Source: an uncultured Burkholderiales bacterium (GTDB taxonomy: Bacteria; Pseudomonadota; Gammaproteobacteria; Burkholderiales; Burkholderiaceae_C). From it: 64,000 nucleotides of DNA. Where the stretch lies: NCBI GenBank assembly GCA_903933115.1, contig CAIZIT010000070.1, positions 1 through 64,000 of the forward strand. The letters run 5' to 3'. The notes under the pieces were generated by a model, which was given only the letters and a program-made list of their open reading frames with translations, was not told where the DNA came from and ran no database searches. Position numbers and translations under genes: made by a program. Shown here one piece after another: positions 1-64,000 of this stretch; position 1 is the stretch's first letter; every line of letters begins with the position of its first letter.

Positions 1-8
1 GCGCCCAA

Positions 9-37
9 GCGTAAAGAGTCTTTACGCCTTTATTCTT
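9..37 (+). terminator. Rho-independent terminator of a gene left of the window
   Basis: A perfect 7-bp stem (GCGTAAA / TTTACGC) encloses a 5-nt loop and is followed by the T-rich run CTTTATTCTT. It probably ends a plus-strand gene lying before position 1. Between here and position 400 no convincing protein gene is visible; the only other structure is the tRNA-like element at 162-211. Confidence 0.6.
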
Positions 38-161
38 AATAGTTATTTGAGGACGTGAAAACAATATTTTTTCAGCTGTTAACTATACTACTAGCATACT
101 ACTTTTGCGCCGGTAAAAAATGGTAAATTATTGATCCATATAAAGAAATTGGTGAAATGTT

Positions 162-211
162 GGAGTCTTCAACGGTGGAAGTCACATGTTCGATCCATGT
201 ATCGCCCACCA
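162..211 (+). other. tRNA-like 3' half ending in CCA
   Basis: Positions 184-200 form a perfect tRNA T-arm: stem ACATG, loop TTCGATC, stem CATGT. This is followed by seven bases ATCGCCC that would be the 3' acceptor strand, a discriminator A and an encoded CCA (209-211). The matching 5' acceptor strand GGGCGAT is not found upstream or in the following 200 bases, and no anticodon arm can be folded cleanly just before it. I read it as the remaining 3' portion of a tRNA gene, as left by recombination or integration at tRNA 3' ends. A chance match is possible. Confidence 0.35.
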
Positions 212-400
212 ATAACTCTCAATTTTATGAAGCCGCTGCAGTAATTCAGGTGCTTTTTAATTGTCCAAAATTGCCACATTGGATGTGATCGGTTAACGTC
301 AAGCTGGCCAAAGAAATTTCATGCGCTCTTAAAAGAAATTCTCAAGCAATGCATAGAGTTGGTTTTTTCACATCATGCTTTGACCAGCAGCTCAAATAAC

Positions 401-619
401 TCAAGGTGCAGCAATTTTTAAAACAAGAAGCAGGCTCAACACGCAAAGGCCAAGCCAAGAAATCATAGAGACCCAAGTATTGGTGGAGCTGGCATAGGAG
501 ACGTTATGGCCGTGCTCATGTTCATGCTTGTATTTCAACTTGGCCAAGCCTGCGCGGTATGCTGAATAAAGAGCAAGGTAGCTGAGTAAAAGCATGGCGA
601 TATGGATGATGGTGCTCAT
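401..619 (-). CDS. Small two-helix membrane protein with His-rich loop
   Basis: A 72-residue protein. The start at 619 is chosen because AAGGAAAC lies just upstream; the longer reading frame to 703 has no such site. Two hydrophobic segments (about residues 3-20 and 49-69) flank a short loop containing KHEHEHGHN, which could bind a metal ion. It is the last gene of a minus-strand series with the photolyase and glutathione peroxidase genes, separated from the latter by about 165 bases. I do not recognise the family. The His-rich loop and context suggest a membrane-stress or metal-related role, but this is inference. Confidence 0.6.
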   Translation of the reverse strand: MSTIIHIAMLLLSYLALYSAYRAGLAKLKYKHEHEHGHNVSYASSTNTWVSMISWLGLCVLSLLLVLKIAAP

Positions 620-784
620 GTTGTTTCCTTCAAGTTTAATTGAGTTTATTATAAATCTGACTTCAGTTCTTGCTTGTATAAAAGTCGCCTCCAAGGCCAG
701 CAATTGAATAGATGTTGGGTCTTGTTGGATTTGTTGACTTCTTGCTCATCACAGGGCCAAGCCTTCGACATTCAATGATTGGGC

Positions 785-1273
785 TCAAGATGCCGACAGT
801 GCACTTTCAATATCTGAGACCAAGCTCTCAGGTGTGTCTTGAGGTGCAAAGCGTTTGATCACTTGCCCATGACGGTTGACCAAGAATTTGGTGAAATTCC
901 ATTTGATGCCTTCACTGCCCAAGATACCTGGTGCTTCTTGTTTGAGCCATTTGTACAAAGGATGTGCACCTTCTCCATTGACTTCGATTTTCTCCATCAT
1001 CTGAAAGCTCACGCCATAGTTCTTTTGGCAAAACTGACCAATCTCCTCATTGCTTCCTGGATCTTGCCCCCCAAATTGATTGCAAGGAAAACCAAGCACC
1101 ACGAGTCCCTTTGGCGCGAAGTTGGCATGGAGTTGCTCCAGGCCTTTGAATTGGGAGGTGAAGCCACATTGGCTTGCCGTGTTGACGATCAGCACAGCCT
1201 TGTCTTTGTAGGCGGATAGAGAGATGGGCTCACCATGGATGGATGGAGCTGTGAAGTCGTAGAGGGTGGTCAT
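785..1273 (-). CDS. Glutathione peroxidase family protein (thiol peroxidase)
   Basis: A 162-residue cytoplasmic thioredoxin-fold peroxidase reducing hydrogen peroxide or lipid hydroperoxides with a thiol donor. The peroxidatic cysteine is C36 in NTASQCGFTS. The second family motif GFPCNQFGGQDPG supplies Q70, and KWNFTKF supplies W125 and N126, so the Cys-Gln-Trp-Asn tetrad is complete. A cysteine replaces selenocysteine, as usual in bacteria, and C64 or C82 could resolve the sulfenic acid. Length is normal. It lies 61 bases downstream of the photolyase gene on the same strand, which fits a shared response to light-generated oxidants. The physiological donor (glutathione or thioredoxin) cannot be read from the sequence. 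Confidence 0.93.
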   Translation of the reverse strand: MTTLYDFTAPSIHGEPISLSAYKDKAVLIVNTASQCGFTSQFKGLEQLHANFAPKGLVVLGFPCNQFGGQDPGSNEEIGQFCQKNYGVSFQMMEKIEVNGEGAHPLYKWLKQEAPGILGSEGIKWNFTKFLVNRHGQVIKRFAPQDTPESLVSDIESALSAS

Positions 1274-1334
1274 GTTGGTGTTACCTATTGTGTTTCATCA
1301 ACATTCTAGCAATGTTGAAGAAAGCTGAGGGTTT

Positions 1335-2864
1335 TCAGAAATCAAAGCCCATTTGCTCTTGAGTTGAAAGGGTCTGGGATGAAGCGGTTCTCCGGGTTGA
1401 ACGGGTCGCTTTACGGGAGGCATGCTTTTGAATGACCTCTTGGTTCAATTCTTTGACCTCCGTGGACTTTCGAAGCGTGTGCATCCTGTTTTTCGACTCT
1501 CGAGTGGCCAAAGACAAATCCACCAATGGGGCAGGGATGTGCTCGCCGACCTTGACACGGATTGCCTCTTGGACGGACATTGGCATCTTCCAAGGCTCAT
1601 AAATCCATTCATCGGGTACCCTCCTCATAGCGGGTAACCACCTTCTTACAAAGATACCCTTGGGGTCGTGATCTTGTGCTTGTTTGATGGGGTTGTAGAC
1701 TCTTGTGGCATTGATACCTGTCGTGCCCGACTGCATTTGATGTTGGCTCCAGTGGATACCCGGCTCGTAATCTAAAAACTGTGTGGCCAACCATTCGCCG
1801 ACGGGGCGCCAATGAAGCCACAACGGGTAAGCAGCGACTGAGACCAGCATGGCGCGCATTCTAAAATTCAGCCAACCCGTTTCTTTGAGCATGGTCACAC
1901 AAGCATCGACCATGGGCCAACCCGTTTGAGCATTTTTTAAAGCCTCGAAATAAGCCTCGTTGAAATCCTCCTCTCGAAGTTGGTCGTATCCTCTATGCAT
2001 GTTGCGAAGTTCAATTTCGGGCTCGCTCTCCAACTTCTGAATGAAATGGCAATGCCAATACAAACGACTCAAAAATGCGGTCAAGCCTGCACGATGCCTG
2101 GTCGCTTGAGGAGGCAATTGAGAAATCCGTGCGCGTGTTTGTTGCACCACTTCTCGCATGCTCAAACAACCAAAAGACAAATAAGCCGATAGCCTTGAGC
2201 AAGCATTGGGAGCGGACAAGGGCGAGGAGATGCCACCTCGGTAACCCAAACTTCTGGCGTTCAAGAAGCTGCTCAAGGTGGATACACCCAATGAGCGTCC
2301 ACCACGTTGTCTCATGGGGGGATTGTGTGCCAAATGAGATGGAGGCGTCATGCTAAAGGGCTCAGGGTCTGCAGATCGCCAAAACCGCAGGCGTTGAGGA
2401 CTTTGTATCGGCTTGGCCATGTGGTCCTCCCAAGCTCTTCTCCACAGGTCCCTGTTGCCGAGTCGTCTCACCACACCAAATTGTGGGTACTCGCTCCACT
2501 TCACGCCATGCGCTCTGCACCAAGCACCCACCTTCAAGTCGCGTGCATATGTGAATTGGTTACCCGTTTCTTCATGTGAAAAAAGCCCAGAAAAGGGTGC
2601 TTCTTGCCAAATTCGACTCAGCACTTCAGGCACCTCACCATGGTGAATCTCGATGCAGCCGCCCTGTGAGCGCAAATGATCATCCAGCTCTCTAAGAGAT
2701 TCTTGGATGAACTCAAAGTGTTGAAGTGCACAATCCGATTGCATCCAAAGTTCGGGCTCAAGAACATAAATGCAGCGAAGTGGACCGTTGCTTGCCGCCT
2801 CTTTCAGTGCTGCATGATCTTGCCAGCGCAAATCGCGCTTGAACCAAAGCAAAGAGTAGCTCAT
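1335..2864 (-). CDS. Cryptochrome/deoxyribodipyrimidine photolyase family protein
   Basis: A 509-residue FAD protein of the photolyase/cryptochrome family. The N-terminal alpha/beta domain begins LLWFKRDLRWQDH, the family's antenna-domain signature. The C-terminal FAD-binding region (about 260-440) has TGWPMVDACV, GWLNFRMRAM, HWSQHQMQSG and YNPIKQAQDHDPKG, all typical of FAD contacts in the family. It would use blue light to reverse UV pyrimidine dimers, or act as a light sensor if it is a cryptochrome. The last 60 residues are basic and Ser/Thr-rich, perhaps for DNA contact. The gene sits between DUF2237 (65-base gap) and glutathione peroxidase, in an arrangement seen in photo-oxidative stress loci. 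Confidence 0.92.
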   Translation of the reverse strand: MSYSLLWFKRDLRWQDHAALKEAASNGPLRCIYVLEPELWMQSDCALQHFEFIQESLRELDDHLRSQGGCIEIHHGEVPEVLSRIWQEAPFSGLFSHEETGNQFTYARDLKVGAWCRAHGVKWSEYPQFGVVRRLGNRDLWRRAWEDHMAKPIQSPQRLRFWRSADPEPFSMTPPSHLAHNPPMRQRGGRSLGVSTLSSFLNARSLGYRGGISSPLSAPNACSRLSAYLSFGCLSMREVVQQTRARISQLPPQATRHRAGLTAFLSRLYWHCHFIQKLESEPEIELRNMHRGYDQLREEDFNEAYFEALKNAQTGWPMVDACVTMLKETGWLNFRMRAMLVSVAAYPLWLHWRPVGEWLATQFLDYEPGIHWSQHQMQSGTTGINATRVYNPIKQAQDHDPKGIFVRRWLPAMRRVPDEWIYEPWKMPMSVQEAIRVKVGEHIPAPLVDLSLATRESKNRMHTLRKSTEVKELNQEVIQKHASRKATRSTRRTASSQTLSTQEQMGFDF

Positions 2865-2929
2865 GGATGTGTTTTGAAGGTTGAGCTTGGGGCCGGGTGC
2901 TGGTCTCGTTCAGGTTGAAATTTCGGGAC

Positions 2930-3295
2930 TCAAAGGCTACAAGACTGCAGTTGCTCCAGCGTCACGTAATCGAGCGCTTTAAGATGTGTGCTCTCAAGGA
3001 CCACGCCTGGTGCAACACCCGCCTCATGGGCTTGGGCCCATCGCAATGCACACAAACACCAACGGTCGCCGTCCTTGAGGCCTTTGAAGCGGTATTCAGG
3101 TCTGGGCGTGATCAGGTCATTGCCCTGCTTCAGAGAAAACTCTAAAAACGCCTGTGTCACCTTTGCACAAATGACATGGCTGCCTTGGTCTTGAAGATCG
3201 GTGTTGCAGCACCCATCTCTGAAGTAACCCGTTAAAGGGTCGTAAGAGCAAGGTACAAGGGGATTGCCTAAAACGTTTAAAGCGGTTGAATTCAA
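2930..3295 (-). CDS. DUF2237 family protein
   Basis: A 121-residue protein matching the conserved DUF2237 pattern: NVLGNPLVPCSYDPLTGY, then RDGCCNTD, GSHVICAKVT, GNDLITPRPEY and a C-terminal DRWCLCALRW. Six cysteines are present, including the CC and CLC pairs. The biochemical function of the family is unknown to me. The start is a TTG at 3295-3293, three bases after the TGA of the upstream cyclopropane synthase gene (3301-3299), so translation is probably coupled. The next gene downstream is the photolyase. This neighbourhood suggests a role in light or oxidative stress; that is inference. Confidence 0.88.
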   Translation of the reverse strand: MNSTALNVLGNPLVPCSYDPLTGYFRDGCCNTDLQDQGSHVICAKVTQAFLEFSLKQGNDLITPRPEYRFKGLKDGDRWCLCALRWAQAHEAGVAPGVVLESTHLKALDYVTLEQLQSCSL

Positions 3296-3298
3296 TTT

Positions 3299-4531
3299 TC
3301 AAGCACTCTTTAAGAGGGTGAACTGAATGACATCGGTATTTTTTCCGTCAAATGCAGCTTCACAGTAGGCCAGATAAAATTCCCACAACTTGATGAACCG
3401 GTCGTCAAAGCCTTTGGTCTTGATCAAATCTGTTTGGCGCATGAAGTCATGACGCCACCGTCTCAAGGTCTCTGCGTAATCGGGCCCGAAGCGCAATTCG
3501 TCAATGACCTTGAGGCCGGCTTGTTGGGCTCTTTTCCTGAACTCGCTGGCACTGGGCAGGCACCCGCCTGGAAAGATGTATTGCTGGATGAAGTCGGTGG
3601 AGTTGAGGTATCTCTCAAACAAAGACTCATCGATCACGATCGTTTGGATGCAGGCTTTACCACCCGCCTTTAAAAGAGAAGCAACGCTTTTGAAGTAACT
3701 GTCCCAATAGGCTTGTCCCACGGCTTCAAACATTTCGATGGAGCACACCGCATCAAAGGGACCGTCATCAATGTCACGGTAATCTTGCAGCCTGAGATCG
3801 GCTTTATCCGTCAAGCCGCGGGTGTCCATGCGCTTCTTGGCGAACTCGAGTTGTTCGCTGGACAAGGTCACTCCGGTCACCTTGGCTCCAAAATGCTCAA
3901 TCCCCATCTCTGCCAAAGCACCCCAGCCGCAGCCGATTTCAAGCAAACGCTCGTCCCTTTTGATGTCCACCATTCTGAGTGCTCGGGCCACTTTGCTGGC
4001 TTGGGCATGGTTGAGGGCTTGGCTCTTATCGTCATCAAACCAAGCAGATGAGTAATTCATTGAGGGGTCCAACCACAACTCATAAAAAGAGTTGCCCAGG
4101 TCGTAATGCGCGTGAATGTTCTTCTTGCTGTTGGATTTGGTGTTTCTGTTGAGCAAGTGTTTGATGCGGTAAATCAAGCGCCCCAACCAGTGCCCGTAGA
4201 TCACGTCCTCAATGGCGTTGCGGTTGGCAATGAAGAGGCGAAGCAGGGCGGCCAAATCAACGCTCGTCCATTGATGCGCCATATAGGCTTCCGCAAACCC
4301 AATGTCACCTGACTTCAGGGCCTGAGTGGCTGCATCCCAAGTGTAGAGTTGGAGGTGTGCCTTGGGTTCTTGATGGGTACCAAAGTAAAGCGTCTGGCCC
4401 TCAGGTGTGAGCAGCTCTAAAGTGCCAACTTGCAGGCGCCCCAAAAGAGCCAAAACTTGTTTCACAGCTCTTGGCATGTGGGATGTGTTCACTTTGGAGG
4501 ATTCGGTCAAGGTGGGCGTGGTGAGCGACAT
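3299..4531 (-). CDS. cfa: Cyclopropane-fatty-acyl-phospholipid synthase family protein
   Basis: A 410-residue SAM-dependent enzyme that adds a methylene bridge across the double bond of membrane phospholipid acyl chains. It has an N-terminal lipid-binding region, then HYDLGNSFYELWLD and the SAM motif LLEIGCGWGALAE at about 197-208. The family motif IFPGGCLPS follows near residue 310. The start at 4531 has GGAG nine bases upstream; an ATG 12 codons earlier (4567) lacks any such site. It is the first gene of the minus-strand stress series and overlaps closely with DUF2237. In Rhodobacter sphaeroides a cfa gene and a photolyase gene are both in the RpoE/ChrR singlet-oxygen regulon; a comparable sigma factor gene is not in this window and I found no clear ECF promoter upstream. 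Confidence 0.92.
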   Translation of the reverse strand: MSLTTPTLTESSKVNTSHMPRAVKQVLALLGRLQVGTLELLTPEGQTLYFGTHQEPKAHLQLYTWDAATQALKSGDIGFAEAYMAHQWTSVDLAALLRLFIANRNAIEDVIYGHWLGRLIYRIKHLLNRNTKSNSKKNIHAHYDLGNSFYELWLDPSMNYSSAWFDDDKSQALNHAQASKVARALRMVDIKRDERLLEIGCGWGALAEMGIEHFGAKVTGVTLSSEQLEFAKKRMDTRGLTDKADLRLQDYRDIDDGPFDAVCSIEMFEAVGQAYWDSYFKSVASLLKAGGKACIQTIVIDESLFERYLNSTDFIQQYIFPGGCLPSASEFRKRAQQAGLKVIDELRFGPDYAETLRRWRHDFMRQTDLIKTKGFDDRFIKLWEFYLAYCEAAFDGKNTDVIQFTLLKSA

Positions 4532-4786
4532 GCGGAAAACTCCATAAGCAAATGCACGGAAGCACAAAAAATAAGAGCCGCCGAGTCGTCGTGAGTACAG
4601 TGGTCAACGGTTGGAAATTGGAACATATTTTAGAGGGCAACTTGACCCTTTACGCCAGATAAGCCCTTAATCTCAAAGGCCTTTGGGGACAAGTCGCTTG
4701 AGGGTCTTTTCATGGACTTTTTAAGGTCTTGATGAAGGCCTTTTGCTGTCCAAGAAGAATAAAAAAGCGTTCATCTAGAGGTAATT

Positions 4787-4810
4787 GCGAATGGTTGAGC
4801 ACCCATTCGC
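4787..4810. promoter_or_regulatory. Inverted repeat just upstream of the hydroxyacid dehydrogenase start
   Basis: A perfect 8-bp inverted repeat (GCGAATGG / CCATTCGC) with an 8-nt centre ends one base before AGG, the presumed ribosome binding site of the gene starting at 4820. It could be a protein operator between the divergent cfa and dehydrogenase genes, or a 5' leader hairpin affecting ribosome access. The same intergenic region also carries the palindrome AAAGGCCTTT at 4675-4684 and a shorter copy at 4735-4742. Confidence 0.4.
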
Positions 4811-4819
4811 AGGCATACA

Positions 4820-5956
4820 ATGACCCAAACCCCATGTCGGAATGACCTATTTTTGAGCGCCAATGAACCATTTATGCCTGTGATACTGATTGAAGACGAC
4901 AAGATTTTGAGAGTCATTGAGGCCATTCTGGACCCGAGGGTGAGCATCGAGCGATTGGCTGCATTTGCCGATTTCAACTCGACGGCGGTGGAAGATTTCT
5001 CGGATTGGTTGAATCAAACCCGTCGCGCACTGCCTGATTTGGTGCCCTCTGAGCTCAGATTCATCAAAACCCCTAGCGAATTGAAAGCCCATTTGAAGGA
5101 TGCAGATCTGTTGATCACAGAAAGCTTGAGCGTGGGTGCTCAAGAACTCTCTCAAGCACCCCGTTTGCGATTCATTCAGCAATTTGGAACTCAAACGAGC
5201 CATCTCGACTTGAACGCTTGCGCTCAAAGGGGCGTTCGGGTCAAAAGCCTTCGAAGAAGAACCAATATAGCCATGGCCGAGCACACCATGATGCTTTGCT
5301 TGAACTTGGCCAAGCGTTTCACTTTGGCCAACCAATTGGTGAGCGTGGAGGACCTGGCTTGCCACGGGATGGACTACAAGCCCTACGACACCCGCTTCAC
5401 GCCCAATGCCAATTACATGCGTTTGACCGATTTGAGAACCCTCAACGGCTCGGTCCTCTCTTTGCTTGGCTTTGGCGAGATCGCTCAAGAGGTTGCCAAG
5501 CTCGCCCAAGCCTTTGGCATGACCGTGTTGTGTCACAAATCCAGACCCTTGACCCCCGCCGAGGAGGAGCACTTTGGCGTGAAGTGCGTCACCTTCCCAG
5601 AGTTGCTGGCAAGAGCGGATTTTTTGAGCGTTCATGTGCCCATGACCGATAAAACAAAAGGCATGATGGGGCACGATCAATTGAGTGCCATGCCAAGAGG
5701 CTCCTACCTCATCAACACCGCAAGGGCAGCCATCGTCGATCATGACGCCTTGGTCCAAGCCCTTCAAAGCGGACATCTGGCGGGTGCCGGATTTGATGTG
5801 CACTACAGTGAGCCTGTCGAGGCGGGCGAAGTGCTCAGAACGTTCCCCCAATTTTTGGCAACCCCCCATGTAGGGGGTGCCTCACGCTTGAATGTTTTGA
5901 AAGACATTCAAGATGTTTTACAAAACTGTCAAACTTTTTACAAAAGAGTCCTTTGA
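4820..5956 (+). CDS. D-isomer-specific 2-hydroxyacid dehydrogenase
   Basis: A 378-residue NAD(P)-dependent dehydrogenase of the D-2-hydroxyacid family. The Rossmann motif LLGFGEIAQEVA is at 215-226. The catalytic Arg-Glu-His set is R302 (in NTARAAIVD), E331 (in YSEPVE) and H350 (in ATPHVGG). The N-terminal 20 residues are not typical; an internal ATG at 4874 would give a more usual start but has no ribosome binding site. It precedes an alpha/beta hydrolase and a Bug receptor on the same strand, so it may act on an imported hydroxy- or keto-acid. The substrate cannot be predicted. Confidence 0.88.
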   Translation: MTQTPCRNDLFLSANEPFMPVILIEDDKILRVIEAILDPRVSIERLAAFADFNSTAVEDFSDWLNQTRRALPDLVPSELRFIKTPSELKAHLKDADLLITESLSVGAQELSQAPRLRFIQQFGTQTSHLDLNACAQRGVRVKSLRRRTNIAMAEHTMMLCLNLAKRFTLANQLVSVEDLACHGMDYKPYDTRFTPNANYMRLTDLRTLNGSVLSLLGFGEIAQEVAKLAQAFGMTVLCHKSRPLTPAEEEHFGVKCVTFPELLARADFLSVHVPMTDKTKGMMGHDQLSAMPRGSYLINTARAAIVDHDALVQALQSGHLAGAGFDVHYSEPVEAGEVLRTFPQFLATPHVGGASRLNVLKDIQDVLQNCQTFYKRVL

Positions 5957-6010
5957 GGCGTTGGCCTTCAGGTCTCACATCGAGCACGATCATCTTTTTA
6001 GGAGCAGTCT

Positions 6011-6967
6011 TTGAAATCTTTTAACTTTCTTAAGGGGTCCAAGACCCCCGTAACCCCCTCAACTCGCTCACTTGCAGCGTCTGCCCAAACAAGCCTCTTC
6101 GCTTGGCTGAGTTGCGTGTTGATCGCCTTCACGGCTTATCCCGCTTGGGCCGAGGAGTCGTATCCTGTCCCCCTTGAGGGGCAATATGCGCCCCTCAAGG
6201 GGGTGCGATTGTGGTACACCGACATTGGGGACAAGTCTGCCAAGGACGTCGTGGTGATGCTGCACCCGAACACGGGCACGAGCGCGGTCTGGGCCGATCA
6301 GTCCAGAGCGTTGGCTAAGGCTGGCTACAGGGCCATCGCGTTTGATCGAAGAGCTTGGGGCCAAAGCACCGTCGAGTCTGAGGCAGACAATGGGGCGCAA
6401 AGCATTGCAGATGATCTGGAGAGTTTGGCCAATTACTTGAAGCTCGATCAATTTCATTTGATCGGCATTGCGGGGGGGGGATTTGCGGCCTTGGACTATG
6501 CGGCTTGGCAACAAAAAAGACTCAAGTCCTTGATCGTAGGAGGCAGCACCGGTCAGCTCTCTGACCCCTCTATGAAAGCGATTGTGCAACGCTTAGAAAT
6601 TCCTGGTATCCGAAACATCCCCGCTCACTACAGAGAGGTGGGTCCTTCCTACCGTGCTCGCAGCCCTGAGGGTACGAAGAAGTGGCTCGAGATTGAAGAG
6701 CACTCCATGCAAAAGGATGCAAAATCTCAAAATCTTCATTCCCTCAACACCTTGGACAAAATCGCAAGCATCAAAGTGCCCACTTTATTGATTGCTGGCG
6801 GTGCTGATTTGTTGGCGCCTCCCTCACTCATGAGGATGTGGGGTGAGCGCATCAAGGGTCATCAGTGGGTGCTCATTCCTGAGGCGGGTCACGCCTTGAC
6901 ATGGGAGGAGCCCGAGCAGTTCACCAAAGCGATGCTCGATTTCTTGAATCAACAAACGCGTCGCTGA
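6011..6967 (+). CDS. Exported alpha/beta hydrolase-fold protein with altered nucleophile elbow
   Basis: A 318-residue alpha/beta hydrolase-fold protein, started from TTG at 6011 with AGGAG six bases upstream. A Sec signal peptide ends at about AYPAWA-EES (residue 48), so it should be periplasmic. LHPNTGTSAVW supplies the oxyanion region. Acid D266 (IAGGADLLAP) and base H294 (EAGHAL) are in place. The nucleophile elbow reads GIAGGG instead of G-x-S-x-G, putting Ala154 where Ser is expected. The elbow is encoded by a run of nine G (6472-6480), a possible slippage or assembly-error site, though the frame is intact throughout. The downstream Bug receptor gene begins within 21 bases. Its chemistry may be non-hydrolytic, or another residue may serve; this is uncertain. 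Confidence 0.8.
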   Translation: MKSFNFLKGSKTPVTPSTRSLAASAQTSLFAWLSCVLIAFTAYPAWAEESYPVPLEGQYAPLKGVRLWYTDIGDKSAKDVVVMLHPNTGTSAVWADQSRALAKAGYRAIAFDRRAWGQSTVESEADNGAQSIADDLESLANYLKLDQFHLIGIAGGGFAALDYAAWQQKRLKSLIVGGSTGQLSDPSMKAIVQRLEIPGIRNIPAHYREVGPSYRARSPEGTKKWLEIEEHSMQKDAKSQNLHSLNTLDKIASIKVPTLLIAGGADLLAPPSLMRMWGERIKGHQWVLIPEAGHALTWEEPEQFTKAMLDFLNQQTRR

Positions 6968-6987
6968 TGGTGGTGCAGGAGCGGGTC

Positions 6988-8040
6988 ATGATGAACATGC
7001 GAGGGTCCTCTTTTGTTGTCGGCAAAGGCTTGAAGCCTTCTTGGGTTTCGAGCGGGTTGGGTGAACGGCTGTGCAGGGGTGTTTTGACAGGGGCCTGTGC
7101 TCTCACTTGGGGTCTGTCGAGTGCTCAAGTCCCCACAACGCCTGTTTACCCCTCCCAAGCCATCAAGCTCATCTCTCCCATTCCCTCTGGGGGCGCGCCT
7201 GATTTGATCGCTCGGATTTTGTCGGTGAAGTTGGCCGAACTGACCCAACAAGCGGTGGTGGTGGACAACCGTGTGGGCTCCAATGGCATGATTGCTGCAG
7301 AGCATGTGGCTAGAAGTCTTCCCGACGGTCACACCCTGCTCGTTGGCATGGACAGTATTTTCACGGTCAACCCCTACCTCTACCCCAAGAGCAGTGTCGA
7401 TGTGAACAAAGAGCTGATACCGGTTGCGTCTCTTGGGAGCAATCAATTCGTTTTATCAGCCCATGCCAATTTGCCTGTGAAAAATTTCGCTGATTTTGTT
7501 GAGTTGGCCAAACACGCCAATCCCCCATTGGCCTATGCATCGGCCGGCAACGGCAGTCAGCACCACTTGATCATGGAGCTCTTAAAGGCGAGGACGGGTA
7601 TGGAGCTGATGCATGTGCCTTACAAAGGGGGGGCGCCCGCCACCACGGCCACCGTGGGAGGAGAGGTGGCGGTGATGTTTGCCGGCACCTCCAACTCCAA
7701 TTTGATCAAGGCCGGCAAGCTCAAAGCGCTGGCCAGCACGGGTGCCAAGAGGTCCCGAGTTTTTCCGGACGTGCCCAGCATCATCGAGACGTACCCTGAT
7801 TTTGAGGCGAGCATTTGGATTGGACTCTTTGCGCCTGCCAATACACCCGCTTTGACCATCACCAAGATTCGCGAGTGGATCGCCAAGGTCTTGAGCTCAC
7901 CCGATGTGGTCGAGAACCTCTTTAAAGCGGGCGGTATTGAGCCCTTGAACACGTCCCTTGACGAATTCAAGGCTTTGATCGCCAGGGATCAAAGGAAGTA
8001 TTCCAAGATCATTCAGTCCTTGAAAATCAAAGTGGATTGA
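6988..8040 (+). CDS. Bug/TctC-family periplasmic solute receptor
   Basis: A 350-residue tripartite-tricarboxylate-type receptor. I start it at 6988, where GGAG lies six bases upstream; the ATG at 6967 that overlaps the hydrolase stop has no such site. The signal peptide ends near LSSAQ. Family signatures are PIPSGGAPDLIARIL, ARSLPDGHTLL and HVPYKGGAPATTA. Such receptors capture carboxylates or related solutes in the periplasm and usually deliver them to TctA/TctB membrane proteins, which are absent here. Close coupling to the hydrolase and dehydrogenase suggests that the three handle one substrate. Confidence 0.93.
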   Translation: MMNMRGSSFVVGKGLKPSWVSSGLGERLCRGVLTGACALTWGLSSAQVPTTPVYPSQAIKLISPIPSGGAPDLIARILSVKLAELTQQAVVVDNRVGSNGMIAAEHVARSLPDGHTLLVGMDSIFTVNPYLYPKSSVDVNKELIPVASLGSNQFVLSAHANLPVKNFADFVELAKHANPPLAYASAGNGSQHHLIMELLKARTGMELMHVPYKGGAPATTATVGGEVAVMFAGTSNSNLIKAGKLKALASTGAKRSRVFPDVPSIIETYPDFEASIWIGLFAPANTPALTITKIREWIAKVLSSPDVVENLFKAGGIEPLNTSLDEFKALIARDQRKYSKIIQSLKIKVD

Positions 8041-8051
8041 ACACACTTCGC

Positions 8052-9434
8052 TCAGATGCACAACTTTCGCATCAGCAACTTCATGGGTGAACTTGTGTTC
8101 TTGCAAATCTCTAAGATTTGTTGAATCCTTGTCTGGCTGATCCAAGGGCTCAAGCAATCTTGAAACTTTTGGTCCAAATCCTTTTGGCTCGCAGGGTTCT
8201 CAGGAGAGCCCTTGTGGTAGGCCGTTGTCTCGATATAGATTTGTCCCGATTTGTGTTGAATGGTGAGCGTCACGGGTTGCTCAAAGGGTGCTTTCCTGAC
8301 CGCTTCAACGTCCTCGGACAAATGAGCGGGCACGCGGACCTCGATCAAATCAATCAAACGGGCAATCTCAGCACGCTTGACCGCTTCATCGGTGAAGGAC
8401 GCCAACACAGGGCGCTTGTCCAAGAGGGCCGATGCGATGCAGTACTCCAGTGAAGTTTTCCCTTGCAGACCATTCTCTGGTCTTGAGTGAATCAAGGTCC
8501 TCGGATACATGTAACTCACATCGCAGGTGATCTTCTCAATGTCTGAGAGCTTCAATTGGTGTTTCTTTTGCAACTCAACAACACAATCCACGGCGAAGAG
8601 CGGGGGTCTGCCGCAAGGGTAGAGCTTGAAGGTTTGACCTGGGTGGATGATGACAAAGGGTTCCCCCCATGTGGTCAAATCGTTTTTCAACGCCTCAGCA
8701 GACCACTCTTTGGAGAAGACCTCACCAATGTTCATGCGGCCGTCAAAGATTTGAGTGTCCGCGGTAAAACCCCTCTTGGCCAGTCGAGCCGCTTTCACGC
8801 CATTGCTCGCTGCCAAGCCGCTGTGAAAGGACATGGTCATGGTGCCGAAATTTCTTCTGATGCCACTCGCCATCGAAGATGCGATGCCAAGCGCATGCTC
8901 GGTCTCACTCAAGCTCAGGTGAAGCAAATACGCGCTGGCCATCGTGGCTGCAAAAGTGCCTTGGGTTGCCGTCGCATGCCAGCCCAATTCATAATGAGCG
9001 GGATTCAAAAGCATGCCAAGACGACACTCCAACTCGTAACCGATCACAAATGCATCCAAGGCTTGATCGATGCTTGCATTGACCTCTTCTGCGATCGCTA
9101 AAACGGCTGGCAGCAAGGGGCCAGAGGGGTGGCCCCTCATTTGCGCTTGGTTGTCATCAAAGAGCTGCAAACTGATCATCGAGCCGTTGATCAGCGCGGC
9201 ATCATCTGCTCGGGCCAATTGAGAATAACCAATGACAGAACTTCCCACACTTGGTGGATTGTCCAAATACGCATTCATCAGTTTTTCAATGGCAGGCTCT
9301 TTGTAAGCTGCAAATGCGCAGGCCAAAGAGTCAATCAGACATTTGGCGGCGGCGTCTCTCTCCAAGGGAGAGATTCTTTTGGGCAACTCGACCAAACATG
9401 TCTGGATGAGTTGCTGCGTGAGTGTGAGCGTCAT
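8052..9434 (-). CDS. MmgE/PrpD family protein
   Basis: A 460-residue protein of the MmgE/PrpD fold, which includes 2-methylcitrate dehydratase, cis-aconitate decarboxylase and iminodisuccinate epimerase. Recognisable segments are CLIDSLACAFAAYKEP near the N-terminus, MRGHPSGPLLPAVLAIAEE, YELECRLG, GWHATATQGTFAA and FKLYPCGRPPLF. These proteins process di- and tricarboxylic acids through a lid/core active site with conserved His and Lys. It is the last gene of a minus-strand series (Bug, FKBP, Bug, Ldh2, racemase-like). The stop lies 11 bases from the convergent Bug gene stop at 8040. Substrate unknown; the company of two Bug receptors points to a carboxylate. Confidence 0.9.
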   Translation of the reverse strand: MTLTLTQQLIQTCLVELPKRISPLERDAAAKCLIDSLACAFAAYKEPAIEKLMNAYLDNPPSVGSSVIGYSQLARADDAALINGSMISLQLFDDNQAQMRGHPSGPLLPAVLAIAEEVNASIDQALDAFVIGYELECRLGMLLNPAHYELGWHATATQGTFAATMASAYLLHLSLSETEHALGIASSMASGIRRNFGTMTMSFHSGLAASNGVKAARLAKRGFTADTQIFDGRMNIGEVFSKEWSAEALKNDLTTWGEPFVIIHPGQTFKLYPCGRPPLFAVDCVVELQKKHQLKLSDIEKITCDVSYMYPRTLIHSRPENGLQGKTSLEYCIASALLDKRPVLASFTDEAVKRAEIARLIDLIEVRVPAHLSEDVEAVRKAPFEQPVTLTIQHKSGQIYIETTAYHKGSPENPASQKDLDQKFQDCLSPWISQTRIQQILEICKNTSSPMKLLMRKLCI

Positions 9435-9499
9435 GGTGTGATCCAGTCAAGTGACGTGTGCAATAAGGTGAGGTGGTTGAGGTAAAGAGCAGCCTTCAA

Positions 9500-10495
9500 T
9501 CAAAGATCTTTGATGTTGGCGTCTTTGATGGTTTTGGACCAGCGGATGATTTCACTTTGAACATAATCTTTGAATTGTGCAGGTGTGTTGGCTGCGGCTG
9601 GATCAATGCCTTCTTTGGCCAACTTTGCTTTGATATCGGCTTGTTTGATCAAGGTGTTGATCTCTGTGTTGAATCGGTTGACCACTGCTGCGGGTGTGTT
9701 GATGGGTGCAAAAAATCCAAGCCAATTGCTGACCTCAAAGCCTGGAAAGCCAAAGGAGGCGATGGTGGGTACATTGGGTGCCATGGCCGAGGGTTGAAGG
9801 GTCGAGATGCCCAAAGCTTGAAGCTTTCCCGAGTTCACAAAAGGCAAAACAGTGGTCAAGCCCATCAGCATCACTTGTACATTGTTGCCCAATAAATCGG
9901 TGACCGCAGGGGCTGCGCCCTTGTAAGGGACGTGGACCAGATCAATGTCTGCCAATCGATCAAACATCACCATGCTCAGGTGGCTCGTGCTGCCTGGTCC
10001 TGAGGTCGCATAATTCATTTTGCCCGGTTTCGATTTGGCCATTTGAATGAATTCGGTCAAGTTGTTGACTTTGAGGCTGGGGTTCACCACCAAGAGACTG
10101 GCGAGTGAGCCAGCTTTGACCACCGGTGCGAAGTCTCTGAGGGTGTCAAAGCCCACCTTGCTCAAACTCGGGTTCATCGTGACCACACCCGATGTGGTGA
10201 AGAGCAGCGTGTAACCATCTGCCGGTGCATGGGCCACAAATTCAGCCCCAATGCTGCCACCTGCGCCCGCTTTGTTGTCAATGATGACTGGTTGCTCCAA
10301 ACGGTCTGCTAATTTTTGAAGGATCACACGGGCCATGGTGTCCGTGGGACCACTCGCAGCAAAAGGAATCACCAAGTGGATGGGTTTGTTTGGAAATTTA
10401 CCCGTTTCTTGCGATTGACTCAAGCCCCCATGCAAGCCCACGGCAAAGAGTCCAAGGAGCTTCAAAAAATTCAGAGCAATGAAGGTGGGTTTCAT
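9500..10495 (-). CDS. Bug/TctC-family periplasmic solute receptor
   Basis: A 331-residue receptor with signal peptide (ATG at 10495; a TTG four codons upstream is the alternative). Signatures are VIPFAASGPTDTMARVI, VAHAPADGYTLLF and VHVPYKGAAPAVTDLLG. It lies 65 bases upstream of the MmgE/PrpD gene on the same strand, so the two probably form one transcription unit in which the receptor binds the acid that the enzyme transforms. That link is inferred from position only. Confidence 0.93.
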   Translation of the reverse strand: MKPTFIALNFLKLLGLFAVGLHGGLSQSQETGKFPNKPIHLVIPFAASGPTDTMARVILQKLADRLEQPVIIDNKAGAGGSIGAEFVAHAPADGYTLLFTTSGVVTMNPSLSKVGFDTLRDFAPVVKAGSLASLLVVNPSLKVNNLTEFIQMAKSKPGKMNYATSGPGSTSHLSMVMFDRLADIDLVHVPYKGAAPAVTDLLGNNVQVMLMGLTTVLPFVNSGKLQALGISTLQPSAMAPNVPTIASFGFPGFEVSNWLGFFAPINTPAAVVNRFNTEINTLIKQADIKAKLAKEGIDPAAANTPAQFKDYVQSEIIRWSKTIKDANIKDL

Positions 10496-10786
10496 GGGTG
10501 AGTCCAAGCGGTGAGGTCATTCGGGGGCATGTCCAGCAAGGCAAGGGCAGCCCTATTGAGGATGATGGACGAGGCGGTGTCAAGTTCAATGCCAAGGTGA
10601 GCAGAGCAAAGCAAAGTAGGCCAAAGCAAGTCGAACTTTAGAAACTTCATCAAGTCGCAATGATGCTCCAACTGAGTGGGCTAGCCCATTGAAAGGCGTT
10701 CATCTTAAACGCAATCAAGCGTCTTGTAACTCGGTGAAAACAAGGATGCCCAAGCCCCATCTGCTTGGACACACCGGCCCCAGAAA

Positions 10787-10828
10787 GGCACACGCTCAGC
10801 AAATAAAGCGCGTGTGCCCGACTTTTAG
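10787..10828. terminator. Hairpin with short T runs between FKBP and Bug genes
   Basis: A 9-bp stem (GGCACACGC / GCGTGTGCC) with a 14-nt loop occupies 10787-10818. On the plus strand it is followed by CGACTTTTAG; on the minus strand by TTTCTGG. It may end transcription of the minus-strand FKBP gene. The rest of the 460-base gap 10496-10956 holds only a small hairpin at 10750-10768 and short repeats at 10921-10950; I see no gene in it. Confidence 0.4.
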
Positions 10829-10920
10829 CCAGGTGTTGCCAGATCCATAAGCGCCATGGGTCAGAAATGGGGTGCTCTGGGTGTTCAAAGACGCCTCAAA
10901 GTTTCCCTTCAGTTCGTTTT

Positions 10921-10950
10921 CAGCGCCCTCTAGCGCCATCTAGCGCCCAC
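10921..10950. repeat. Three 10-bp imperfect tandem repeats
   Basis: Three consecutive 10-mers of the form TAGCGCCATC with one to three mismatches (first CAGCGCCCTC, last TAGCGCCCAC). They lie immediately after the end of the FKBP gene. No function is suggested. Confidence 0.5.
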
Positions 10951-10956
10951 AGTCGC

Positions 10957-11310
10957 TCAAGCGTGAACGGCCAAAAGCTCGACATCAAATTGCAGGGTCG
11001 CATTGGGCGGAATCACGCCACCTGCACCCCTTGCGCCATAGCCCAACTCAGGGGGAATGATCAAGGTGCGCTTGCCACCAATTTTCATGCCCTGCACACC
11101 TTCATCCCAGCCTTTGATCACCATGCCAGCACCCAAATGAAATTCAAAGGGAGAGTTTCTGTCCACGCTGGAGTCAAACTTGGCGCCCTGGACTCCATTG
11201 TCGTAGAGCCAGCCTGTGTAATGAACGCTCACCTCTTGGTTGGCCTTGGCTTCTTCGCCCTCGCCAACGTGGGTATCGATGTACTGGAGTCCTGTGGAAG
11301 TTTTAATCAT
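10957..11310 (-). CDS. FKBP-type peptidyl-prolyl cis-trans isomerase
   Basis: A 117-residue single-domain FKBP without signal peptide, hence cytoplasmic. The full fold is present: VSVHYTGWLYDNG, AKFDSSVDRNSPFEFHLG, VIKGWDEGVQGMKIGG, RTLIIPPELGYGARG and IPPNATLQFDVELL. Active-site aromatics (Y, F, D, W and the terminal F) are retained. It would speed proline isomerisation during protein folding. It stands between two Bug receptor genes with gaps of about 96 and 460 bases, and probably has its own transcript; a catabolic link is not required. Confidence 0.95.
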   Translation of the reverse strand: MIKTSTGLQYIDTHVGEGEEAKANQEVSVHYTGWLYDNGVQGAKFDSSVDRNSPFEFHLGAGMVIKGWDEGVQGMKIGGKRTLIIPPELGYGARGAGGVIPPNATLQFDVELLAVHA

Positions 11311-11406
11311 GATGCTTCTTTATGAAAAAATAAAATTTGGGTGGATTATCCTGGAAAAATCACTGAGAGCGGTGCTTGTTGGTGATGACGCTGGCGTGTA
11401 AGTGCA

Positions 11407-12390
11407 TCAATCGGCCGTGATTTCCGCTTGCTTGATCAGCCTCTCATACTTCACCAGTTGCTTGTCCAAGGCCACGCCCAACTCATCCGGCGAGGAGCCC
11501 TTGGGGCTTAGGCCTTGAAGGATCAATTGCTCCCTCACGCTCTCGTCTCCAAGCGCCTTCAAGATCTCGCGGTGCAATTTTTGCGTGATGGCCTTGGGGG
11601 TGTTGTTGGGTGCCATCATGGCAAACCACGAGTTGAACTCAAAGCTTGGAAGGCCAGAGTCATGAATGGTGGGGACATCGGGAAATTGACTGAGTTTTTT
11701 AGGGGTGGAGACACCAATCAGTTTCAATTTGCCACTCTTGACCAAGGCGTTGATGGTGGCAATGCCTTGAAAGCACACATCCACCTCTTTACCGGCCAGA
11801 CCGACTGCGGCCTGAGTGGCGCCCTTGTAAGGGACATGGGTCAACTTGATGCCCGCTTGTGAGGCAAAAAGGGCCATGGCAATGTGCTGCGGGCTTCCAT
11901 TGCCGCCTGAGCCGTAGTTGAATTTTCCAGGTGAAGCTTTGGCCAGCGCGATGAAATCGGCTGCCGATTTGATGGGGGAATCTATCGGCACCACCAAACC
12001 CCACTCCACGGTGGCCACCAAAGACACGGGTTCGAAATCCTTTTGGATGTCCCAAGGCAGTTTGCTTTGCAAGTTGGGCAGCATGGTCATGATGCTGTCG
12101 TTGAAGCCGCCAAGCGTGTAACCATCGGCTGCCGACTTGGCGACACGGTCTGTGCCAATCACGCCAGAGGCGCCAGCTTGATTTTCAATCGCAATGCCCA
12201 CGCCCATGTTTTGGGCCATTTTTTGCAAAACAATTCTTGCCGCATTGTCCACTGCGCTTCCCGCTGCCAAAGGCACGATCACCTTGATGGGCTTCAAAGG
12301 ATAAGCGGTCTGAGCTTGTGCGAGGGACGGGAGCAGCCAATGAGCTGCACCACCCCAAGAGAGGGCTTGAATCAGTTGACGTCTTTGCAT
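11407..12390 (-). CDS. Bug/TctC-family periplasmic solute receptor
   Basis: A 327-residue receptor starting at 12390 (MQRRQLIQAL). The open frame extends 41 codons upstream but those residues overlap the Ldh2 gene and do not resemble a leader. The leader has paired arginines followed by LIQAL and ends LAQAQ, so Tat export is possible. Signatures are VIVPLAAGSAVDNAARIVL (Gly-Ser in place of the usual Gly-Gly), KSAADGYTL and HVPYKGATQAAVGLAG. It follows the Ldh2-type dehydrogenase gene by 34 bases and is probably co-transcribed with it. Confidence 0.92.
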   Translation of the reverse strand: MQRRQLIQALSWGGAAHWLLPSLAQAQTAYPLKPIKVIVPLAAGSAVDNAARIVLQKMAQNMGVGIAIENQAGASGVIGTDRVAKSAADGYTLGGFNDSIMTMLPNLQSKLPWDIQKDFEPVSLVATVEWGLVVPIDSPIKSAADFIALAKASPGKFNYGSGGNGSPQHIAMALFASQAGIKLTHVPYKGATQAAVGLAGKEVDVCFQGIATINALVKSGKLKLIGVSTPKKLSQFPDVPTIHDSGLPSFEFNSWFAMMAPNNTPKAITQKLHREILKALGDESVREQLILQGLSPKGSSPDELGVALDKQLVKYERLIKQAEITAD

Positions 12391-12424
12391 AAGGTTCTTT
12401 CTGAAAGGGGAGATCAAAAACAAA

Positions 12425-13486
12425 TCATTTCTTGGGCTTGAGGGACTCGATATGCAACTGGTTGGCCAACTGCTCCAATTGCTCCACCAAAGCCCCTGGC
12501 AGGGCAATGCCACTCTTCATGTGCTCCATTCTTTTTTCGTGGCTTTGCTCACCTGGGAGCCAAATTCTCTCGGTGTTGCCCATCTTGGCACTGCTGCGAA
12601 TGTCTTTGATGAGTCGATCCGTTTGTGTTTTGAACTCTTCAATGTCTCCAAATGCATTGGGGTCAATGATGGCGATGGCTTGACCGGTGTTGGTGGTGGT
12701 TTTGTAATCTTTGTTGAAGTCGATCACGTCTTTGCCCATGGCCGCACCATTGAGGGTTCCTGCCAAAATCCCCACGACCAAAGACAATCCATAGCCCTTG
12801 TAGCCTCCGATGGGCAGTAAAAATCCTTCGTCGCTTCTCTTGGGGTCGAGAAGAGGGGCGCCCTGCTTATCGATCATCCAGCCCTCAGGCATGGATTCGC
12901 CTTTTTGTGCCTTGGCTTTGACTTTGCCGTAAGCCGCGACGGTGGTGGCCATGTCCAGGACGATGGGCGTTTCATGACGTGTGGGGATGGCTGCAGCGAT
13001 GGGGTTGGTGGACAAGAGCATGTCAATGCCCCCCCAAGGGGGCAAGTGATTGGCGTTGCCAACAGCGAAGTACAGGCCAATCATGTCGTGCTCAAGTGCC
13101 ATGCGGGCATAAAGGGAGGCGGGGCCTGCGTGGTTGCTGAAGTGACTGCCCACCCAGGCCATGCCGGTGGTTTTGGCCTTTTCGATGGCCAGTTGTGTGG
13201 CCTTGTGCATCACCAAGTGTCCCATGGCATTGTCGCCATCGATCAAGGCGGTGGCCAGCTTTTCTTTGCTGACTTTGATGTTGGGTTTCAGATTGATGCC
13301 ACCAGAGAGAATTCTTTTGGCGTAGGGGGCCAGCCGGATGATGCCGTGTCCATCAGAGCCTTGCAAGTCGGCCTTGGCCATCAATTCGCCAATCAAGGCG
13401 CTGTGGTCTTGGGGTAAGCCTAAGGCGATCATGGCCTGGGTGATGAAATGCTGAATGCTCTCGAAGCTGAATTTTTGAGGGGTCAT
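12425..13486 (-). CDS. Ldh2-family malate/L-lactate/ureidoglycolate-type dehydrogenase
   Basis: A 353-residue NAD(P)-dependent oxidoreductase of the non-Rossmann LDH2/MDH2 fold, which includes sulfolactate, ureidoglycolate, 2,3-diketogulonate and malate dehydrogenases. Family markers are DLQGSDGHGIIRL (catalytic-site His), GSHFSNHAGPASLYA, LSTNPIAAAIPT, VLDMATTVAAYGKVK and GGYKGYGLSLVVGILAG. The substrate cannot be chosen from sequence. It follows the racemase-like gene by 4 bases and precedes a Bug receptor by 34, so a single operon is likely; it would reduce or oxidise a 2-keto/2-hydroxy-acid. A second Ldh2 gene lies at 42802-43836. Confidence 0.9.
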   Translation of the reverse strand: MTPQKFSFESIQHFITQAMIALGLPQDHSALIGELMAKADLQGSDGHGIIRLAPYAKRILSGGINLKPNIKVSKEKLATALIDGDNAMGHLVMHKATQLAIEKAKTTGMAWVGSHFSNHAGPASLYARMALEHDMIGLYFAVGNANHLPPWGGIDMLLSTNPIAAAIPTRHETPIVLDMATTVAAYGKVKAKAQKGESMPEGWMIDKQGAPLLDPKRSDEGFLLPIGGYKGYGLSLVVGILAGTLNGAAMGKDVIDFNKDYKTTTNTGQAIAIIDPNAFGDIEEFKTQTDRLIKDIRSSAKMGNTERIWLPGEQSHEKRMEHMKSGIALPGALVEQLEQLANQLHIESLKPKK

Positions 13487-13490
13487 GATT

Positions 13491-14165
13491 TTAGGAAGTA
13501 AGACGTTTCATGATGGCTTTGACTGCGCAACTGGGGCTGGTCAAAACAGGTGTTGTGGTTTGGGTTTGAGACAATGCTTGGGCCTCAGCCATGGAGAATT
13601 GGGCAAGCATGATGACATCGCACTCAGGTGCGGTGGCCACGGCCTTGGCCACGCGTTGGTGGTGAGATTGCGCATCGCCCTCACCGAGCTCCTTCATGGC
13701 TTCGGGGACAAATAGACCTGTGAAGTCCACATCGATGCCGCGCGACTTGGCCATCTCCATAAACTCCTCTTTCATGGATCCAATGGAGGGCTCGAAGGTG
13801 GCAACCAGCACAGCCCTTAAGCGCTTGGTCCGCTCTCCCATGTCCAAGGCCTCATCAAACATGGCCTCATTGGGTTTCAAAATGGGCTCTGCTCGATTTT
13901 TGGCGCAAGCCTCGATGGCAACGCCAAAGGCGGAGCAGGTGAATAAAATCGCTTGAGAGCCGGTTTTAAGTGCGTATGTGGTCAAATCCTCAAAGCGTTC
14001 CATCATCAAAGGCGTCAGAGTTTTTGCTTTGGCGTGGTCCTTGGACAAAGAGTCATCCAAAAGATGAAACACTTCTGCTTTCGGGGCCAATGATTTGAAA
14101 GCCTTGGAGATGGGATCCATGGCCAAAGGGGTTGCGTGAATCAGTGCAATTCTTGGGGCGTTCAA
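13491..14165 (-). CDS. Asp/Glu-racemase-superfamily protein with only the first catalytic Cys
   Basis: A 224-residue protein of the Asp/Glu racemase/maleate isomerase/arylmalonate decarboxylase fold. It begins RIALIHATPLAMDPI, and the first catalytic cysteine is C77 in ILFTCSAFG. At the second site, where racemases have a Cys in a segment like VLGCTHF, this protein reads IMLAQFSMAEAQ, with Gln instead. A cysteine at residue 216 lies elsewhere. A true two-base racemase is therefore unlikely; decarboxylase, isomerase or a related one-cysteine reaction fits better. It heads the minus-strand series to Ldh2 and Bug, and faces the globin-like gene across a 224-base divergent gap. Confidence 0.85.
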   Translation of the reverse strand: MNAPRIALIHATPLAMDPISKAFKSLAPKAEVFHLLDDSLSKDHAKAKTLTPLMMERFEDLTTYALKTGSQAILFTCSAFGVAIEACAKNRAEPILKPNEAMFDEALDMGERTKRLRAVLVATFEPSIGSMKEEFMEMAKSRGIDVDFTGLFVPEAMKELGEGDAQSHHQRVAKAVATAPECDVIMLAQFSMAEAQALSQTQTTTPVLTSPSCAVKAIMKRLTS

Positions 14166-14252
14166 AAGAGGTGTTCCTGTGAGCAGTCGGGTTCAAGTGA
14201 CGGTGCACTTGGGGATGGTTGGATGGGGCGTGAACTTTAACCCCTTATTTTA

Positions 14253-14271
14253 TCCCTAAGGCAGATAGGGA
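14253..14271. promoter_or_regulatory. Dyad in the divergent racemase/globin intergenic region
   Basis: TCCCTA-N7-TAGGGA, a perfect 6-bp dyad, sits in an AT-rich stretch midway between the two divergent starts at 14165 and 14390. Position and symmetry suit an operator for a dimeric regulator controlling both sides. No regulator gene is adjacent. Confidence 0.35.
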
Positions 14272-14389
14272 AATTAACTATTTACTCTACATGTTTTTTG
14301 CTGCACCATTGCAGGCTTGGAGAACGTGTTTGCTCTAAAAAAAGAGCTCACGTTGTGTGTGGAAATGGCTTTGTCCATGAGGTGAACAG

Positions 14390-15193
14390 ATGTTGTCATT
14401 GATCAATAAATACGGCGGTCAACGGTTTCATAAGAAATTGGTCACAGATTTCTATGAAGCCGTCACAGCTCAAAGGGCCATGAGGCATTACTTCTTCAAC
14501 GTGCCTTTTGACAAATTGCTGGACCAACAAATGGAGTATGGTCAGTTCATTTTTCCAAAGACAGAGCGAGGCTACAGAGAGCCTCCCATGCAATGGGCCC
14601 CGAACGACATCCGCGTCTCTCCCAATGTGTTTGACGAAGTCGTGATCACGCTAGAGAACTTGATGCTCAAGTCCAAAGTGGAGCGGGATCACATTTCCCC
14701 AATCATCTGGCAAATTTTGGATCTTTGTGAGGAGACGCGCTCACAAACAGTGGACACCAAAAGCATGATTTTGAAAACCGTGGAGTTCAATGCCGAGTCG
14801 GTGAAAGAAATGTACAGCAAGAACAAAGCAGATGCGCGAGTTGAAAAAAATGGCGAGGTTTTCATCACCAAAGGAACGACCTATCCCATCTGGAACACCA
14901 TCAAGCCAGTTGATAAAACCATCACCTTGGTGGGCCGTGCATTTGCCAACGACCCTGGACGAGTCCAAGAAATGAACGAGATCAAAGAAAAAGCATTTCA
15001 AAAGGTCAACTTCATGGATTTCAAAACCTACAGTTCGGAGAAAGTCTCCTTCATTTATTGTGAGCGCAAATTGTCCTACGCCTTGGATGTGCCTGTGAGG
15101 TTGCTCATGAAGTGCGCCAGAGAGTTTTCGACAGCATTCAATGAAGTTTTGGTGGCCGATAAAGATCAAGTCTTGAAGAATTTAGCCCGTTGA
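14390..15193 (+). CDS. Group I truncated-globin-like domain lacking the proximal His, with unknown C-terminal domain
   Basis: A 267-residue protein with GAGGTGA upstream of its ATG. Residues 3-110 align by eye with group I truncated haemoglobins: LINKYGGQRFHKKLVTDFY (with Tyr22 at B10), a central MEYGQFIFP segment, then PPMQWAPNDIRVSPNVF. This last part matches the F-helix region MKQVHQGRGITMHHF of the mycobacterial protein position for position. The proximal haem-binding His is replaced by Pro71, so ordinary haem ligation is not possible. Residues about 125-267 form a second, unrecognised domain (ITKGTTYPIW, KEKAFQKVNFMDF, FIYCERKLSYALDVPVRLL). The downstream deacetylase-like gene starts 23 bases later. 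A sensor or scaffold role is only a guess. Confidence 0.75.
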   Translation: MLSLINKYGGQRFHKKLVTDFYEAVTAQRAMRHYFFNVPFDKLLDQQMEYGQFIFPKTERGYREPPMQWAPNDIRVSPNVFDEVVITLENLMLKSKVERDHISPIIWQILDLCEETRSQTVDTKSMILKTVEFNAESVKEMYSKNKADARVEKNGEVFITKGTTYPIWNTIKPVDKTITLVGRAFANDPGRVQEMNEIKEKAFQKVNFMDFKTYSSEKVSFIYCERKLSYALDVPVRLLMKCAREFSTAFNEVLVADKDQVLKNLAR

Positions 15194-15216
15194 TTTTTTA
15201 ATTTTGAAGAGCACTT

Positions 15217-16095
15217 ATGCAAGAAAATACAATTCGCTTGAACGACCACTTTCGCTGGCCTGGTGGCCAAAGGGTGGCCATCATTTTCAACATCGCTTAT
15301 GAGGCTTGGTCTGACGGACAAGCCCCAGGCATTGGCCCCATGGGCAATGTCTTAAAGCCAGGCTACTTTGACACCAATGCCTTGTCGTGGGCTGATTTTG
15401 GTGCCGTTCGAGGCATCCACCGACTGCTGGACTATGCCGACAAAAGAAACATCAAAACCAGTGTGATGGTCAATGGTGTGTTGGCGCAAAGAGACCCCAA
15501 AACTGTTCGTTCTATCCATGACAGGGGTCATGAAATTGTCAACCATTCATGGGGCATGGATGTCATCCCCGTTTATTTCGATGAGAGTCAGGAGCGCGAA
15601 AACTTGGAGCGCAATCACAAGATCTTGTCCGAGGTGAGTGGCGTGGAGCCCCAGGGCTGGATCAGCCCCAGGGGCACGGGCAGCGCCATCTCCACCCGAC
15701 TCTTGGCTCAGCACGGCTACACCCATCACGGCGACGTCAACGACGACGACAGGCCCTATGTCAAAGAATACGGTGAGCACCGCATCGCCTGTATTCCCTT
15801 AACGATGGATGTGAACGATTTGCCCACCAGCATCAGGTATGGTCATGAGCCCAGGCACATGCTGCATGCCTTTGAGGACACCCTGAGCGCCATGACCGAG
15901 CGCGAGCAAGTTCCTTTGATGCTCGACGTCACGGCCCATACCCATGTCTTTGGGCGACCTTCGGGGGCTTGGGTGTTTGATGAAATCATGGCTCGTGTGC
16001 AGTCGAGAGACGATGTTTGGGTCACCACCAGAGCCCAAATGGCCCAATATGTGTTGGAGACCACTTTGCACAAAAAAGAGTGGATCCAAAGCTGA
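15217..16095 (+). CDS. Polysaccharide-deacetylase-fold protein, PuuE/allantoinase-like
   Basis: A 292-residue NodB-fold protein of the branch that includes PuuE-type allantoinases. Typical segments are FRWPGGQRVAIIFNIAYEAW, KTSVMVNGVLA, RGHEIVNHSWGMD, GWISPRGTGS and HGDVNDDDRPY. The usual Asp-Asp pair of metal-dependent deacetylases is replaced by AYE, as in the PuuE group, so amide hydrolysis of a small molecule is more likely than carbohydrate deacetylation. It lies between the globin-like gene and a Bug receptor (15-base gap), suggesting uptake and cleavage of an amide or ureide-like compound; the substrate is not determined. Confidence 0.87.
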   Translation: MQENTIRLNDHFRWPGGQRVAIIFNIAYEAWSDGQAPGIGPMGNVLKPGYFDTNALSWADFGAVRGIHRLLDYADKRNIKTSVMVNGVLAQRDPKTVRSIHDRGHEIVNHSWGMDVIPVYFDESQERENLERNHKILSEVSGVEPQGWISPRGTGSAISTRLLAQHGYTHHGDVNDDDRPYVKEYGEHRIACIPLTMDVNDLPTSIRYGHEPRHMLHAFEDTLSAMTEREQVPLMLDVTAHTHVFGRPSGAWVFDEIMARVQSRDDVWVTTRAQMAQYVLETTLHKKEWIQS

Positions 16096-16110
16096 AAGCG
16101 AGCCCATCCG

Positions 16111-17109
16111 ATGAAAAATTTCTTCCCTCTTTGGATTGCTAAAGTCTTGCTGTGCGCCTTTGGGTGTCTTGGCAGCTATGTCTTTGCACAAACCGCAGCC
16201 CCCTCGTCCTCCAATGCTTATCCCAACAAGCCCATCAAGTTCGTCGTGGCTTTTGCCCCAGGGGGGCCGGCCGACATCATTGCGCGTTTGATGGGGCAAA
16301 AATTGAGCGAGAGCATGGGCCAGCCCGTGGTGATTGAAAACAGGGCTGGCGCTGGCGGCAACATCGCAAGCCTCTTTGTCAGTAAGGCTGCACCCGACGG
16401 CTACACCGTGCTGGTCAACACCAGTTCCTTGGCCGTGAATGCGTCCCTCTTAAAGAATCCGGGCCTCGATGCTGAACACGATTTGGTGGCGTCTGGCATC
16501 GTGGCCTCCAGCCCCAATCTCTTGGTTGCAGCGCCCTCTTTGAAGGCCAAAAATTTACAAGAGTTCGTTCAAGAGGCCAAGACAGGTAAGTACAATTTCG
16601 GCTCAGCAGGCGCGGGCACCACACCCCATTTGAGCGCTGAGTATTTGTTCAAAGTATTGGCCAAAATCGATGTCACGCACATCCCCTTTCAGGGGGCCAC
16701 GCCTGCACTTCAAGCCTCCATGGCCTCTCAAGTGGAGATGGCCAGTGTGGCACTTCCAGCGGCTGTTGAGATCGTCAAGAGCGGTCGGGTGAAGGCCATG
16801 GCAGTGACCAGCCTCAAGAGAAACACCTCTTTGCCCGATGTCCCCACCTTGGCCGAAGCGGGGTTCCCAGGCTTTGTGGACTACACCTGGGTGGGCTTGT
16901 TCTTTCCCGCGAAAACATCTCCTGAAATCGTCAAAAGAATGAACCAAGAGATGAGCGTTTTGTTGAAGAACCCCGATTTTTTAAGCAAGTTGAATGCAGT
17001 GGGCTTTGAGCCCGTGGGGGGCACGCCCCAAGAAGCGGCAGAGTACTTGCATGCAGAGCTTGCCAAATGGTCCAAGGTGATCAAAGACATTGGCATGAAG
17101 GCCGAGTGA
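16111..17109 (+). CDS. Bug/TctC-family periplasmic solute receptor
   Basis: A 332-residue receptor with Sec signal peptide ending SYVFAQ. Signatures are VVAFAPGGPADIIARLMG, KAAPDGYTVLV and THIPFQGATPALQ, the last with Phe-Gln replacing Tyr-Lys. It follows the PuuE-like gene by 15 bases and is closed by the strong terminator at 17142-17174, so globin-like, deacetylase-like and receptor genes form a defined operon. Confidence 0.93.
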   Translation: MKNFFPLWIAKVLLCAFGCLGSYVFAQTAAPSSSNAYPNKPIKFVVAFAPGGPADIIARLMGQKLSESMGQPVVIENRAGAGGNIASLFVSKAAPDGYTVLVNTSSLAVNASLLKNPGLDAEHDLVASGIVASSPNLLVAAPSLKAKNLQEFVQEAKTGKYNFGSAGAGTTPHLSAEYLFKVLAKIDVTHIPFQGATPALQASMASQVEMASVALPAAVEIVKSGRVKAMAVTSLKRNTSLPDVPTLAEAGFPGFVDYTWVGLFFPAKTSPEIVKRMNQEMSVLLKNPDFLSKLNAVGFEPVGGTPQEAAEYLHAELAKWSKVIKDIGMKAE

Positions 17110-17141
17110 GCGTCACGCAAAGATGGTTGGATTCAACACTG

Positions 17142-17174
17142 AAAAGGGCCGATTTTGTATCGGCCCTTTTTTTT
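17142..17174 (+). terminator. Strong rho-independent terminator
   Basis: An 8-bp GC-rich stem (GGGCCGAT / ATCGGCCC) with loop TTTGT is preceded by AAAA and followed by eight T. It ends the 14390-17109 operon and may also slow transcription arriving from the convergent gene at 17262-18347. Confidence 0.93.
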
Positions 17175-17261
17175 CTAGAGTTGCATCCCATCCATTTCAT
17201 TCAATCCGTGGGAACCACTTCTGGGTTTTGAACCTTCGGGTTGGGTTCATGGGTGGGTTGG

Positions 17262-18347
17262 TCAATCGGGCTTGATCTTGGAGGCCTGAACCACAGGGCG
17301 CCAGCGTTCAATTTCCGTCACAATCAATTTGCCAAACACCTCGGGTGGGTTGGGTGTGGCCTCAGCCCCCTCGGTTTGAAGTCTGGACTTGATCTCGGCT
17401 GAGTTCAAAATGGAATTGATCTCGGTGTTGAGCTTCATCACAATCGCATGCGGCGTTCCTGCGGGGGCAACGATGCCGTACCACTGATCGGCCTCAAAGC
17501 CTGCGAGCTCTTTGAGTCCACTTTCTGCAACCGTTGGCACATCGGGCAAGCTGCTCAAGCGCGTTTTACTCGATACCGCCAGAGGTCTCAATTGACCACC
17601 CTTGATGAAGCCACTGACGGCGGGTGCCCCCGTGAACATCAATTGAATCTGTCCAGAGACCAAATCGGTGACCGCTGGAGCCGTTCCTTTGTAGGGGACA
17701 TGGACCATTTGTGTTTGGCTTTGGAGTTTGAAGTACTCTGTTGCCAAGTGGGCTGCACTGCCGTTGCCGCCAGAGCCAAAATTCAAGGCGTTGGGTTTGC
17801 TTTTGGCGTAATCAATCAATTCTCTGACGGTTTTAACGGGCACACTGGGGTGGACCACCATCACATTGGGGACTTTGGCGATCCAAGCCACAGGTGCAAA
17901 GCTTTTGATGGGGTCGTAGGGTAAATTGGGGTAAATCGATGGGGTCACCGCCAACGTACCAATGTGTCCCATCAAAATGGTGTAACCATCGGGAGCGGCT
18001 TTGGCCACTTTGTCCGCACCGATTGAGCCACCCGCCCCAGGCACGTTGTCAATCAAAACGCTTTGCCCCCAAGACTGAGACAATTTTTGTCCAATGGATC
18101 GGGCCAAAATATCGGTGCTGCCGCCTGGTGTGAATGGCACCACCATGCGAATGGGTTTGCTGGGGTAGTTTTGCGCTTGAGCCCAAGCGGGGTTGCCAAA
18201 AAGGCTCCAAAGAGGAAGTAGACCTAAAAGCCCTAAATGGCCCAAATGATCGATAGCCTCCTTGCTGAACAAAAATGCAATCGTTTTGGCGCCGAAGACT
18301 TTGGGCATTGGCAAGGAAAGGTGAAAGTGTTTAAAAATATGGGGCAT
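17262..18347 (-). CDS. Bug/TctC-family periplasmic solute receptor
   Basis: A receptor of up to 361 residues with a long leader ending at about NPAWAQAQ. Signatures are MVVPFTPGGSTDILARSIG, KAAPDGYTILMG and VHVPYKGTAPAVTDLVS. The start is unsure: ATG at 18347 gives an unusually long leader, ATG at 18308 a shorter one, and neither has a clear ribosome binding site. It is divergent from the decarboxylase-like gene at 18636 and may share its regulation. Confidence 0.9.
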   Translation of the reverse strand: MPHIFKHFHLSLPMPKVFGAKTIAFLFSKEAIDHLGHLGLLGLLPLWSLFGNPAWAQAQNYPSKPIRMVVPFTPGGSTDILARSIGQKLSQSWGQSVLIDNVPGAGGSIGADKVAKAAPDGYTILMGHIGTLAVTPSIYPNLPYDPIKSFAPVAWIAKVPNVMVVHPSVPVKTVRELIDYAKSKPNALNFGSGGNGSAAHLATEYFKLQSQTQMVHVPYKGTAPAVTDLVSGQIQLMFTGAPAVSGFIKGGQLRPLAVSSKTRLSSLPDVPTVAESGLKELAGFEADQWYGIVAPAGTPHAIVMKLNTEINSILNSAEIKSRLQTEGAEATPNPPEVFGKLIVTEIERWRPVVQASKIKPD

Positions 18348-18443
18348 GGCAGTGACAAAGGAGTGCTGTGGAGCCTTATTCTAAAACCATTGCGTGAAAG
18401 TGGGGGGACTCAGCAAGGGCTCTATGCTCAGCGTGCTTGTTGT

Positions 18444-18475
18444 GGATAGGGTTATGAATATCGATATGGGTATCC
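18444..18475. promoter_or_regulatory. Nested dyad in the divergent Bug/decarboxylase gap
   Basis: The palindrome ATATCGATAT (18458-18467) lies inside a wider dyad with arms GGATA (18444-18448) and TATCC (18471-18475). It is about 100 bases upstream of the minus-strand receptor start and 170 bases upstream of the plus-strand operon, a plausible operator position. No regulator gene is near. Confidence 0.35.
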
Positions 18476-18635
18476 TCAAGATGGCTTTCTTTTTTGTTGA
18501 AAGCGGACTGACCTTTCATGGGGAAAGACCCTAAGAAGCATTGAAATCGCCTGCTTGGCCCCTTGTGCCAATCCAAGAGTGGATAGAATGGCTCCTTTTT
18601 GTCGAGCAACTCAAATTTAAAGGAAAAAGGGCAAG

Positions 18636-19625
18636 ATGTCACAGCTTCAACTCACGATCGCCACCACAGATTACGATCACTTTAGGGATTTCAGAATGGG
18701 TCAAGTCAAGGCCGAGGGCATTGACTTGAATTGGTTGAATTTGGGGCATCATGAGTGCTTTGCTCGTTTCACGGCCAACCGAGAATTCGATCTGTCTGAG
18801 CTCTCTTTTGCTAAATTTTGCACCCAAGTGACCCGAGAGGACAGCGACATCATTGGTCTGCCTGTCATTTGCTCACGACTTTTTCGCTTCAGCTCTTTTT
18901 ATGTGAACAAGAAAAGTGGCATCAAAACGGCCAAGGACTTGATCGGTAAAAAAATCGGCTCCCCAGAGTGGGCTCACTCAGCAGCGGTGTACATGCGTGG
19001 CTGGTTGCACAACGACATGGGCGTGAAGCTCCAAGACGTGCACTGGTACCAAGCGGGTGCCAACTCGCCTGGACGAGCCGAGAAAGTGGAAATCACCTTG
19101 CCCGAGGGCGTCAAATTGACCCGCGTGGCCGACAAGTCACTGAGTGAGATGCTCGCCTCAGGTGAGATCGATTGCGCCATCATCGCCAGACCCCCCACGT
19201 GCTTCCTTGAGGGACACCCCGATATCGTGCGCCTCTTTCCTGACTACTTGGACATGGAGGAGGATTATTTTGCCAAGACCAAAGTCTGGCCCATCATGCA
19301 CATCATTGCCATGAAGAAATCCATTGCCGAGGAGTATCCTTGGGTGGCCAGAAACATGTTCAACGCCTTTCAAGAGTCCAAGAGAAGAAGCTTGGAGCGA
19401 CTTTTGGATCCCGCAGTCTCTCGCTACCCCATTCCTTGGCTCACCACCTACGCCCGTAAAATGAGAGACATGTTCAATGGCGACATGTTCCCCTTTGGCA
19501 TCGAGGAAAACCGTGCCACTTGGGAGTTGATGTCTTTGTACACTTACCAACAAGGCATTGCGCATCGCCCCTTCACGCCTGAGGAAATCTTCCCCAAAGG
19601 CATCATGACTTCTGTGATCATCTGA
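18636..19625 (+). CDS. 4,5-dihydroxyphthalate decarboxylase-like protein
   Basis: A 329-residue cytoplasmic protein related to 4,5-dihydroxyphthalate decarboxylase (Pht5), which has a periplasmic-binding-protein-like fold but no signal peptide. Characteristic segments are TIATTDYDHFRDFRMGQVK, FDLSELSFAKFC, GLPVICSRLFRFSSFYVN, GKKIGSPEWAHSAAVYMRG and INHxxx-like KVWPIMHIIAMKKS. It would remove CO2 from an aromatic or related dicarboxylic acid. AAGG precedes the ATG. Two class II aldolase-fold genes follow at gaps of 13 and 28 bases; that fold also includes 3,4-dihydroxyphthalate decarboxylases, so aromatic acid degradation is a reasonable but unproven theme. A shorter paralogue is at 39764-40657. 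Confidence 0.85.
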   Translation: MSQLQLTIATTDYDHFRDFRMGQVKAEGIDLNWLNLGHHECFARFTANREFDLSELSFAKFCTQVTREDSDIIGLPVICSRLFRFSSFYVNKKSGIKTAKDLIGKKIGSPEWAHSAAVYMRGWLHNDMGVKLQDVHWYQAGANSPGRAEKVEITLPEGVKLTRVADKSLSEMLASGEIDCAIIARPPTCFLEGHPDIVRLFPDYLDMEEDYFAKTKVWPIMHIIAMKKSIAEEYPWVARNMFNAFQESKRRSLERLLDPAVSRYPIPWLTTYARKMRDMFNGDMFPFGIEENRATWELMSLYTYQQGIAHRPFTPEEIFPKGIMTSVII

Positions 19626-19638
19626 TAAGAAAGCCCCT

Positions 19639-20385
19639 ATGAGTGCAATCCCCGTTTCCGGTGGCCCAGTGGCCCCCGAATTGATCAAAGACTTGGCGGC
19701 AGCGAGCAGAATTTTGGCCAATCAAGGTGTGGTCGATGGCTTTGGTCATGTCTCGATGAGGCACCCCAGTGCGCCTGACCGATTTTTGATGGCCAAGTCA
19801 ACACCACCTGCTTTGGTGATGCCTGAAGACATCATCGAATACGATTTGGATGCTCAGCCTTGTAACGCCAATGGCAGAAACAGTTTTTTAGAGCGTTTCA
19901 TCCATAGCGAAATCTACAAAGCCCGACCCGATGTGATGTCCGTCGTGCACAGCCATTCTCCTTCTGTGGTGCCCTTTGGTTTGGTGCGCGTCAAAATGCA
20001 GGCCATGTTCCACAATGCGGCCTTCTTGGCGCAAGAGCCTCCCATTTTTGACATCAGCGAGAAGTTTGGCCAAACCGATATGTTGGTGGGCAACATCGAA
20101 AAAGGCGAAGCTTTGGCCGATGTGATGGGCCAAAAGGACATCGTGATGATGCGTGCACACGGCAGCGTTGCATGCGGTCCGAATTTGCAAACAGCGGTCT
20201 TCAGAGCGGTCTACACCGAGGTGAACGCCAGAATTCAGCACATGACGACAGCGCTCGCCCAAGGTCAGCCCATCTCCTTTCTCAGCCCCGAAGAGGGACA
20301 ACTCGCTGACAAGGTGAACCAAGGTGCAGGCATGCGGGCTTGGGATTTGTGGCGTGCACAAGTTCGTGCAGAGCTCAATTGGTAA
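19639..20385 (+). CDS. Class II aldolase/adducin family protein
   Basis: A 248-residue metal-dependent protein of the class II aldolase fold. Zinc-site histidines are seen in VVHSHSPS and in MMRAHGSVACG, and ERFIHSEIYK supplies the acidic residue usual in this site. GVVDGFGHVSMRHP near residue 30 is also diagnostic of its subgroup. Members cleave sugar phosphates, decarboxylate dihydroxyphthalates or act on 4-hydroxy-2-keto acids. It is strikingly like the gene at 56416-57168 (same GFGHxSxRHP and ERFIHSE blocks), indicating paralogues. It lies between the decarboxylase-like gene and a second aldolase-fold gene. Confidence 0.9.
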   Translation: MSAIPVSGGPVAPELIKDLAAASRILANQGVVDGFGHVSMRHPSAPDRFLMAKSTPPALVMPEDIIEYDLDAQPCNANGRNSFLERFIHSEIYKARPDVMSVVHSHSPSVVPFGLVRVKMQAMFHNAAFLAQEPPIFDISEKFGQTDMLVGNIEKGEALADVMGQKDIVMMRAHGSVACGPNLQTAVFRAVYTEVNARIQHMTTALAQGQPISFLSPEEGQLADKVNQGAGMRAWDLWRAQVRAELNW

Positions 20386-20413
20386 GAATTCAAAGTTTCA
20401 AGAGGAGACATCC

Positions 20414-21091
20414 ATGTCTGAAGTGTTAAAGCTCAAACAACAGTTGGTCGATTGCATCAAAATGCTCGAGCATGAGGGCATCATCGACTACAACGGTCAC
20501 GCCAGCATCAAGTTGTCGGATACACAGATGTTGATCAACACGGGCTCATGTCAAAGAAGTGCCTTGACCGTGGATGATATTTGTACGATTGATTTGGAGG
20601 GCCACTTGATTGAGGGCTCCAGCAAGCCGCCCCTGGAGTTCCACTTGCACGCGGGCATCTACCGTGTCAGGAGCGACGTCAAAGCGATCGTGCACGCGCA
20701 CCCCAAGTGGTCCACCTACTTGAGCATGGTGGGTGAGCCTTATGCCCCCGTTTTTGCGCAGGGCTCCTTGCTGTACCCCATGCCCGTTTTGGATTCACCC
20801 AACTCCATCAACAACACCGTCATGGCCGATCGTTTGGCTCAAACCTTAGGCCAACACGGCGCGGCGCTCATGAAGGCGCATGGCGCAGTCACGGTGGGTA
20901 AATCCATTGTGGAGGCGTTTGTGATGGCCAATTACATGGAAGAAAATGCGCACCGCCAATACATGGCGATGCAAATTGGCAAGCCCTACCACTTCACGCA
21001 AGAGGAGATGACCCTTTGCCGCGAGAAGCTTTGGTCCGATGTGCTCTTTCAAAGGGCATGGGACCATTTCCATGCCAAATTGGCCCTTTAA
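20414..21091 (+). CDS. Class II aldolase/adducin family protein
   Basis: A 225-residue class II aldolase-fold protein. The start at 20414 follows AAGAGGAGA by a normal distance; the open frame upstream lies inside the preceding gene. Metal-site residues are in FHLHAGIY, AIVHAHPKWS and LMKAHGAVTVG, with E in PPLEFH as the likely general acid/base. Its stop overlaps the stop of the convergent shikimate-dehydrogenase-like gene by four bases. The tandem of two different aldolase-fold proteins suggests two steps of one pathway or a heteromeric enzyme. Confidence 0.9.
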   Translation: MSEVLKLKQQLVDCIKMLEHEGIIDYNGHASIKLSDTQMLINTGSCQRSALTVDDICTIDLEGHLIEGSSKPPLEFHLHAGIYRVRSDVKAIVHAHPKWSTYLSMVGEPYAPVFAQGSLLYPMPVLDSPNSINNTVMADRLAQTLGQHGAALMKAHGAVTVGKSIVEAFVMANYMEENAHRQYMAMQIGKPYHFTQEEMTLCREKLWSDVLFQRAWDHFHAKLAL

Positions 21092-21936
21092 GATTCGATG
21101 CTCTTTTCCAAGAGGGCTCGAAGCTCATCCGTGACTTCGGGCTCGATGCCAAACCACAGCTTCCAAGCCAAGGGGCCTTGATGCAAGAGCATGCCTAGAC
21201 CATTGGTCACCACATGTCCCCTTGCTTTGGCCGCCTTGATCAGTTCGGTCTCTAAGGGGATGTAAATGATGTCCGTGACCAAGGCGTCGCGGTCCAAGTC
21301 GCTCAGGTCAATTTGAAGAGGGGGTTGACCGACCATGCCCAGACTGGTCGCGTTGACCAAGGTTTTGACGCCCGAGAGGCTCTCATTGAGTTGGCCCCAA
21401 GGCAGCACTTTGATTTGCGGACCAAGGCTGCTGGCCAGTGCTTGGGCTTTTTCCATGTTTCTGTTGACCAAGCGAATCTCTTGGGCGCCTTCTTGAATCA
21501 AGCCGTAACAGACCGCTCTGGAGCCGCCTCCAGCACCAATCACCGTGATGGGTCCCGCATCTGCTCTCCAGTGGGGGTTGCTCGCTTTGAGGTTTCGGAT
21601 GAAGCCAAACGCGTCGTTGTTGGTGCCGTAGAGGCTGCCGTCATCTCGTGCGTGTATGCAACTGACTGCGCCCATGGCCAAAGCGGAAGGGGAGAGTTCG
21701 TCTAAAAAAGGTATGCAAGCTTGTTTATGTGGAATGGTGACATTGACACCAGAAAAACCCAGAGGCCGCAATCCCCTCAGTGCACCTTCAAGATGTTCAG
21801 GTCGTATGGCCAATGGCAAATAGCGACCCACCAAATGGTTTTTCTCCAACCAATAGTTGTGCATCATGGGCGAGCGGGAATGCATGATCGGAAAACCAAT
21901 GACGCCTGCGAGTAAGAATTGATCGGTGTGTTTCAT
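21088..21936 (-). CDS. Shikimate/quinate dehydrogenase family protein
   Basis: A 282-residue AroE-fold NAD(P)-dependent dehydrogenase. Substrate motif IMHSRSPMMHN, catalytic K71 in NVTIPHK, partner D108 in YGTNNDAFG and dinucleotide motif VIGAGGGSRA are present, with VNRN following the second strand. A second family member at 25891-26751 is similar throughout, so neither need be the housekeeping AroE; quinate or another hydroxyacid could be the substrate. It is 11 bases downstream of panC. Confidence 0.9.
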   Translation of the reverse strand: MKHTDQFLLAGVIGFPIMHSRSPMMHNYWLEKNHLVGRYLPLAIRPEHLEGALRGLRPLGFSGVNVTIPHKQACIPFLDELSPSALAMGAVSCIHARDDGSLYGTNNDAFGFIRNLKASNPHWRADAGPITVIGAGGGSRAVCYGLIQEGAQEIRLVNRNMEKAQALASSLGPQIKVLPWGQLNESLSGVKTLVNATSLGMVGQPPLQIDLSDLDRDALVTDIIYIPLETELIKAAKARGHVVTNGLGMLLHQGPLAWKLWFGIEPEVTDELRALLEKSIES

Positions 21937-21947
21937 GAGAGTAGGCT

Positions 21948-22796
21948 TTAAAGCTGGATTTCTAAATTGTCGATGAGTCGAGTTTTGCCGATTTTAGCGG
22001 CAACCAAGACCACCAACGCTTTGGCGTTGATGGATGTACAAGGGCTCAGATCCTCTTGCTGACAAAGCGATAGGTAGTCCACCGCCCACCCTTTGTCGAT
22101 CAAGGCCTGGGTGTGAGTCGAGCAAATGGCTTGCGGCTTGGCATCAGGTTGACGCACGTCCGCACAGACGCTTTTAAGCGCTTGAAAGAGTTCAATCGCT
22201 CTTAGTCTTTCCTCAACAGACAAGTATCCATTTCTTGAGCTCAAAGCCAGCCCGTCCTCTGCCCTTTGGGTCTCAAGTCCAATGATCTCGATGGGCAGGT
22301 TGAATTGAGAGACCATGCCCTTGATGACCTTCAGTTGTTGATAATCTTTTTTTCCAAACACCGCACATTGGGGCTGGATCATGGAGAAGAGTTTCATCAC
22401 CACGGTGCACACACCCGTAAAAAACCCCGGCCTGAAATGGCCCTCCAAGATGCCCGCGAGCTCTGGAGGAGGGGAGACGGTGTAACTTTGCTTTTGGGGG
22501 TAGAGCTCCAGTTCATCGGGCGCGAAGACCAAGTCGCATCCATGGCGCTCCAGTTTCTCGCAGTCCATCTCCAGCGTCCTTGGGTAACGATCAAAGTCCT
22601 CGTGGGGCCCAAACTGCAAGCGATTGACAAAAATGGTGGCGATGGTGATGCCTTGGTGCGCTTGGCTCCTCTCTCGGGCTTGATCGATCAAGCGCAAATG
22701 ACCTTCATGCAAGTTGCCCATGGTGGGCACAAGGGCTTTGTAGGGGGCCTTGGCCAAGTGTTCTTGCAGCTCTTTGACGGTGTGAATGATGTGCAT
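21948..22796 (-). CDS. panC: Pantoate--beta-alanine ligase
   Basis: A 282-residue cytoplasmic enzyme that joins pantoate to beta-alanine with ATP, the last step of pantothenate synthesis. The nucleotidyltransferase HIGH-like motif is PTMGNLHEGHL and the KMSKS-equivalent is ALSSRNGYL. The region GHFRPGFFTGVCTVVMKLF and FGKKDYQQL are diagnostic. Length is standard. panB and panD are not nearby, so the pathway genes are dispersed. Confidence 0.97.
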   Translation of the reverse strand: MHIIHTVKELQEHLAKAPYKALVPTMGNLHEGHLRLIDQARERSQAHQGITIATIFVNRLQFGPHEDFDRYPRTLEMDCEKLERHGCDLVFAPDELELYPQKQSYTVSPPPELAGILEGHFRPGFFTGVCTVVMKLFSMIQPQCAVFGKKDYQQLKVIKGMVSQFNLPIEIIGLETQRAEDGLALSSRNGYLSVEERLRAIELFQALKSVCADVRQPDAKPQAICSTHTQALIDKGWAVDYLSLCQQEDLSPCTSINAKALVVLVAAKIGKTRLIDNLEIQL

Positions 22797-22829
22797 GGAT
22801 GGTGGTTGTGGGTCTTGAAGGCTGAGCCC

Positions 22830-23570
22830 TCAGGGTTTAACAAAGCGCAGGGCAAAGCGATCATCGCGTTGCGTCATTTTGGAGAACATTTCTGCTCTGG
22901 GGTCCAAGGGGTTGCGCCAATCGCCAGACTCGGCCTCGAGTTGAAAGCCCGCAGCAAGAACTTCATTCAAAACCGTTTGTTCGTCGATGCGGTGAATGGT
23001 TTTGATGTCTTGGAGTCCCGTTCCACTCTTGGCCGCGTGATCGATCACCACATAGTGGCCGCCAGACTTTAAGGCCTTGAAGATTCTTTGGTTCATCAAA
23101 GCCCTGTCAAAGGACATGAAAGCCAAGTCGTGATAAGACAAAACGATGCTGACCAAGTCAAGAGGTGGGCTGTTGTCTGGGATGGGGTTTTCAAAGGTTT
23201 TGATGATGGCTTCGAGCTCCGCTTGGGGGTGTTCAGAGAGCCTGGCGGTGAGTGCAGGTGAGGGCTTTTCGTTTTGAGCCCAGACATGTCCGCCGGGTTG
23301 GCTGGCAAGGGCTAAAAGTTGCGCACTGTAGCCGCCCCCCGTGGCCAAGTCCAACACACGGTCACCCGCTTTGACTTGGGTGAAGGCCAAGAACTCGAGG
23401 GGCTTACGGGAGTCATCGGCCTTCAAGTCTGCGCTCAAACGAAAGGGGTGGGAGAGAAGTTTTGAGCCATCGATGCGCTCTTGCGCTTGAGTGCAAAAGG
23501 GGCTCAAGAGGCTCAAGAGGCTCAAGAGGGGAAACATCAGGGCGACAACAACACTCAAAAGTAGTTTCAT
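22830..23570 (-). CDS. Class I SAM-dependent methyltransferase with signal peptide
   Basis: A 246-residue methyltransferase-fold protein. The N-terminus is a hydrophobic leader with a triple LSL repeat ending CTQAQ, so the product is predicted to be exported. The SAM motif is VLDLATGGGYSAQLLA, with later motifs LVSIVLSYHDLAF and ALKSGGHYVVIDHAA. Exported proteins of this fold occur in proteobacteria with unknown function; SAM is not expected in the periplasm, so the fold may have been re-used. The gene begins a minus-strand run with panC and the AroE-like gene. Confidence 0.85.
   Translation of the reverse strand: MKLLLSVVVALMFPLLSLLSLLSPFCTQAQERIDGSKLLSHPFRLSADLKADDSRKPLEFLAFTQVKAGDRVLDLATGGGYSAQLLALASQPGGHVWAQNEKPSPALTARLSEHPQAELEAIIKTFENPIPDNSPPLDLVSIVLSYHDLAFMSFDRALMNQRIFKALKSGGHYVVIDHAAKSGTGLQDIKTIHRIDEQTVLNEVLAAGFQLEAESGDWRNPLDPRAEMFSKMTQRDDRFALRFVKP
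23501..23529. repeat. 9-bp tandem repeat in the methyltransferase leader
   Basis: Three copies of GGCTCAAGA follow one another and, read on the minus strand, encode the repeated Leu-Ser-Leu block of the signal peptide. Because the unit is a multiple of three, gain or loss of a copy would lengthen or shorten the leader without a frameshift. Confidence 0.75.
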
Positions 23571-23785
23571 AATTTTGTCCGTATGGTGTGGGCGTTTCAG
23601 GGAGGCTTCACCTTCGAGGAGGATTGTCTAGAAGCATGTGGCATCGATCGTGATGAGGCATGTGCTTACTTGACCCATGCCGCAATTCACGCCGATATCT
23701 TACTTGACTTGTGTGAATTGAGGTTCATTTTTTTACCCTGTTAAACTCAGCCTCAAAACCACATTCGCCAAAGCCGTTTTTTTAA

Positions 23786-24916
23786 ATGAATTCATCCCTC
23801 TACTCTGATTTGAAACACACCCATCATTTCGATGCTGGCAACCGCTCTGCCGAGAAGGGCACGAGAATTGTGATGTGGATTTCTGCTGGCATGATGGTGA
23901 TCGAGATTGTTTTGGGTTGGTTGTTCAACTCCATGTCCTTGCTGGCCGATGGCTGGCACATGAGTTCGCACACCTTGGCCATTGGTCTGAGTGCCTTTGC
24001 CTATGCCTCGGCAAGGAAATATGCCCAGGATGCTCGCTTTGCTTTTGGCACCTGGAAGATGGAGGTCTTGGGGGGCTACACGAGCGCCATTTTTCTATTG
24101 GCCATTGCTTTGATCATGTTTTTAAGCTCCTTTGAGCGCATCTATCAGCCTCAAGCCATACAGTACCGAGAAGCCACGGCTGTGGCCTTCTTAGGACTTG
24201 TGGTGAATTTGGTATGTGCTTATGTGCTGTACAAATACGGCCATCATCACCATGGACATCACGGTCATCATGGGCACCACGGACATCATGATCATCACCA
24301 TGGTCATGATGGTCATGATGGTCATGGAGCTCACCTGAAAGAGGCGCACGCCCGCCACGATGATCCTCATCAACATTCGCTACAAAATGCTCCAGGGCTC
24401 ATGAAGGTCGTCTCTTCGCAAGTGCTCCATGATTCGATCTCTCCCCAACCCCCCTCAAGGCCTCAAGAGCTCGGTCATGATTTGAACTTGCGTGCCGCCT
24501 ACTTGCATGTGGTCTCTGATGCGGCGACCTCTGTGCTGGCCATCGTCGCTTTGATGCTGGGCTGGATCTATGGCTGGGATTGGTTGGATCCTTTGGTGGG
24601 TATCTTGGGTGCGGTGTTGATCGCCGCGTGGTCTAAAAATTTACTGCAAGAGACCTCTAAAGTGCTGCTCGACTGTGAGATGGATCACCCGGTGGTGATG
24701 GAGATCCAAGCGTTGATTCAAGAGTTACCCCTGAAGGGCCGTGTTCAGATCACAGACCTGCATGTGTGGAGGGTGGGCAAGGAGAGCTACTCTTGTGAGT
24801 TGGTCTTGGTCTGTGAGGATCCTCATTTGGTGCCCAACGCCATCAAAAAAGAGCTCGCGAAAATCAAGCAAATTGCGCACTCGACCATCGAAATTCATCA
24901 CGTCTTGTTGGCCTAA
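23786..24916 (+). CDS. CDF-family divalent metal cation exporter, DmeF-like
   Basis: A 376-residue cation diffusion facilitator, an inner-membrane proton antiporter exporting cobalt, nickel or zinc. Six membrane helices are split by a long loop extremely rich in His (about residues 152-196). The first metal-site motif is SLLADGWHMSSH and the second is LHVVSDAATSV, giving the His/Asp sets of the family. A C-terminal cytoplasmic domain (DLHVWRVGKESYSCEL) follows. HTHHFDAGNRSAEKGT at the N-terminus and the His loop resemble DmeF. No DmeR-type repressor gene is adjacent. Confidence 0.92.
   Translation: MNSSLYSDLKHTHHFDAGNRSAEKGTRIVMWISAGMMVIEIVLGWLFNSMSLLADGWHMSSHTLAIGLSAFAYASARKYAQDARFAFGTWKMEVLGGYTSAIFLLAIALIMFLSSFERIYQPQAIQYREATAVAFLGLVVNLVCAYVLYKYGHHHHGHHGHHGHHGHHDHHHGHDGHDGHGAHLKEAHARHDDPHQHSLQNAPGLMKVVSSQVLHDSISPQPPSRPQELGHDLNLRAAYLHVVSDAATSVLAIVALMLGWIYGWDWLDPLVGILGAVLIAAWSKNLLQETSKVLLDCEMDHPVVMEIQALIQELPLKGRVQITDLHVWRVGKESYSCELVLVCEDPHLVPNAIKKELAKIKQIAHSTIEIHHVLLA
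24241..24330 (+). repeat. His-codon-rich repeat in the metal exporter gene
   Basis: Degenerate 9-bp units of the type CATCATGGA encode alternating His/Gly/Asp in the cytosolic loop. It is internal to an intact reading frame and shows no spacer structure. Confidence 0.7.
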
Positions 24917-25056
24917 AGGCATCTGGCGTGTTGCTCCAATTTCACGCCTTGTCCACGCATTGCACGGGCTCAATTGAAGAGTTTCTTTGACAAAGAAGGG
25001 TCTGTGAACTCTCCATGCCGTTTGCAGACTTTGGCTTGTCTCTTAGAGAGCTTGCC

Positions 25057-25878
25057 TCAAAAGCCCATCACTCGCTTGGGGCTCAACCACATCAACTGCT
25101 TGAGCTCACTCTTTGAAAAACGGCCCTCCTCAAGTTTGAGAAGCGCGCCGTAATCGAGCCTTGCATTGGCTTTCAGATAAGGCCAATCAGAAGCCCAAAC
25201 GCAGTGCTCCAAGCCAAAAGTGCGCACTAAAAAATCCACATGCGCGTTCGTGTCTGAAAAAGGAAAGCTTTCTTTTGAAAACTTTGAAAAGCCTGAAATT
25301 TTCACCACCGTTTGTCCGCTTTGCGCCAAACTCTTCAGAGCTTGCACGCCTGGTGCGCGCTCGCCCAACTCCAAATAAGGCCTCGCACAGTGGTCGATCA
25401 GCACTTGAACACCCGTTCTCTCAATCATGGGTAAGAAGCGGAGCAGTTGATCCCCTTCCACTTGGAATTGCGCCCACATGTGTTGCTCACGGATGGCCAC
25501 CAAAAGCGGTTCAATGTCTTGGTAGTGATCTGCGCCTTTGAGACTGGCGTTGAAGGCCACACCGATCACGCCTTTGGCTTTTAGAAGCTGCAGTTCCTCT
25601 TGCGTGGTGTTGTTGGCCAAGACCGCAATGCCTTTGAAGCGGTGAGGGTAAGTTGCAATGGCATGGAGCATGCAGCGGTTGTCCCTCTCATAGCCCGAGT
25701 TGGGTCCCACCAGCAAAGCGTGCTCGACCTTGAAGGCCGTGAGCACTTGGTCAAAATAGTGGGCAGTTCCAATTTCTTGTCCCGAGGGGTGGTAGGCCGC
25801 GTCCGTGGAGTAGGGAAACTGCTGGGGATCTAAGATGTGACAATGCATGTCCATCTTGGGGATGTCAAAAATACTCAC
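25057..25878 (-). CDS. Amidohydrolase-superfamily protein, 2-pyrone-4,6-dicarboxylate lactonase-like
   Basis: A 273-residue TIM-barrel hydrolase beginning with GTG at 25878, 12 bases after the AroE-like stop. The metal-site MDMHCHI, strand-end VLIDHCARP and VWASDWPYLK are the pattern of the LigI-like amidohydrolases, which open the lactone of 2-pyrone-4,6-dicarboxylate in protocatechuate degradation and related compounds. The substrate is not certain. With the upstream AroE-like and periplasmic amino-acid-type receptor genes it forms a three-gene operon. Confidence 0.85.
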   Translation of the reverse strand: MSIFDIPKMDMHCHILDPQQFPYSTDAAYHPSGQEIGTAHYFDQVLTAFKVEHALLVGPNSGYERDNRCMLHAIATYPHRFKGIAVLANNTTQEELQLLKAKGVIGVAFNASLKGADHYQDIEPLLVAIREQHMWAQFQVEGDQLLRFLPMIERTGVQVLIDHCARPYLELGERAPGVQALKSLAQSGQTVVKISGFSKFSKESFPFSDTNAHVDFLVRTFGLEHCVWASDWPYLKANARLDYGALLKLEEGRFSKSELKQLMWLSPKRVMGF

Positions 25879-25890
25879 TCAGAGGGGCCT

Positions 25891-26751
25891 TCAGAATGTG
25901 GCTTGGATGGCTTCACGCAAGGCGGGGGTGATTTCAGGCAAAACACCAAACCAAGCTTCAAAGGCAGGTCTGGCTTGGTTCAAAAGCATGCCCAGTCCAT
26001 TGACCGTCGTGTGACCCTTCAGGCGAGCCGTTTTCAAGAGTGCAGTCTCCAGCGGAATATAGATGGCATCGGAGACCATGGCGTGACTGGGCAGTTTGGA
26101 GATGTCGATCTCCAAATCCGCTTGACCGTGCATGCCTTGGTTGGTGGTGTTGATCAACAAGGCCACCCCCTCCATCGCCTCATTTCGATCCTTCCAATCC
26201 AAGACCTTGATCTCACCCAGGCCGAAGGCTGAAAACTCGTCGGCCAAGGCTTGGGCCTTTTCTCTGGAGCGGTTCACCAATCGAATTTCTTTGGCGCCTT
26301 GCTCCAAGAGACTCAAGGTAATGGCTCTTGAGGCGCCACCCGCGCCGAGGACCAAAATGGGACCCGTGTCTGCCTTCCAATTCGGGTTTTCATCTTTGAG
26401 GCTTTGGACATAACCAAAGCCGTCATTGTTAAAGCCATGCAAGGAGCCATCCTTTTGCACCACGATGGTGTTGATGGCGCCCATGCGTTTGGCCGTTGGG
26501 TGCACATGATCCATCATTTTCATGGCGTTGACTTTGTGCGGGATGGTTACATTGCATCCTGCAAAGCCCAATGCGACAAGCCCCCTAATGGCGTCTTCAA
26601 GTCGCTCGGGCTGAACGGGCAGCAAAGCGTATGAGCCCTTCAGCTGGTGTTGAGCAATCCAGTGGTTGTGGATGATGGGCGAGCGTGAGTGGCCCACAGG
26701 CCAGCCCATGACGCCCGCCAAGACATAGGGGGAGGAGTTTGAAGAGCTCAT
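25891..26751 (-). CDS. Shikimate/quinate dehydrogenase family protein
   Basis: A 286-residue AroE-fold enzyme paralogous to that at 21088-21936. VGHSRSPIIHN, catalytic K73 in NVTIPHK, FNNDGFG, VLGAGGASRA and LVNRSREKAQ are present. In this copy the dinucleotide motif has the usual GAGGASRA. It stands 11 bases after the LivJ-like receptor gene and 12 before the amidohydrolase, so a catabolic role (quinate- or shikimate-like acid) is more likely than aromatic amino acid synthesis. Confidence 0.9.
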   Translation of the reverse strand: MSSSNSSPYVLAGVMGWPVGHSRSPIIHNHWIAQHQLKGSYALLPVQPERLEDAIRGLVALGFAGCNVTIPHKVNAMKMMDHVHPTAKRMGAINTIVVQKDGSLHGFNNDGFGYVQSLKDENPNWKADTGPILVLGAGGASRAITLSLLEQGAKEIRLVNRSREKAQALADEFSAFGLGEIKVLDWKDRNEAMEGVALLINTTNQGMHGQADLEIDISKLPSHAMVSDAIYIPLETALLKTARLKGHTTVNGLGMLLNQARPAFEAWFGVLPEITPALREAIQATF

Positions 26752-26762
26752 GGGGGAAAGGC

Positions 26763-27908
26763 TTATTTTTTGTTGACAGCTGGCAAAATATCGCTCACCA
26801 CTTGTTTGCCACCCACCACTTTGGTCATGTAGCTCTCGCGGTCCAAGTCTCCATTGGCGTCAAAGTGCACATCAAGCAAGATGCCGGGGTGGTCTTTGAC
26901 CGTGAGGGTCAAGCCGTGCAGGGTTTGAGCGAAAAGCTTGGAGTCAAATTTACCCATCTTCTCGGTCACCGCTTTTACGATGTAGACCGCACTGTAGCCC
27001 TTGAGACCATTGTGGTCTGTGCGCGATTGATATTCCTTTTGATAGGCGGCATCGAATTTTTTCACCGTTGCTTGTGGCGCATCGGCGGTGAGACCCACGT
27101 GTGCAATGGCACCATTGGCGCTGTCACCTGCAAGTTCAATCACTTTTTGACTGGTAAGAACCGTCTCGCCAAGCACAGGCTTTTTGTAGCCTTGCTTTTT
27201 GAGCTCGCGCAACAAACGGGCCGCTTCTTCTTCATTGGTGTAGACAAAGACAGCGTCGCTGTTGCTTTGCTTGGCTTTGAGAACGGGGCTGCTGAAGTCG
27301 AGTTGTCCTGGCTCGGTGGAGATGTCGGCACCAATTTTGATGTTTCTTTGCTCCAAAGCCTTCATGATCAAGTCACGACCGCCTTTGCCGAAGTCGTTGT
27401 TGGTGTAGACGATGTCAATGGTCTTGGCTTTGATGGTGTCACGGATGTAGTTGGCAATCTTGGGCATGGCCGCAGCTTGCGTGAAGGAGGTTCTGAAGAT
27501 GAAGGGGTTGCCTTGCTCCGTGATGGCCGCAGCCTCGCCGCCCGTGAAGTTCGGAATTTCAGCTCTTTTGGTTTCTGCCATGCTCACCAAAATGGAGCCT
27601 GAGAACACGGGGCCCATCACCACGTAAGCTTCTTGGTCGACGGCCTTTTGAGCCAAACCCTTTGACACGCCAGGGTTGGACTGCGTGTCATATGAGGTGT
27701 AATCGATCTTTCTGCCCAAGATGCCACCTGCAGCATTGATTTCTTTGACGGCGAGTTTGATGCCGTTGTCAAAGTTGGTGCCCGAGGTGGTGCCTGTGCC
27801 GGTCAGTTCGACCAAGCCGACGATTTTGACGGGTTGTGCAAGCGCCACGCCCACGTTCAGAGCCATCAGGGCCGTCAGAGCCATGGCTTTTTTGAAAATA
27901 TGCTTCAT
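26763..27908 (-). CDS. Branched-chain amino acid-type (LivJ-like) periplasmic binding protein
   Basis: A 381-residue type I periplasmic binding protein. A Sec signal peptide ends at ALAQPVK, and GLVELTGTGTTSGTNFDNG with INAAGGILGRKI is the classical start of the LivJ/urea/aromatic-acid receptor family. AAAGGACA precedes the ATG. No ABC permease or ATPase genes accompany it, so it must share a transporter encoded elsewhere. It heads an operon with AroE-like and LigI-like genes and may bind an aromatic or cyclic acid; that is inference from context. Confidence 0.92.
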   Translation of the reverse strand: MKHIFKKAMALTALMALNVGVALAQPVKIVGLVELTGTGTTSGTNFDNGIKLAVKEINAAGGILGRKIDYTSYDTQSNPGVSKGLAQKAVDQEAYVVMGPVFSGSILVSMAETKRAEIPNFTGGEAAAITEQGNPFIFRTSFTQAAAMPKIANYIRDTIKAKTIDIVYTNNDFGKGGRDLIMKALEQRNIKIGADISTEPGQLDFSSPVLKAKQSNSDAVFVYTNEEEAARLLRELKKQGYKKPVLGETVLTSQKVIELAGDSANGAIAHVGLTADAPQATVKKFDAAYQKEYQSRTDHNGLKGYSAVYIVKAVTEKMGKFDSKLFAQTLHGLTLTVKDHPGILLDVHFDANGDLDRESYMTKVVGGKQVVSDILPAVNKK

Positions 27909-28111
27909 GTCTGTCCTTTGTGAATTGTTATTGAAGGAGCTTTTTCGGAGTGTCTCCAGCCTCTTTTTTGATTCGGTCTTGCGTTTCTATCACAGAAGTG
28001 CGCCATCAAAGCGTGCAATTTCCCTAATACAATACCGATAAAGTTTTAAAAAGGACTGATTTTTACTCTTTCAAGAGTTTAAAATAGAAGAATTATCTAA
28101 AGGAAAATGCA

Positions 28112-28282
28112 ATGGGAAACAAAATCGTCACAGAAGCAGATCGCAAACGCACACCTGCTCCTAAACCCCTTCCAGGTACAACACCAACGACACACGGTCG
28201 TGGGCAAAAAATCAGCTTAGAGCGTGGTGTTGCAACTCGTTCGAAAAAGAACCCCGGCAAGAGATCCAAAAAGGGCGGTTGA
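28112..28282 (+). CDS. Small basic protein
   Basis: A 56-residue open frame with AAAGGA at a good distance before ATG. The product is highly basic, with a Pro/Thr-rich centre (PAPKPLPGTTPTTHGRGQ) and a Lys/Arg C-terminus (RSKKNPGKRSKKGG). It resembles small nucleic-acid-binding or ribosome-associated proteins in composition only; I do not recognise a family. A perfect terminator follows at 28317-28346, supporting a real independent gene. Confidence 0.6.
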   Translation: MGNKIVTEADRKRTPAPKPLPGTTPTTHGRGQKISLERGVATRSKKNPGKRSKKGG

Positions 28283-28316
28283 TCCACCTTCAGGGTGTCA
28301 ACCTGGGATTCGCAAC

Positions 28317-28346
28317 AAGGCTGATTTCGATCAGCCTTACTTTTTA
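28317..28346 (+). terminator. Rho-independent terminator with TTCG tetraloop
   Basis: A 9-bp stem (AAGGCTGAT / ATCAGCCTT) closes a TTCG loop and is followed by ACTTTTTA. It ends the small basic gene. The T run merges directly into TAGGAG, the ribosome binding site of the next gene at 28356, so read-through of this terminator would be needed for co-transcription. Confidence 0.88.
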
Positions 28347-28355
28347 GGAGCCTAC

Positions 28356-28784
28356 ATGAGAGTTTGGAGTTTGATCTTTCGTGCATGTGCGCTCCACCTT
28401 TGCTTGGCCAGCGTGCCCAGCTTTGCTGAAGTTTTCAAGATGAGTTGCGAAGTCGTGGGCAGCATTGATCAGCCCGAAGAAAAGAAATTTGTGCCGACCA
28501 AAGTTGGGATTGAGATCCAGTCGATTGGAAAGAACATCTTCATCAATTTGACCGGCCCCAAACTCTATGAGATGCGCATCAGCAGTCTCAGCACAGAGAA
28601 GTTCACAGGCAAGAATTTAACGAACGCGGACCACTTGGGGGTGAGCTCAAAAAGCGTTGAATCCGCGCAAATGTCTGAAATCGTCATAGGACGCGAGAAA
28701 GTTGACCTGAAAGCCTACAAGGACACGGTGTATGCTGGTGCGCCTGTGAGGCTTCAGCTTCAAGGCCCTTGTTTGTTGCCCTAA
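28356..28784 (+). CDS. Exported protein of unknown function
   Basis: A 142-residue protein with TAGGAG before ATG and a signal peptide ending at SVPSFA-EV (about residue 24). The mature part has two cysteines (MSCEVVG and GPCLLP), which could form one disulfide, and is mostly beta-strand-like in pattern (KVGIEIQSIGKNIFINLTG, YEMRISSL, SEIVIGREKVDL). I do not recognise the family. It begins nine bases after a terminator, so it may depend on read-through or on a promoter inside the preceding gene. Confidence 0.7.
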   Translation: MRVWSLIFRACALHLCLASVPSFAEVFKMSCEVVGSIDQPEEKKFVPTKVGIEIQSIGKNIFINLTGPKLYEMRISSLSTEKFTGKNLTNADHLGVSSKSVESAQMSEIVIGREKVDLKAYKDTVYAGAPVRLQLQGPCLLP

Positions 28785-29089
28785 AAGCTGCATTGTGTGC
28801 AGTCTTGAGGGTGATCTCTTTGCCAAGGATCCATTCCCCCCCTTCAGTTCAAAGTCCCTTGTGGCGTTGTTTTTTGATCCTTCGCCCTACAAATCGTCTT
28901 CAATTTGAAGATCCACACTTCCCATATTGATCTGTTTTCAAGGGAAAGCACTATGATCAAGCGGTTTTCATATCGTTTAAATTCAAATCTATCAGGTACT
29001 TCGTCCTCTGTGGCTGACTTGCCTCTTTAAAGCCACAAGACGGCTTTGATGGGTTCATCTTATTCTTCAATTTTGCTGAAAGTCCTGAC
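28785..29089. other. Intergenic stretch without a recognisable gene
   Basis: About 305 bases. A small hairpin (CTGCA / TGCAG) lies just after 28785 and there is a run of seven C near 28845. No reading frame with a ribosome binding site is seen; the promoter of the bactofilin gene is expected here. Confidence 0.5.
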
Positions 29090-29431
29090 ATGTCCGATTC
29101 CTTGGCGCAACAAAACAACATCGTGATTGGTGAGGGAGTCACCTTTGCGGGCACCATCACCGCACCCGGAAAAGCCATGATCAATGGGGATGTCACCGGC
29201 AATTTATCGGTGAGTGATTTGCACATTGGCAAAGCGGGCCAGGTCTCGGGCGTCATTCGCGCCAAGGAGATCAATGTGCACGGCAAATTGAGCAAAGACA
29301 TTGTCTGTCAGCAGCATGTGATGATTCACTCCACGGGTCTGGTCTCAGGCACGTTGGAGTATGAGGAGATGGAGATTTTGCGTGGAGGCCAATTTCACGG
29401 GGTGATGAAGCAAAAGAGCGGCGGTGCCTAG
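29090..29431 (+). CDS. Bactofilin family cytoskeletal protein
   Basis: A 113-residue bactofilin. The repeating beta-helix pattern is visible: IVIGEGVTFAGTITAPG, AMINGDVTGNLSVSDLHIG, GQVSGVIRAKEINVHGKL, VMIHSTGLVSGTLEYEEM and LRGGQFHGVM. Such proteins self-assemble into filaments at the inner face of the membrane and organise cell-wall enzymes or chromosome partitioning proteins. No peptidase (LmdC-type) gene is adjacent. Confidence 0.93.
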   Translation: MSDSLAQQNNIVIGEGVTFAGTITAPGKAMINGDVTGNLSVSDLHIGKAGQVSGVIRAKEINVHGKLSKDIVCQQHVMIHSTGLVSGTLEYEEMEILRGGQFHGVMKQKSGGA

Positions 29432-29543
29432 GGCGCTTGATTTTGCGCTCGATTTGGCGAGTGTTTTTTGCTTTTACGTTTGTTGGCCTCAGTTTTGATC
29501 TGGAATTGTCCAGCAGCGGTTTAGACATAGAGGAACGTTCAAC

Positions 29544-29999
29544 GTGGTTGTATTTAAATTAAATGGGCAATCGGTTCAGACCGCTGCTCCATCCAGCGAC
29601 ACTTTGCTCAGTGTTTTGTCCGACGATTTCAAAATCAACGGTTCCAAATTCGGTTGTGGCCGGGCCCAGTGCGGTGCTTGCACGGTGTTGGTGGACGGTG
29701 ACCCCTTGCGCTCTTGCGTGGCCCCTGTATCGGCCGTTGCCGGCAGATCGGTTCAGACCCTTTCAGGTCTGAGCGAGAAAGGCCAACCCAGCCGTCTACA
29801 ACAAGCTTTTATTGACGAGCAAGCCGCACAATGTGGCTACTGCACCTCGGGCATGATTTTGCAGTCCCAAGCTTTACTTGACCGCAACCCCAAGCCCACA
29901 GAGCAAGAGGTCAGGCAAGCCTTGGATGGTAATTTGTGTCGTTGCGGCGCACATAACCGCATTGTTCGCGCTGTGATGAGGGTGGTGAAGCAATCATGA
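29544..29999 (+). CDS. (2Fe-2S)-binding subunit of a molybdenum hydroxylase (IorA-like)
   Basis: A 151-residue iron-sulfur subunit started by GTG at 29544 with AGAGGAA upstream. The plant-ferredoxin-type cluster uses C38, C43, C46 and C58 (KFGCGRAQCGACT, LRSC); the second cluster uses C97, C100, C132 and C134 (QCGYCTSG, LCRCGAH). It passes electrons from the molybdenum subunit encoded next. Its stop overlaps the next start (ATGA), so the two are translationally coupled. There is no FAD subunit, as in isoquinoline oxidoreductase-type enzymes. Confidence 0.95.
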   Translation: MVVFKLNGQSVQTAAPSSDTLLSVLSDDFKINGSKFGCGRAQCGACTVLVDGDPLRSCVAPVSAVAGRSVQTLSGLSEKGQPSRLQQAFIDEQAAQCGYCTSGMILQSQALLDRNPKPTEQEVRQALDGNLCRCGAHNRIVRAVMRVVKQS

Positions 30000-32239
30000 T
30001 GAACCCCGTGAATGATCTGAGCAGACGCTCACTTTTAAAAACCCTTGGTTTTTTATCCCTCTCATTTGGCATCCCTTTGCAAAGTGAGCTTTCTCTGGCG
30101 GATGCACCCAACACCAAGACGCCTCTTCCAGGAGACTTGAACTCCACTCGATTCTTAAGCGCTTGGCTCAAAATCAACGCCGATCAAACCGTGACCCTTT
30201 TGGTGGGGAAGGTGGAGTTGGGGCAGGGGGTGTTGACCGCTGTGACACAAGTGTGTGCAGAGGAATTGGATGTTGATTTATCGCGCATCAAAATCATCTC
30301 CGGCGACACCGCCTTGGTGCCCAACGAGGGGGTGACCGCAGGTTCATTTTCAATGCCTTATTGTGCAACGGCCGTTCAGTACGCCAGTGCAGAGGTTCGC
30401 GCCATTTTGCTTGCCTTGGCCAGTGAGAGGCTGAAGGTGGGGGTTGAGGGCTTGAGCGTTCAAGATGGACTCATCAAGAGCGCGACCGGTTTGAGTGTGA
30501 GCTATTGGGACTTGGTCCTCGGGGCCTCTCTTGAGCGAGAGGCCACGGGTGCAGTCAAACCCAAGGACCCCAGTCAATACAAGTACATTGGTCGAAATGT
30601 GGTTCGTTTGGATTTTCCCAAAAAAATGACGGGCCAAGAGATTTTCATCCAAGAGCTCAGACCCAAAGGCATGGTCTACGCGCACATTGTTCGCCCACCG
30701 TCCTACATGAGTGAGCTCTTGTCGATCGATGAGCGTGTGGCGCAATCCATGCCGGGTGTTTTGAAGGTGGTCAGGAACGGTCGCTTCATTGGTGTGATCG
30801 CCAAAAGGGAGCAACAAGCTCTCGCAGCAGCACAAGAGTTGAGCAAGTCAGCCAAATGGACCGAGCACACTGAGCTTCCCACCCATGAGGGGATTTTTGA
30901 CTGGTTGCAAAGGACCAAGCCCAACAAGATCATTGCGACCAAGCAGCAAGTCAGGGCCAGCACTGAGTTGGCCTCTAAGGTGATTGAGGCCACTTACTAT
31001 CGGCCCTTTCACATGCACGCCTCCATCGGCACTTCTTGCGCCATTGCCACTTACAGCGCCAGTGAAGAGCTTTTGATTCAAACCCATAGCCAGTCTGTTT
31101 TTGAGACCGGTTTGGCGATCGCGAAGATGCTGGGACTCGATCCCTCCAAAGTGAGGTGTCAGCACCAGCAAGGTGCGGGTTGCTATGGCCACAACATGGC
31201 CGATGATGCGGCAGCCGATGCAGCGCTTTTGGCCTACGCCTACCCAGGGGTTCCGGTGAGGCTGCAGTACACCAGACAACAAGAGCACCAATGGGAGCCC
31301 TATGGTTCTGCCATGGTCATCAAGACCAAAGCGGCGCTCGATGACAAAGGTCAGATCTTGGACTGGGATCTTCAGTTGTGGTCCAACCCTCACGGGACTC
31401 GGCCAAGTGGCGAGGCTGGAAATTTATTGTCTGCCAGGTATTTACAAAAGCCTTTTGAGTTGCCTTTGCCGATCAATGCGGGACCGCCCAATTACGCAGC
31501 GGATCGAAACGCCATCGCTTTGTACGACTTCCCAGGCCATCAAGTGTTGACCCACTTCATCACCGATATGCCAGTGAGGGTCTCCTCGACAAGGGGGCTG
31601 GGCGCCTATGCCAATATTTTTGCCATCGAGTCCTTCATGGACGAGTTGGCGCATGCATTCAGAATCGATCCAGTTCAATACCGAATGCGATTCTTAAAGG
31701 ATGCAAGAGCTCGGGATGTCATTCAAAAAGCCGCGTCCATGCTCGGATGGAATTCCTACGTCAAAAGCCCAGGAAAAGGCCGAGGCATTGGATTTGCAAA
31801 GTACAAGAACATTGCTTCTTACTGCGCAGTGGCTCTAGAGGTGGAGGTCAATGAAAGGACCGGCCGTATTCGTGTGACCAAAGCCGTGGCCAGTGCAGAT
31901 GCTGGCCAAATTGTGAACCCCGACGGGGTGAGGAATCAGATCGAAGGGGGCTTGATTCAGTCCTTGAGTTGGACGCTCAAGGAGGAGGTCAAATTCGATC
32001 AAACTCGTGTTTTGGCTGAGGACTGGACCAGTTATCCCATTTTGACCTTCTCTGAAATCCCTCATGTTGATGTCGAGTTGATCGATCGCCCAGGTATGCC
32101 ATTCCTGGGTTGTGGCGAGGCCTCACAAGGCCCCACGGGCGCGGCTTTGGCCAATGCCGTCTTTGATGCCACGGGCGTTCGTTTCAGGCGCCTGCCTTTG
32201 ACCCCCGATCGCGTCTTGGAGGGCTTGAAAAAGGCTTAA
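29996..32239 (+). CDS. Molybdenum-cofactor-binding subunit of aldehyde/isoquinoline-type oxidoreductase (IorB-like)
   Basis: A 747-residue subunit of the xanthine oxidase family. The N-terminus carries LSRRSLLKTLGFL, a twin-arginine signal, so the folded cofactor-loaded complex should be exported to the periplasm. Family segments are GKVELGQGVLTAVTQ, HQQGAGCYGHNMADDAA, VRVSSTRGLGAYANIFAIES and GCGEASQGPTG with the active-site Glu. It would hydroxylate an aldehyde or N-heterocycle using water. Electrons would need a cytochrome acceptor, but no cytochrome c gene is adjacent; XdhC-type maturation genes are also absent here. A terminator follows. Confidence 0.93.
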   Translation: MMNPVNDLSRRSLLKTLGFLSLSFGIPLQSELSLADAPNTKTPLPGDLNSTRFLSAWLKINADQTVTLLVGKVELGQGVLTAVTQVCAEELDVDLSRIKIISGDTALVPNEGVTAGSFSMPYCATAVQYASAEVRAILLALASERLKVGVEGLSVQDGLIKSATGLSVSYWDLVLGASLEREATGAVKPKDPSQYKYIGRNVVRLDFPKKMTGQEIFIQELRPKGMVYAHIVRPPSYMSELLSIDERVAQSMPGVLKVVRNGRFIGVIAKREQQALAAAQELSKSAKWTEHTELPTHEGIFDWLQRTKPNKIIATKQQVRASTELASKVIEATYYRPFHMHASIGTSCAIATYSASEELLIQTHSQSVFETGLAIAKMLGLDPSKVRCQHQQGAGCYGHNMADDAAADAALLAYAYPGVPVRLQYTRQQEHQWEPYGSAMVIKTKAALDDKGQILDWDLQLWSNPHGTRPSGEAGNLLSARYLQKPFELPLPINAGPPNYAADRNAIALYDFPGHQVLTHFITDMPVRVSSTRGLGAYANIFAIESFMDELAHAFRIDPVQYRMRFLKDARARDVIQKAASMLGWNSYVKSPGKGRGIGFAKYKNIASYCAVALEVEVNERTGRIRVTKAVASADAGQIVNPDGVRNQIEGGLIQSLSWTLKEEVKFDQTRVLAEDWTSYPILTFSEIPHVDVELIDRPGMPFLGCGEASQGPTGAALANAVFDATGVRFRRLPLTPDRVLEGLKKA

Positions 32240-32241
32240 AA

Positions 32242-32286
32242 AAAGAGCCTCATGATTCTCGTGCATCAAGAGGCTCTTTGATTTTT
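32242..32286 (+). terminator. Rho-independent terminator after iorB-like gene
   Basis: A 10-bp stem (AAAGAGCCTC / GAGGCTCTTT) with an 18-nt loop starts two bases after the stop codon and is followed by GATTTTTACC. Confidence 0.88.
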
Positions 32287-32287
32287 A

Positions 32288-32312
32288 CCCATCCCATTGA
32301 ATGAGGGATGGG
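32288..32312. repeat. Perfect 8-bp inverted repeat
   Basis: CCCATCCC and GGGATGGG flank a 9-nt centre immediately after the previous terminator. There is no T run on either side, so it is not a standard terminator. It lies downstream of both the IorB-like and the zinc-ribbon gene (convergent). Confidence 0.5.
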
Positions 32313-32361
32313 CGAGAGTTGGGGTTCAGCTCGGCTTAACTTAGATTAGCTCGGCTGAGAC

Positions 32362-32622
32362 CTAGGCTTTGTCTTTAGAAGCCTCAGTCTCCTTGGGCTC
32401 AACCTTTGGCGCCTCCTTGGGAGGAGAGCAGTCAAAGCACACAAATGTGGTGCTGCCCAGTAAGCGTTTGAAGGAGCCGTGGCTTCTCGACTTGTGGATG
32501 CCACATTTGATACAGCTCATGGTGTCTCCCGTGCGTCCCTCGGTACCGAAGGGGGAGCCACCTGTTTTGGACTTGTATCTCAGTCCGTCGTTGGAAATTT
32601 TGGTTTTATCGTCGCGTGCCAT
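32362..32622 (-). CDS. Small zinc-ribbon protein of unknown function
   Basis: An 86-residue protein. Two CxxC knuckles (CIKCGIHK at about 37-40 and CFDC at about 62-65) should hold one zinc ion. The N-terminus is basic (ARDDKTKISNDGLRYKSK), and the C-terminal 20 residues are Lys/Glu/Pro-rich and probably unstructured. The CIKCG-HKSRSHGSFKRLLG core looks conserved, but I cannot assign a role; RNA or protein binding is plausible. It is a single gene. Confidence 0.75.
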   Translation of the reverse strand: MARDDKTKISNDGLRYKSKTGGSPFGTEGRTGDTMSCIKCGIHKSRSHGSFKRLLGSTTFVCFDCSPPKEAPKVEPKETEASKDKA

Positions 32623-32872
32623 GGTCTCTTTGATGATCTCAATAAAAGGCTGGAATGAAAGTCAATATTATAAATTTCTACAGACCCTCTGATTATCCTA
32701 GGTTTTACGGTCATTTGGTGAGCCTCTTGGTGTGCAAAAGCTGATATTTGCGCCTAAATGGCTGTTTTTAATAAGAAAAAGGACATTGGAGTGGGGTTTG
32801 ATGGGTTTGAGCTGAGGGAGGCTCAAAGGGGGCTTGGGTGAGTCGTGGGCTCCTTTGAGCTCTATTGAACTG

Positions 32873-32926
32873 TATGGAGCGCTGTGGAGTGATTCAGCGC
32901 TCCATAGAGCTTCGGTTCTCGAGAAC
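32873..32926. repeat. 12-bp inverted repeat followed by a 12-bp palindrome
   Basis: TATGGAGCGCTG (32873-32884) and CAGCGCTCCATA (32895-32906) are perfectly complementary around a 10-nt centre. Nine bases on is the perfect palindrome GTTCTCGAGAAC (32915-32926). They lie in the 382-base gap between two minus-strand genes, downstream of the flavin reductase stop and about 250 bases upstream of the zinc-ribbon start. No T run is adjacent. I see no gene in this gap. Confidence 0.55.
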
Positions 32927-33004
32927 AACACGCCCAGAACCGCCTCTTGCGGTCCATCTATCCGTCCTTCAACAGTCCTCTTATCTGTCCCCTAAGACCG
33001 TGCA

Positions 33005-33628
33005 TCAGGCCTTGGGTCGGAACATTTGAAAGAGTTGATCTGCGCCGATGTTGAAATAGTCCCCAGGCCCACCACCTCTCACAATGTGCTGAGCATTGGC
33101 GGTGTAGTAGATGCCGTCTTTGAGCAAGCTCTTGTCGATGTGAACCGCAACGACCTCACCAAAGACCATCCATGTGGGGATGCTTCCTCCAGCGCTGTTG
33201 AGCAGTTGATGGATTTGGGTGCACTTGCACTCGAAAGTCACGGGACTTTCTTTCACCCTTGGGACATCGATCAACGTGGATTCAACGGGGGTCAACCCCG
33301 CCAAATCAAACTCACTGACGTGAGGGGGCACGGGTGCGCAAGTTTGGTTCATTTGTTCAGCCAAGGGCCGAGTGACCAAATTCCAGACAAACACCTTGGT
33401 CTCTTCAATGTTTCGAAGCGTGTCTTTGTAGCCGTTGCTTGAAAAACCGATGATGGGTGGAATGTAGTTGAAGCCGTTGAAAAAGCTATAGGGCGCCAAG
33501 TTCACTTGTCCTGTTGCGCCCTTGGAGGAGATCCAACCAATGGGACGTGGTCCCACGATGGCATTGAAGGGGTCGTGGGGCAATCCGTGTCCGTTTTTGG
33601 GCTCGTAGGAGTGAATGGCGTCGGTCAT
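33005..33628 (-). CDS. Flavin reductase family (FMN-binding split-barrel) protein
   Basis: A 207-residue FMN-binding protein of the flavin-reductase-like domain. Diagnostic segments are HDPFNAIVGPRPIGWISS, NLAPYSFFNGFNYIPPIIGFS, KDTLRNIEETKVFVWNL and ESPVTFECK. The start at 33628 fits the family N-terminus (MTDAIHSYEPKNGHG); ATGs at 33679 and 33712 are in frame but add unusual residues and none has a good ribosome binding site. It would reduce flavin for a partner oxygenase or act as an oxidoreductase itself; no partner is adjacent. Confidence 0.87.
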   Translation of the reverse strand: MTDAIHSYEPKNGHGLPHDPFNAIVGPRPIGWISSKGATGQVNLAPYSFFNGFNYIPPIIGFSSNGYKDTLRNIEETKVFVWNLVTRPLAEQMNQTCAPVPPHVSEFDLAGLTPVESTLIDVPRVKESPVTFECKCTQIHQLLNSAGGSIPTWMVFGEVVAVHIDKSLLKDGIYYTANAQHIVRGGGPGDYFNIGADQLFQMFRPKA

Positions 33629-33893
33629 GATGGGGTCTTCGTAGGGTAAAAGGAGGTGGGTGGGCACTTCAAATGCCATGGAGACATTGTAATTGCTCTG
33701 GCACCAAGGCACCTAGGCACCAAGGGGTTGAGCCCTCATGCATCTGGGGAGAACGCTAAAGAGCCATGTGTCTGATTGATTGTAGAATCTGCGCACTTCA
33801 AAGTGACCCCTACTTGTGTCGAAGGTTTCGATCCGGCGCAGGTGTCAAGCTTCAAGCGTCAAGCTTCAGTCTCACCCTAGGCCATACATCAGC

Positions 33894-34919
33894 ATGCTCA
33901 ATCGTCGAAAAATCACCGAGTGGATCGCTCTCTCCGGTCTCCTTGAGCTGTCCACATTGAAGCCCACATCGCTTTGGGCCGCTGGTCCTTCAGCAGTGCC
34001 CACCCCCAATTCGCTACAGTCTTGGCCCTCCAAACCCATACGTTTGATTGTTCCCTTTGCTGCCGGGGGTGGTAACGATACCGTTGCAAGGGCGGTGAGT
34101 GAAAAACTCTCCCTGGTTCTTGGTCAAAGGGTCTTGGTGGACAACAAGGGCGGTGCTGGGGGCGCCTTGGGGGCGGAACTTGCCGCCAAGGCGGAGCCCG
34201 ATGGCTACACTTTGTTTTTGGGCGGTGTGGGCAGCTTGGCCATCAATCCCGCGACACGCGAAAAATCCAGCTACGATCCCATCAAAGATTTTGCGCCCAT
34301 CTCACTCCTGGCCTTGGCGCCATTGGTGGTGGCGGTGCACCCCAGTCTTGGCGTGTCATCGATGCAAGAGTTGGTCAATAAGGCCAGCGATAAATCTTTG
34401 GGACTTGCTTATGCCTCCAACGGTGTGGGCAGCTCCTCGCACTTGGCCACAGAACTGTTTTGTGCCATGGCCAATGTGCAAATGACCCATATTCCTTATA
34501 AGGGCTTGGCCCCGGCTTTGGCTGACTTGCTCTCAGGTCAAGTCAAGTTGATGTTCTCGAGCAGCGTGGCCATCTTGCCTCATGTCAACACTGGGCGTCT
34601 GAAGGTCTTGGCCAGCACAGGCCTCAAAAGAAGCAGCGCATTTCCTGACTTGCCCACCATCGCTGAAGCCGGTTGGTCTGGCTACAGAGCGAGCTCATGG
34701 TATGGCATCTTGGCGCCTGCCGCAACGCCGCACTGGATCGTTGATAAAATCAACAAAGGCATCGACTCCTTTTTAAACAAAGAAGATTTCAAAAGCGCTT
34801 TGAGTGCTGAGGGTGCAGAGTCTGCGGGCGGCAAGCCCGAGCACTTTGCAAGCTTCATTCGTGAGGAGCTCGATCGCATGAAAGTCCTTGTCAAAAAAAT
34901 CAATCTTCGTTTGGATTGA
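33894..34919 (+). CDS. Bug/TctC-family periplasmic solute receptor
   Basis: A 341-residue receptor starting at ATG 33894 (MLNRRKITEW). The leader has an Arg pair and ends near SLWAAG. Signatures are LIVPFAAGGGNDTVARAVS, KAEPDGYTLFLG and THIPYKGLAPALADLLS. A direct repeat of CAAGCTTCA at 33847-33867 lies just upstream. The MmgE/PrpD gene follows after 55 bases, mirroring the Bug-MmgE pair at 8052-10495. Confidence 0.93.
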   Translation: MLNRRKITEWIALSGLLELSTLKPTSLWAAGPSAVPTPNSLQSWPSKPIRLIVPFAAGGGNDTVARAVSEKLSLVLGQRVLVDNKGGAGGALGAELAAKAEPDGYTLFLGGVGSLAINPATREKSSYDPIKDFAPISLLALAPLVVAVHPSLGVSSMQELVNKASDKSLGLAYASNGVGSSSHLATELFCAMANVQMTHIPYKGLAPALADLLSGQVKLMFSSSVAILPHVNTGRLKVLASTGLKRSSAFPDLPTIAEAGWSGYRASSWYGILAPAATPHWIVDKINKGIDSFLNKEDFKSALSAEGAESAGGKPEHFASFIREELDRMKVLVKKINLRLD

Positions 34920-34974
34920 GAAACCCCTTTCTCTTTCAAACCTCTCCCTTTATCCACTATTGAATCGATCTCCT

Positions 34975-36372
34975 ATGTCTGATGCTGTTCGCGACAATCC
35001 CTACACCAGAGAGCTGGCCCAATTCGTCTCCACACTCCACTATGAGGACATCCCCAAAGAGGTGATCTCTCGCATCAAGTTGCTCATGCTCGACTCACTC
35101 GGTTGTGCTTTGTATGGAGCGCATTTGCCTTGGAGCCAAATTTTGCTGGAGACCTTGAAGGCAGTCGACACCAGCCAAGGCGCTCAGGTTTGGGGGACCC
35201 GTGAAAAATTGTCTTTGCCCCACGCCGCTTTGCTCAACGGCACCTTGGTTCAAGGCTTTGAGCTCGATGACGTTCACCGTCAAGGCGTCTTGCATGTGGG
35301 CGCTGTGGTGTTGCCCGCCTTGCTCGGTATTGCAGAGAGCAGGCGTCAATTGAATGGCATTGACTTTTTGACCAGTGCGGTTGCGGGTTACGAAGTTGGA
35401 CCCCGAGTGGGGGTTTGCATGGGCCCAGAGCACATCGCTCAAGGTTGGCACTCAGGAGCCACTTTGGGGGTCTTCTCCGCTGCTGCGGGGGCCGCCAGAG
35501 GTTTGAGACTTGATCCTCAGCGAACCGTTCATGCCCTGGGCGTGGCCGGTACCCAAGCTGCGGGCCTGATGGCTGCCCAGTACGGCTCCATGGTCAAGCG
35601 CATGCATGCCGGGCGGTCCTCACAAAGTGGCCTTTATGGCGCCTTGTTGGCAGAGAAGGGTTTCACAGGGATTGAGGCGGTGCTCGAGAGTGAGTACGGC
35701 GGCTTTTGCACCACCTTTTCTCGGTCCACGGATCGCTTCAAATTGGAGGAGCTCACGGCCAACTTGGGCAGCGTTTGGCAAACCATGGGCGTGGCACTCA
35801 AGTTCTATTCCTGTGTGGGCAGCAACCACACCACGCTGGACGGCATTCGCAATCTCCAAGCCCAGAGGCCCTTTGGTCCTCAGGACATCGATCACATCAT
35901 GATCAGTGGTTCACAAGTGACCATGGACCACGTGGGCTGGCCCTATAAGCCCGAGGGCTTGACCTCTGCGCAGTTGAATTTGCCCTATTGCGTTGCGACG
36001 CTGCTGCTCGATGGTGAATGCTTTGTTGATCAGTTCAAGGAAGAGTGGGTGGCTGATCCTGCACGTATGGCGCTGGCTGAAAAAGTCAAAGTCAAGCACG
36101 ATGAGCACATCACTTCCTTGGGCTCCAAATTCCGACACATGGTTCATGTGGAGGTGTTTTTAAAGGACGGCACGGTGTTAAAAGACACCGTTGAATACCC
36201 CCGTGGCAGTGAGCATAACTTTGCCACAGAAGAGTTGGTGGTGAAGAAATTTGAGCATCTGGCTTCTCAAGCCCTTCCCAAAGCGCAAGTCGAGCAACTG
36301 AGAGATGCCATGCTGGGATTGGAGAGCTTGTCGGATGCAGGCAAGATCGTGGACTTGATGCGAGTGGCCTAA
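34975..36372 (+). CDS. MmgE/PrpD family protein
   Basis: A 465-residue MmgE/PrpD-fold protein. I use the ATG at 34975; the open frame upstream overlaps the Bug gene. Segments typical of the family are KLLMLDSLGCALYGAH, LNGTLVQGFELDDVH, YEVGPRVG, GWHSGATLGVFSAAA, KRMHAGRSSQSGL and LKFYSCVGSNHTT. It would act as a dehydratase, decarboxylase or epimerase on a small carboxylic acid. It is not a close copy of the protein at 8052-9434 by eye. The immediately upstream Bug gene suggests that receptor and enzyme share a substrate. Confidence 0.9.
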   Translation: MSDAVRDNPYTRELAQFVSTLHYEDIPKEVISRIKLLMLDSLGCALYGAHLPWSQILLETLKAVDTSQGAQVWGTREKLSLPHAALLNGTLVQGFELDDVHRQGVLHVGAVVLPALLGIAESRRQLNGIDFLTSAVAGYEVGPRVGVCMGPEHIAQGWHSGATLGVFSAAAGAARGLRLDPQRTVHALGVAGTQAAGLMAAQYGSMVKRMHAGRSSQSGLYGALLAEKGFTGIEAVLESEYGGFCTTFSRSTDRFKLEELTANLGSVWQTMGVALKFYSCVGSNHTTLDGIRNLQAQRPFGPQDIDHIMISGSQVTMDHVGWPYKPEGLTSAQLNLPYCVATLLLDGECFVDQFKEEWVADPARMALAEKVKVKHDEHITSLGSKFRHMVHVEVFLKDGTVLKDTVEYPRGSEHNFATEELVVKKFEHLASQALPKAQVEQLRDAMLGLESLSDAGKIVDLMRVA

Positions 36373-36406
36373 AGGGTTAGAGCCCCAAGGCGGAAAAGCT
36401 TGAGGG

Positions 36407-36430
36407 GCCCCATCTCGGGGCTTTAGATCC
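36407..36430 (+). terminator. Weak terminator-like hairpin after MmgE/PrpD gene
   Basis: GCCCC / GGGGC with loop ATCTC is followed by TTTAGAT. The stem is short and the T run only three, so termination would be partial. It lies between convergent genes. Confidence 0.4.
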
Positions 36431-36470
36431 GCAAGGCCCTCAAGGGCGTCCCCAGCGCCTGGGCTGAGCA

Positions 36471-37343
36471 TCAGTTGCTCGCGTATTTCTTCTCCAACTG
36501 ATCATACAAGTCCTTGTCCACCAAGGCTTGACGTTCTTTGAACGTGGCAACGAGCCCGCTGCTTTCATCGAGTCGACCTGTATTTTTGAGCTCTCCCAAT
36601 GCCAGCTGCATGCCTTTCACAGCACCTTGGAGGGCCGCATTGGCATAAAGAACCATGCCAAAGCCCATCTCACTGAATTCTTGGGCTTCCATATTGGGCG
36701 TCTTGCCACCGATCACAATATTGACAATTTGGGGTGCACTCAGTCGCTTGGGGATGGCTTTGATTTCTTCAATGGATTCCGGTGCCTCGACAAAGAGTAC
36801 ATCAGCGCCCGCCTCTTGATAGGCCTGGGCTCGTTCAATGGCCGCTTCAAAGCCTTCAACAGCCCTGGCATCCGTTCTCGCGATGATCAAGAAATCAGCG
36901 TGTTTTCTAGCATCGACAGCCGCTTTGATTTTGCCAACCATTTCGGACTTGGAGATCACCCCCTTGTTGTTGAAGTGACCGCATTTCTTGGGGTTGATTT
37001 GGTCTTCCAGTTGAATGGCATGTGCACCTGCGGCTTCAAGCACTTTGACCGTGTGTATGGTGTTGAGCGCATTGCCAAAGCCCGTATCGGCGTCCACAAT
37101 GATGGGCAAGGGCACGGCTTGGGAGATGGCCTGCGTGTGAGAGGCCAAGTCCGTGAGGTTGATGAACCCCAAATCAGGCATGGCGTAGAACGTGTTGGTC
37201 AAGCCTGCGCCACTCAAATAGATCGCCTCAAATCCTAGCGAGTGAATCACTCGAGCAGCCAGTGCGTTGGCCGCTCCTGGAACGAGGAGTCCATTTTTTT
37301 GCGCCAAGCGTGCTTTGAGTGTGGTGCCTAAAAAGTGACTCAT
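36471..37343 (-). CDS. Isocitrate lyase/PEP mutase family protein (methylisocitrate lyase-like)
   Basis: A 290-residue TIM-barrel lyase. The family signature is complete: catalytic C121 in NPKKCGHFN, metal-site D84/D86 in IIVDADTGFG, E113 in QLEDQ and ARTDARAVEGFEAAIERA. Members cleave 2-methylisocitrate, dimethylmalate or carboxyphosphonate adducts. The ATG at 37343 overlaps the stop of the upstream Bug receptor (ATGA), so the two are translationally coupled. Substrate is likely a branched hydroxy di- or tricarboxylate; prpC and prpD-operon partners are not adjacent. Confidence 0.92.
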   Translation of the reverse strand: MSHFLGTTLKARLAQKNGLLVPGAANALAARVIHSLGFEAIYLSGAGLTNTFYAMPDLGFINLTDLASHTQAISQAVPLPIIVDADTGFGNALNTIHTVKVLEAAGAHAIQLEDQINPKKCGHFNNKGVISKSEMVGKIKAAVDARKHADFLIIARTDARAVEGFEAAIERAQAYQEAGADVLFVEAPESIEEIKAIPKRLSAPQIVNIVIGGKTPNMEAQEFSEMGFGMVLYANAALQGAVKGMQLALGELKNTGRLDESSGLVATFKERQALVDKDLYDQLEKKYASN

Positions 37344-38311
37344 TCTTCTGTCATCCCTGTGGCTTTCACCACGTTTTGTAAACGAGCTCTTTCTTGAGAG
37401 ATGAATTGCTCAAAGGAGGCTTTTGTGCCACCAATCGGCTCGATGCCCACCGCTTTCAGACGGTCTTGAATTTCTTTGTTCTTCATGCCCGCATCGATCG
37501 CTTGAGCCATTTGCTGGATGATGCTCTCAGGTGTTCCTTTGGGGGCATGCAGACCTGCCCAGTGGGCGATTTGAATATCTGTAAAGCCTTGCTCATAAGC
37601 GGTGGGGATCTCTGGGTACATGGCCAAGCGGTGCGTCCATGTGGTGGTGAGCGCCTTGACTTTGCCGCTCTTGATGAAAGGCAGAACCACAATACTGGCC
37701 TCGGAGGTGGCATCCACTTGTCCGCTGATCACCGCTGTCAAAGACTCGGAGCCGCTTTTGTAGGGAATGACTCGAAGTTTGGCATCTGCCTTGATGTTCA
37801 AGAGTTCGGCCACAAAGTGGGGCGTGCTGCCCGTACCCGCAGTTGCAAAGTTCAGTCCACCACTGCTCTTGGATTTGTTGATAAAGTCTTTGATGTTTTG
37901 ATAGGGGGAGTTGGCTGGGACAATGATCACAGAGGGCGCCAGCGCGATCATGGCCACTGGCACCAAGTCGCTGTCCTTGTAGGGCATGGATTTTTTAATC
38001 ATGCTGTTGGAGATGATCCCGGCAGCACTGATGAGGAATGTGTAGCCATCGGGTGCGCTCTTGGCCACAAAGTCTGCTCCAATGGTCGCGCCAGCCCCTG
38101 GTTTGTTGTCCACCACAATGACTTGGTTCAAGGCTTTACCAGCACCTTCTGCCGCTGCACGACCAATCAAATCGTTGGCACCACCGGGCGCAAAAGGAAC
38201 CACAAATTTGATGGGCTTCGCGGGCCAAACGTCAGCGTGGGTCAATTGGCTTGCCAAAGCAAAGAAGAGGGCGATCGCGTTCACGATCTTGTAGAGTGGG
38301 ACTTTGTTCAT
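37340..38311 (-). CDS. Bug/TctC-family periplasmic solute receptor
   Basis: A 323-residue receptor starting at ATG 38311 (MNKVPLYKIV); 25 codons of upstream open frame have no leader-like start. The signal peptide ends SQLTHA-DV. Signatures are FVVPFAPGGANDLIGRAAA and KSAPDGYTFLIS. The usual YKG is replaced by VIPYKSGSESLTA, so the ligand pocket differs from its neighbours. Coupled by overlap to the ICL/PEP-mutase-type gene. Confidence 0.92.
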   Translation of the reverse strand: MNKVPLYKIVNAIALFFALASQLTHADVWPAKPIKFVVPFAPGGANDLIGRAAAEGAGKALNQVIVVDNKPGAGATIGADFVAKSAPDGYTFLISAAGIISNSMIKKSMPYKDSDLVPVAMIALAPSVIIVPANSPYQNIKDFINKSKSSGGLNFATAGTGSTPHFVAELLNIKADAKLRVIPYKSGSESLTAVISGQVDATSEASIVVLPFIKSGKVKALTTTWTHRLAMYPEIPTAYEQGFTDIQIAHWAGLHAPKGTPESIIQQMAQAIDAGMKNKEIQDRLKAVGIEPIGGTKASFEQFISQERARLQNVVKATGMTEE

Positions 38312-38381
38312 GGAGTGCTCAAGAATAAAAAAAAACAGGGTTAGGACGTGTTTAAAACGCATTTTAAACGCACGGATGACG

Positions 38382-38440
38382 GTCACTTTACCGCCACTTC
38401 AAAGTCACTTCAATGTGACTTTGTCACATCCTCTTGTGAC
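38382..38440. promoter_or_regulatory. Cluster of GTCAC/GTGAC elements upstream of the Bug-lyase operon
   Basis: GTCAC or its complement GTGAC occurs at 38382, 38404, 38415, 38423 and 38436. The middle pair forms the perfect 8-bp dyad AAAGTCAC-N6-GTGACTTT (38401-38422), and the last pair forms GTCACA-N6-TGTGAC (38423-38440). They lie 71-129 bases upstream of the minus-strand start at 38311. This looks like a multi-site operator. The intergenic stretch also has an inverted repeat GCCTCAGG / CCTGAGGC (38473-38501). Confidence 0.5.
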
Positions 38441-38587
38441 CAAGTGCGCCTGAGTTCATGCTCAGGTTGCGTGCCTCAGGCTCAGGAACGATCCCTGAGG
38501 CTCGACGAACTTGGGCTCATGCACGACTCTCAAGGGCAACTTCAGGGTTAAGTTTTAAAAACAGCACCCATGCCCGGAGCTTGGCAT

Positions 38588-39568
38588 TCACTCGCGTGTC
38601 AAACCGACCAACTTGACCAATCGGGTCATGAGCTCCTTGTCGGCTAAAAAGAGGTGATTGAATTCTTCCAAGTTCATGTTGGCCGGCTCAATGCCTTGGC
38701 TCAAAAGCCTGGATCTGACGGGCTCGGCCGCGATGACTTTGTTGATGCTTGTGTTCAACCTCTCCAAAATCGGCCTTGGCGTTGAGGCACATGCCAAAAG
38801 ACCAAACCAAGACTCAAAGAAAAAGTCCTTCAACCCCGATTCATGAAAGGTCAAAATTTGAGGCCTCAAGGTCGATCTTTTCTTCGATGTGATGGCGAGA
38901 GTTCGAATTCGGGGGTCGGAGATGTAAACGCCCACCCCAGCCGTGGGGACGATGACCGCTTGGGCACGACCGGCCAAGACGTCATTGGCCGCTTCTTGAG
39001 TGCCTTTGTAGGGCACATGCATGATGTCAATGCCCGCAGTTTTGCAAAAGTAAGCCATGGCCAAATGCGTCGAGCTTCCAATGCCAGCAGAGCCGTAATT
39101 GAGCTCATTGGGGTGCTTCTTGGCGTATTGAATCAACTCGGCCACATTGGTGAAGGGCGTTTGGCTGTTGGTCAATAACACGTAACTCTGCGCACCTATA
39201 TTGGCCACAGGTGCAAAGTCTTTGATGGGGTCGTAAAAGGGCTTGGCACCCAGTGCAGCGGTCACGAAATGGCTCGATGCAGCCATCAGGAGAGTTTTTC
39301 CATCTGGCGCTGAATTGGCCACCAAAGAGGTTCCAATGGCCCCTCCTGCGCCTTGATGACTCTCGATGATCCAATTCTCGCCAAGCTCTCGTGCCATTTC
39401 TTGGTACATCGCACGAGCGGGCAATTCTCTTGCCCCTCCAGGGGCAAAGGGCACAACGATTTTGCCAATGGCTTTGTTGCTCTGTGCAAAAGCGGGCAAG
39501 CATGCAAGTGTTGACAAGCAGGCCAGTAAAGCTCTACGGTCTAGGGAGGGATTGGAGTCGGCGTTCAT
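38588..39568 (-). CDS. Bug/TctC-family periplasmic solute receptor
   Basis: A 326-residue receptor. The leader LDRRALLACLSTLACLPAFAQ has an Arg pair and ends at AFAQ. Signatures are IVVPFAPGGARELPARAMY (the usual Asp replaced by Glu), NSAPDGKTLLM and MHVPYKGTQEAANDVLA. It is the last gene of a four-gene series: isocitrate-type dehydrogenase, amidohydrolase, decarboxylase-like, receptor. A 170-base gap with a near-perfect dyad separates it from the preceding gene. Confidence 0.92.
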   Translation of the reverse strand: MNADSNPSLDRRALLACLSTLACLPAFAQSNKAIGKIVVPFAPGGARELPARAMYQEMARELGENWIIESHQGAGGAIGTSLVANSAPDGKTLLMAASSHFVTAALGAKPFYDPIKDFAPVANIGAQSYVLLTNSQTPFTNVAELIQYAKKHPNELNYGSAGIGSSTHLAMAYFCKTAGIDIMHVPYKGTQEAANDVLAGRAQAVIVPTAGVGVYISDPRIRTLAITSKKRSTLRPQILTFHESGLKDFFFESWFGLLACASTPRPILERLNTSINKVIAAEPVRSRLLSQGIEPANMNLEEFNHLFLADKELMTRLVKLVGLTRE

Positions 39569-39738
39569 GTGAAGTGCTGTTGTGGTGTCAAAAGAATGGA
39601 TGACCTATGGATGAAAATGCTAGCGATCCTCAGCTCGTCCATGCTGTGTACATGGGGGGTCAACTGGGTAACTTGGTAACAGGGTAACTGGACAGCTGGA
39701 CCTCCACGCCCGAGTTCAACTCAAGCATAGAGGTCAGG

Positions 39739-39760
39739 TTGAATCGCCCAGGCGATTCAA
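39739..39760. promoter_or_regulatory. 22-bp near-perfect palindrome between decarboxylase-like and Bug genes
   Basis: TTGAATCGCC and GGCGATTCAA flank a two-base centre. The element ends three bases before the decarboxylase-like stop codon. There is no T run on the downstream (minus-strand) side, so a protein-binding operator, a transcript-stabilising hairpin or partial terminator is possible. Confidence 0.5.
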
Positions 39761-39763
39761 AGA

Positions 39764-40657
39764 TCAACGAAAGTGTTCATGGTCCCAAAACAAGTCATCA
39801 ACTTTGTAGAGCTCTGGGATCAAGCCTTGCTGGTACGAGTACAAAATCAAAAGCTCGAGCGCCTTTTTGTTCTTCTCAATGCCAAAGGGCGTCAAATCTT
39901 TTTTGCTCTGGTGCTTGGCATCGGCAACGGCCTTGCTCTCTTGAAGAAGTCGGTAGACCTCGTGCACGAGATGGGGGCTTTCTTTGCAAAAGCTCTCTTT
40001 GATGACCATCATGTGATTGATGGGCACCATGCCGTGACGCTCACCCCATGCCTCAGCCGCTTCATGGGGGTCGGGTAAAACGGCCTGCAACCGCTCGTCA
40101 TCGGGCAAGTCAGTTCCAATGATCGCCGCATCCAACTCTCCACTCAAGAGCATGTCCACCATCTTTTGCTCGGGCTTGGCTCTGATGAAGCCTTTGGGGT
40201 CGGGAAATTCAGCCAAATGACCATGCTCAAATGTGACCCATTGAATGTCACGCAAATTCACACCGTACTCATTGCTCAAGATGCCTCTGACCCAAGTCAC
40301 TGTGGTTTGGGCATGCGCACGAATGCCAATTTTTTTGCCTTTGAGCTGAGCCACGCCCAATGGGCCACGCTCGCGGTTATGGACCAAGCAATGGTGTTGA
40401 TAGCGACCTGCGCCCACCACTGCAGGCAACATGATCAAGGGTTTTTTGTAGGCTTTTGCTTGCAAAGCAGTTACCAAGGCCAATTCAGCCAAATCAAACT
40501 CAAGGTCTCTGACCACTCGCTTGAAAACCCTATTGGGAACGGGAGCATCGGTGAAGTTGAAGTCCACCAGGTCTGATGGGATCAGTCCCTCCTTGATCGC
40601 CAACGTGTTGGCATAGGAGCCAAGAAGTGTGCTTAAAGTGACTTTTGAAGTAGACAT
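39764..40657 (-). CDS. 4,5-dihydroxyphthalate decarboxylase-like protein (second copy)
   Basis: A 297-residue protein without signal peptide, with a binding-protein-like fold as in Pht5-type decarboxylases. FDLAELALVTALQAK, GRYQHHCLVHN, LKGKKIGIRAHAQTTVTWVRG, EQKMVDMLLSGELDAAI and VPINHMMVIKESF align in order with the protein at 18636-19625, but this copy is about 30 residues shorter. It lies 4 bases from the amidohydrolase gene, so both are co-translated; decarboxylation and hydrolysis may be successive steps. Confidence 0.83.
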   Translation of the reverse strand: MSTSKVTLSTLLGSYANTLAIKEGLIPSDLVDFNFTDAPVPNRVFKRVVRDLEFDLAELALVTALQAKAYKKPLIMLPAVVGAGRYQHHCLVHNRERGPLGVAQLKGKKIGIRAHAQTTVTWVRGILSNEYGVNLRDIQWVTFEHGHLAEFPDPKGFIRAKPEQKMVDMLLSGELDAAIIGTDLPDDERLQAVLPDPHEAAEAWGERHGMVPINHMMVIKESFCKESPHLVHEVYRLLQESKAVADAKHQSKKDLTPFGIEKNKKALELLILYSYQQGLIPELYKVDDLFWDHEHFR

Positions 40658-40661
40658 GTTC

Positions 40662-41540
40662 TTATACGCCTTTGATGTGGTTCAACTGGGGATAGAGTTG
40701 GTGAGCCGTTTTGGAGAAAATCCATTCTTGATCACTTAAAGAGAGCGATTGTGCTGCGCTCAATGCCTCATCCAAATGGTCTTTCAAGGAGCCCGTGTTG
40801 GCTGGGAAATTCGAGCCCCAAGCGATGCGTCGGGCACCAAACACATCCACCACCTTTTTAAAGAAGCTGGCGGAGTCTGCCAAGCCCAATTTGGAGTCTC
40901 TTGTGATGTGGGTGGTGAGTTTGAAATGAAGGTTTTCAAACTGTGCCAATTCAAAGAGGCTGCTCGCTTGGGCGTAGGGTGGGCCGTCTTGCATCTCAGG
41001 TCTAGCGAAGTGGTCCAAGAGAACGATGGCTTTGGGGAACTTATTGAGCAAGTTCTTGAGCGAGGGCAAGCCGTTGGATCTGATTTGAACGCAAACAGGG
41101 ATTTCCTGGCTGGAGATGGCATCCCACAAATCAAAGGCTTGGGGATCATCGAGTTTTTTGGAGTCATCGTGTGCGGTGTGGCCTGCGATGAAGACGCGAA
41201 GGCCACTGAGGCCTTTTGATTTCCAATGTGCAACTTGTTCAATCGCACCAGGGTCCATGAAGTCCACAGAAAAGACGCCGATGAAGGCCTCAGGGTGGTC
41301 TTTCGTGCCTTGGACCACGTAGCTGCTGTCGTGACCGTAGCAAGTGGAGGCTTGTACCAAAACGGATTTGCTTACTCCCGCTTCTTTCATGCTTTGAACC
41401 ATTTGGTGGCTGTCAACTGGACGCTCCTTGGACCAGTCTGATTGTTTGCCGCCCATAGGAGCGAGAGCGGGGAATTGAGCAGGGTCACTGGAGATGATGT
41501 GGCAATGGGTGTCCACAATGTGCTGAACAGAACGATTCAT
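40662..41540 (-). CDS. Amidohydrolase-superfamily protein (LigI-like)
   Basis: A 292-residue TIM-barrel hydrolase. IVDTHCHIISSDPAQFPAL gives the metal-site HxH, with VLLDHFARPEM and IAWGSNFPANTG later. I prefer the ATG at 41540; the longer frame starts with a GTG at 41597 inside the dehydrogenase gene's end and adds Phe-rich residues. It fits the group of lactonases and decarboxylases acting on ring-cleavage products. Neighbours are an isocitrate-type dehydrogenase upstream and the decarboxylase-like gene downstream. Confidence 0.86.
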   Translation of the reverse strand: MNRSVQHIVDTHCHIISSDPAQFPALAPMGGKQSDWSKERPVDSHQMVQSMKEAGVSKSVLVQASTCYGHDSSYVVQGTKDHPEAFIGVFSVDFMDPGAIEQVAHWKSKGLSGLRVFIAGHTAHDDSKKLDDPQAFDLWDAISSQEIPVCVQIRSNGLPSLKNLLNKFPKAIVLLDHFARPEMQDGPPYAQASSLFELAQFENLHFKLTTHITRDSKLGLADSASFFKKVVDVFGARRIAWGSNFPANTGSLKDHLDEALSAAQSLSLSDQEWIFSKTAHQLYPQLNHIKGV

Positions 41541-41589
41541 AGGAAAAATTTTAAATAAGAAATGGAAATCAAAAAGCAGAAAATGGGAT

Positions 41590-42654
41590 TCAAGCACTCA
41601 AGAGATGTTGGACAAAAGCCTTGGCCGTGCTATCGGTCTTCAAGTGTCCTCCCACATCCGCAGTGACTTGCCCGGTTTGCATCAGGTGTACAGCGGTTTG
41701 TTCCATGGCTTTGGAGGCGGCCAAGAATTGGGGAAGGTGCTTTCTGTGGCCATGCCACTCGAGCAGCATGGCTGCTGAGGTGATTTGGGACAAGGGGTTG
41801 GCAATGTTTTGGCCAGCAATATCCGGTGCAGAGCCGTGAGCGGCTTGGCCCATGGCGAAGTGGTCTCCCGCATTCAAGGTCCCCGCAAGCCCCAGGCTTC
41901 CTGACAACTCAGCGGTCAAGTCCGACAAGATGTCTCCAAACATATTGGTGGTGACGATCACGTCAAACTTCTCGGGAGCGCGAACCGCATGGGCCATCAT
42001 GGCGTCCACAATCAAGTCATCGACCACGATATCGGGATAGGCCTTGGCCGTCTCGCGGCAGATGTCAATGAACATGCCGTCACCGATTTTGAGCACATTG
42101 GCTTTGTGCACGATGGTGACATGCTTTTTTCTGTTCTTGGCCAGCTCAAAAGCACTTTTGGCAATGCGCTCGCAGCAAAGTCGGGTGATTCGCCTGAGGG
42201 AGATGACCACATCAGGGGTGATGAGCATCTCGCTGCCGCCGGACTCCACGTTTCTGTCGGCGTAAAAGCCTTCAGTGTTCTCTCTGAGCACGATCAAGTC
42301 AAAGTCAGAGGCCGTTCTTTTGGCAATACCGGGGTAGGTTTTGGAAGGTCGAATGTTGGCGTAGAGATCGAGTTTTTTCCTGAAAAACATGGACGGGTTG
42401 ATCTCACCCTTGGATTCATCTTTGAAGTCATAAGTGGCCATGGGGCCCAGCATCAAGCCATCGCTTCTTTTGACCTTCTCCAGCAGCTCAGGGGTGACCG
42501 TGGCGCCCAAGGTTTTGAGACTCTCATGGCCCGCGCTGGCTTGCTCGAGATCCAAGTCCAGTTTGAATTTTTGGGACACGGCACTCAAGACCTCATCACA
42601 TGCCGCCATGGTTTCGGGGCCAATACCATCTCCAGGAATGACAATAATTTTCAT
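41590..42654 (-). CDS. Isocitrate/isopropylmalate dehydrogenase family protein (tartrate/homoisocitrate-type)
   Basis: A 354-residue NAD(P)-dependent beta-decarboxylating dehydrogenase. IIVIPGDGIGPETM, LIVLRENTEGFYADR, VTIVHKANVLKIGDGMF (catalytic Lys), VTTNMFGDILSDLTAEL and AAHGSAPDIAGQNIANP are diagnostic. The start at 42654 has GGAAAA just upstream, while a TTG four codons earlier is also possible. A role with tartrate, malate-type or isopropylmalate-like substrates is more likely than in the TCA cycle, given the neighbours (amidohydrolase, decarboxylase-like, Bug). Confidence 0.92.
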   Translation of the reverse strand: MKIIVIPGDGIGPETMAACDEVLSAVSQKFKLDLDLEQASAGHESLKTLGATVTPELLEKVKRSDGLMLGPMATYDFKDESKGEINPSMFFRKKLDLYANIRPSKTYPGIAKRTASDFDLIVLRENTEGFYADRNVESGGSEMLITPDVVISLRRITRLCCERIAKSAFELAKNRKKHVTIVHKANVLKIGDGMFIDICRETAKAYPDIVVDDLIVDAMMAHAVRAPEKFDVIVTTNMFGDILSDLTAELSGSLGLAGTLNAGDHFAMGQAAHGSAPDIAGQNIANPLSQITSAAMLLEWHGHRKHLPQFLAASKAMEQTAVHLMQTGQVTADVGGHLKTDSTAKAFVQHLLSA

Positions 42655-42801
42655 TTCATTTTCCAAGTAAACTCTACAGGGCCTTCCAGCAACTTTACAG
42701 GGTGCTTGAGAGCCAATTTGAACAACCTTAGAGTTTAACGATTTAATCTCTCTGAAATGGGCAGTGGCCCTAATCTTTTTAACGTTTTACACGCCTCATT
42801 C

Positions 42802-43836
42802 ATGTCGACCATATCCAAAAACGAACTCACCACTTTGACCCAATCCGCTTTCGTGGCGTTGGGGCTCACGCCTGAAGATGCCCAAGACGTGGCTCAAATA
42901 TTGGTCATGGCTGAACTCTTTGGCCTGACCACCCATGGTGTCTCCCGAGTAGAGTCCTACGGAGAGCGGTTGCTGGTCAAGGGCATCAACCCCAGGCCCA
43001 ACATGACGGTGGAGAAATGTGCGCCTTCCTTGTTCAAAGTGGATGGTGACAATGCGGTGGGCCCATTGGTGGGCATGAAATGCTTGAATGTGGCCATGCA
43101 AGCGGCCAAAGAGCAAGGTGTGGCCGTGGTTTTGGCCAGAAACAGCAATCACTTTGGACCTATTTCCCCCTATTCTTTGATCGCTGCAGAGCAAGGCTTT
43201 GCCACCATCATTGGCAGCAATGCCACCACCACCATCGCCCCTTGGGGGGGGAGCGATGCCCGACTGGGCAACAGCCCCTTGGGCTTTGGTGTTCCCAACC
43301 CCGGTGGGCAGCATTTTTTACTGGACATGGCCATGAGTGTGGTGGCAAGAGCCAAGATCCGCAATGCCTTTAAAGCGGGTCAGTCCATCCCCGATACTTG
43401 GGCCACGGATGCCAAGGGGGTGCCCACGACCAGCCCCAAAGAGGCGCTCGATGGGTTCTTGTTGCCCATCGGGGGGCATAAAGGCTACGGCATTGCCTTG
43501 TGGGTCGACATGCTTGCAGGCATGTTGAGTGGAGCCGCTTACCTCACCCACGTGAAGTCTTGGCTGGATGAGCCCGATTTGCCCCAAAACTTGGGCCACT
43601 TCTTCATACTGATCAACACCCAAATGCTGGGCAACAACCAGTGGTTGGCACAAAAGATGAACGACTTTGCCAGCATTTTGCACGACAGCGAGCCCGCCGA
43701 TCCTGGCCGTCCTGTGATCGTGCCCGGTGAAATTGAGCTCCAGAAAATGAACGACTATTTAGAGCACGGGATCCCCATAGCGGAGGACTTGCGCACCTTG
43801 CTGGTGAACTTCAGCAAAGGGCATTTTGAAAAGTAA
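42802..43836 (+). CDS. Ldh2-family malate/lactate-type dehydrogenase (second copy)
   Basis: A 344-residue enzyme of the LDH2/MDH2 fold. AELFGLTTHGVSRVESY holds the active-site His, followed by ARNSNHFGPISPYSL, APWGGSDARLGNSPLGFGVP, LLDMAMSVVARAKIR and GGHKGYGIALWVDMLAG. The start at 42802 matches the family; a frame-extended ATG at 42757 is possible, and neither has a good ribosome binding site. A G8 run at 43244-43251 lies in the APWGG segment; the frame is intact. It opens a plus-strand series of Bug, D-2-hydroxyacid dehydrogenase, amidohydrolase, Bug and TauD-like genes and is divergent from the isocitrate-type dehydrogenase. Confidence 0.9.
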   Translation: MSTISKNELTTLTQSAFVALGLTPEDAQDVAQILVMAELFGLTTHGVSRVESYGERLLVKGINPRPNMTVEKCAPSLFKVDGDNAVGPLVGMKCLNVAMQAAKEQGVAVVLARNSNHFGPISPYSLIAAEQGFATIIGSNATTTIAPWGGSDARLGNSPLGFGVPNPGGQHFLLDMAMSVVARAKIRNAFKAGQSIPDTWATDAKGVPTTSPKEALDGFLLPIGGHKGYGIALWVDMLAGMLSGAAYLTHVKSWLDEPDLPQNLGHFFILINTQMLGNNQWLAQKMNDFASILHDSEPADPGRPVIVPGEIELQKMNDYLEHGIPIAEDLRTLLVNFSKGHFEK

Positions 43837-43921
43837 TTGAGCCCAAAAGCGCTAGCCCCTTTAAAAAAATAGTTCAATGAGAACGGGCCCCTTAAAAATC
43901 ATCAATAAGAGGAGACAAGCC

Positions 43922-44971
43922 ATGCGTTCAGAGGAAAAAAGAAAGAGGAAGGAAGCCGTGATGAGAGGCTTTGTCACGGTGCTTCATCGTCTGCGTCCAT
44001 GCATGCAGGCGCTCCTTGCAGTCCTGAGCCTGGGGGCGGCATTGAGCTTTGCACAAACGACCCCCCCTCCCTCTTACCCCTCGAAGCCCGTCAAAATCAT
44101 CGTGGGCTATGGTCCGGGAGGCACGGGTGACATCACGGTGCGACTGGTTGCTCAAAAGTTGAGCGAAATTCTAGGCCAACCCTTTGTGATCGAGAATCAC
44201 CCCAGTGCTGGTGGCATCGTGGCTTCGCAAATGGTTCAGCAATCCACCCCAGACGGCTACACCTTGAACTTCATTGCTGCTGGCAACTTTGCCATGACGC
44301 CCTCCCTCTTCAAATCCTTGCCCTTTGATCCGGTGAAGGATTTTGAGATGATTTCCATGTTCGGTACATTTGGATTTGCTTTGGCCGTGGATGGGTCATC
44401 CAACTACAAATCGGTCAAAGACTTGCTTGACGATGCAAAAGCCCATTCGGGTCGTGTCTTTCTCGGAACGATTTCTCCTGGCAGCGCACAGTTCTTGGCC
44501 GCTGAGTTCTTCAAGTCCATGACCAAAGGCGATTTGACACTGGTCACTTACAAGACCTCCGCTGACGTCATGAGGGCTTTGAAAGCCTCAGATGTGAATG
44601 CAACTTTTGAGACTTTGGCACCAGTTTTGCCCTTGGTCAAAACTGGCGGGATCCGGGTCTTGGGTGTGACCGATGAGCAGCGTTTTGCGGGCCTGCCTGA
44701 TGTGCCCACCTTGGCGCAAGCCGGTGTAGGCCCTTACGTGGTCACGGGATGGAATGGTTTGGCGGCGCCTAAGAAAACACCCAAAGAGGTGATTCTTAAA
44801 TTGAATGGCGCCATCAACACAGCGGTTGCGCAGGCCGATATTCGCCAAAAATTCTTGGACTTGGGCGTGACGGCCAAGGGCAACTCGCCAGAGCAGATGC
44901 TGGCTCTTTTGCAGCGAGACATCCAGTGGTGGCGCGAGGTGATTGGGCAGTCTCGGATCGAAAAACAGTGA
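43922..44971 (+). CDS. Bug/TctC-family periplasmic solute receptor
   Basis: A 349-residue receptor. ATG 43922 follows AGAGGAGA; an internal ATG at 43961 also has an AAGGAAG site and would give a shorter leader. The leader ends SFAQTT. The binding signature is divergent: IIVGYGPGGTGDITVRLVA and QSTPDGYTLNFI are normal but VTYKTSADVMRA replaces HVPYKG-A. The D-2-hydroxyacid dehydrogenase gene begins 22 bases later. Confidence 0.92.
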   Translation: MRSEEKRKRKEAVMRGFVTVLHRLRPCMQALLAVLSLGAALSFAQTTPPPSYPSKPVKIIVGYGPGGTGDITVRLVAQKLSEILGQPFVIENHPSAGGIVASQMVQQSTPDGYTLNFIAAGNFAMTPSLFKSLPFDPVKDFEMISMFGTFGFALAVDGSSNYKSVKDLLDDAKAHSGRVFLGTISPGSAQFLAAEFFKSMTKGDLTLVTYKTSADVMRALKASDVNATFETLAPVLPLVKTGGIRVLGVTDEQRFAGLPDVPTLAQAGVGPYVVTGWNGLAAPKKTPKEVILKLNGAINTAVAQADIRQKFLDLGVTAKGNSPEQMLALLQRDIQWWREVIGQSRIEKQ

Positions 44972-44993
44972 TGAATACAAAGGGGAAATAACG

Positions 44994-45929
44994 ATGAAGA
45001 TCTACATCATTGATGCGTTTCACCCCTCGGGGGTCGAGTTGGCAAAGTCCTTTGCAGAGGTTGTGGCTTGGCCCGATCCTCGTGTCAAGGACTGGCCTGA
45101 GGAGGCCGATGCGGTGATGGTTCGCATGACGCCCATCACCAAGGAGCAATTGGCGCGTGCCCAAAAAGTCAAGATCATCTGTAAGCAAGGCGTGGGCTTG
45201 GACACGATTGATCTCGAAGCGGCCAAAGAGCGCGGTGTCATCGTGAGCCGCACGCCTGGTGTGAACAGCGAGGCGGTGGCAGAGATGGCGATGGCGTTGT
45301 CACTCACCGTCAGCCGGCGCACCTCTCGCTTTGAGCGCTTGCTCAGAGCGGGTACGCCCGTCGTGAGACCCGAGCACTTGGGGCTGGAGATGGAGGGTAA
45401 AACCGTGGGTGTGGTCGGTATGGGCAACATCGGCACACGCTTGGCCAAAAAGTGGCACTTCGCTTTTGATGCCAAGATCTTGGCTTATGACCCCTTTGCA
45501 CCGGCTCAAACATGGACGGATTTTGCACATGAGAGAGTGTCAACGCTTGATGAGATGCTGCCCCGTGTGGATGTGCTGAGTCTGCACTTGCCCTTGACGC
45601 CACAGAGTTACCATTTGATTGGACGACGAGAGCTCGAGATGATGAAGCGAGACGCCATTTTGATCAACGTCTCAAGAGGCGGCTTGGTCGATGAGGAGGC
45701 GCTCTTTGAGGTGATGAAAGCGGGGCATTTGTTTGGAGCGGGCCTGGATGTGTTCGAGCATGCGGAGCCCCCACCTGTGGACCACCCTTTGCTGAGTCTT
45801 GAAAATGTTGTTGCAACCCCCCATGCAGCGGGTGGAACAGTGGAGACGCAAATCAGGAGCTCCACACAGGTGGCTCAACAAGTGATCGATGTGTTGTCTG
45901 GACGACCCGCTGTTCACGCCGCATTTTAA
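44994..45929 (+). CDS. D-2-hydroxyacid dehydrogenase (phosphoglycerate dehydrogenase-like)
   Basis: A 311-residue NAD-dependent dehydrogenase with AGGGGAAA before its ATG. VGVVGMGNIGTRLAKKW is the Rossmann motif. Catalytic Arg, Glu and His lie in INVSRGGLVDE, FEHAEPPP and ATPHAAGG. QGVGLDTIDLEAAKERG is the substrate-domain hinge. It differs clearly from the paralogue at 4820-5956. Position between a Bug receptor and a LigI-like amidohydrolase implies a catabolic substrate rather than serine synthesis. Confidence 0.92.
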   Translation: MKIYIIDAFHPSGVELAKSFAEVVAWPDPRVKDWPEEADAVMVRMTPITKEQLARAQKVKIICKQGVGLDTIDLEAAKERGVIVSRTPGVNSEAVAEMAMALSLTVSRRTSRFERLLRAGTPVVRPEHLGLEMEGKTVGVVGMGNIGTRLAKKWHFAFDAKILAYDPFAPAQTWTDFAHERVSTLDEMLPRVDVLSLHLPLTPQSYHLIGRRELEMMKRDAILINVSRGGLVDEEALFEVMKAGHLFGAGLDVFEHAEPPPVDHPLLSLENVVATPHAAGGTVETQIRSSTQVAQQVIDVLSGRPAVHAAF

Positions 45930-45948
45930 AAAATATTGGAGTAAACAA

Positions 45949-46854
45949 TTGACACAAGAAATCAAAGTTCACGGCGTGAGCCATCAACCCCCTCAGTTTG
46001 TCGTGCCCAAGCATGCCTGTGATTGCCACACCCATATCTTTGGTCCGCATGCGCGTTTTCCATTGTCCAAAGACAGAAAATACACCCCTCCAGAGGCGTC
46101 CATTCAGGAGTTGTTGTCCCTGCACGATCCCCTGGGCCTTGAGCGGGTGGTGATTGTGCACCCCTCTCCCTATGGGAGCGACAACAGTTGCACCCTAGAC
46201 GCCTTGAAGCAACTCGGACAGAGAGCCAGGGGGGTGGTGGTGATCGACCCCATGACAACGGCAGATGAAATCCAAGCCATGCACCAGCTGGGTGTACGGG
46301 GGGTGCGCATCAACTTAGAAACCCAAGGGGTGGCGGATCAACAATACGCCAGTCGCGAGATCTCCTGGGTTTATGAAAAGATCAAAGACATGGGCTGGCA
46401 CATACAGCTCTTTACAAAACTCAAAGTCCTGAGCGACTTGGAGAGCGTCTTCAAGCAGTTTGATATCGAATTTGTGGTCGATCATTTTGGTTTGATCGAT
46501 CCTGCACTGGGCCTGGATCAACCCCATTTGCACAGTTTGATCTCGATGATCAGGTCGGGCAAGATTTGGGTCAAATTGTCTGCCCCGCACCGCATCTCCT
46601 CAGACCCCGACTCGCAACAAGTTACGCAATTGGCCAGAGCACTGATTGAGGCCAACCCCAACAGAATGGTTTGGGGCAGCGATTGGCCTCACCCGGGGGG
46701 TAAAGTGGGGCAGGTGAGAAACATCGATCAGCCCGAGCTCTTCAATCCCATTGACGACGGAGCGGCGTTGAATCGCTTGTTCAAATGGGCTGAGGACAAA
46801 GCCACGGCGGAGAAAATTTTGGTCCACAATCCTGAGCGCCTCTATGACTTTTAA
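45949..46854 (+). CDS. Amidohydrolase-superfamily protein (2-pyrone-4,6-dicarboxylate lactonase-like)
   Basis: A 301-residue hydrolase started from TTG at 45949 with TTGGAG seven bases upstream; the open frame before it lies in the dehydrogenase gene. Motifs are DCHTHIFGPHARFP, VVIVHPSPYGSDN, GVRGVRINLETQG, VVDHFGLIDP and MVWGSDWPHPG. These match the LigI group that opens 2-pyrone-4,6-dicarboxylate better than the other two amidohydrolases in the window do. No LigA/LigB or LigJ-type genes are near, so the pathway is not confirmed. Confidence 0.86.
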   Translation: MTQEIKVHGVSHQPPQFVVPKHACDCHTHIFGPHARFPLSKDRKYTPPEASIQELLSLHDPLGLERVVIVHPSPYGSDNSCTLDALKQLGQRARGVVVIDPMTTADEIQAMHQLGVRGVRINLETQGVADQQYASREISWVYEKIKDMGWHIQLFTKLKVLSDLESVFKQFDIEFVVDHFGLIDPALGLDQPHLHSLISMIRSGKIWVKLSAPHRISSDPDSQQVTQLARALIEANPNRMVWGSDWPHPGGKVGQVRNIDQPELFNPIDDGAALNRLFKWAEDKATAEKILVHNPERLYDF

Positions 46855-46894
46855 AGTCAAGAGGGGCGAGGCGAAAAGGACTTGTTTTTAAAAA

Positions 46895-46950
46895 TGCAGC
46901 ATTCAGCTTGCGGCATTCGACATGCGGCATCCAGTTTAGGCCGAATGCCG
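46895..46950. repeat. Three 14-bp imperfect tandem repeats plus an inverted half copy
   Basis: TGCAGCATTCAGCT, TGCGGCATTCGACA and TGCGGCATCCAGTT follow one another at 46895-46936. CGAATGCCG at 46942-46950 is the exact complement of CGGCATTCG (46911-46919), so a hairpin can form. The element lies between the amidohydrolase and the next Bug gene. Confidence 0.6.
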
Positions 46951-46983
46951 TGTCATGAATGATGAGGACCGGAGAAAGTTGCC

Positions 46984-48045
46984 ATGTTTTTGAGTATGAA
47001 AAGAATCGGCTCGCTTGGGCTTTGTGATGTTGGAGTCAAGGGGTTGGTGGCCATTGGGGGACTCGTTGCATGGGCTGGGTTTTTAGGGTTTTGTGGCCTC
47101 TTTGCTGCTCAAGCCCAGGACAACGGGGCACATAACATGCCCATTAACACACCTAGTAACGCACCCAAGTCCATTCGAATTGTTGTGCCCTTTGCGCCTG
47201 GCGGGAGCAACGACATCGTGGGCCGCAGCATGGCACAACAACTGAGTGTGCGGCTCAAGCGAAACGTCTTCATCGAAAACAAGCCAGGGGCAGGGGGCTC
47301 CATGGGGGCCGATTTGGTGGCCCATGCGGAGCCTGATGGGGCCAATTTGCTCTTGATTTCTTCGACCTTCACCATGAACGCCTCCATCATGAAGCTCAAT
47401 TACGACCCCGTGCAGTCCTTCGTGCCCGTGGCCATGATGGGGCTTGGTCCAAGCGTCATTGCTGTGAGCAGCACGCTACCCATCAACACCATCAAAGAGT
47501 TTGTTGCTTACTCCAAGAAAAATCCTGGCCAAATCTACTTCGGCTCTGCAGGAGTGGCAAGCTTTCAGCACTTTGCCATTGAACTCTTCAAATACAAAAC
47601 AGGTGCGGACATCACCTTGGTGCACTACAAAGGCGGAGGACCGGCCTTGGTGGACTTGGCAGCCGGTCATGTGCAAGTGGCGTTGGGCAGCCTCATTCAA
47701 ATGCAAAACTTTCTTCGAGCTGGGAAGATCAAACTCTTGGCTGTTGCTGGACCTAAACGGGTTGACTTGATCCCCCAGGTGCCAACGCTCAAAGAGTCTG
47801 GTGTTGATTTAGAGGTCAACAATTGGTGGGGCTTGTTGGCACCTTCGGGGACACCCCAGACCTATGTCGACTGGGTGCATCGGGAGGTCAATGCCGCATT
47901 GAGCTCTCCTGAGATGGTCAAGCGCTTTCAAGCCGAAGGCGCTGAGGCGTGGCCCATGAGCCGATCCGACTTTGAGCACCTCTTGAGTGAAGACTCTGCC
48001 AAGTGGGCTCAGTTGGCCAAGCAAACGGGTATCAAAGCGGAATGA
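46984..48045 (+). CDS. Bug/TctC-family periplasmic solute receptor
   Basis: A 353-residue receptor with GGAGAAAG before its ATG. The leader is long and hydrophobic, ending FAAQAQ. Signatures are IVVPFAPGGSNDIVGRSMA and HAEPDGANLLLI (the usual Gly-Tyr-Thr replaced) with LVHYKGGGPALVDLAAG. The TauD-type dioxygenase gene follows after 47 bases. Confidence 0.92.
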   Translation: MFLSMKRIGSLGLCDVGVKGLVAIGGLVAWAGFLGFCGLFAAQAQDNGAHNMPINTPSNAPKSIRIVVPFAPGGSNDIVGRSMAQQLSVRLKRNVFIENKPGAGGSMGADLVAHAEPDGANLLLISSTFTMNASIMKLNYDPVQSFVPVAMMGLGPSVIAVSSTLPINTIKEFVAYSKKNPGQIYFGSAGVASFQHFAIELFKYKTGADITLVHYKGGGPALVDLAAGHVQVALGSLIQMQNFLRAGKIKLLAVAGPKRVDLIPQVPTLKESGVDLEVNNWWGLLAPSGTPQTYVDWVHREVNAALSSPEMVKRFQAEGAEAWPMSRSDFEHLLSEDSAKWAQLAKQTGIKAE

Positions 48046-48092
48046 AAAATTAAATCCTCGATCACAGAAAAATCATCATTTGGAGTTCATCC

Positions 48093-48950
48093 ATGACCTT
48101 GTCCATCAAGTCTTTACACGCTCAATTTGGCGCCACCATCACGGGCATTGATCTGACCCAGGCCATTGATGAGAGCCTGGCTCAAACGCTCAGACAATGT
48201 CTGGCCGATCATGCGGTACTGGTATTTCCCAGGCAAGGTTTGAATCCCTCACAGTTTCAAGCCTTTGGAGAAGTTTTCGGGGAACTCATGCCCCAGCAAT
48301 TCAAGAAGTACACACTCGATGATTTCCCCTTCATTGGTTTTAATTCCACCCACGATTTGCCCAGAAAGAACGGCAAACTTCAGGTTCGAGGGGAGAACTA
48401 CCACACCGATCACTCCAATGAGCTTTGTCCACCAAGGGCCACCTCTTTGGTGGCCGTTGAAATTCCATCTGTGGGTGGGGATACGCAGTTTGTCGATGTG
48501 CGCCAAGCCTATGACGACTTGGATCAAGCGCTCAAAGAGAAGATCAAAGGGCTTTATTCCATGCATGTTCTTCAAAGCTCCAGAAGTCCAAGAAGTTTCA
48601 CCCAACTCTCTGCAGAGGAAAAAGCAGCCATTCCCAATCACCTACAGCCCTTGGTGATTGAGCACCCCGTGAGTGGGCGAAGTGCACTTTACCTCAACAC
48701 CGGTCGAATGGAAGGGGTGCAAGGGATGCCAGAAGAGGAGGGATTTGCATTGATCAATGACTTGTACGCTCACGCCACCCAAAGCCAATACGAGTATCGT
48801 CACCGCTGGCAAGTGGGTGATGTGGTGATTTGGGACAACCGCTCTGTGATGCATCAAGCCAATGCGGATTATGACCCTGAGGAGTTCAGGTATCTTTACC
48901 GCTTGATGGTCAAGGGCGATGCCTTGAAAGCGGCCCAGATGCTCGCCTGA
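48093..48950 (+). CDS. TauD/TfdA family 2-oxoglutarate-dependent dioxygenase
   Basis: A 285-residue non-haem iron oxygenase with GGAG before its ATG. The 2-His-1-carboxylate iron site is H104, D106 (in NYHTDHS) and H254 (in SVMHQAN); R270 or R266 near the C-terminus would hold 2-oxoglutarate. ATITGIDLTQ near the N-terminus and GDVVIWDNR are also typical. It hydroxylates a substrate such as a sulfonate, aryloxyacid or carnitine-like compound, with succinate and CO2 as co-products. It ends the plus-strand catabolic series; substrate unknown. Confidence 0.92.
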   Translation: MTLSIKSLHAQFGATITGIDLTQAIDESLAQTLRQCLADHAVLVFPRQGLNPSQFQAFGEVFGELMPQQFKKYTLDDFPFIGFNSTHDLPRKNGKLQVRGENYHTDHSNELCPPRATSLVAVEIPSVGGDTQFVDVRQAYDDLDQALKEKIKGLYSMHVLQSSRSPRSFTQLSAEEKAAIPNHLQPLVIEHPVSGRSALYLNTGRMEGVQGMPEEEGFALINDLYAHATQSQYEYRHRWQVGDVVIWDNRSVMHQANADYDPEEFRYLYRLMVKGDALKAAQMLA

Positions 48951-49045
48951 GTTCGACAAGTCAAGCCGAGGCTTGAAGGGCCAAGAGCCTTGGGTACGCC
49001 TGCCCTTGGCGCTGCGCTTGCAACGCTGCTCTTGAGCGAGCCGAC

Positions 49046-49843
49046 TTAACTGTCGTAGCGAGGGAAGTGACTCTGATGGGACTGCGCTTCAAGCAAACGA
49101 AGCATGGCGTGCCACTCCAGCACACCATAGGGTCGTCTCGTTCCGGGTTGATACAAATGAGCGGTTTTTTCCAAGATGTCTTGGCTGGGCATGGTGAGCT
49201 CGGTTTTGGCGGCCATGGCATCCACTTGTGCGCGACAAGACATCTCCAATTGGTACATGGTGTTGAAGGCTTGAGGGGCATCAGGGCCACAGGTGAGGAG
49301 GCCGTGATTTCTCAAGATCATGGCATTGTGTTCACCAAGATCGGCCACCAAACGCACGCGTTCAGCCAAATCAATGGCAGGCCCCTCAAAATCATGGTAG
49401 CCCAAGTGGTTCACAAATCGAATGGAGGTCTGTGTCATGGGCATCAAGCCACAAGCCATGCTGGCCACGGCCATGCCCGCTCGGGTGTGGGTGTGGATGA
49501 CGCAGTTCACATCGGGTCGTGCTTGGTGAATGGCCCCGTGAATCACGTAGCCCGATTTGTTGATGCCGTAATCGGTATCGGGTTTGGATAAGATGTTGCC
49601 ATCCAAATCGATTTTGACCAAACTGGAAGCGGTGATCTCTTTGTAGAGAAGCCCATACAGGTTGATCAACAAGTGCTCTGTTCCAGGGATTTTGAGGGTG
49701 ATGTGGTTGTAGATCAAATCGGTCATGTCGTAGGCGTCAATCAGCCGGTAACAAGCGGCCAATTGAACCCTGGTCTGCCACTCCTCGGGACTCACGACGT
49801 TTTTGAGAGATTTGAATTCGGTGTTGAAATTGGATGTGCTCAT
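49046..49843 (-). CDS. Class II aldolase/adducin family protein (acid-less subgroup)
   Basis: A 265-residue class II aldolase-fold protein. The start at 49843 follows the family pattern; 20 more in-frame codons upstream are Ser-rich and unlikely. Metal-site His residues are in VIHTHTRAGMAV and LRNHGLLTCG. The acidic residue found in true aldolases is missing: SGYVIHGAIHQ has Gly where Glu is expected, as in adducin-like members. A lyase or decarboxylase activity of unknown type is possible. It is a single gene divergent from the binding protein at 50069. Confidence 0.87.
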   Translation of the reverse strand: MSTSNFNTEFKSLKNVVSPEEWQTRVQLAACYRLIDAYDMTDLIYNHITLKIPGTEHLLINLYGLLYKEITASSLVKIDLDGNILSKPDTDYGINKSGYVIHGAIHQARPDVNCVIHTHTRAGMAVASMACGLMPMTQTSIRFVNHLGYHDFEGPAIDLAERVRLVADLGEHNAMILRNHGLLTCGPDAPQAFNTMYQLEMSCRAQVDAMAAKTELTMPSQDILEKTAHLYQPGTRRPYGVLEWHAMLRLLEAQSHQSHFPRYDS

Positions 49844-50068
49844 GGCGTTTGGACTCAGGTATGATCGCTTGGAGAAAGAAATAGACTCATTCGATGAGGT
49901 CAATAATAGCGCAGTTTTTTGTCACCCAGTGTTGCTCTCAGTGATGATGTTTTTTTGGCCTTGGCATTAGGGTTGAGCTCGGTGTTCAGGGGCATCGAGC
50001 GGTGGTATTCTCGGTGAGTCTCAAGGTTTGAGTTTTATTGCATCAAACTTCATCAAAGGCTTTTTGCC

Positions 50069-50854
50069 ATGCAGCTGCGTCATTTGTTCCTTTTCTTTCT
50101 TTACGGTCTATTTTATTTCTGCCCTATGAACTCCATCGCTCAAACAGCCCACGCCCTCGCTCCCAGTGGCAAGATCAAAGCTTCCATCAATTTAGGCAAC
50201 CCCATTTTGGCCAACAAGGATCCGCAGACGGGTTTGCCCTTTGGGGTGTCGGTTGACTTGGCCAAGGCTTTGGCCAAGAAGTTGGGTGTGGAGTTGGAGT
50301 TGGTGGTGTTTGACTCTGCAGGTGAATCGGTCCAAGCGGTGAAAGAGGAAAGGGCTGATTTTGGTTTCTTTGCCATCGATCCCATTCGGGGTGAAGGCAT
50401 TGCGTTCACCGATCCCTATGTCTTGATTGAGGGCAGTTATTTGGTGAGAAACGACTCTCCTATTCAAGCCAATGAGGAGGTGGACCGTGAGGGCATTCGC
50501 GTGACGGTGGGCAAGGGCAGCGCTTACGATTTGTTCCTCACGCGAGAGCTCAAACACGCAAGCATTGTTCGCTCACCGACCTCCCCCACGGTGGTGGACT
50601 ACTTCATGGATCAGCACATTGAGGTTGCAGCGGGTGTCAAGCAGCAGCTGGAATTTGATCAAAAGAGGTTTGCCAACCTCAGGCTTTTGCCAGGTCGCTT
50701 CATGGTGATTCAACAAGCCATGGGCATTCCAAAATCACGTTCTGCCGAGGCGCATCGCTTTTTGATTGAGTTTGTCAAAGAGATGAAGTCAAGCGGTATG
50801 GTGGAGCAGTCCCTCAAAGCTCACCGCATTGAGGGCGCTTCAGTGGCTCCTTGA
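50069..50854 (+). CDS. Family 3 extracellular solute-binding protein (amino-acid type)
   Basis: A 261-residue protein of the polar amino-acid-type periplasmic receptor family. A hydrophobic leader ends near NSIAQTA. Markers are GLPFGVSVDLAKALAKKLG, RADFGFFAIDPIRGEGIAFT and YVLIEGSYLVR. The usual membrane permease and ATPase genes are absent, so it is an orphan receptor. A short direct repeat of CCTTGATGGCC follows its stop (50850-50872). Confidence 0.9.
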   Translation: MQLRHLFLFFLYGLFYFCPMNSIAQTAHALAPSGKIKASINLGNPILANKDPQTGLPFGVSVDLAKALAKKLGVELELVVFDSAGESVQAVKEERADFGFFAIDPIRGEGIAFTDPYVLIEGSYLVRNDSPIQANEEVDREGIRVTVGKGSAYDLFLTRELKHASIVRSPTSPTVVDYFMDQHIEVAAGVKQQLEFDQKRFANLRLLPGRFMVIQQAMGIPKSRSAEAHRFLIEFVKEMKSSGMVEQSLKAHRIEGASVAP

Positions 50855-50933
50855 TGGCCCCTTGATGGCCTTTTGACTGAGCGCTCCTCCTCACTCTTCA
50901 AGCCCCTCGCTTTGAGCGCACACCAGACGAGGC

Positions 50934-52532
50934 TCAATCGTTCTTCAGTTGCTGGGCGATTTTTTTGCCCAGCTCCACGCCCCATTGGTCAAAGGGATTG
51001 ATGGACCAAATGGCGGCTTGAACAAACACTTTGTGTTCATACATCGCCATCAAAGCGCCTAAAATTTTGGGCGTCATCTCATCGAGCCAAATGCTGCTGC
51101 TCGGAGAGTTGCCTCTGAAGGTGCGGTGACCTGCGAGCAGTGCAATGTCTTGACCAGACAGCCCGCTTTGTACCAATTCACTTTGGGTATCCTCTAGACT
51201 TCGGCCTTGAGCCAAGGCCTTGGCCTGTGCCTTCATGTTGAGCACCAAACACTCGTGGTGTTCTTGTGCATGGCTCAAAGGGCAAGAGTCTTTTTTGAGC
51301 CCGATGAAGTCCACTGAGACCAAGTGACTGCCTTGGTGCAGGAGTTGGAAGTATGCATGTTGACCATCGATGCCCAGTCCGCCCCAAACGATGGGCGAGG
51401 TGTTGACTTGCATGGGGTTGGTGCCATGGTCAACGCCCTTGCCGTTGGACTCCATTTCGAGTTGTTGCAAGTAAGGGGTGAAGTGACTCAACAAGTAGGA
51501 GTAGGGGGCAACGTTGTGTGTTGTGGCTTTGAGAAAGTTGTTGTTCCAAATGCCAATGAGTCCGAGCAAGATGGGCAAGTTGTGGTCCCAGGGGGTGCGC
51601 TGGAAGTGATCATCCATTTCTTGTGCACCACTTAAAAATTCCCTGAATTTTTCTTCACCAATGGCAATGGCCAAAGGCAATCCAATGGCCGACCATACGG
51701 AGTAGCGTCCTCCGACCCAGTCCCAAAATTTAAAGATTTGACTCTCTTGATAACCGCTCTCCAACGCCAATTGGGCATTGGCCGTCACGGCCACGAAGTG
51801 AAGATTCACTTTATCCGGTGGGCAAGCATGTCCAAGGAGCCACTCCTTGGCCGATTCGGCCAGCAAGAGTGTCTCTTGTGTGAGAAATGTCTTGCTTTGG
51901 ACAATGAAGAGCGTGCGACTGGGGTCCAAGTCGCGCACCACCTTGTAAAGTGCCCATGCGTCCACATTCGAGACAAAGTGAACGCGGGGCGCTTGAAGTG
52001 GCCCATGCGCTTGGCTTGAGTCAGACGTGTTGGCGAGCGCTTGAACGCACATTCGTGGTCCAAGATCAGAGCCCCCAATGCCGAGATTGACCACATCGGT
52101 GAAGTGTTCACCCGTGTAACCTTTCAACTCTTGGTGTCTGATTTTTTGAGCAAAGGCGCAAAAGCGATCGAGCTCGAAGTTCACCGCTTGGGTGATCTCT
52201 TTGTTCCATGCAACCTTGTTCGCTTCAAGGTTCCTTAAAGCCGGGTGCAACGCAGCGCGTTGCTCAGAGGTGTTGACCTTTTGTCCTTGAAACAAGCGCT
52301 CAATTTGATCTTGCAAGGCCGACTCTTGGGCGAGTTCGACCAATGCCGTCAAAACAGGTTCATCGATTCTTTGACAAGACAGATCGAGCTCCAAGCCCAT
52401 GGCGCTCCATTTCAAGGCCTGCGTTCGGTTCTTGTCCTTTAAGAGCTCACGCAAATGAGGTCGGTTTTGCTCGCTCAGTGCTTGAAGGTTTTTCCAAGCG
52501 CTCAGGGTGTGCACGGGTGGGGCAGTGTTCAT
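50934..52532 (-). CDS. pgi: Glucose-6-phosphate isomerase
   Basis: A 532-residue cytoplasmic enzyme interconverting glucose 6-phosphate and fructose 6-phosphate. VVNLGIGGSDLGPRMC, FIVQSKTFLTQETLL, WDWVGGRYSVWSAIGLPLA, GIDGQHAYFQLLHQG and FDQWGVELGK are the family signatures. Length is standard. It is the last gene of the minus-strand series after tcuA, tcuB and the Bug receptor (48-base gap), an unusual place for a central-metabolism gene; it may have its own promoter. Confidence 0.97.
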   Translation of the reverse strand: MNTAPPVHTLSAWKNLQALSEQNRPHLRELLKDKNRTQALKWSAMGLELDLSCQRIDEPVLTALVELAQESALQDQIERLFQGQKVNTSEQRAALHPALRNLEANKVAWNKEITQAVNFELDRFCAFAQKIRHQELKGYTGEHFTDVVNLGIGGSDLGPRMCVQALANTSDSSQAHGPLQAPRVHFVSNVDAWALYKVVRDLDPSRTLFIVQSKTFLTQETLLLAESAKEWLLGHACPPDKVNLHFVAVTANAQLALESGYQESQIFKFWDWVGGRYSVWSAIGLPLAIAIGEEKFREFLSGAQEMDDHFQRTPWDHNLPILLGLIGIWNNNFLKATTHNVAPYSYLLSHFTPYLQQLEMESNGKGVDHGTNPMQVNTSPIVWGGLGIDGQHAYFQLLHQGSHLVSVDFIGLKKDSCPLSHAQEHHECLVLNMKAQAKALAQGRSLEDTQSELVQSGLSGQDIALLAGHRTFRGNSPSSSIWLDEMTPKILGALMAMYEHKVFVQAAIWSINPFDQWGVELGKKIAQQLKND

Positions 52533-52580
52533 TGCAAAACGTCAGGGAGAGTGAGAAGGCAAAGGCATGAAGAAGGGGGG

Positions 52581-53582
52581 TCAGTCGGCTGAAATTTTTC
52601 TCTCGCGAATCAGCTTGCCCCACTTCTTGGACTCGCTTTCAATGAATTTGGCCAACTCTTCTCGTGTCCCAGGCTCAGGGGTCAGACCGTGTTTCAACAA
52701 GGCTTCTTTGACCTCGGGATTTTGAAGCACTTTCACGATTTCAAAGTTCCATCGATCCAAAATCTTGGGGTGCATTTGAGCCGATGCGACAAATGCGTAC
52801 CAGTTCACCGCATTGAACCCTTTGAAGCCCGATTCTGAGACGGTGGGTAAGCCCGGCAGGGCGGGACTTCTCGACAAGCCCGTGGTGGCCAAGGGAATGA
52901 CCTTGCCTGTTTCGATGTAAGGGCCGGCCGAGGAGGGGGTGGAGAAATAAGCGCTCACCCGTCCTCCCAGCAAATCGGTCAACGCAGGGGCTCCGCCTTT
53001 ATAGGGAATGTGCGTGATGTCAATGTTGGCCTCTTGGTTAAAGAGCTCCCCAGCCAGGTGGGATGCGGAGCCCGAACCGGTGGAGGCGTAGTTCAAGACG
53101 CCTGGCTTGGCCTTTGCCAAAGCGATGTACTGCGCGAGTGTCTTCACACCCAAGTTGGGACTCACGACCAATACATTGGGAAACAAGAGCCCCATGGTCA
53201 GGGGCGCAATGTCTTTTTGGACGTCGTAGCCCACTTTCATCATGTGGGGCGCAATGGCCAAGGGGCCAATGGAGCCCAGCAAAATCACCGAGCCATCGGG
53301 TTCTGATCTGGCGATGATTTGGTGAGCAATATTGCCCCCTGCGCCAGGTTTGTTGTCAATCACCACGGATTGCCCCAAGTTCTCAGACAGCTTTTTGGCA
53401 ATGAGGCGTGCTGCGGTGTCCGAGGCGCCGCCTGCTGCGAAGCCCACGATCATGGTGATGGGCTTGTTGGGAATGTCTTGAGCACCTGCGACGCCCAAGA
53501 AGGCAGCCAAGCTCCAAGCCAAAGGCCAAGTCAGTGATTGGAGTCTCGAGGACCCTCTCCTTGGTTGAGTGGTGTGCGTCAT
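52581..53582 (-). CDS. Bug/TctC-family periplasmic receptor of the Tcu operon
   Basis: A 333-residue receptor with AAAGAGG before ATG and a leader ending GVAGAQD. Signatures are MIVGFAAGGASDTAARLIA, RSEPDGSVILLG and THIPYKGGAPALTDLLG. It starts 21 bases after tcuB, in the position where a TcuC major-facilitator permease is known in other bacteria. I infer that it captures tricarballylate, citrate or a related tricarboxylate for uptake through a TctA/TctB pair encoded elsewhere. Confidence 0.93.
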   Translation of the reverse strand: MTHTTQPRRGSSRLQSLTWPLAWSLAAFLGVAGAQDIPNKPITMIVGFAAGGASDTAARLIAKKLSENLGQSVVIDNKPGAGGNIAHQIIARSEPDGSVILLGSIGPLAIAPHMMKVGYDVQKDIAPLTMGLLFPNVLVVSPNLGVKTLAQYIALAKAKPGVLNYASTGSGSASHLAGELFNQEANIDITHIPYKGGAPALTDLLGGRVSAYFSTPSSAGPYIETGKVIPLATTGLSRSPALPGLPTVSESGFKGFNAVNWYAFVASAQMHPKILDRWNFEIVKVLQNPEVKEALLKHGLTPEPGTREELAKFIESESKKWGKLIRERKISAD

Positions 53583-53603
53583 GTGGGGGCCTCTTTCTAG
53601 GTC

Positions 53604-54779
53604 TTAATCTTCTTTGAGGATCAATCGACTGGCTTGTCTTTTTTCAACGGAAAATCTAACCAGCGACGCCCCACGGTAAATGCCGTGGGCAAATTTTCCA
53701 TAAGGCAAGGTCAAAAACAATGCCATGATCGATCCCAAGTGTAGTGCATACAGCAAGGGCATGAGTTTCGTTTGACCCATGAGCCATAGCCCAAGACCCG
53801 TGGAGGAGGCCAAAATCAGCAATGCGATGAATCCCAAATCCATGGGCTTTTGCTTGGCATCTCCATGGTCTTTGTGACGGCTCAAGTTGAGTCGGGCCAG
53901 CTCTAGAGAGCCCAAGAGCAAGGACACCCCCCCGACAATGCCCAACAACTTGGGCAGTGAACTCCATGCGTAGGGGGCCTGTAGCCCCAAAGCGTAGTGG
54001 TAGAAAGTGGCCACTGAGGTGGCAGCAAAACACAACATGAAGCCATAAAAGGTCATATGGTGAGCTCGGCGTTTGGCCAACGTGAAGGTGTCGTCTTCGT
54101 TGTTGCACCCTTCGCCATGCCCGCCATCCAAGTATTTAAGACTCAGCATGTTGTGGGTGGCCTCCATCGCCGCCTCGCTCGAGGGCGCCACTTCACCCGT
54201 TACGGGAGTGATGTTCGATAAAAAAGCATACAGTCCCATGCCCAAGGCGAGCACATCAAACAAGAAGATGGGGGCGAATAAACTCACCAATGCGTTGTGG
54301 TTCAAAACGTCATAAAACCCCAGGACCTTGGTGCTGTCAAAGAGCTGAGCGTTTTGTCTCAACATGATCAGCGTGATGAAAAATGCCAAAGAGAGGGTCA
54401 AACAAATGGCAATCCAAAGCCCATTGTGTTGGTACCACTTGCCCATTGATTTTGGCCAAGCGTAAGCTTGATAGGTTTCCAAACGAACTTTGGCCATGCT
54501 TTGGGGAATGTTGACTTGAAAGTCGTGGGGGTCGGCATATTGGCAGGCGTGCAAACACGCTCCACAGCTGTGGCAGAGATTGGCCATGTAGTGGATGTCA
54601 TTTTTCTCAAAGCTCAGGCGCCGAGTCATGGCTGGGAAAACAGCACAAAAGCCCTCGCAGTAGCGACATGCATTGCAAATTTGCAGTTGACGAGCGACCT
54701 CGGCCTCATTGGGGCTCAGCACCAGGTGGCCTTGGGCGGTGTCCATTGCATCTTGGACCAATTGATTAAGCGCTTGCAT
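53604..54779 (-). CDS. tcuB: Tricarballylate utilisation protein B (membrane iron-sulfur electron carrier)
   Basis: A 391-residue inner-membrane protein. Two four-Cys clusters, ICNACRYCEGFCAVFP (about 34-45) and LCHSCGACLHACQYADPHDF (about 68-79), should bind [4Fe-4S] centres; AMTRRLSF is also typical. About six membrane helices follow, with paired His residues that may bind haem or quinone. In Salmonella TcuB reoxidises the FADH2 of TcuA. AGGAAG precedes the ATG, and only two bases separate it from the tcuA stop. Confidence 0.93.
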   Translation of the reverse strand: MQALNQLVQDAMDTAQGHLVLSPNEAEVARQLQICNACRYCEGFCAVFPAMTRRLSFEKNDIHYMANLCHSCGACLHACQYADPHDFQVNIPQSMAKVRLETYQAYAWPKSMGKWYQHNGLWIAICLTLSLAFFITLIMLRQNAQLFDSTKVLGFYDVLNHNALVSLFAPIFLFDVLALGMGLYAFLSNITPVTGEVAPSSEAAMEATHNMLSLKYLDGGHGEGCNNEDDTFTLAKRRAHHMTFYGFMLCFAATSVATFYHYALGLQAPYAWSSLPKLLGIVGGVSLLLGSLELARLNLSRHKDHGDAKQKPMDLGFIALLILASSTGLGLWLMGQTKLMPLLYALHLGSIMALFLTLPYGKFAHGIYRGASLVRFSVEKRQASRLILKED

Positions 54780-54781
54780 GT

Positions 54782-56293
54782 TTAAGCTTCCTCACTAACA
54801 TTTTCTTCTAAGGCGGTTGCCAGGGACGGTATGGGGCGGAACTCTTCAAAGCCTGCCTCTTGGTGCTGGTGTGCGAGCACGGCTTTTGCAGCCTCGCTGC
54901 CTGCAATGCGGCCGTAGGCCGTGCCGATGGTCATGCCCACGCCCGCGGTGTAGCCTTTGCCCAGGACGTTGCCGGCCATGATTTCTCCAGCAGCGAAGAG
55001 GTTGGGGCTGGCTTGTCCCGAGAAATGAACTGCAGCCGTCTTGTCCGTCTTGAGCCCCAAGTAGGTGAAGGTGATGCCGGGCTTGACGGGGTAGGCATAA
55101 AAGGGAGCTTGGGTGACCGGAATGGCCCAATGGCTCTTGATGGGCTGGAGCCCTTCGGTGTGGCAGTCATCGAGCACCGTGTGGTTGAAGGTGCCCACTT
55201 TGCAAGAGGCGTTGTAATCGTTCATCGTTTGCATGAACGTCTCGCGGTCAAGCCCAATCATGTCGGCCAACTCTTCCAAAGTGTTGGCTTTGGTGCCTTC
55301 AAAAACCGGGGGCATGAAGCGACCCACCGCTTTCGCATCGGTGATGGAGTAGGCGATTTGTCCGGGTTGCAAGGCCACCAAACGGCCCCAAATGGCGTAA
55401 CGCTTGGGCCAAAAATCCTCGCCCTCGTCGTAGAACCGTTTGGCGTGCTTGTTCACCACCACGCCCAAAGAGACACAATCAATACGGGTGCAAATGCCGC
55501 CGTCGTAGAGGGGAGCACGGGCATCGATGGCGACCATATGGGCTTGGGTGGGGTCGCCAATGATGTCGGCCCCTTTTTCCCTTAAACGGTCAATCATGGT
55601 GCCTTGGTTAAAGCGCGTTCCACGAATGAGAAAGTTGTCCGCTGTCCACTCTCCCCATTCGTTTTGTCCCCAGGCCTCTTTGAGCTTGTCGATGTTGGAC
55701 TCAAAGCCACCACAGGCCAAGACACAAGTTTTGGCATAAATGGTCTCTTGGATGCTTGAGCCGTCACTTTGAAGATGCGCAACCGTGGCGCTGACAAAGA
55801 CCCCGTCCTTGACCTCGACGTCAAGGGCCGTTGCGTTGTAGTTGATTTCGATGCCCAATTGCTCAGCACTTTTGTAGTACGCGTTGATGAGTGCCTTGCC
55901 CCCGCCCATGAAAAACGCATTGGTTCTTGCCGTGTGCAAAGCGCCGGAGAGGGAGGGCTGAAAACGAACACCGTGCTTGACCATCCAGGGCCTGCAAGTT
56001 GAGGAGTCTTGGATGGCGATGCGGGCCATTTCCTCGTTCGTGAGTCCCCCAGTGACTTTCAGCAAGTCTTGCCAAAACTCCTCCTCTGGGTAGGACTCTA
56101 CCAAGACGTCTTGGGGCTCATCATGCATGCACCTCAAGTTGCGAGTGTGCATGGAGTTGCCGCCTCGCCAAATTTTAGGGGCGGACTCCAAGAGTCGGAC
56201 CGAGCAGCCCGCCTCTTTGGCCATCAAGGCTGCACAAAGCGCAGCGTTTCCGCCTCCAATGACCAAAACGTCAAGCGATGCTGGTTGAGTCAA
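54782..56293 (-). CDS. tcuA: FAD-dependent tricarballylate dehydrogenase
   Basis: A 503-residue flavoprotein related to fumarate reductase. It starts with TTG at 56293 behind AAAGGAGA. The FAD-binding motif is VLVIGGGNAALCAALMAKEAG at residues 9-29, VLACGGFESN contacts FAD, and FAAGEIMAGNVLGKGYTAG lies near the C-terminus. In Salmonella TcuA oxidises tricarballylate to cis-aconitate, which enters the TCA cycle. Length and operon partner tcuB agree. The regulator TcuR and permease TcuC are not seen in this window. Confidence 0.93.
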   Translation of the reverse strand: MTQPASLDVLVIGGGNAALCAALMAKEAGCSVRLLESAPKIWRGGNSMHTRNLRCMHDEPQDVLVESYPEEEFWQDLLKVTGGLTNEEMARIAIQDSSTCRPWMVKHGVRFQPSLSGALHTARTNAFFMGGGKALINAYYKSAEQLGIEINYNATALDVEVKDGVFVSATVAHLQSDGSSIQETIYAKTCVLACGGFESNIDKLKEAWGQNEWGEWTADNFLIRGTRFNQGTMIDRLREKGADIIGDPTQAHMVAIDARAPLYDGGICTRIDCVSLGVVVNKHAKRFYDEGEDFWPKRYAIWGRLVALQPGQIAYSITDAKAVGRFMPPVFEGTKANTLEELADMIGLDRETFMQTMNDYNASCKVGTFNHTVLDDCHTEGLQPIKSHWAIPVTQAPFYAYPVKPGITFTYLGLKTDKTAAVHFSGQASPNLFAAGEIMAGNVLGKGYTAGVGMTIGTAYGRIAGSEAAKAVLAHQHQEAGFEEFRPIPSLATALEENVSEEA

Positions 56294-56415
56294 TTCTTTC
56301 TCCTTTTGTTTCTTTGTTCTTCATCATCTCGTCAAAAGATGCTCAATCACTTGGCCCAATTTCTTGGCTAAAACACATGCACCCACACAGGTTGCCCCAG
56401 GTTCAAAAGATGGGA

Positions 56416-57168
56416 TCAGGCGCTTTGAGCCAGTGCTTTTTCCTTCCAAAGTGCCCATGGGCGCTCCAGGTGAATGTCGGCCATGGCTGCCGTGGCCTGA
56501 GCCTCGCCTTCGCTCAAGAACTCAATGCTTCCAATTTTCATGGATTCGAGTTGAAGCTTGGCATTGAGCTCGGTGTAGATGGCTCGGTAGACCACTTGCT
56601 TGATCGAAGTACCTACGGCAACACTGCCGTGCCCTCGCATCAAAGCGACCGTCGACGAACCAAGGGTGTTGGCCAATGACTTGCCGAGTTTTTGGGAGTT
56701 GATCAACAAATCAGAGGACTCACCAGCGGTGTGTCGAATCTCATAAATGGGCGTTTGTGCACCTAAAAAACCACTCATGTGGCATATCGGACGCAATCTT
56801 TGAGAGGTCACGCCAAAGGGAATCACCGACATGGAGTGAGAATGCACCACCGCGTTGACATCAGAACGCGCGCGGTACATCTCACTGTGAATGAACCTCT
56901 CGACATAGGATCTTCTACCCTGGGCATCGTGGATGACACCCTCAAAATCGCACTCCAAAATATCGTCTGCACTCACCAGTCCTGGTGCCATGCTCTTGGC
57001 AATCAAAAACCGGTCTTGCTTTTCGGGGTGACGAACGCTGATGTGCCCAAAACCGTCCACAACACCTTCGTTGTAGAGGATTTTGTTGGCCATGACCAAC
57101 TCTTCGATCACGGCATTTAGTTCTTGCTTCATAAGCTCACTCGGTGTTACATCAAAGTCCTCAATCAT
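56416..57168 (-). CDS. Class II aldolase/adducin family protein
   Basis: A 250-residue class II aldolase-fold protein. The start at 57168 has CAGGGA upstream; ATG 57132 is an alternative and the 42-codon longer frame is not credible. VVDGFGHISVRHP, ERFIHSEMYRARSDVNAVVHSHS and LMRGHGSVAVG give the metal and acid residues. It closely resembles the protein at 19639-20385. It lies 122 bases upstream of tcuA on the same strand and may be part of that operon, but aldolase-fold proteins are not usual Tcu partners. Confidence 0.9.
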   Translation of the reverse strand: MIEDFDVTPSELMKQELNAVIEELVMANKILYNEGVVDGFGHISVRHPEKQDRFLIAKSMAPGLVSADDILECDFEGVIHDAQGRRSYVERFIHSEMYRARSDVNAVVHSHSMSVIPFGVTSQRLRPICHMSGFLGAQTPIYEIRHTAGESSDLLINSQKLGKSLANTLGSSTVALMRGHGSVAVGTSIKQVVYRAIYTELNAKLQLESMKIGSIEFLSEGEAQATAAMADIHLERPWALWKEKALAQSA

Positions 57169-57379
57169 AACTTCCCTGAGCCTGGAATGCTGATGGGTTG
57201 GACTAAGGGCTTGCCTGCATAAGGAGGTGCTCAGACGCCAAGCACGTGCGAAAAAATTCAATCGCTCAGCCCAAGCTTCTGTCCTCCCCAGCAAAAGAAG
57301 TCCATGGCTTGGTCTCCTTTTTGCTTATGTACAAGCATTGGAAATGCGCTCGAATGACAAAATGATCATAAAACATGAA

Positions 57380-57394
57380 TTAAGTTAAACTTAA
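57380..57394. promoter_or_regulatory. Palindrome in AT-rich divergent region
   Basis: TTAAGT-TAA-ACTTAA, a perfect dyad, lies in a markedly AT-rich stretch of the 408-base gap between the divergent aldolase (57168) and membrane-protein (57577) genes. It could be an operator. A direct repeat of GTCAATTTTG / GTCAATACTTTG follows at about 57497-57535. No gene is seen in the gap. Confidence 0.4.
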
Positions 57395-57576
57395 GTAGTA
57401 TTTAATATTTTGTTTTGTAGATTTTTGCTTGAGTTCAGGATTTTCCTGTCGATCAATGAGTGGCGCAATGGTCCTTTGAGCGTGGTCAAAAACTGTCAAT
57501 TTTGTGGATTTTGTGATGAAAAGTGTCAATACTTTGCCGATTTTTGGATGAATGTGTTCGCTTGAGCTTGATTTAA

Positions 57577-58233
57577 ATGTTTAAAAATAGAAAATTAATT
57601 CGATTGATGATTGCTGTGGCCATCACTGTGGTGATGGGCAGCGTGTATCTATTGAGTTTGCAATGGGTCGATGACGCCTCAACGGCTCAGGAGGAAGAGG
57701 TGGTGCAAGACATGAATGCAGCCGAGGAAGGCGCTCCAAAAGAGGAGGCCGAGTCGAAGGAAGGCGTTCCTCAGCATGCTGAATCCAACAGCGATGGGGT
57801 GGCCCATGGCGCAGCGCATGACAAAGGCGCGCAGCATGGAGAGGCGCACGAAGAAAAAGCGCATCCCAAGAAGGAGTCCGCTGAGCATGGGCAAAGCGCG
57901 GAGCACGGCGAGCACGCTCAAGCAGACGCTCAAAAGCCATCTCACGCAGAGTCTTCAGATCAAGAGGGTGGTGTAGACTTGTCTAAAAAATACAGACCCA
58001 GAATCATTGGCCGCTGTAAGGTGCTCTATGAGCGATTCAACAAAATGGAGCTTCAAGCCAATCAGTTCCATGCCTTTGCGTACAGCTTTGATGGCAAGAG
58101 CGGATATTGTGCAGATTCTGGACCACAAACTTCTGCGAAGTTGGCCAAAGAAATTGCGTTGTCCGACTGTGAAAAAAACAAGGGTTCTGCGGAGAGTTAT
58201 GCCCCTTGTTTTATTTACTCAAGTGATAAGTAA
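57577..58233 (+). CDS. Membrane-anchored protein with Glu/His/Ala-rich stalk and Cys-containing C-terminal domain
   Basis: A 218-residue protein. A membrane anchor spans about residues 8-30. Residues 34-135 are low-complexity, rich in Glu, Ala, His and Lys (repeats such as AEHGQSAEHGEHAQ), a likely extended stalk outside the membrane that could bind metals. The C-terminal 80 residues look folded and have four Cys (C147, C178, C198, C211), able to form two disulfides, with HAFAYSFDGKSGYC in the middle. I do not recognise the family. It is 14 bases upstream of the zinc-ribbon coiled-coil gene, so the three genes to 60369 are probably one operon. Confidence 0.75.
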   Translation: MFKNRKLIRLMIAVAITVVMGSVYLLSLQWVDDASTAQEEEVVQDMNAAEEGAPKEEAESKEGVPQHAESNSDGVAHGAAHDKGAQHGEAHEEKAHPKKESAEHGQSAEHGEHAQADAQKPSHAESSDQEGGVDLSKKYRPRIIGRCKVLYERFNKMELQANQFHAFAYSFDGKSGYCADSGPQTSAKLAKEIALSDCEKNKGSAESYAPCFIYSSDK

Positions 58234-58247
58234 GAGGAGCTGACAGC

Positions 58248-59648
58248 ATGAACTGTGATAAATGTGGAAAGCCCAACTCCCCTCAGGCGAAGTTTTGTGG
58301 CAAATGTGGATTTGCCTTCAAGTCCTTGGTCTCAGAGAGTGCTGTTGTGGAGAGCAGCTCTAGCTTGCAAGGCATGGCAGCGCAAACCGCAGCGGCTGAG
58401 GCCTCCCGACGTGAGCCTCAGCAAGATGAGCGAGATAGCCCAGATGCATTGGCCTCGAGTGCTTTGACGACTCGGCCCCTAGAGCGTGAAGAGAGCCCTT
58501 CAGGTCATGAGGAAGTGACAAGCACTGAACCCCAAGCACCCATCAGCAATGAAATGACCTCAGCTCCAGTGAGCAGCTCAGCGGGCGACTTGAAAGCCTT
58601 GATCAATACGCAATTCAACAACAACTACTCCAATCAAGCAGCGATTAAAAAATACCTCGATGCGCACACCGAGCAACTGAAGGCGATCACCTTTCAGTTG
58701 GAGAGCATCAAAAATTTTCAAGCAACCATCAATTACGAATTGATCATCAATGAGATCAATGACAAGTACAAGGCGATCGTTCAAAGAATTGAGGAAAGGG
58801 ATGCTGGCGTTTTGAGCGATCCGACCCAAAGTTTGGGTCATTTGCTGGATGATGTCGATGAAAAAACGCACTTCCTGTTTGAGAAAATCAATGCCTTGTT
58901 GATTTCTCACAATCATCAATTGATGAACAACTTTGAATCTATTTTGCAAAATGTGCATCACCAAAACGACAGCACTTTTGCACTGTTAGAAAATCAGCTG
59001 ACCACAAAAAATGCCGATTTACAGGCATCCATTGCCCAGGCTTTGCAAAACTTTGAGACCAAATCGATAGAGGAAAATATCAATTTGGAGGCCAAGTTGA
59101 TGGACTCTATTCATGAGATGAAAGTGCAGTCCAAGGATGCCGATCAAGAGCTCTTGGAGCGCTTGGGAGCGATTGAGGAGTTGATCTCAGGTGTGAGCAG
59201 CTCAGCCCTGTCAACCTCACCTGAGGCACAAGCAGGCTCGGTCGATGTGATCTCTAAGCAAATGAAATCTCTGGCCCTTAACAGTCACGAAAAACTCTCC
59301 AATTTGATCTCGAGCAGTCACCAGACTTTGAGCATTGAGATTGCCAGCGATCTCAATGAAATGATGGACGAGCGCATGAAGGGGTTGAAGTTGGATTTGG
59401 AGAAGTCTCTTGCAGACATCAAGAAGGACAAACATTTGACCAAAGAGATGTTCAAATCGGTCGTCTCCCCCAGTGAGTTCAATCCTGAGGGCTCCGATGG
59501 TTGGATCACGTTTTTAACGGGTTTGTTGAGCGGTTGTGCTGTGGTCTTGGCAAGCCTTGCCCTCTACAACTTCGTTGCCCATTCTTCAGATACGGTTGCG
59601 GAAAAGTCCTCCAAGGCGGCTGTTTCAAAATCGCACAAGCACGAATAA
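58248..59648 (+). CDS. Zinc-ribbon, coiled-coil, C-tail-anchored membrane protein
   Basis: A 466-residue protein with AGAGGAG upstream. A four-Cys zinc ribbon uses C3, C6, C17 and C20 (NCDKCGKP, FCGKCGFAF). After a Ser/Glu-rich linker (about 28-110), residues 115-410 are helical with heptad character (for example ATINYELIINEINDKYKAIV). A single membrane helix lies at about 420-444, with a short basic tail. The bulk should be cytoplasmic, tethered to the membrane at its C-terminus. No known family is recognised beyond the ribbon. It resembles a scaffold or tether rather than an enzyme. Confidence 0.78.
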   Translation: MNCDKCGKPNSPQAKFCGKCGFAFKSLVSESAVVESSSSLQGMAAQTAAAEASRREPQQDERDSPDALASSALTTRPLEREESPSGHEEVTSTEPQAPISNEMTSAPVSSSAGDLKALINTQFNNNYSNQAAIKKYLDAHTEQLKAITFQLESIKNFQATINYELIINEINDKYKAIVQRIEERDAGVLSDPTQSLGHLLDDVDEKTHFLFEKINALLISHNHQLMNNFESILQNVHHQNDSTFALLENQLTTKNADLQASIAQALQNFETKSIEENINLEAKLMDSIHEMKVQSKDADQELLERLGAIEELISGVSSSALSTSPEAQAGSVDVISKQMKSLALNSHEKLSNLISSSHQTLSIEIASDLNEMMDERMKGLKLDLEKSLADIKKDKHLTKEMFKSVVSPSEFNPEGSDGWITFLTGLLSGCAVVLASLALYNFVAHSSDTVAEKSSKAAVSKSHKHE

Positions 59649-59664
59649 TAGAGCTTGAACCAAG

Positions 59665-60369
59665 ATGTCCACGATGTCCATGAAGCCTTGCTTTTCTTGT
59701 GGTTTTGAGAACCCCGCGGAACACTTGTTTTGCGAGAATTGTGGCGTGAGCTTGTCCGATTCGATCATTGCACCGGTCTACATCAATACCCTCAAACACG
59801 ACAGCCAGTTGATCAGTTTGAATGTTTTTTATCGCCGGGTTTGGTATTGGTTTTTGACCCTGGTTGCAGCTTCTTTGGCTTACTGGTTCTTTCCCGATAT
59901 CCACATCACCTATTGGACTGCAGGCGTGGGTTTGTTCATTTCATTTTTGGTGCCTTATCGATACGACAGCATCATTCGCCAGCCCATTCCGACAGAGATT
60001 TTGTCCAAAAACATCATCGCTTATGGCCCCTCCTACAAAAGGGGTTGTTTCTTCTTTGCGTCGGGCTTGATGTACTTTTTGGACGATGGTTTTTTCTACA
60101 AGTCCTACTCGATCAAGGGGGACACCTATTTCCTTTTCATCGAAAAGTCGAGCATCGATTTCATCTCTTCCCACGAGCGCTTGCCCATTGGACGATCTTC
60201 CTCCAAGATCTCCATTCACACCAAAAGTGGTGCGGTGCATCAATTCAATGTTTATAAGCGCGAGTTGTGGCTTTTGACGTTTTATCAGTTTGGCTTGAGG
60301 ATTGAGGCCTCCGGTATGAGCTTTAAAATGCCAGAGGTGTCTGCTCCCGTGGAGGACGAGGTTCAATGA
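59665..60369 (+). CDS. Zinc-ribbon membrane protein with PH-like C-terminal domain
   Basis: A 234-residue protein. A zinc ribbon uses C9, C12, C23 and C26 (CFSCGFENPAEHLFCENCG). Two membrane helices lie at about 59-77 and 82-98. The remainder (about 110-220) has alternating strand-like segments (KGDTYFLFIEKSSIDFI, SSKISIHTKSGAVHQFNVY) and could be a PH-like domain, though this is only a visual impression. It begins 16 bases after the coiled-coil gene. The ribbon resembles that gene's ribbon, suggesting a shared binding partner. Confidence 0.75.
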   Translation: MSTMSMKPCFSCGFENPAEHLFCENCGVSLSDSIIAPVYINTLKHDSQLISLNVFYRRVWYWFLTLVAASLAYWFFPDIHITYWTAGVGLFISFLVPYRYDSIIRQPIPTEILSKNIIAYGPSYKRGCFFFASGLMYFLDDGFFYKSYSIKGDTYFLFIEKSSIDFISSHERLPIGRSSSKISIHTKSGAVHQFNVYKRELWLLTFYQFGLRIEASGMSFKMPEVSAPVEDEVQ

Positions 60370-60567
60370 GTGGATCTTGAGCTAGGCGTGTTTTTGCCTC
60401 GCCCTGATCTGGCCTTTGGCTTGTCCGACCCCTCTTTTTTTACCCTTGGTAGCGCCAAAGGCATGGAGTCGATGCCTAAAAATTGCTTTTAATGAATACC
60501 TAATAGCTCATTTTATTGTTTTTTCAGACTTTTCCATAAATTTCATCTCATTTTGTAAACCTCTAGG

Positions 60568-60601
60568 CTCATTGGTGCGTTATTTATTCAACCAATGAGG
60601 T
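60568..60601 (+). promoter_or_regulatory. Hairpin that contains the ribosome binding site of the 63-residue gene
   Basis: CTCATTGGT (60568-60576) and ACCAATGAG (60591-60599) form a perfect 9-bp stem with a 14-nt loop. The ribosome binding site GAGG (60597-60600) of the gene starting at 60608 lies in the 3' arm. Upstream ACCTC (60559-60563) could pair with GAGGT as an alternative. This arrangement suits translational control, for instance by temperature or an RNA-binding factor. Confidence 0.55.
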
Positions 60602-60607
60602 ATTAGC

Positions 60608-60799
60608 ATGAAGAAGCCATCATTTTTAGCCCAATCCACCCGTGCGGTCATGGAAAAAAGCTGTCATTACGTGAGCTCTGAGAAGACGAATATCAAAGAG
60701 ACTTTTGATCGAATCAGGGCAGAAATGGCCCAAGAGGCTGAGCAAAAGAGCCGTCCGGTGGCGAGAATTTACTCGGGCTTCAGGGCCATCAAGGCCTGA
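60608..60799 (+). CDS. Small protein of unknown function
   Basis: A 63-residue, mostly helical protein with GAGG eight bases before ATG. It has a single Cys, is charged in the middle (KETFDRIRAEMAQEAEQKS) and ends in a basic segment (RPVARIYSGFRAIKA). No family recognised. The hairpin around its ribosome binding site supports a regulated gene, but absence of a clear terminator leaves some doubt. Confidence 0.55.
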   Translation: MKKPSFLAQSTRAVMEKSCHYVSSEKTNIKETFDRIRAEMAQEAEQKSRPVARIYSGFRAIKA

Positions 60800-61165
60800 T
60801 TTGAACGCTTGGGCCCAGCGTGTCGCCCAATGTGCTCCTTATTGGCTTTGCCCTTTATGGGGTGTGACTTCCACATGAACACGCACCCAGTCAAGCTCAT
60901 CCATGCCGATCGAGTTTGACTCTGCACGCCTTGGCTCATCGTGCATTTTTTTGACCTTCAGCGCATTTTCCTGACGCTTTTCCCCAACCCAAGGGCACGC
61001 TTGAACTGACTTCATGCCGAGCGACCCCAATCTCGCTTGATCATGGCGTTGGGGGGTGGACGATGCGCAGGCCTGAGAAGACTTTTTTTTGAGGGCTCTT
61101 CTTTTTGAATTCAGGGGTTTTTAAGTCACAATTGTCACATTGTTCATATCCTCACAGCCAGATGG
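60800..61165. other. Intergenic stretch without a recognisable gene
   Basis: A 366-base gap before the sulfur-metabolism fusion gene. A minus-strand open frame (60839-61030) exists but lacks ribosome binding site and family character. A run of eight T occurs at 61083-61090. The promoter of the downstream gene is expected in 61090-61160, where TTTAAGTCACAATTGTCACATTG-type repeats of GTCACA (two copies near 61125-61140) are the only notable feature. Confidence 0.45.
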
Positions 61166-64000
61166 ATGGCTGAGACCGAGCCTCAGGCGGCTCCCTCTTG
61201 GCTCCAGATGACTTCACTCATGACTCAGCTCAGAACTGATCGATTTTCGCGATTCATTGCTTTGTTTTCACAAATGCTCAGCGCTCAACCGCGTGAGGCC
61301 CTCTTGTTGGCTCAAGGCAAAGAGCTGTTGGCTGAATTGGTCCGATTCGACGATTGGCTTGACCCTGTTTTTACACGTCCCGATCCCATCCATTACCAGC
61401 AGTATCTCTTGCATTTGGATGCGAGTGAGCGCTTCAGTGTGGTGAGTTTTGTCTGGGGGCCAGGGCAATCAACCCCCATTCATGATCACACCACATGGGG
61501 TTTGGTGGGTATGCTGCGAGGCTCAGAGATGTGCCAACCTTACGCCAAGATGTCCGATGGACGGTGGGCTGCAGCGGGTTTGCAATTGGATTTGCGACCT
61601 GGTGATGTGGAAGTGATCAACCCCAGGTTGGGCGATGTGCATCGGGTTTGGAATGCTCGAGCTGAGGAGGTCTCCATCAGCATTCATGTTTACGGTGGAA
61701 ACATTGGCTCCACGCAAAGAAGTGTTTATACGCCTGAAGGGGTCAGAAAAGCATTTGTCTCAGGCTACAGCCCCGTTCCCAGAGGTTTTGAGCGAGGTAT
61801 TTCTGTTTCCAAATCGCGAGTGATGGAGGAGGGGGCGGACCTCAGCAACGCGATCCCAAGCGCTGGTTCGTCAAGAACGGCCGCCTTGCCCGATCCTTTA
61901 GGGCGTGTGAGTGAGCAGACTCCAGAAACGCCAGCACCTGTCTTGGTGAGCCCACCCACGGTGATCAAGTCTTGGATGTCTAAATCTGCCGCAGAGCAAA
62001 TCACGCAACTCACACCTGTCAGAAATGCGCAAAGCCAGTTCAAGCCTAGCCCGGCCACTTTGACCAGTTCCACCACTTCTACCACTTTGCCCATCAATAC
62101 ACCGCTCAACAGCACCCACCGTGAAGAGGTGGGTGCTAAGAGGCCTCTCGATCTTGCGCCGCCACCGATAGCTGCTACAGCGATGGGTTCTGCAGCGATG
62201 GGGGTGTCTACTGTGGCCTCTCGAGCAGCTGCACCAGTGGTGATTTTGCCTTCTGAGGCCCAGCGCACTGCAGCTGCCCCTTCGGTGCCGATGACTTCCA
62301 CTGCGGACACTGCACCAAGCGCAGTTCCAAGCGCAGTTCCAAGCTCAGTTCCAAGCTCAGTTCCAAGCTCAGTTCCAGGGGCCGCTGCAAACTTGGTCTC
62401 TGTTCACAACAGACCTTCTTCTCAAGTCGAGGCCACTCCACCTCAAGGGGCCAAAGCTTCTGAGCCCGATGACCCGCGCTACATTTCGAGCGAATGGGTC
62501 AAAGCCAGACTCATGAGTCGCCAAGAGTTGGTTTTGGTGGATGCGAGAGAGGAGGATCCCTTTGCCAAGGCGCACCCGCTGTTTGCCTCTAATTTTCCTT
62601 TGTCCAGTATTGAAGTGGATGCGTATCGACGCATTCCTCGGCTGAGCACGCCCATTGTGGTTTACGACAATCAAGAGGGCTTGGCAGAGCAGGTGGTGGA
62701 GATTTTGAAGTCAATGGGCTATGAGTTTGTTCGGCAATTGAGGGGCGGACTCCAAGGCTGGATTCAATCGGGGGGAGAAATTTTTCAAGATGTGAACGTG
62801 CCGAGCAAATCCTTTGGCGAGTTGGTTCAGGTGAAAAAGCAAACTCCCAAAGTCAGCGCCCAACTCTTAAAGGCTTGGATTGAGCAAAATGCCGATGTGG
62901 TCATTCTTGATGCAAGACGATTTGATGAGTACCAGACCATGGCCATTCCTCGTGGAGTGAGTGTTCCGGGGGGGGAGTTGGTGCTGCGTGCGCGCACATT
63001 GGCACCCAAAGTCACAACCCGCATTGTGGTCAATTGTGCAGGACGCACCAGGAGCATCATTGGTGCGCAATCCTTGGTCAATGCAGGCATTCCCAATCCG
63101 GTCTGCGCCCTAGAAAACGGAACCATCGGCTGGGTGTTGGCAGGCCAAGCCTTGGTCACTGGCAGCGCGGAGCAGTTCCAGGCTGTGAGTGCAGAGGATT
63201 TGGCCAAGTCCAAACTCAACGCATTGTCCGTGGCCATTCGCTCAGGGGTCAAAAGGATTGATCGAGAAGAGCTGGTGCTGATGCAGCAAGAGTCTTTGAG
63301 AACCACTTATTTGTTCGATGTCAGAACGCCAGAAGAGTTCGCACAAGGTCATTTGCCCAAAGCCATCCACGCACCTGGTGGGCAGCTGGTTCAAGAGACG
63401 GATCATTTTGCACCTGTTCGTGGTGCGCGTGTCGTGCTCTATGACACGGATGGCGTCAGGGCCCACATGACGGCTTCGTGGTTGGCTCAAATGGGTTGGG
63501 AAGCCTTTGTCTTGAAGGAGGTGAAGGTGACGGATTTGCTCAGCAAAAGTGTGGAGTTGATGCTCCCCCCCGTTGCTCAAACGGCACCCACGGTCAAGGC
63601 CTCGGTGTTGAAGGAGTGGCTGAGCAATCGGTCCAATTTGACTTTGGTGATCGATGTGGGCACCAGTCAACAGTACGTCAAGGCCCATATTCCAGGTGCT
63701 TGGTGGATTTTGCGTTCACAAATGGCTCAAGATTTCCAACGTGTTCATCGAGCAAATCGATACGTCATCACTTCCTCCAATGGACATGCGGCACAATATG
63801 CCGCCCGTGCCTTGAGGGCTTGCGTCAAAAGCACTGTAGAGGTTTTGGTCTTGGAGGGGGGCACAAAGGCTTGGACAGATGCCGGCTACTCCTGTCAGCA
63901 AGGGGAGTCTTATTTGGCAAGCCCAAGAATTGACCGCTATCAAAGGCCCTATGAGGGCACCCACAACAGTGCAGCTGCCATGCAAGCCTATTTAGACTGG
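61166..64000 (+). CDS. Cysteine-dioxygenase/four-rhodanese fusion protein (3' end outside window)
   Basis: An uninterrupted frame of 945 codons that runs off the window. Residues about 18-200 are a cysteine dioxygenase-type cupin: iron ligands H106 and H108 (STPIHDHTTWGLVGML) and H159 (GDVHRVWN). Residues about 205-435 are a Ser/Thr/Pro/Ala-rich linker with a 12-bp repeat. Four rhodanese domains follow (about 439-550, 560-665, 698-790, 805-925). The catalytic Cys is present only in the second (C624 in VNCAGRTRS); the others have D501, D760 and S870 at the site. The product would oxidise cysteine or a related thiol and handle sulfane sulfur. In other Burkholderiales the two parts are, to my knowledge, neighbouring separate genes. 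Starts at 61208 or 61220 are alternatives; no strong ribosome binding site is seen. Confidence 0.88.
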   Translation, partial: MAETEPQAAPSWLQMTSLMTQLRTDRFSRFIALFSQMLSAQPREALLLAQGKELLAELVRFDDWLDPVFTRPDPIHYQQYLLHLDASERFSVVSFVWGPGQSTPIHDHTTWGLVGMLRGSEMCQPYAKMSDGRWAAAGLQLDLRPGDVEVINPRLGDVHRVWNARAEEVSISIHVYGGNIGSTQRSVYTPEGVRKAFVSGYSPVPRGFERGISVSKSRVMEEGADLSNAIPSAGSSRTAALPDPLGRVSEQTPETPAPVLVSPPTVIKSWMSKSAAEQITQLTPVRNAQSQFKPSPATLTSSTTSTTLPINTPLNSTHREEVGAKRPLDLAPPPIAATAMGSAAMGVSTVASRAAAPVVILPSEAQRTAAAPSVPMTSTADTAPSAVPSAVPSSVPSSVPSSVPGAAANLVSVHNRPSSQVEATPPQGAKASEPDDPRYISSEWVKARLMSRQELVLVDAREEDPFAKAHPLFASNFPLSSIEVDAYRRIPRLSTPIVVYDNQEGLAEQVVEILKSMGYEFVRQLRGGLQGWIQSGGEIFQDVNVPSKSFGELVQVKKQTPKVSAQLLKAWIEQNADVVILDARRFDEYQTMAIPRGVSVPGGELVLRARTLAPKVTTRIVVNCAGRTRSIIGAQSLVNAGIPNPVCALENGTIGWVLAGQALVTGSAEQFQAVSAEDLAKSKLNALSVAIRSGVKRIDREELVLMQQESLRTTYLFDVRTPEEFAQGHLPKAIHAPGGQLVQETDHFAPVRGARVVLYDTDGVRAHMTASWLAQMGWEAFVLKEVKVTDLLSKSVELMLPPVAQTAPTVKASVLKEWLSNRSNLTLVIDVGTSQQYVKAHIPGAWWILRSQMAQDFQRVHRANRYVITSSNGHAAQYAARALRACVKSTVEVLVLEGGTKAWTDAGYSCQQGESYLASPRIDRYQRPYEGTHNSAAAMQAYLDW
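62315..62374 (+). repeat. Five 12-bp tandem repeats in the linker of the fusion gene
   Basis: Five consecutive copies of CCAAGCGCAGTT, three of them with TCA for GCA, encode Pro-Ser-Ala/Ser-Val repeats at about residues 384-403. The unit keeps the frame, so copy number could vary between strains and alter the linker length. Confidence 0.9.

Follow-up and report, generated by a model that had tools for sequence, protein, structure and literature searches.

Close to one end of a 64,000-nucleotide stretch of DNA from an uncultured Burkholderiales bacterium (henceforth the window), three short genes follow each other so tightly that they raise the question of whether they encode a single functional system and, if so, of what kind. 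All three are on the + strand: gene 1 (57577..58233) codes for the 218 aa protein p1, gene 2 (58248..59648) for the 466 aa p2 and gene 3 (59665..60369) for the 234 aa p3. The gaps between them measure 14 and 16 bases, so that the positions and spacing given in the original prediction are exact. By eye, the 14 bases between genes 1 and 2 (58234..58247, + strand) include GAGGAG, the likely ribosome site of gene 2, and in some of the related loci the two genes may overlap, the earliest potential start codon of gene 2 sharing bases with the gene 1 stop. A search for a promoter-like site upstream of gene 1 found none. When the window genome was searched for paralogues of p3, gene 3 was the single match.

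All three are under purifying selection and are true genes, not chance open frames. Relative to the public contigs L003–L006 (counted below as genomes G659, G228, G236 and G217), the window proteins are 87–89% (p3), 70–73% (p2) and 50–55% (p1) identical. The corresponding dN values are 0.085–0.095 for gene 3, 0.17–0.20 for gene 2 and 0.06–0.08 for the cysteine-bearing domain of gene 1, with dS at 0.9 or more, or saturated. The linker of gene 1 is weakly constrained and drifting (pN 0.46–0.52, pS 0.73–0.85). Scans of the three window proteins against Pfam and NCBIfam returned no model at its cut-off, in agreement with the earlier view that none belongs to a nameable family.

We then traced the trio through 84 genomes of the genus. 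At E up to 0.001, the p3 profile matched 44 of these. In 42 the match corresponds to a real p3 (that in G647 covers positions 1–71 only), and in the other two (G216 and G240) it is weak and stray; the p1 profile matched 41. Genes 1 and 3 are both present in 40 genomes and both missing from 41, with p1 alone in one and p3 alone in two (Fisher p 4e-20, with genomes treated as independent although they are related by ancestry). In each of the three single-gene genomes a contig ends close by, and the missing partner would fall on or beyond that end: the contig ends within p2 in G254 (L051), p3 starts 428 bases into the contig in G655 and leaves no room for p1, and in G212 about 1 kb separates p1, on the minus strand, from the contig start.

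Searches beyond the genus recovered parts of these proteins. A single-sequence p3 search of 200 family genomes gave two matches, the second a bare ribbon, and the p1 profile gave two in 299 family genomes, the second restricted to positions 8–112 (E 6e-4); neither these nor the 399 order genomes searched hold a clear gene 1 outside the genus. With the p3 profile we obtained 30 matches in 399 order genomes and 24 in 319 phylum genomes; besides the window, none among the matches listed extends past position 91 and position 86, respectively, of 214. The extra-genus matches listed consist of the ribbon and the first helices, with no full-length gene 3, and the 15–16 kb stretches read around two p3-profile matches (G475 and G357) hold no p1- or p2-like neighbour. 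The family, order and phylum samples partly overlap, and three genus members (G080, G184 and G210) are in the family sample without a match. A mobile origin was discarded, p3 being unmatched in 72,556 plasmid records and the p3 profile finding no relative in viral contigs. In the trio-less genome G216, a fragment corresponding to the PH-like half of p3 (positions 105–210, E 1.5e-6, one stop) lies at 44875–45192 of contig C13 (L154); no kept open frame of at least 70 aa in that stretch matches p3, and the fragment may be either a remnant or chance.

That the unit survives changes of neighbourhood is the best argument for a function common to the three genes. We compared the loci of 36 of the 42 p3-bearing genomes, all chosen for having p3 and themselves part of the material from which the profiles were built. 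The three genes share one strand and one order in 33 of the 36, and in the other three the contig ends inside gene 2. This order is kept although p3 identity to the window drops to 21–30% and the flanking genes change. Gene clustering, in which only some neighbours were identified by family search, revealed different neighbourhoods in different groups of loci, and no fourth gene accompanies the trio across the groups. On the question of whether the triplet is conserved as a unit across Burkholderiales, the unit is supported and the breadth is not: in the sampled genomes the trio is a solid conserved unit restricted to one genus, where it occurs in about half of the genomes.

The changing surroundings are illustrated by three groups of loci. 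In the window itself, gene 3 is followed at 61220–64000 by a gene that runs off the end, shares about 71% identity with an open frame of 882 aa in L003, and encodes what we take to be a cysteine-dioxygenase/rhodanese-like fusion. This sulfur gene, whose co-occurrence with the trio had been put forward as a check, proved to be a neighbour in the window clade only: it adjoins the trio in seven of the nine loci of that clade (the contigs of the other two end soon after gene 3) and is absent from the fetched stretches of the other 24 loci compared. On the opposite side, the trio in this clade is flanked by a presumably aldolase-like gene. In the second group, a bactofilin gene lies on one side and, by family search, an oxidoreductase and a PhyH gene, also kept, on the other. 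In the third, gene 1 is immediately preceded by a gene of 130 residues (L060 7265–7654, L155 104–493, L156 4911–5300), and the L060 and L155 copies matched no family over its cut-off. A small secreted-looking cysteine protein (L004 7096–7560, L006 7100–7564, L044 18567–18992 and L050) occupies the space separating the trio from the sulfur gene in two window-clade loci and is placed beside a bactofilin in two others; its L004 copy has no Pfam match.

The domain layout of the three proteins agrees with the original reading in p1 (helix and four-cysteine domain) and p2 (ribbon and C-terminal anchor). p1 opens with a hydrophobic membrane helix (57589..57672, + strand, residues 5–32), preceded by a basic N-terminus that the positive-inside rule would place inside the cell. 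A charged linker of about 100 residues leads to a C-terminal domain of about 80 residues (57991..58230, + strand, residues 139–218), predicted as helix-strand-strand-helix-strand, with four cysteines (147, 178, 198 and 211) that are invariant across 21 aligned relatives. The histidines of the linker were considered as a metal-binding feature and dropped, as their content ranges from 0 to 9% in 26 rows and the linker is charged rather than conserved. Structure models of p1 and p3 were each built with five close sequences, and the cysteine domain of p1, with ten-residue means of 65 to 91 from residue 141, is better modelled than p3. The best Foldseek match of the p1 model has an E of 0.59. In a second structure comparison its top two rows are pyruvoyl decarboxylase (Z 5.8 and 5.1), a likeness that we judged to be a common arrangement. 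The profile of the domain (A6) compared with PDB sequences found fermitin alone, at E 0.25 and 0.5.

p2 begins with a zinc ribbon (58248..58319, + strand, residues 1–24; C3, C6, C17 and C20), continues into a heptad-rich rod and ends in a hydrophobic anchor (59493..59588, + strand, residues 416–447), which is its sole hydrophobic segment and includes the invariant G429 and N441. The short tail after the anchor would lie outside. The ribbon cysteines are invariant in 19 aligned rows, and the invariant positions of the protein sit in the ribbon and the anchor; its length varies from 338 to 611 aa in the alignment and reaches 707 in L155. The rod of the window protein, about 290 residues long, is low in proline (1.0%) and glycine (2.1%). 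A heptad test over its whole length gave no signal (p 0.94). Tested in 35-residue windows, 18 of the 19 members have a heptad mean above that of shuffled sequences (p<0.05), and 12 of 19 have a heptad maximum above it, for which the window protein stands at 0.058. A coiled coil is thus supported for p2, albeit not strongly. At L058 4155–5286 the reading frame of p2 terminates ahead of the anchor with p1 and p3 in place, reflecting a frameshift or a real truncation.

p3 likewise has an N-terminal zinc ribbon (59689..59745, + strand, residues 9–27; C9, C12, C23 and C26, all invariant in 21 aligned rows), followed by a membrane hairpin of two hydrophobic stretches within residues 59–97 (59839..59955, + strand) and a probable C-terminal PH-like domain of about residues 128–224 (60046..60336, + strand). 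The model of p3, with a mean pLDDT of 40, shows a predicted run of strands ending in a C-terminal helix. In structure comparison this low-confidence model matched Rtt106 at Z 7.0 over 68–74 residues and the bacterial protein 3dcx at Z 6.5 over 103 residues; Z values below 8 can arise by chance. Most of the top rows are what we take to be proteins with PH domains. By sequence alone, the p3 profile recovered SSRP1 over the PH-like stretch at E 0.03 (SSRP1 rows 0.03–0.19), in a search where the best rows were ribbons (E 0.004) and the CusA rows (0.12) came close to those of SSRP1. Window p3 matches no PH, GRAM or bPH family of Pfam at E up to 10, and the matches among the 21 p3 members are weak: one to GRAM (E 0.17) and one to an Rtt106-like domain (E 0.009). 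A PH-like fold for this domain is likely but unproven, and the earlier guess to that effect holds as far as the low-confidence model and the weak sequence match go.

The ribbons of p2 and p3 follow the same pattern, CxxC-x10-CxxC, which is invariant in all 21 p3 and 19 p2 rows, and a ribbon family is matched in 21/21 and 19/19 rows, respectively, at loose E-values. In the window, p2 scores 21.2 of the 25 bits needed for Zn_Ribbon_1 and p3 21.0 of the 27.3 needed for DZR, both below the Pfam cut-off. It had been suggested that this common ribbon hints at common partners; that argument loses most of its force because the ribbon portion of the profile picks up many proteins that are not related, in line with the generic nature of such ribbons.

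Taking these observations together, we propose that the operon-like trio makes one inner-membrane complex acting as a scaffold or tether, a reading to which we assign a probability of about 0.5. With its N-terminus inside, p1 would hold a disulphide-stabilised domain off the membrane on an unstructured tether of about 100 residues. p2 would contribute a cytoplasmic zinc ribbon and coiled-coil rod anchored at its C-terminus, and p3 a zinc ribbon, a membrane hairpin and a PH-like domain facing the cytoplasm. The membrane helices of the three proteins may pack together, and because of this packing p1 would connect something periplasmic to a p2/p3 platform inside. The original prediction had offered a membrane-linked scaffold or a stress sensor; we prefer the former, both being inferences.

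The sensor is the better-surviving alternative, though we consider it doubtful. The cysteine domain of p1 would sense a periplasmic ligand, the redox state or cell-wall stress, and p2 and p3 would relay the signal through their ribbon and PH-like contacts. A single-pass protein that carries an invariant-cysteine domain on a fast-evolving tether is consistent with such a role, as is the predicted cytoplasmic placement of most of p2 and p3. Against it, no dedicated output gene is visible, since none of the further neighbours is retained from one group of loci to the next.

More specific, and improbable in our estimate, is that the trio fastens a bactofilin filament to the inner membrane while giving it a contact in the periplasm, comparable to the way in which the peptidase LmdC is bound by the bactofilin BacA. 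The lead comes from the second group of loci, where a divergent bactofilin gene sits beside gene 1 at a distance of a few hundred bases; this is seen in 17 genomes (12 of 32 loci in the neighbour clustering). With about 12 neighbour slots among roughly 2,700 genes (our own estimate), such adjacency would be rare by chance, the neighbours having been examined post hoc. The window has its own candidate, a bactofilin at 29090..29431 (+ strand) that is the best match in its genome to the 10 trio-adjacent bactofilins compared; here it lies outside the trio operon, 28 kb away, and is a possible partner of the trio. The distance is 27–28 kb in two other genomes of the window clade (G659 and G217), and in four of another clade (G249, G651, G211 and G653) this bactofilin lies on the trio contig at about 15–25 kb. 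A precedent is known from Hyphomonas, where BacA is described as binding the bitopic membrane peptidase LmdC encoded beside it (PMC10945521).

Several observations weigh against this anchor. Immediate adjacency is found in one group only, where the oxidoreductase and PhyH genes are also kept, and the remaining trio genomes have the bactofilin on another contig or give no match at the threshold; in G204, for instance, it is elsewhere although the trio contig is 162 kb long. Trio-less genomes also have bactofilins of the same kind (counting paralogues, 72 of the 84 genus genomes give a match at E up to 1e-25), and the window genome has six. The link is therefore suggestive, unproven, and only a lead, because the neighbours were examined post hoc, adjacency is confined to one group and bactofilins occur without the trio. 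Its fuller version, a trans-envelope anchor of a dedicated bactofilin filament that p2 and p3 bind via their ribbons and PH-like domain while p1 reaches into the periplasm, is less probable still. If true, it would represent a peptidase-free bactofilin partner system that occurs in a single genus and is missing from half of the genomes sampled there, and would add partners other than cell-wall peptidases to those known for these filaments. In a bactofilin tree, which lacks a control gene and was not used as evidence, trio-less genomes have short branches and three trio groups have longer stems, with the trio-less G231 (88% complete) inside the window group. Elsewhere in the window genome (contig C50, L121 3947–7568), three bactofilin genes are interleaved with two genes that by eye resemble M23 (LytM) peptidases, and a fourth bactofilin follows at 11205–11561.

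Least probable of all is that these are three co-transcribed, functionally separate small membrane proteins kept by shared regulation alone, which would suit the generic nature of the ribbons but is at odds with co-occurrence and gene order retained at very low sequence identity. The combination of fast sequence drift with fixed order and fixed cysteines instead points to a genuine small machine that is unnamed in the family libraries, and the split between presence and absence within one genus offers a natural comparison for its role.

How does the scaffold or tether proposed here relate to known systems? Its modules are all of known kinds, and their arrangement and operon matched nothing in the searches run; among the papers listed in literature searches on bactofilins, DUF4189 and bacterial zinc-ribbon, pleckstrin-homology or coiled-coil membrane proteins, none mentions a trio of this kind in its title or abstract opening. 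Like the membrane proteins with Zn_Ribbon_1 or DZR domains, p2 and p3 have an N-terminal CxxC-x10-CxxC ribbon followed by membrane helices, but the window ribbons are under the curated cut-offs and the rest of each protein is without a Pfam family at cut-off. With the PH, GRAM and bacterial PH domains, p3 is predicted to share a run of strands and a C-terminal helix.

For the p1 domain the closest comparison is with DUF4189 (PF13827), represented by Rv1813c (PDB 7nhz), which is described as having two duplicated strand-strand-helix-strand lobes, two disulphides and, as a family feature, a C-terminal WACN motif with a disulphide (PMC10269737). By prediction, the p1 domain consists of a helix followed by elements in the order of a single lobe, and conserved cysteines are common to both. 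Detected likeness is weak: 7nhz came third in the second structure comparison (Z 4.2, 47 residues, rmsd 2.5), the two profiles matched with a probability of 6.6% (E 0.0055), and, with E limited to 1, DUF4189 was matched in 8 of 21 p1 members (best E 0.046). The A6 profile gave three matches at E up to 0.01 in 399 order genomes: the window's own, one in G449 (E 5e-6, no Pfam family) and a true DUF4189 protein in G623 (E 0.0032). The match at E 5e-6 to the p1 cysteine domain lies in the C-terminal part of a 257-aa protein (L166 967–1740) of another family of the order, with no Pfam family at cut-off. Membership of p1 in DUF4189 was rejected on three defining features: window p1 scores 13.2 bits (E 0.14) against a gathering cut-off of 25 bits, is predicted to have one lobe instead of two, and, as in 15 of 15 rows of the A6 alignment, is devoid of the WACN motif. 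It further differs in being membrane-anchored via a long linker. The domain thus resembles one DUF4189 lobe and may work like one, without being a family member.

Finally, compared with BacA–LmdC, the trio is without an M23 peptidase, its rod (p2) is predicted to be inside the cell whereas that of LmdC is outside, and its link to a bactofilin is not exclusive; what the two systems would have in common is a coiled-coil partner and, in one group of trio loci, genes for membrane proteins that lie beside a bactofilin gene.
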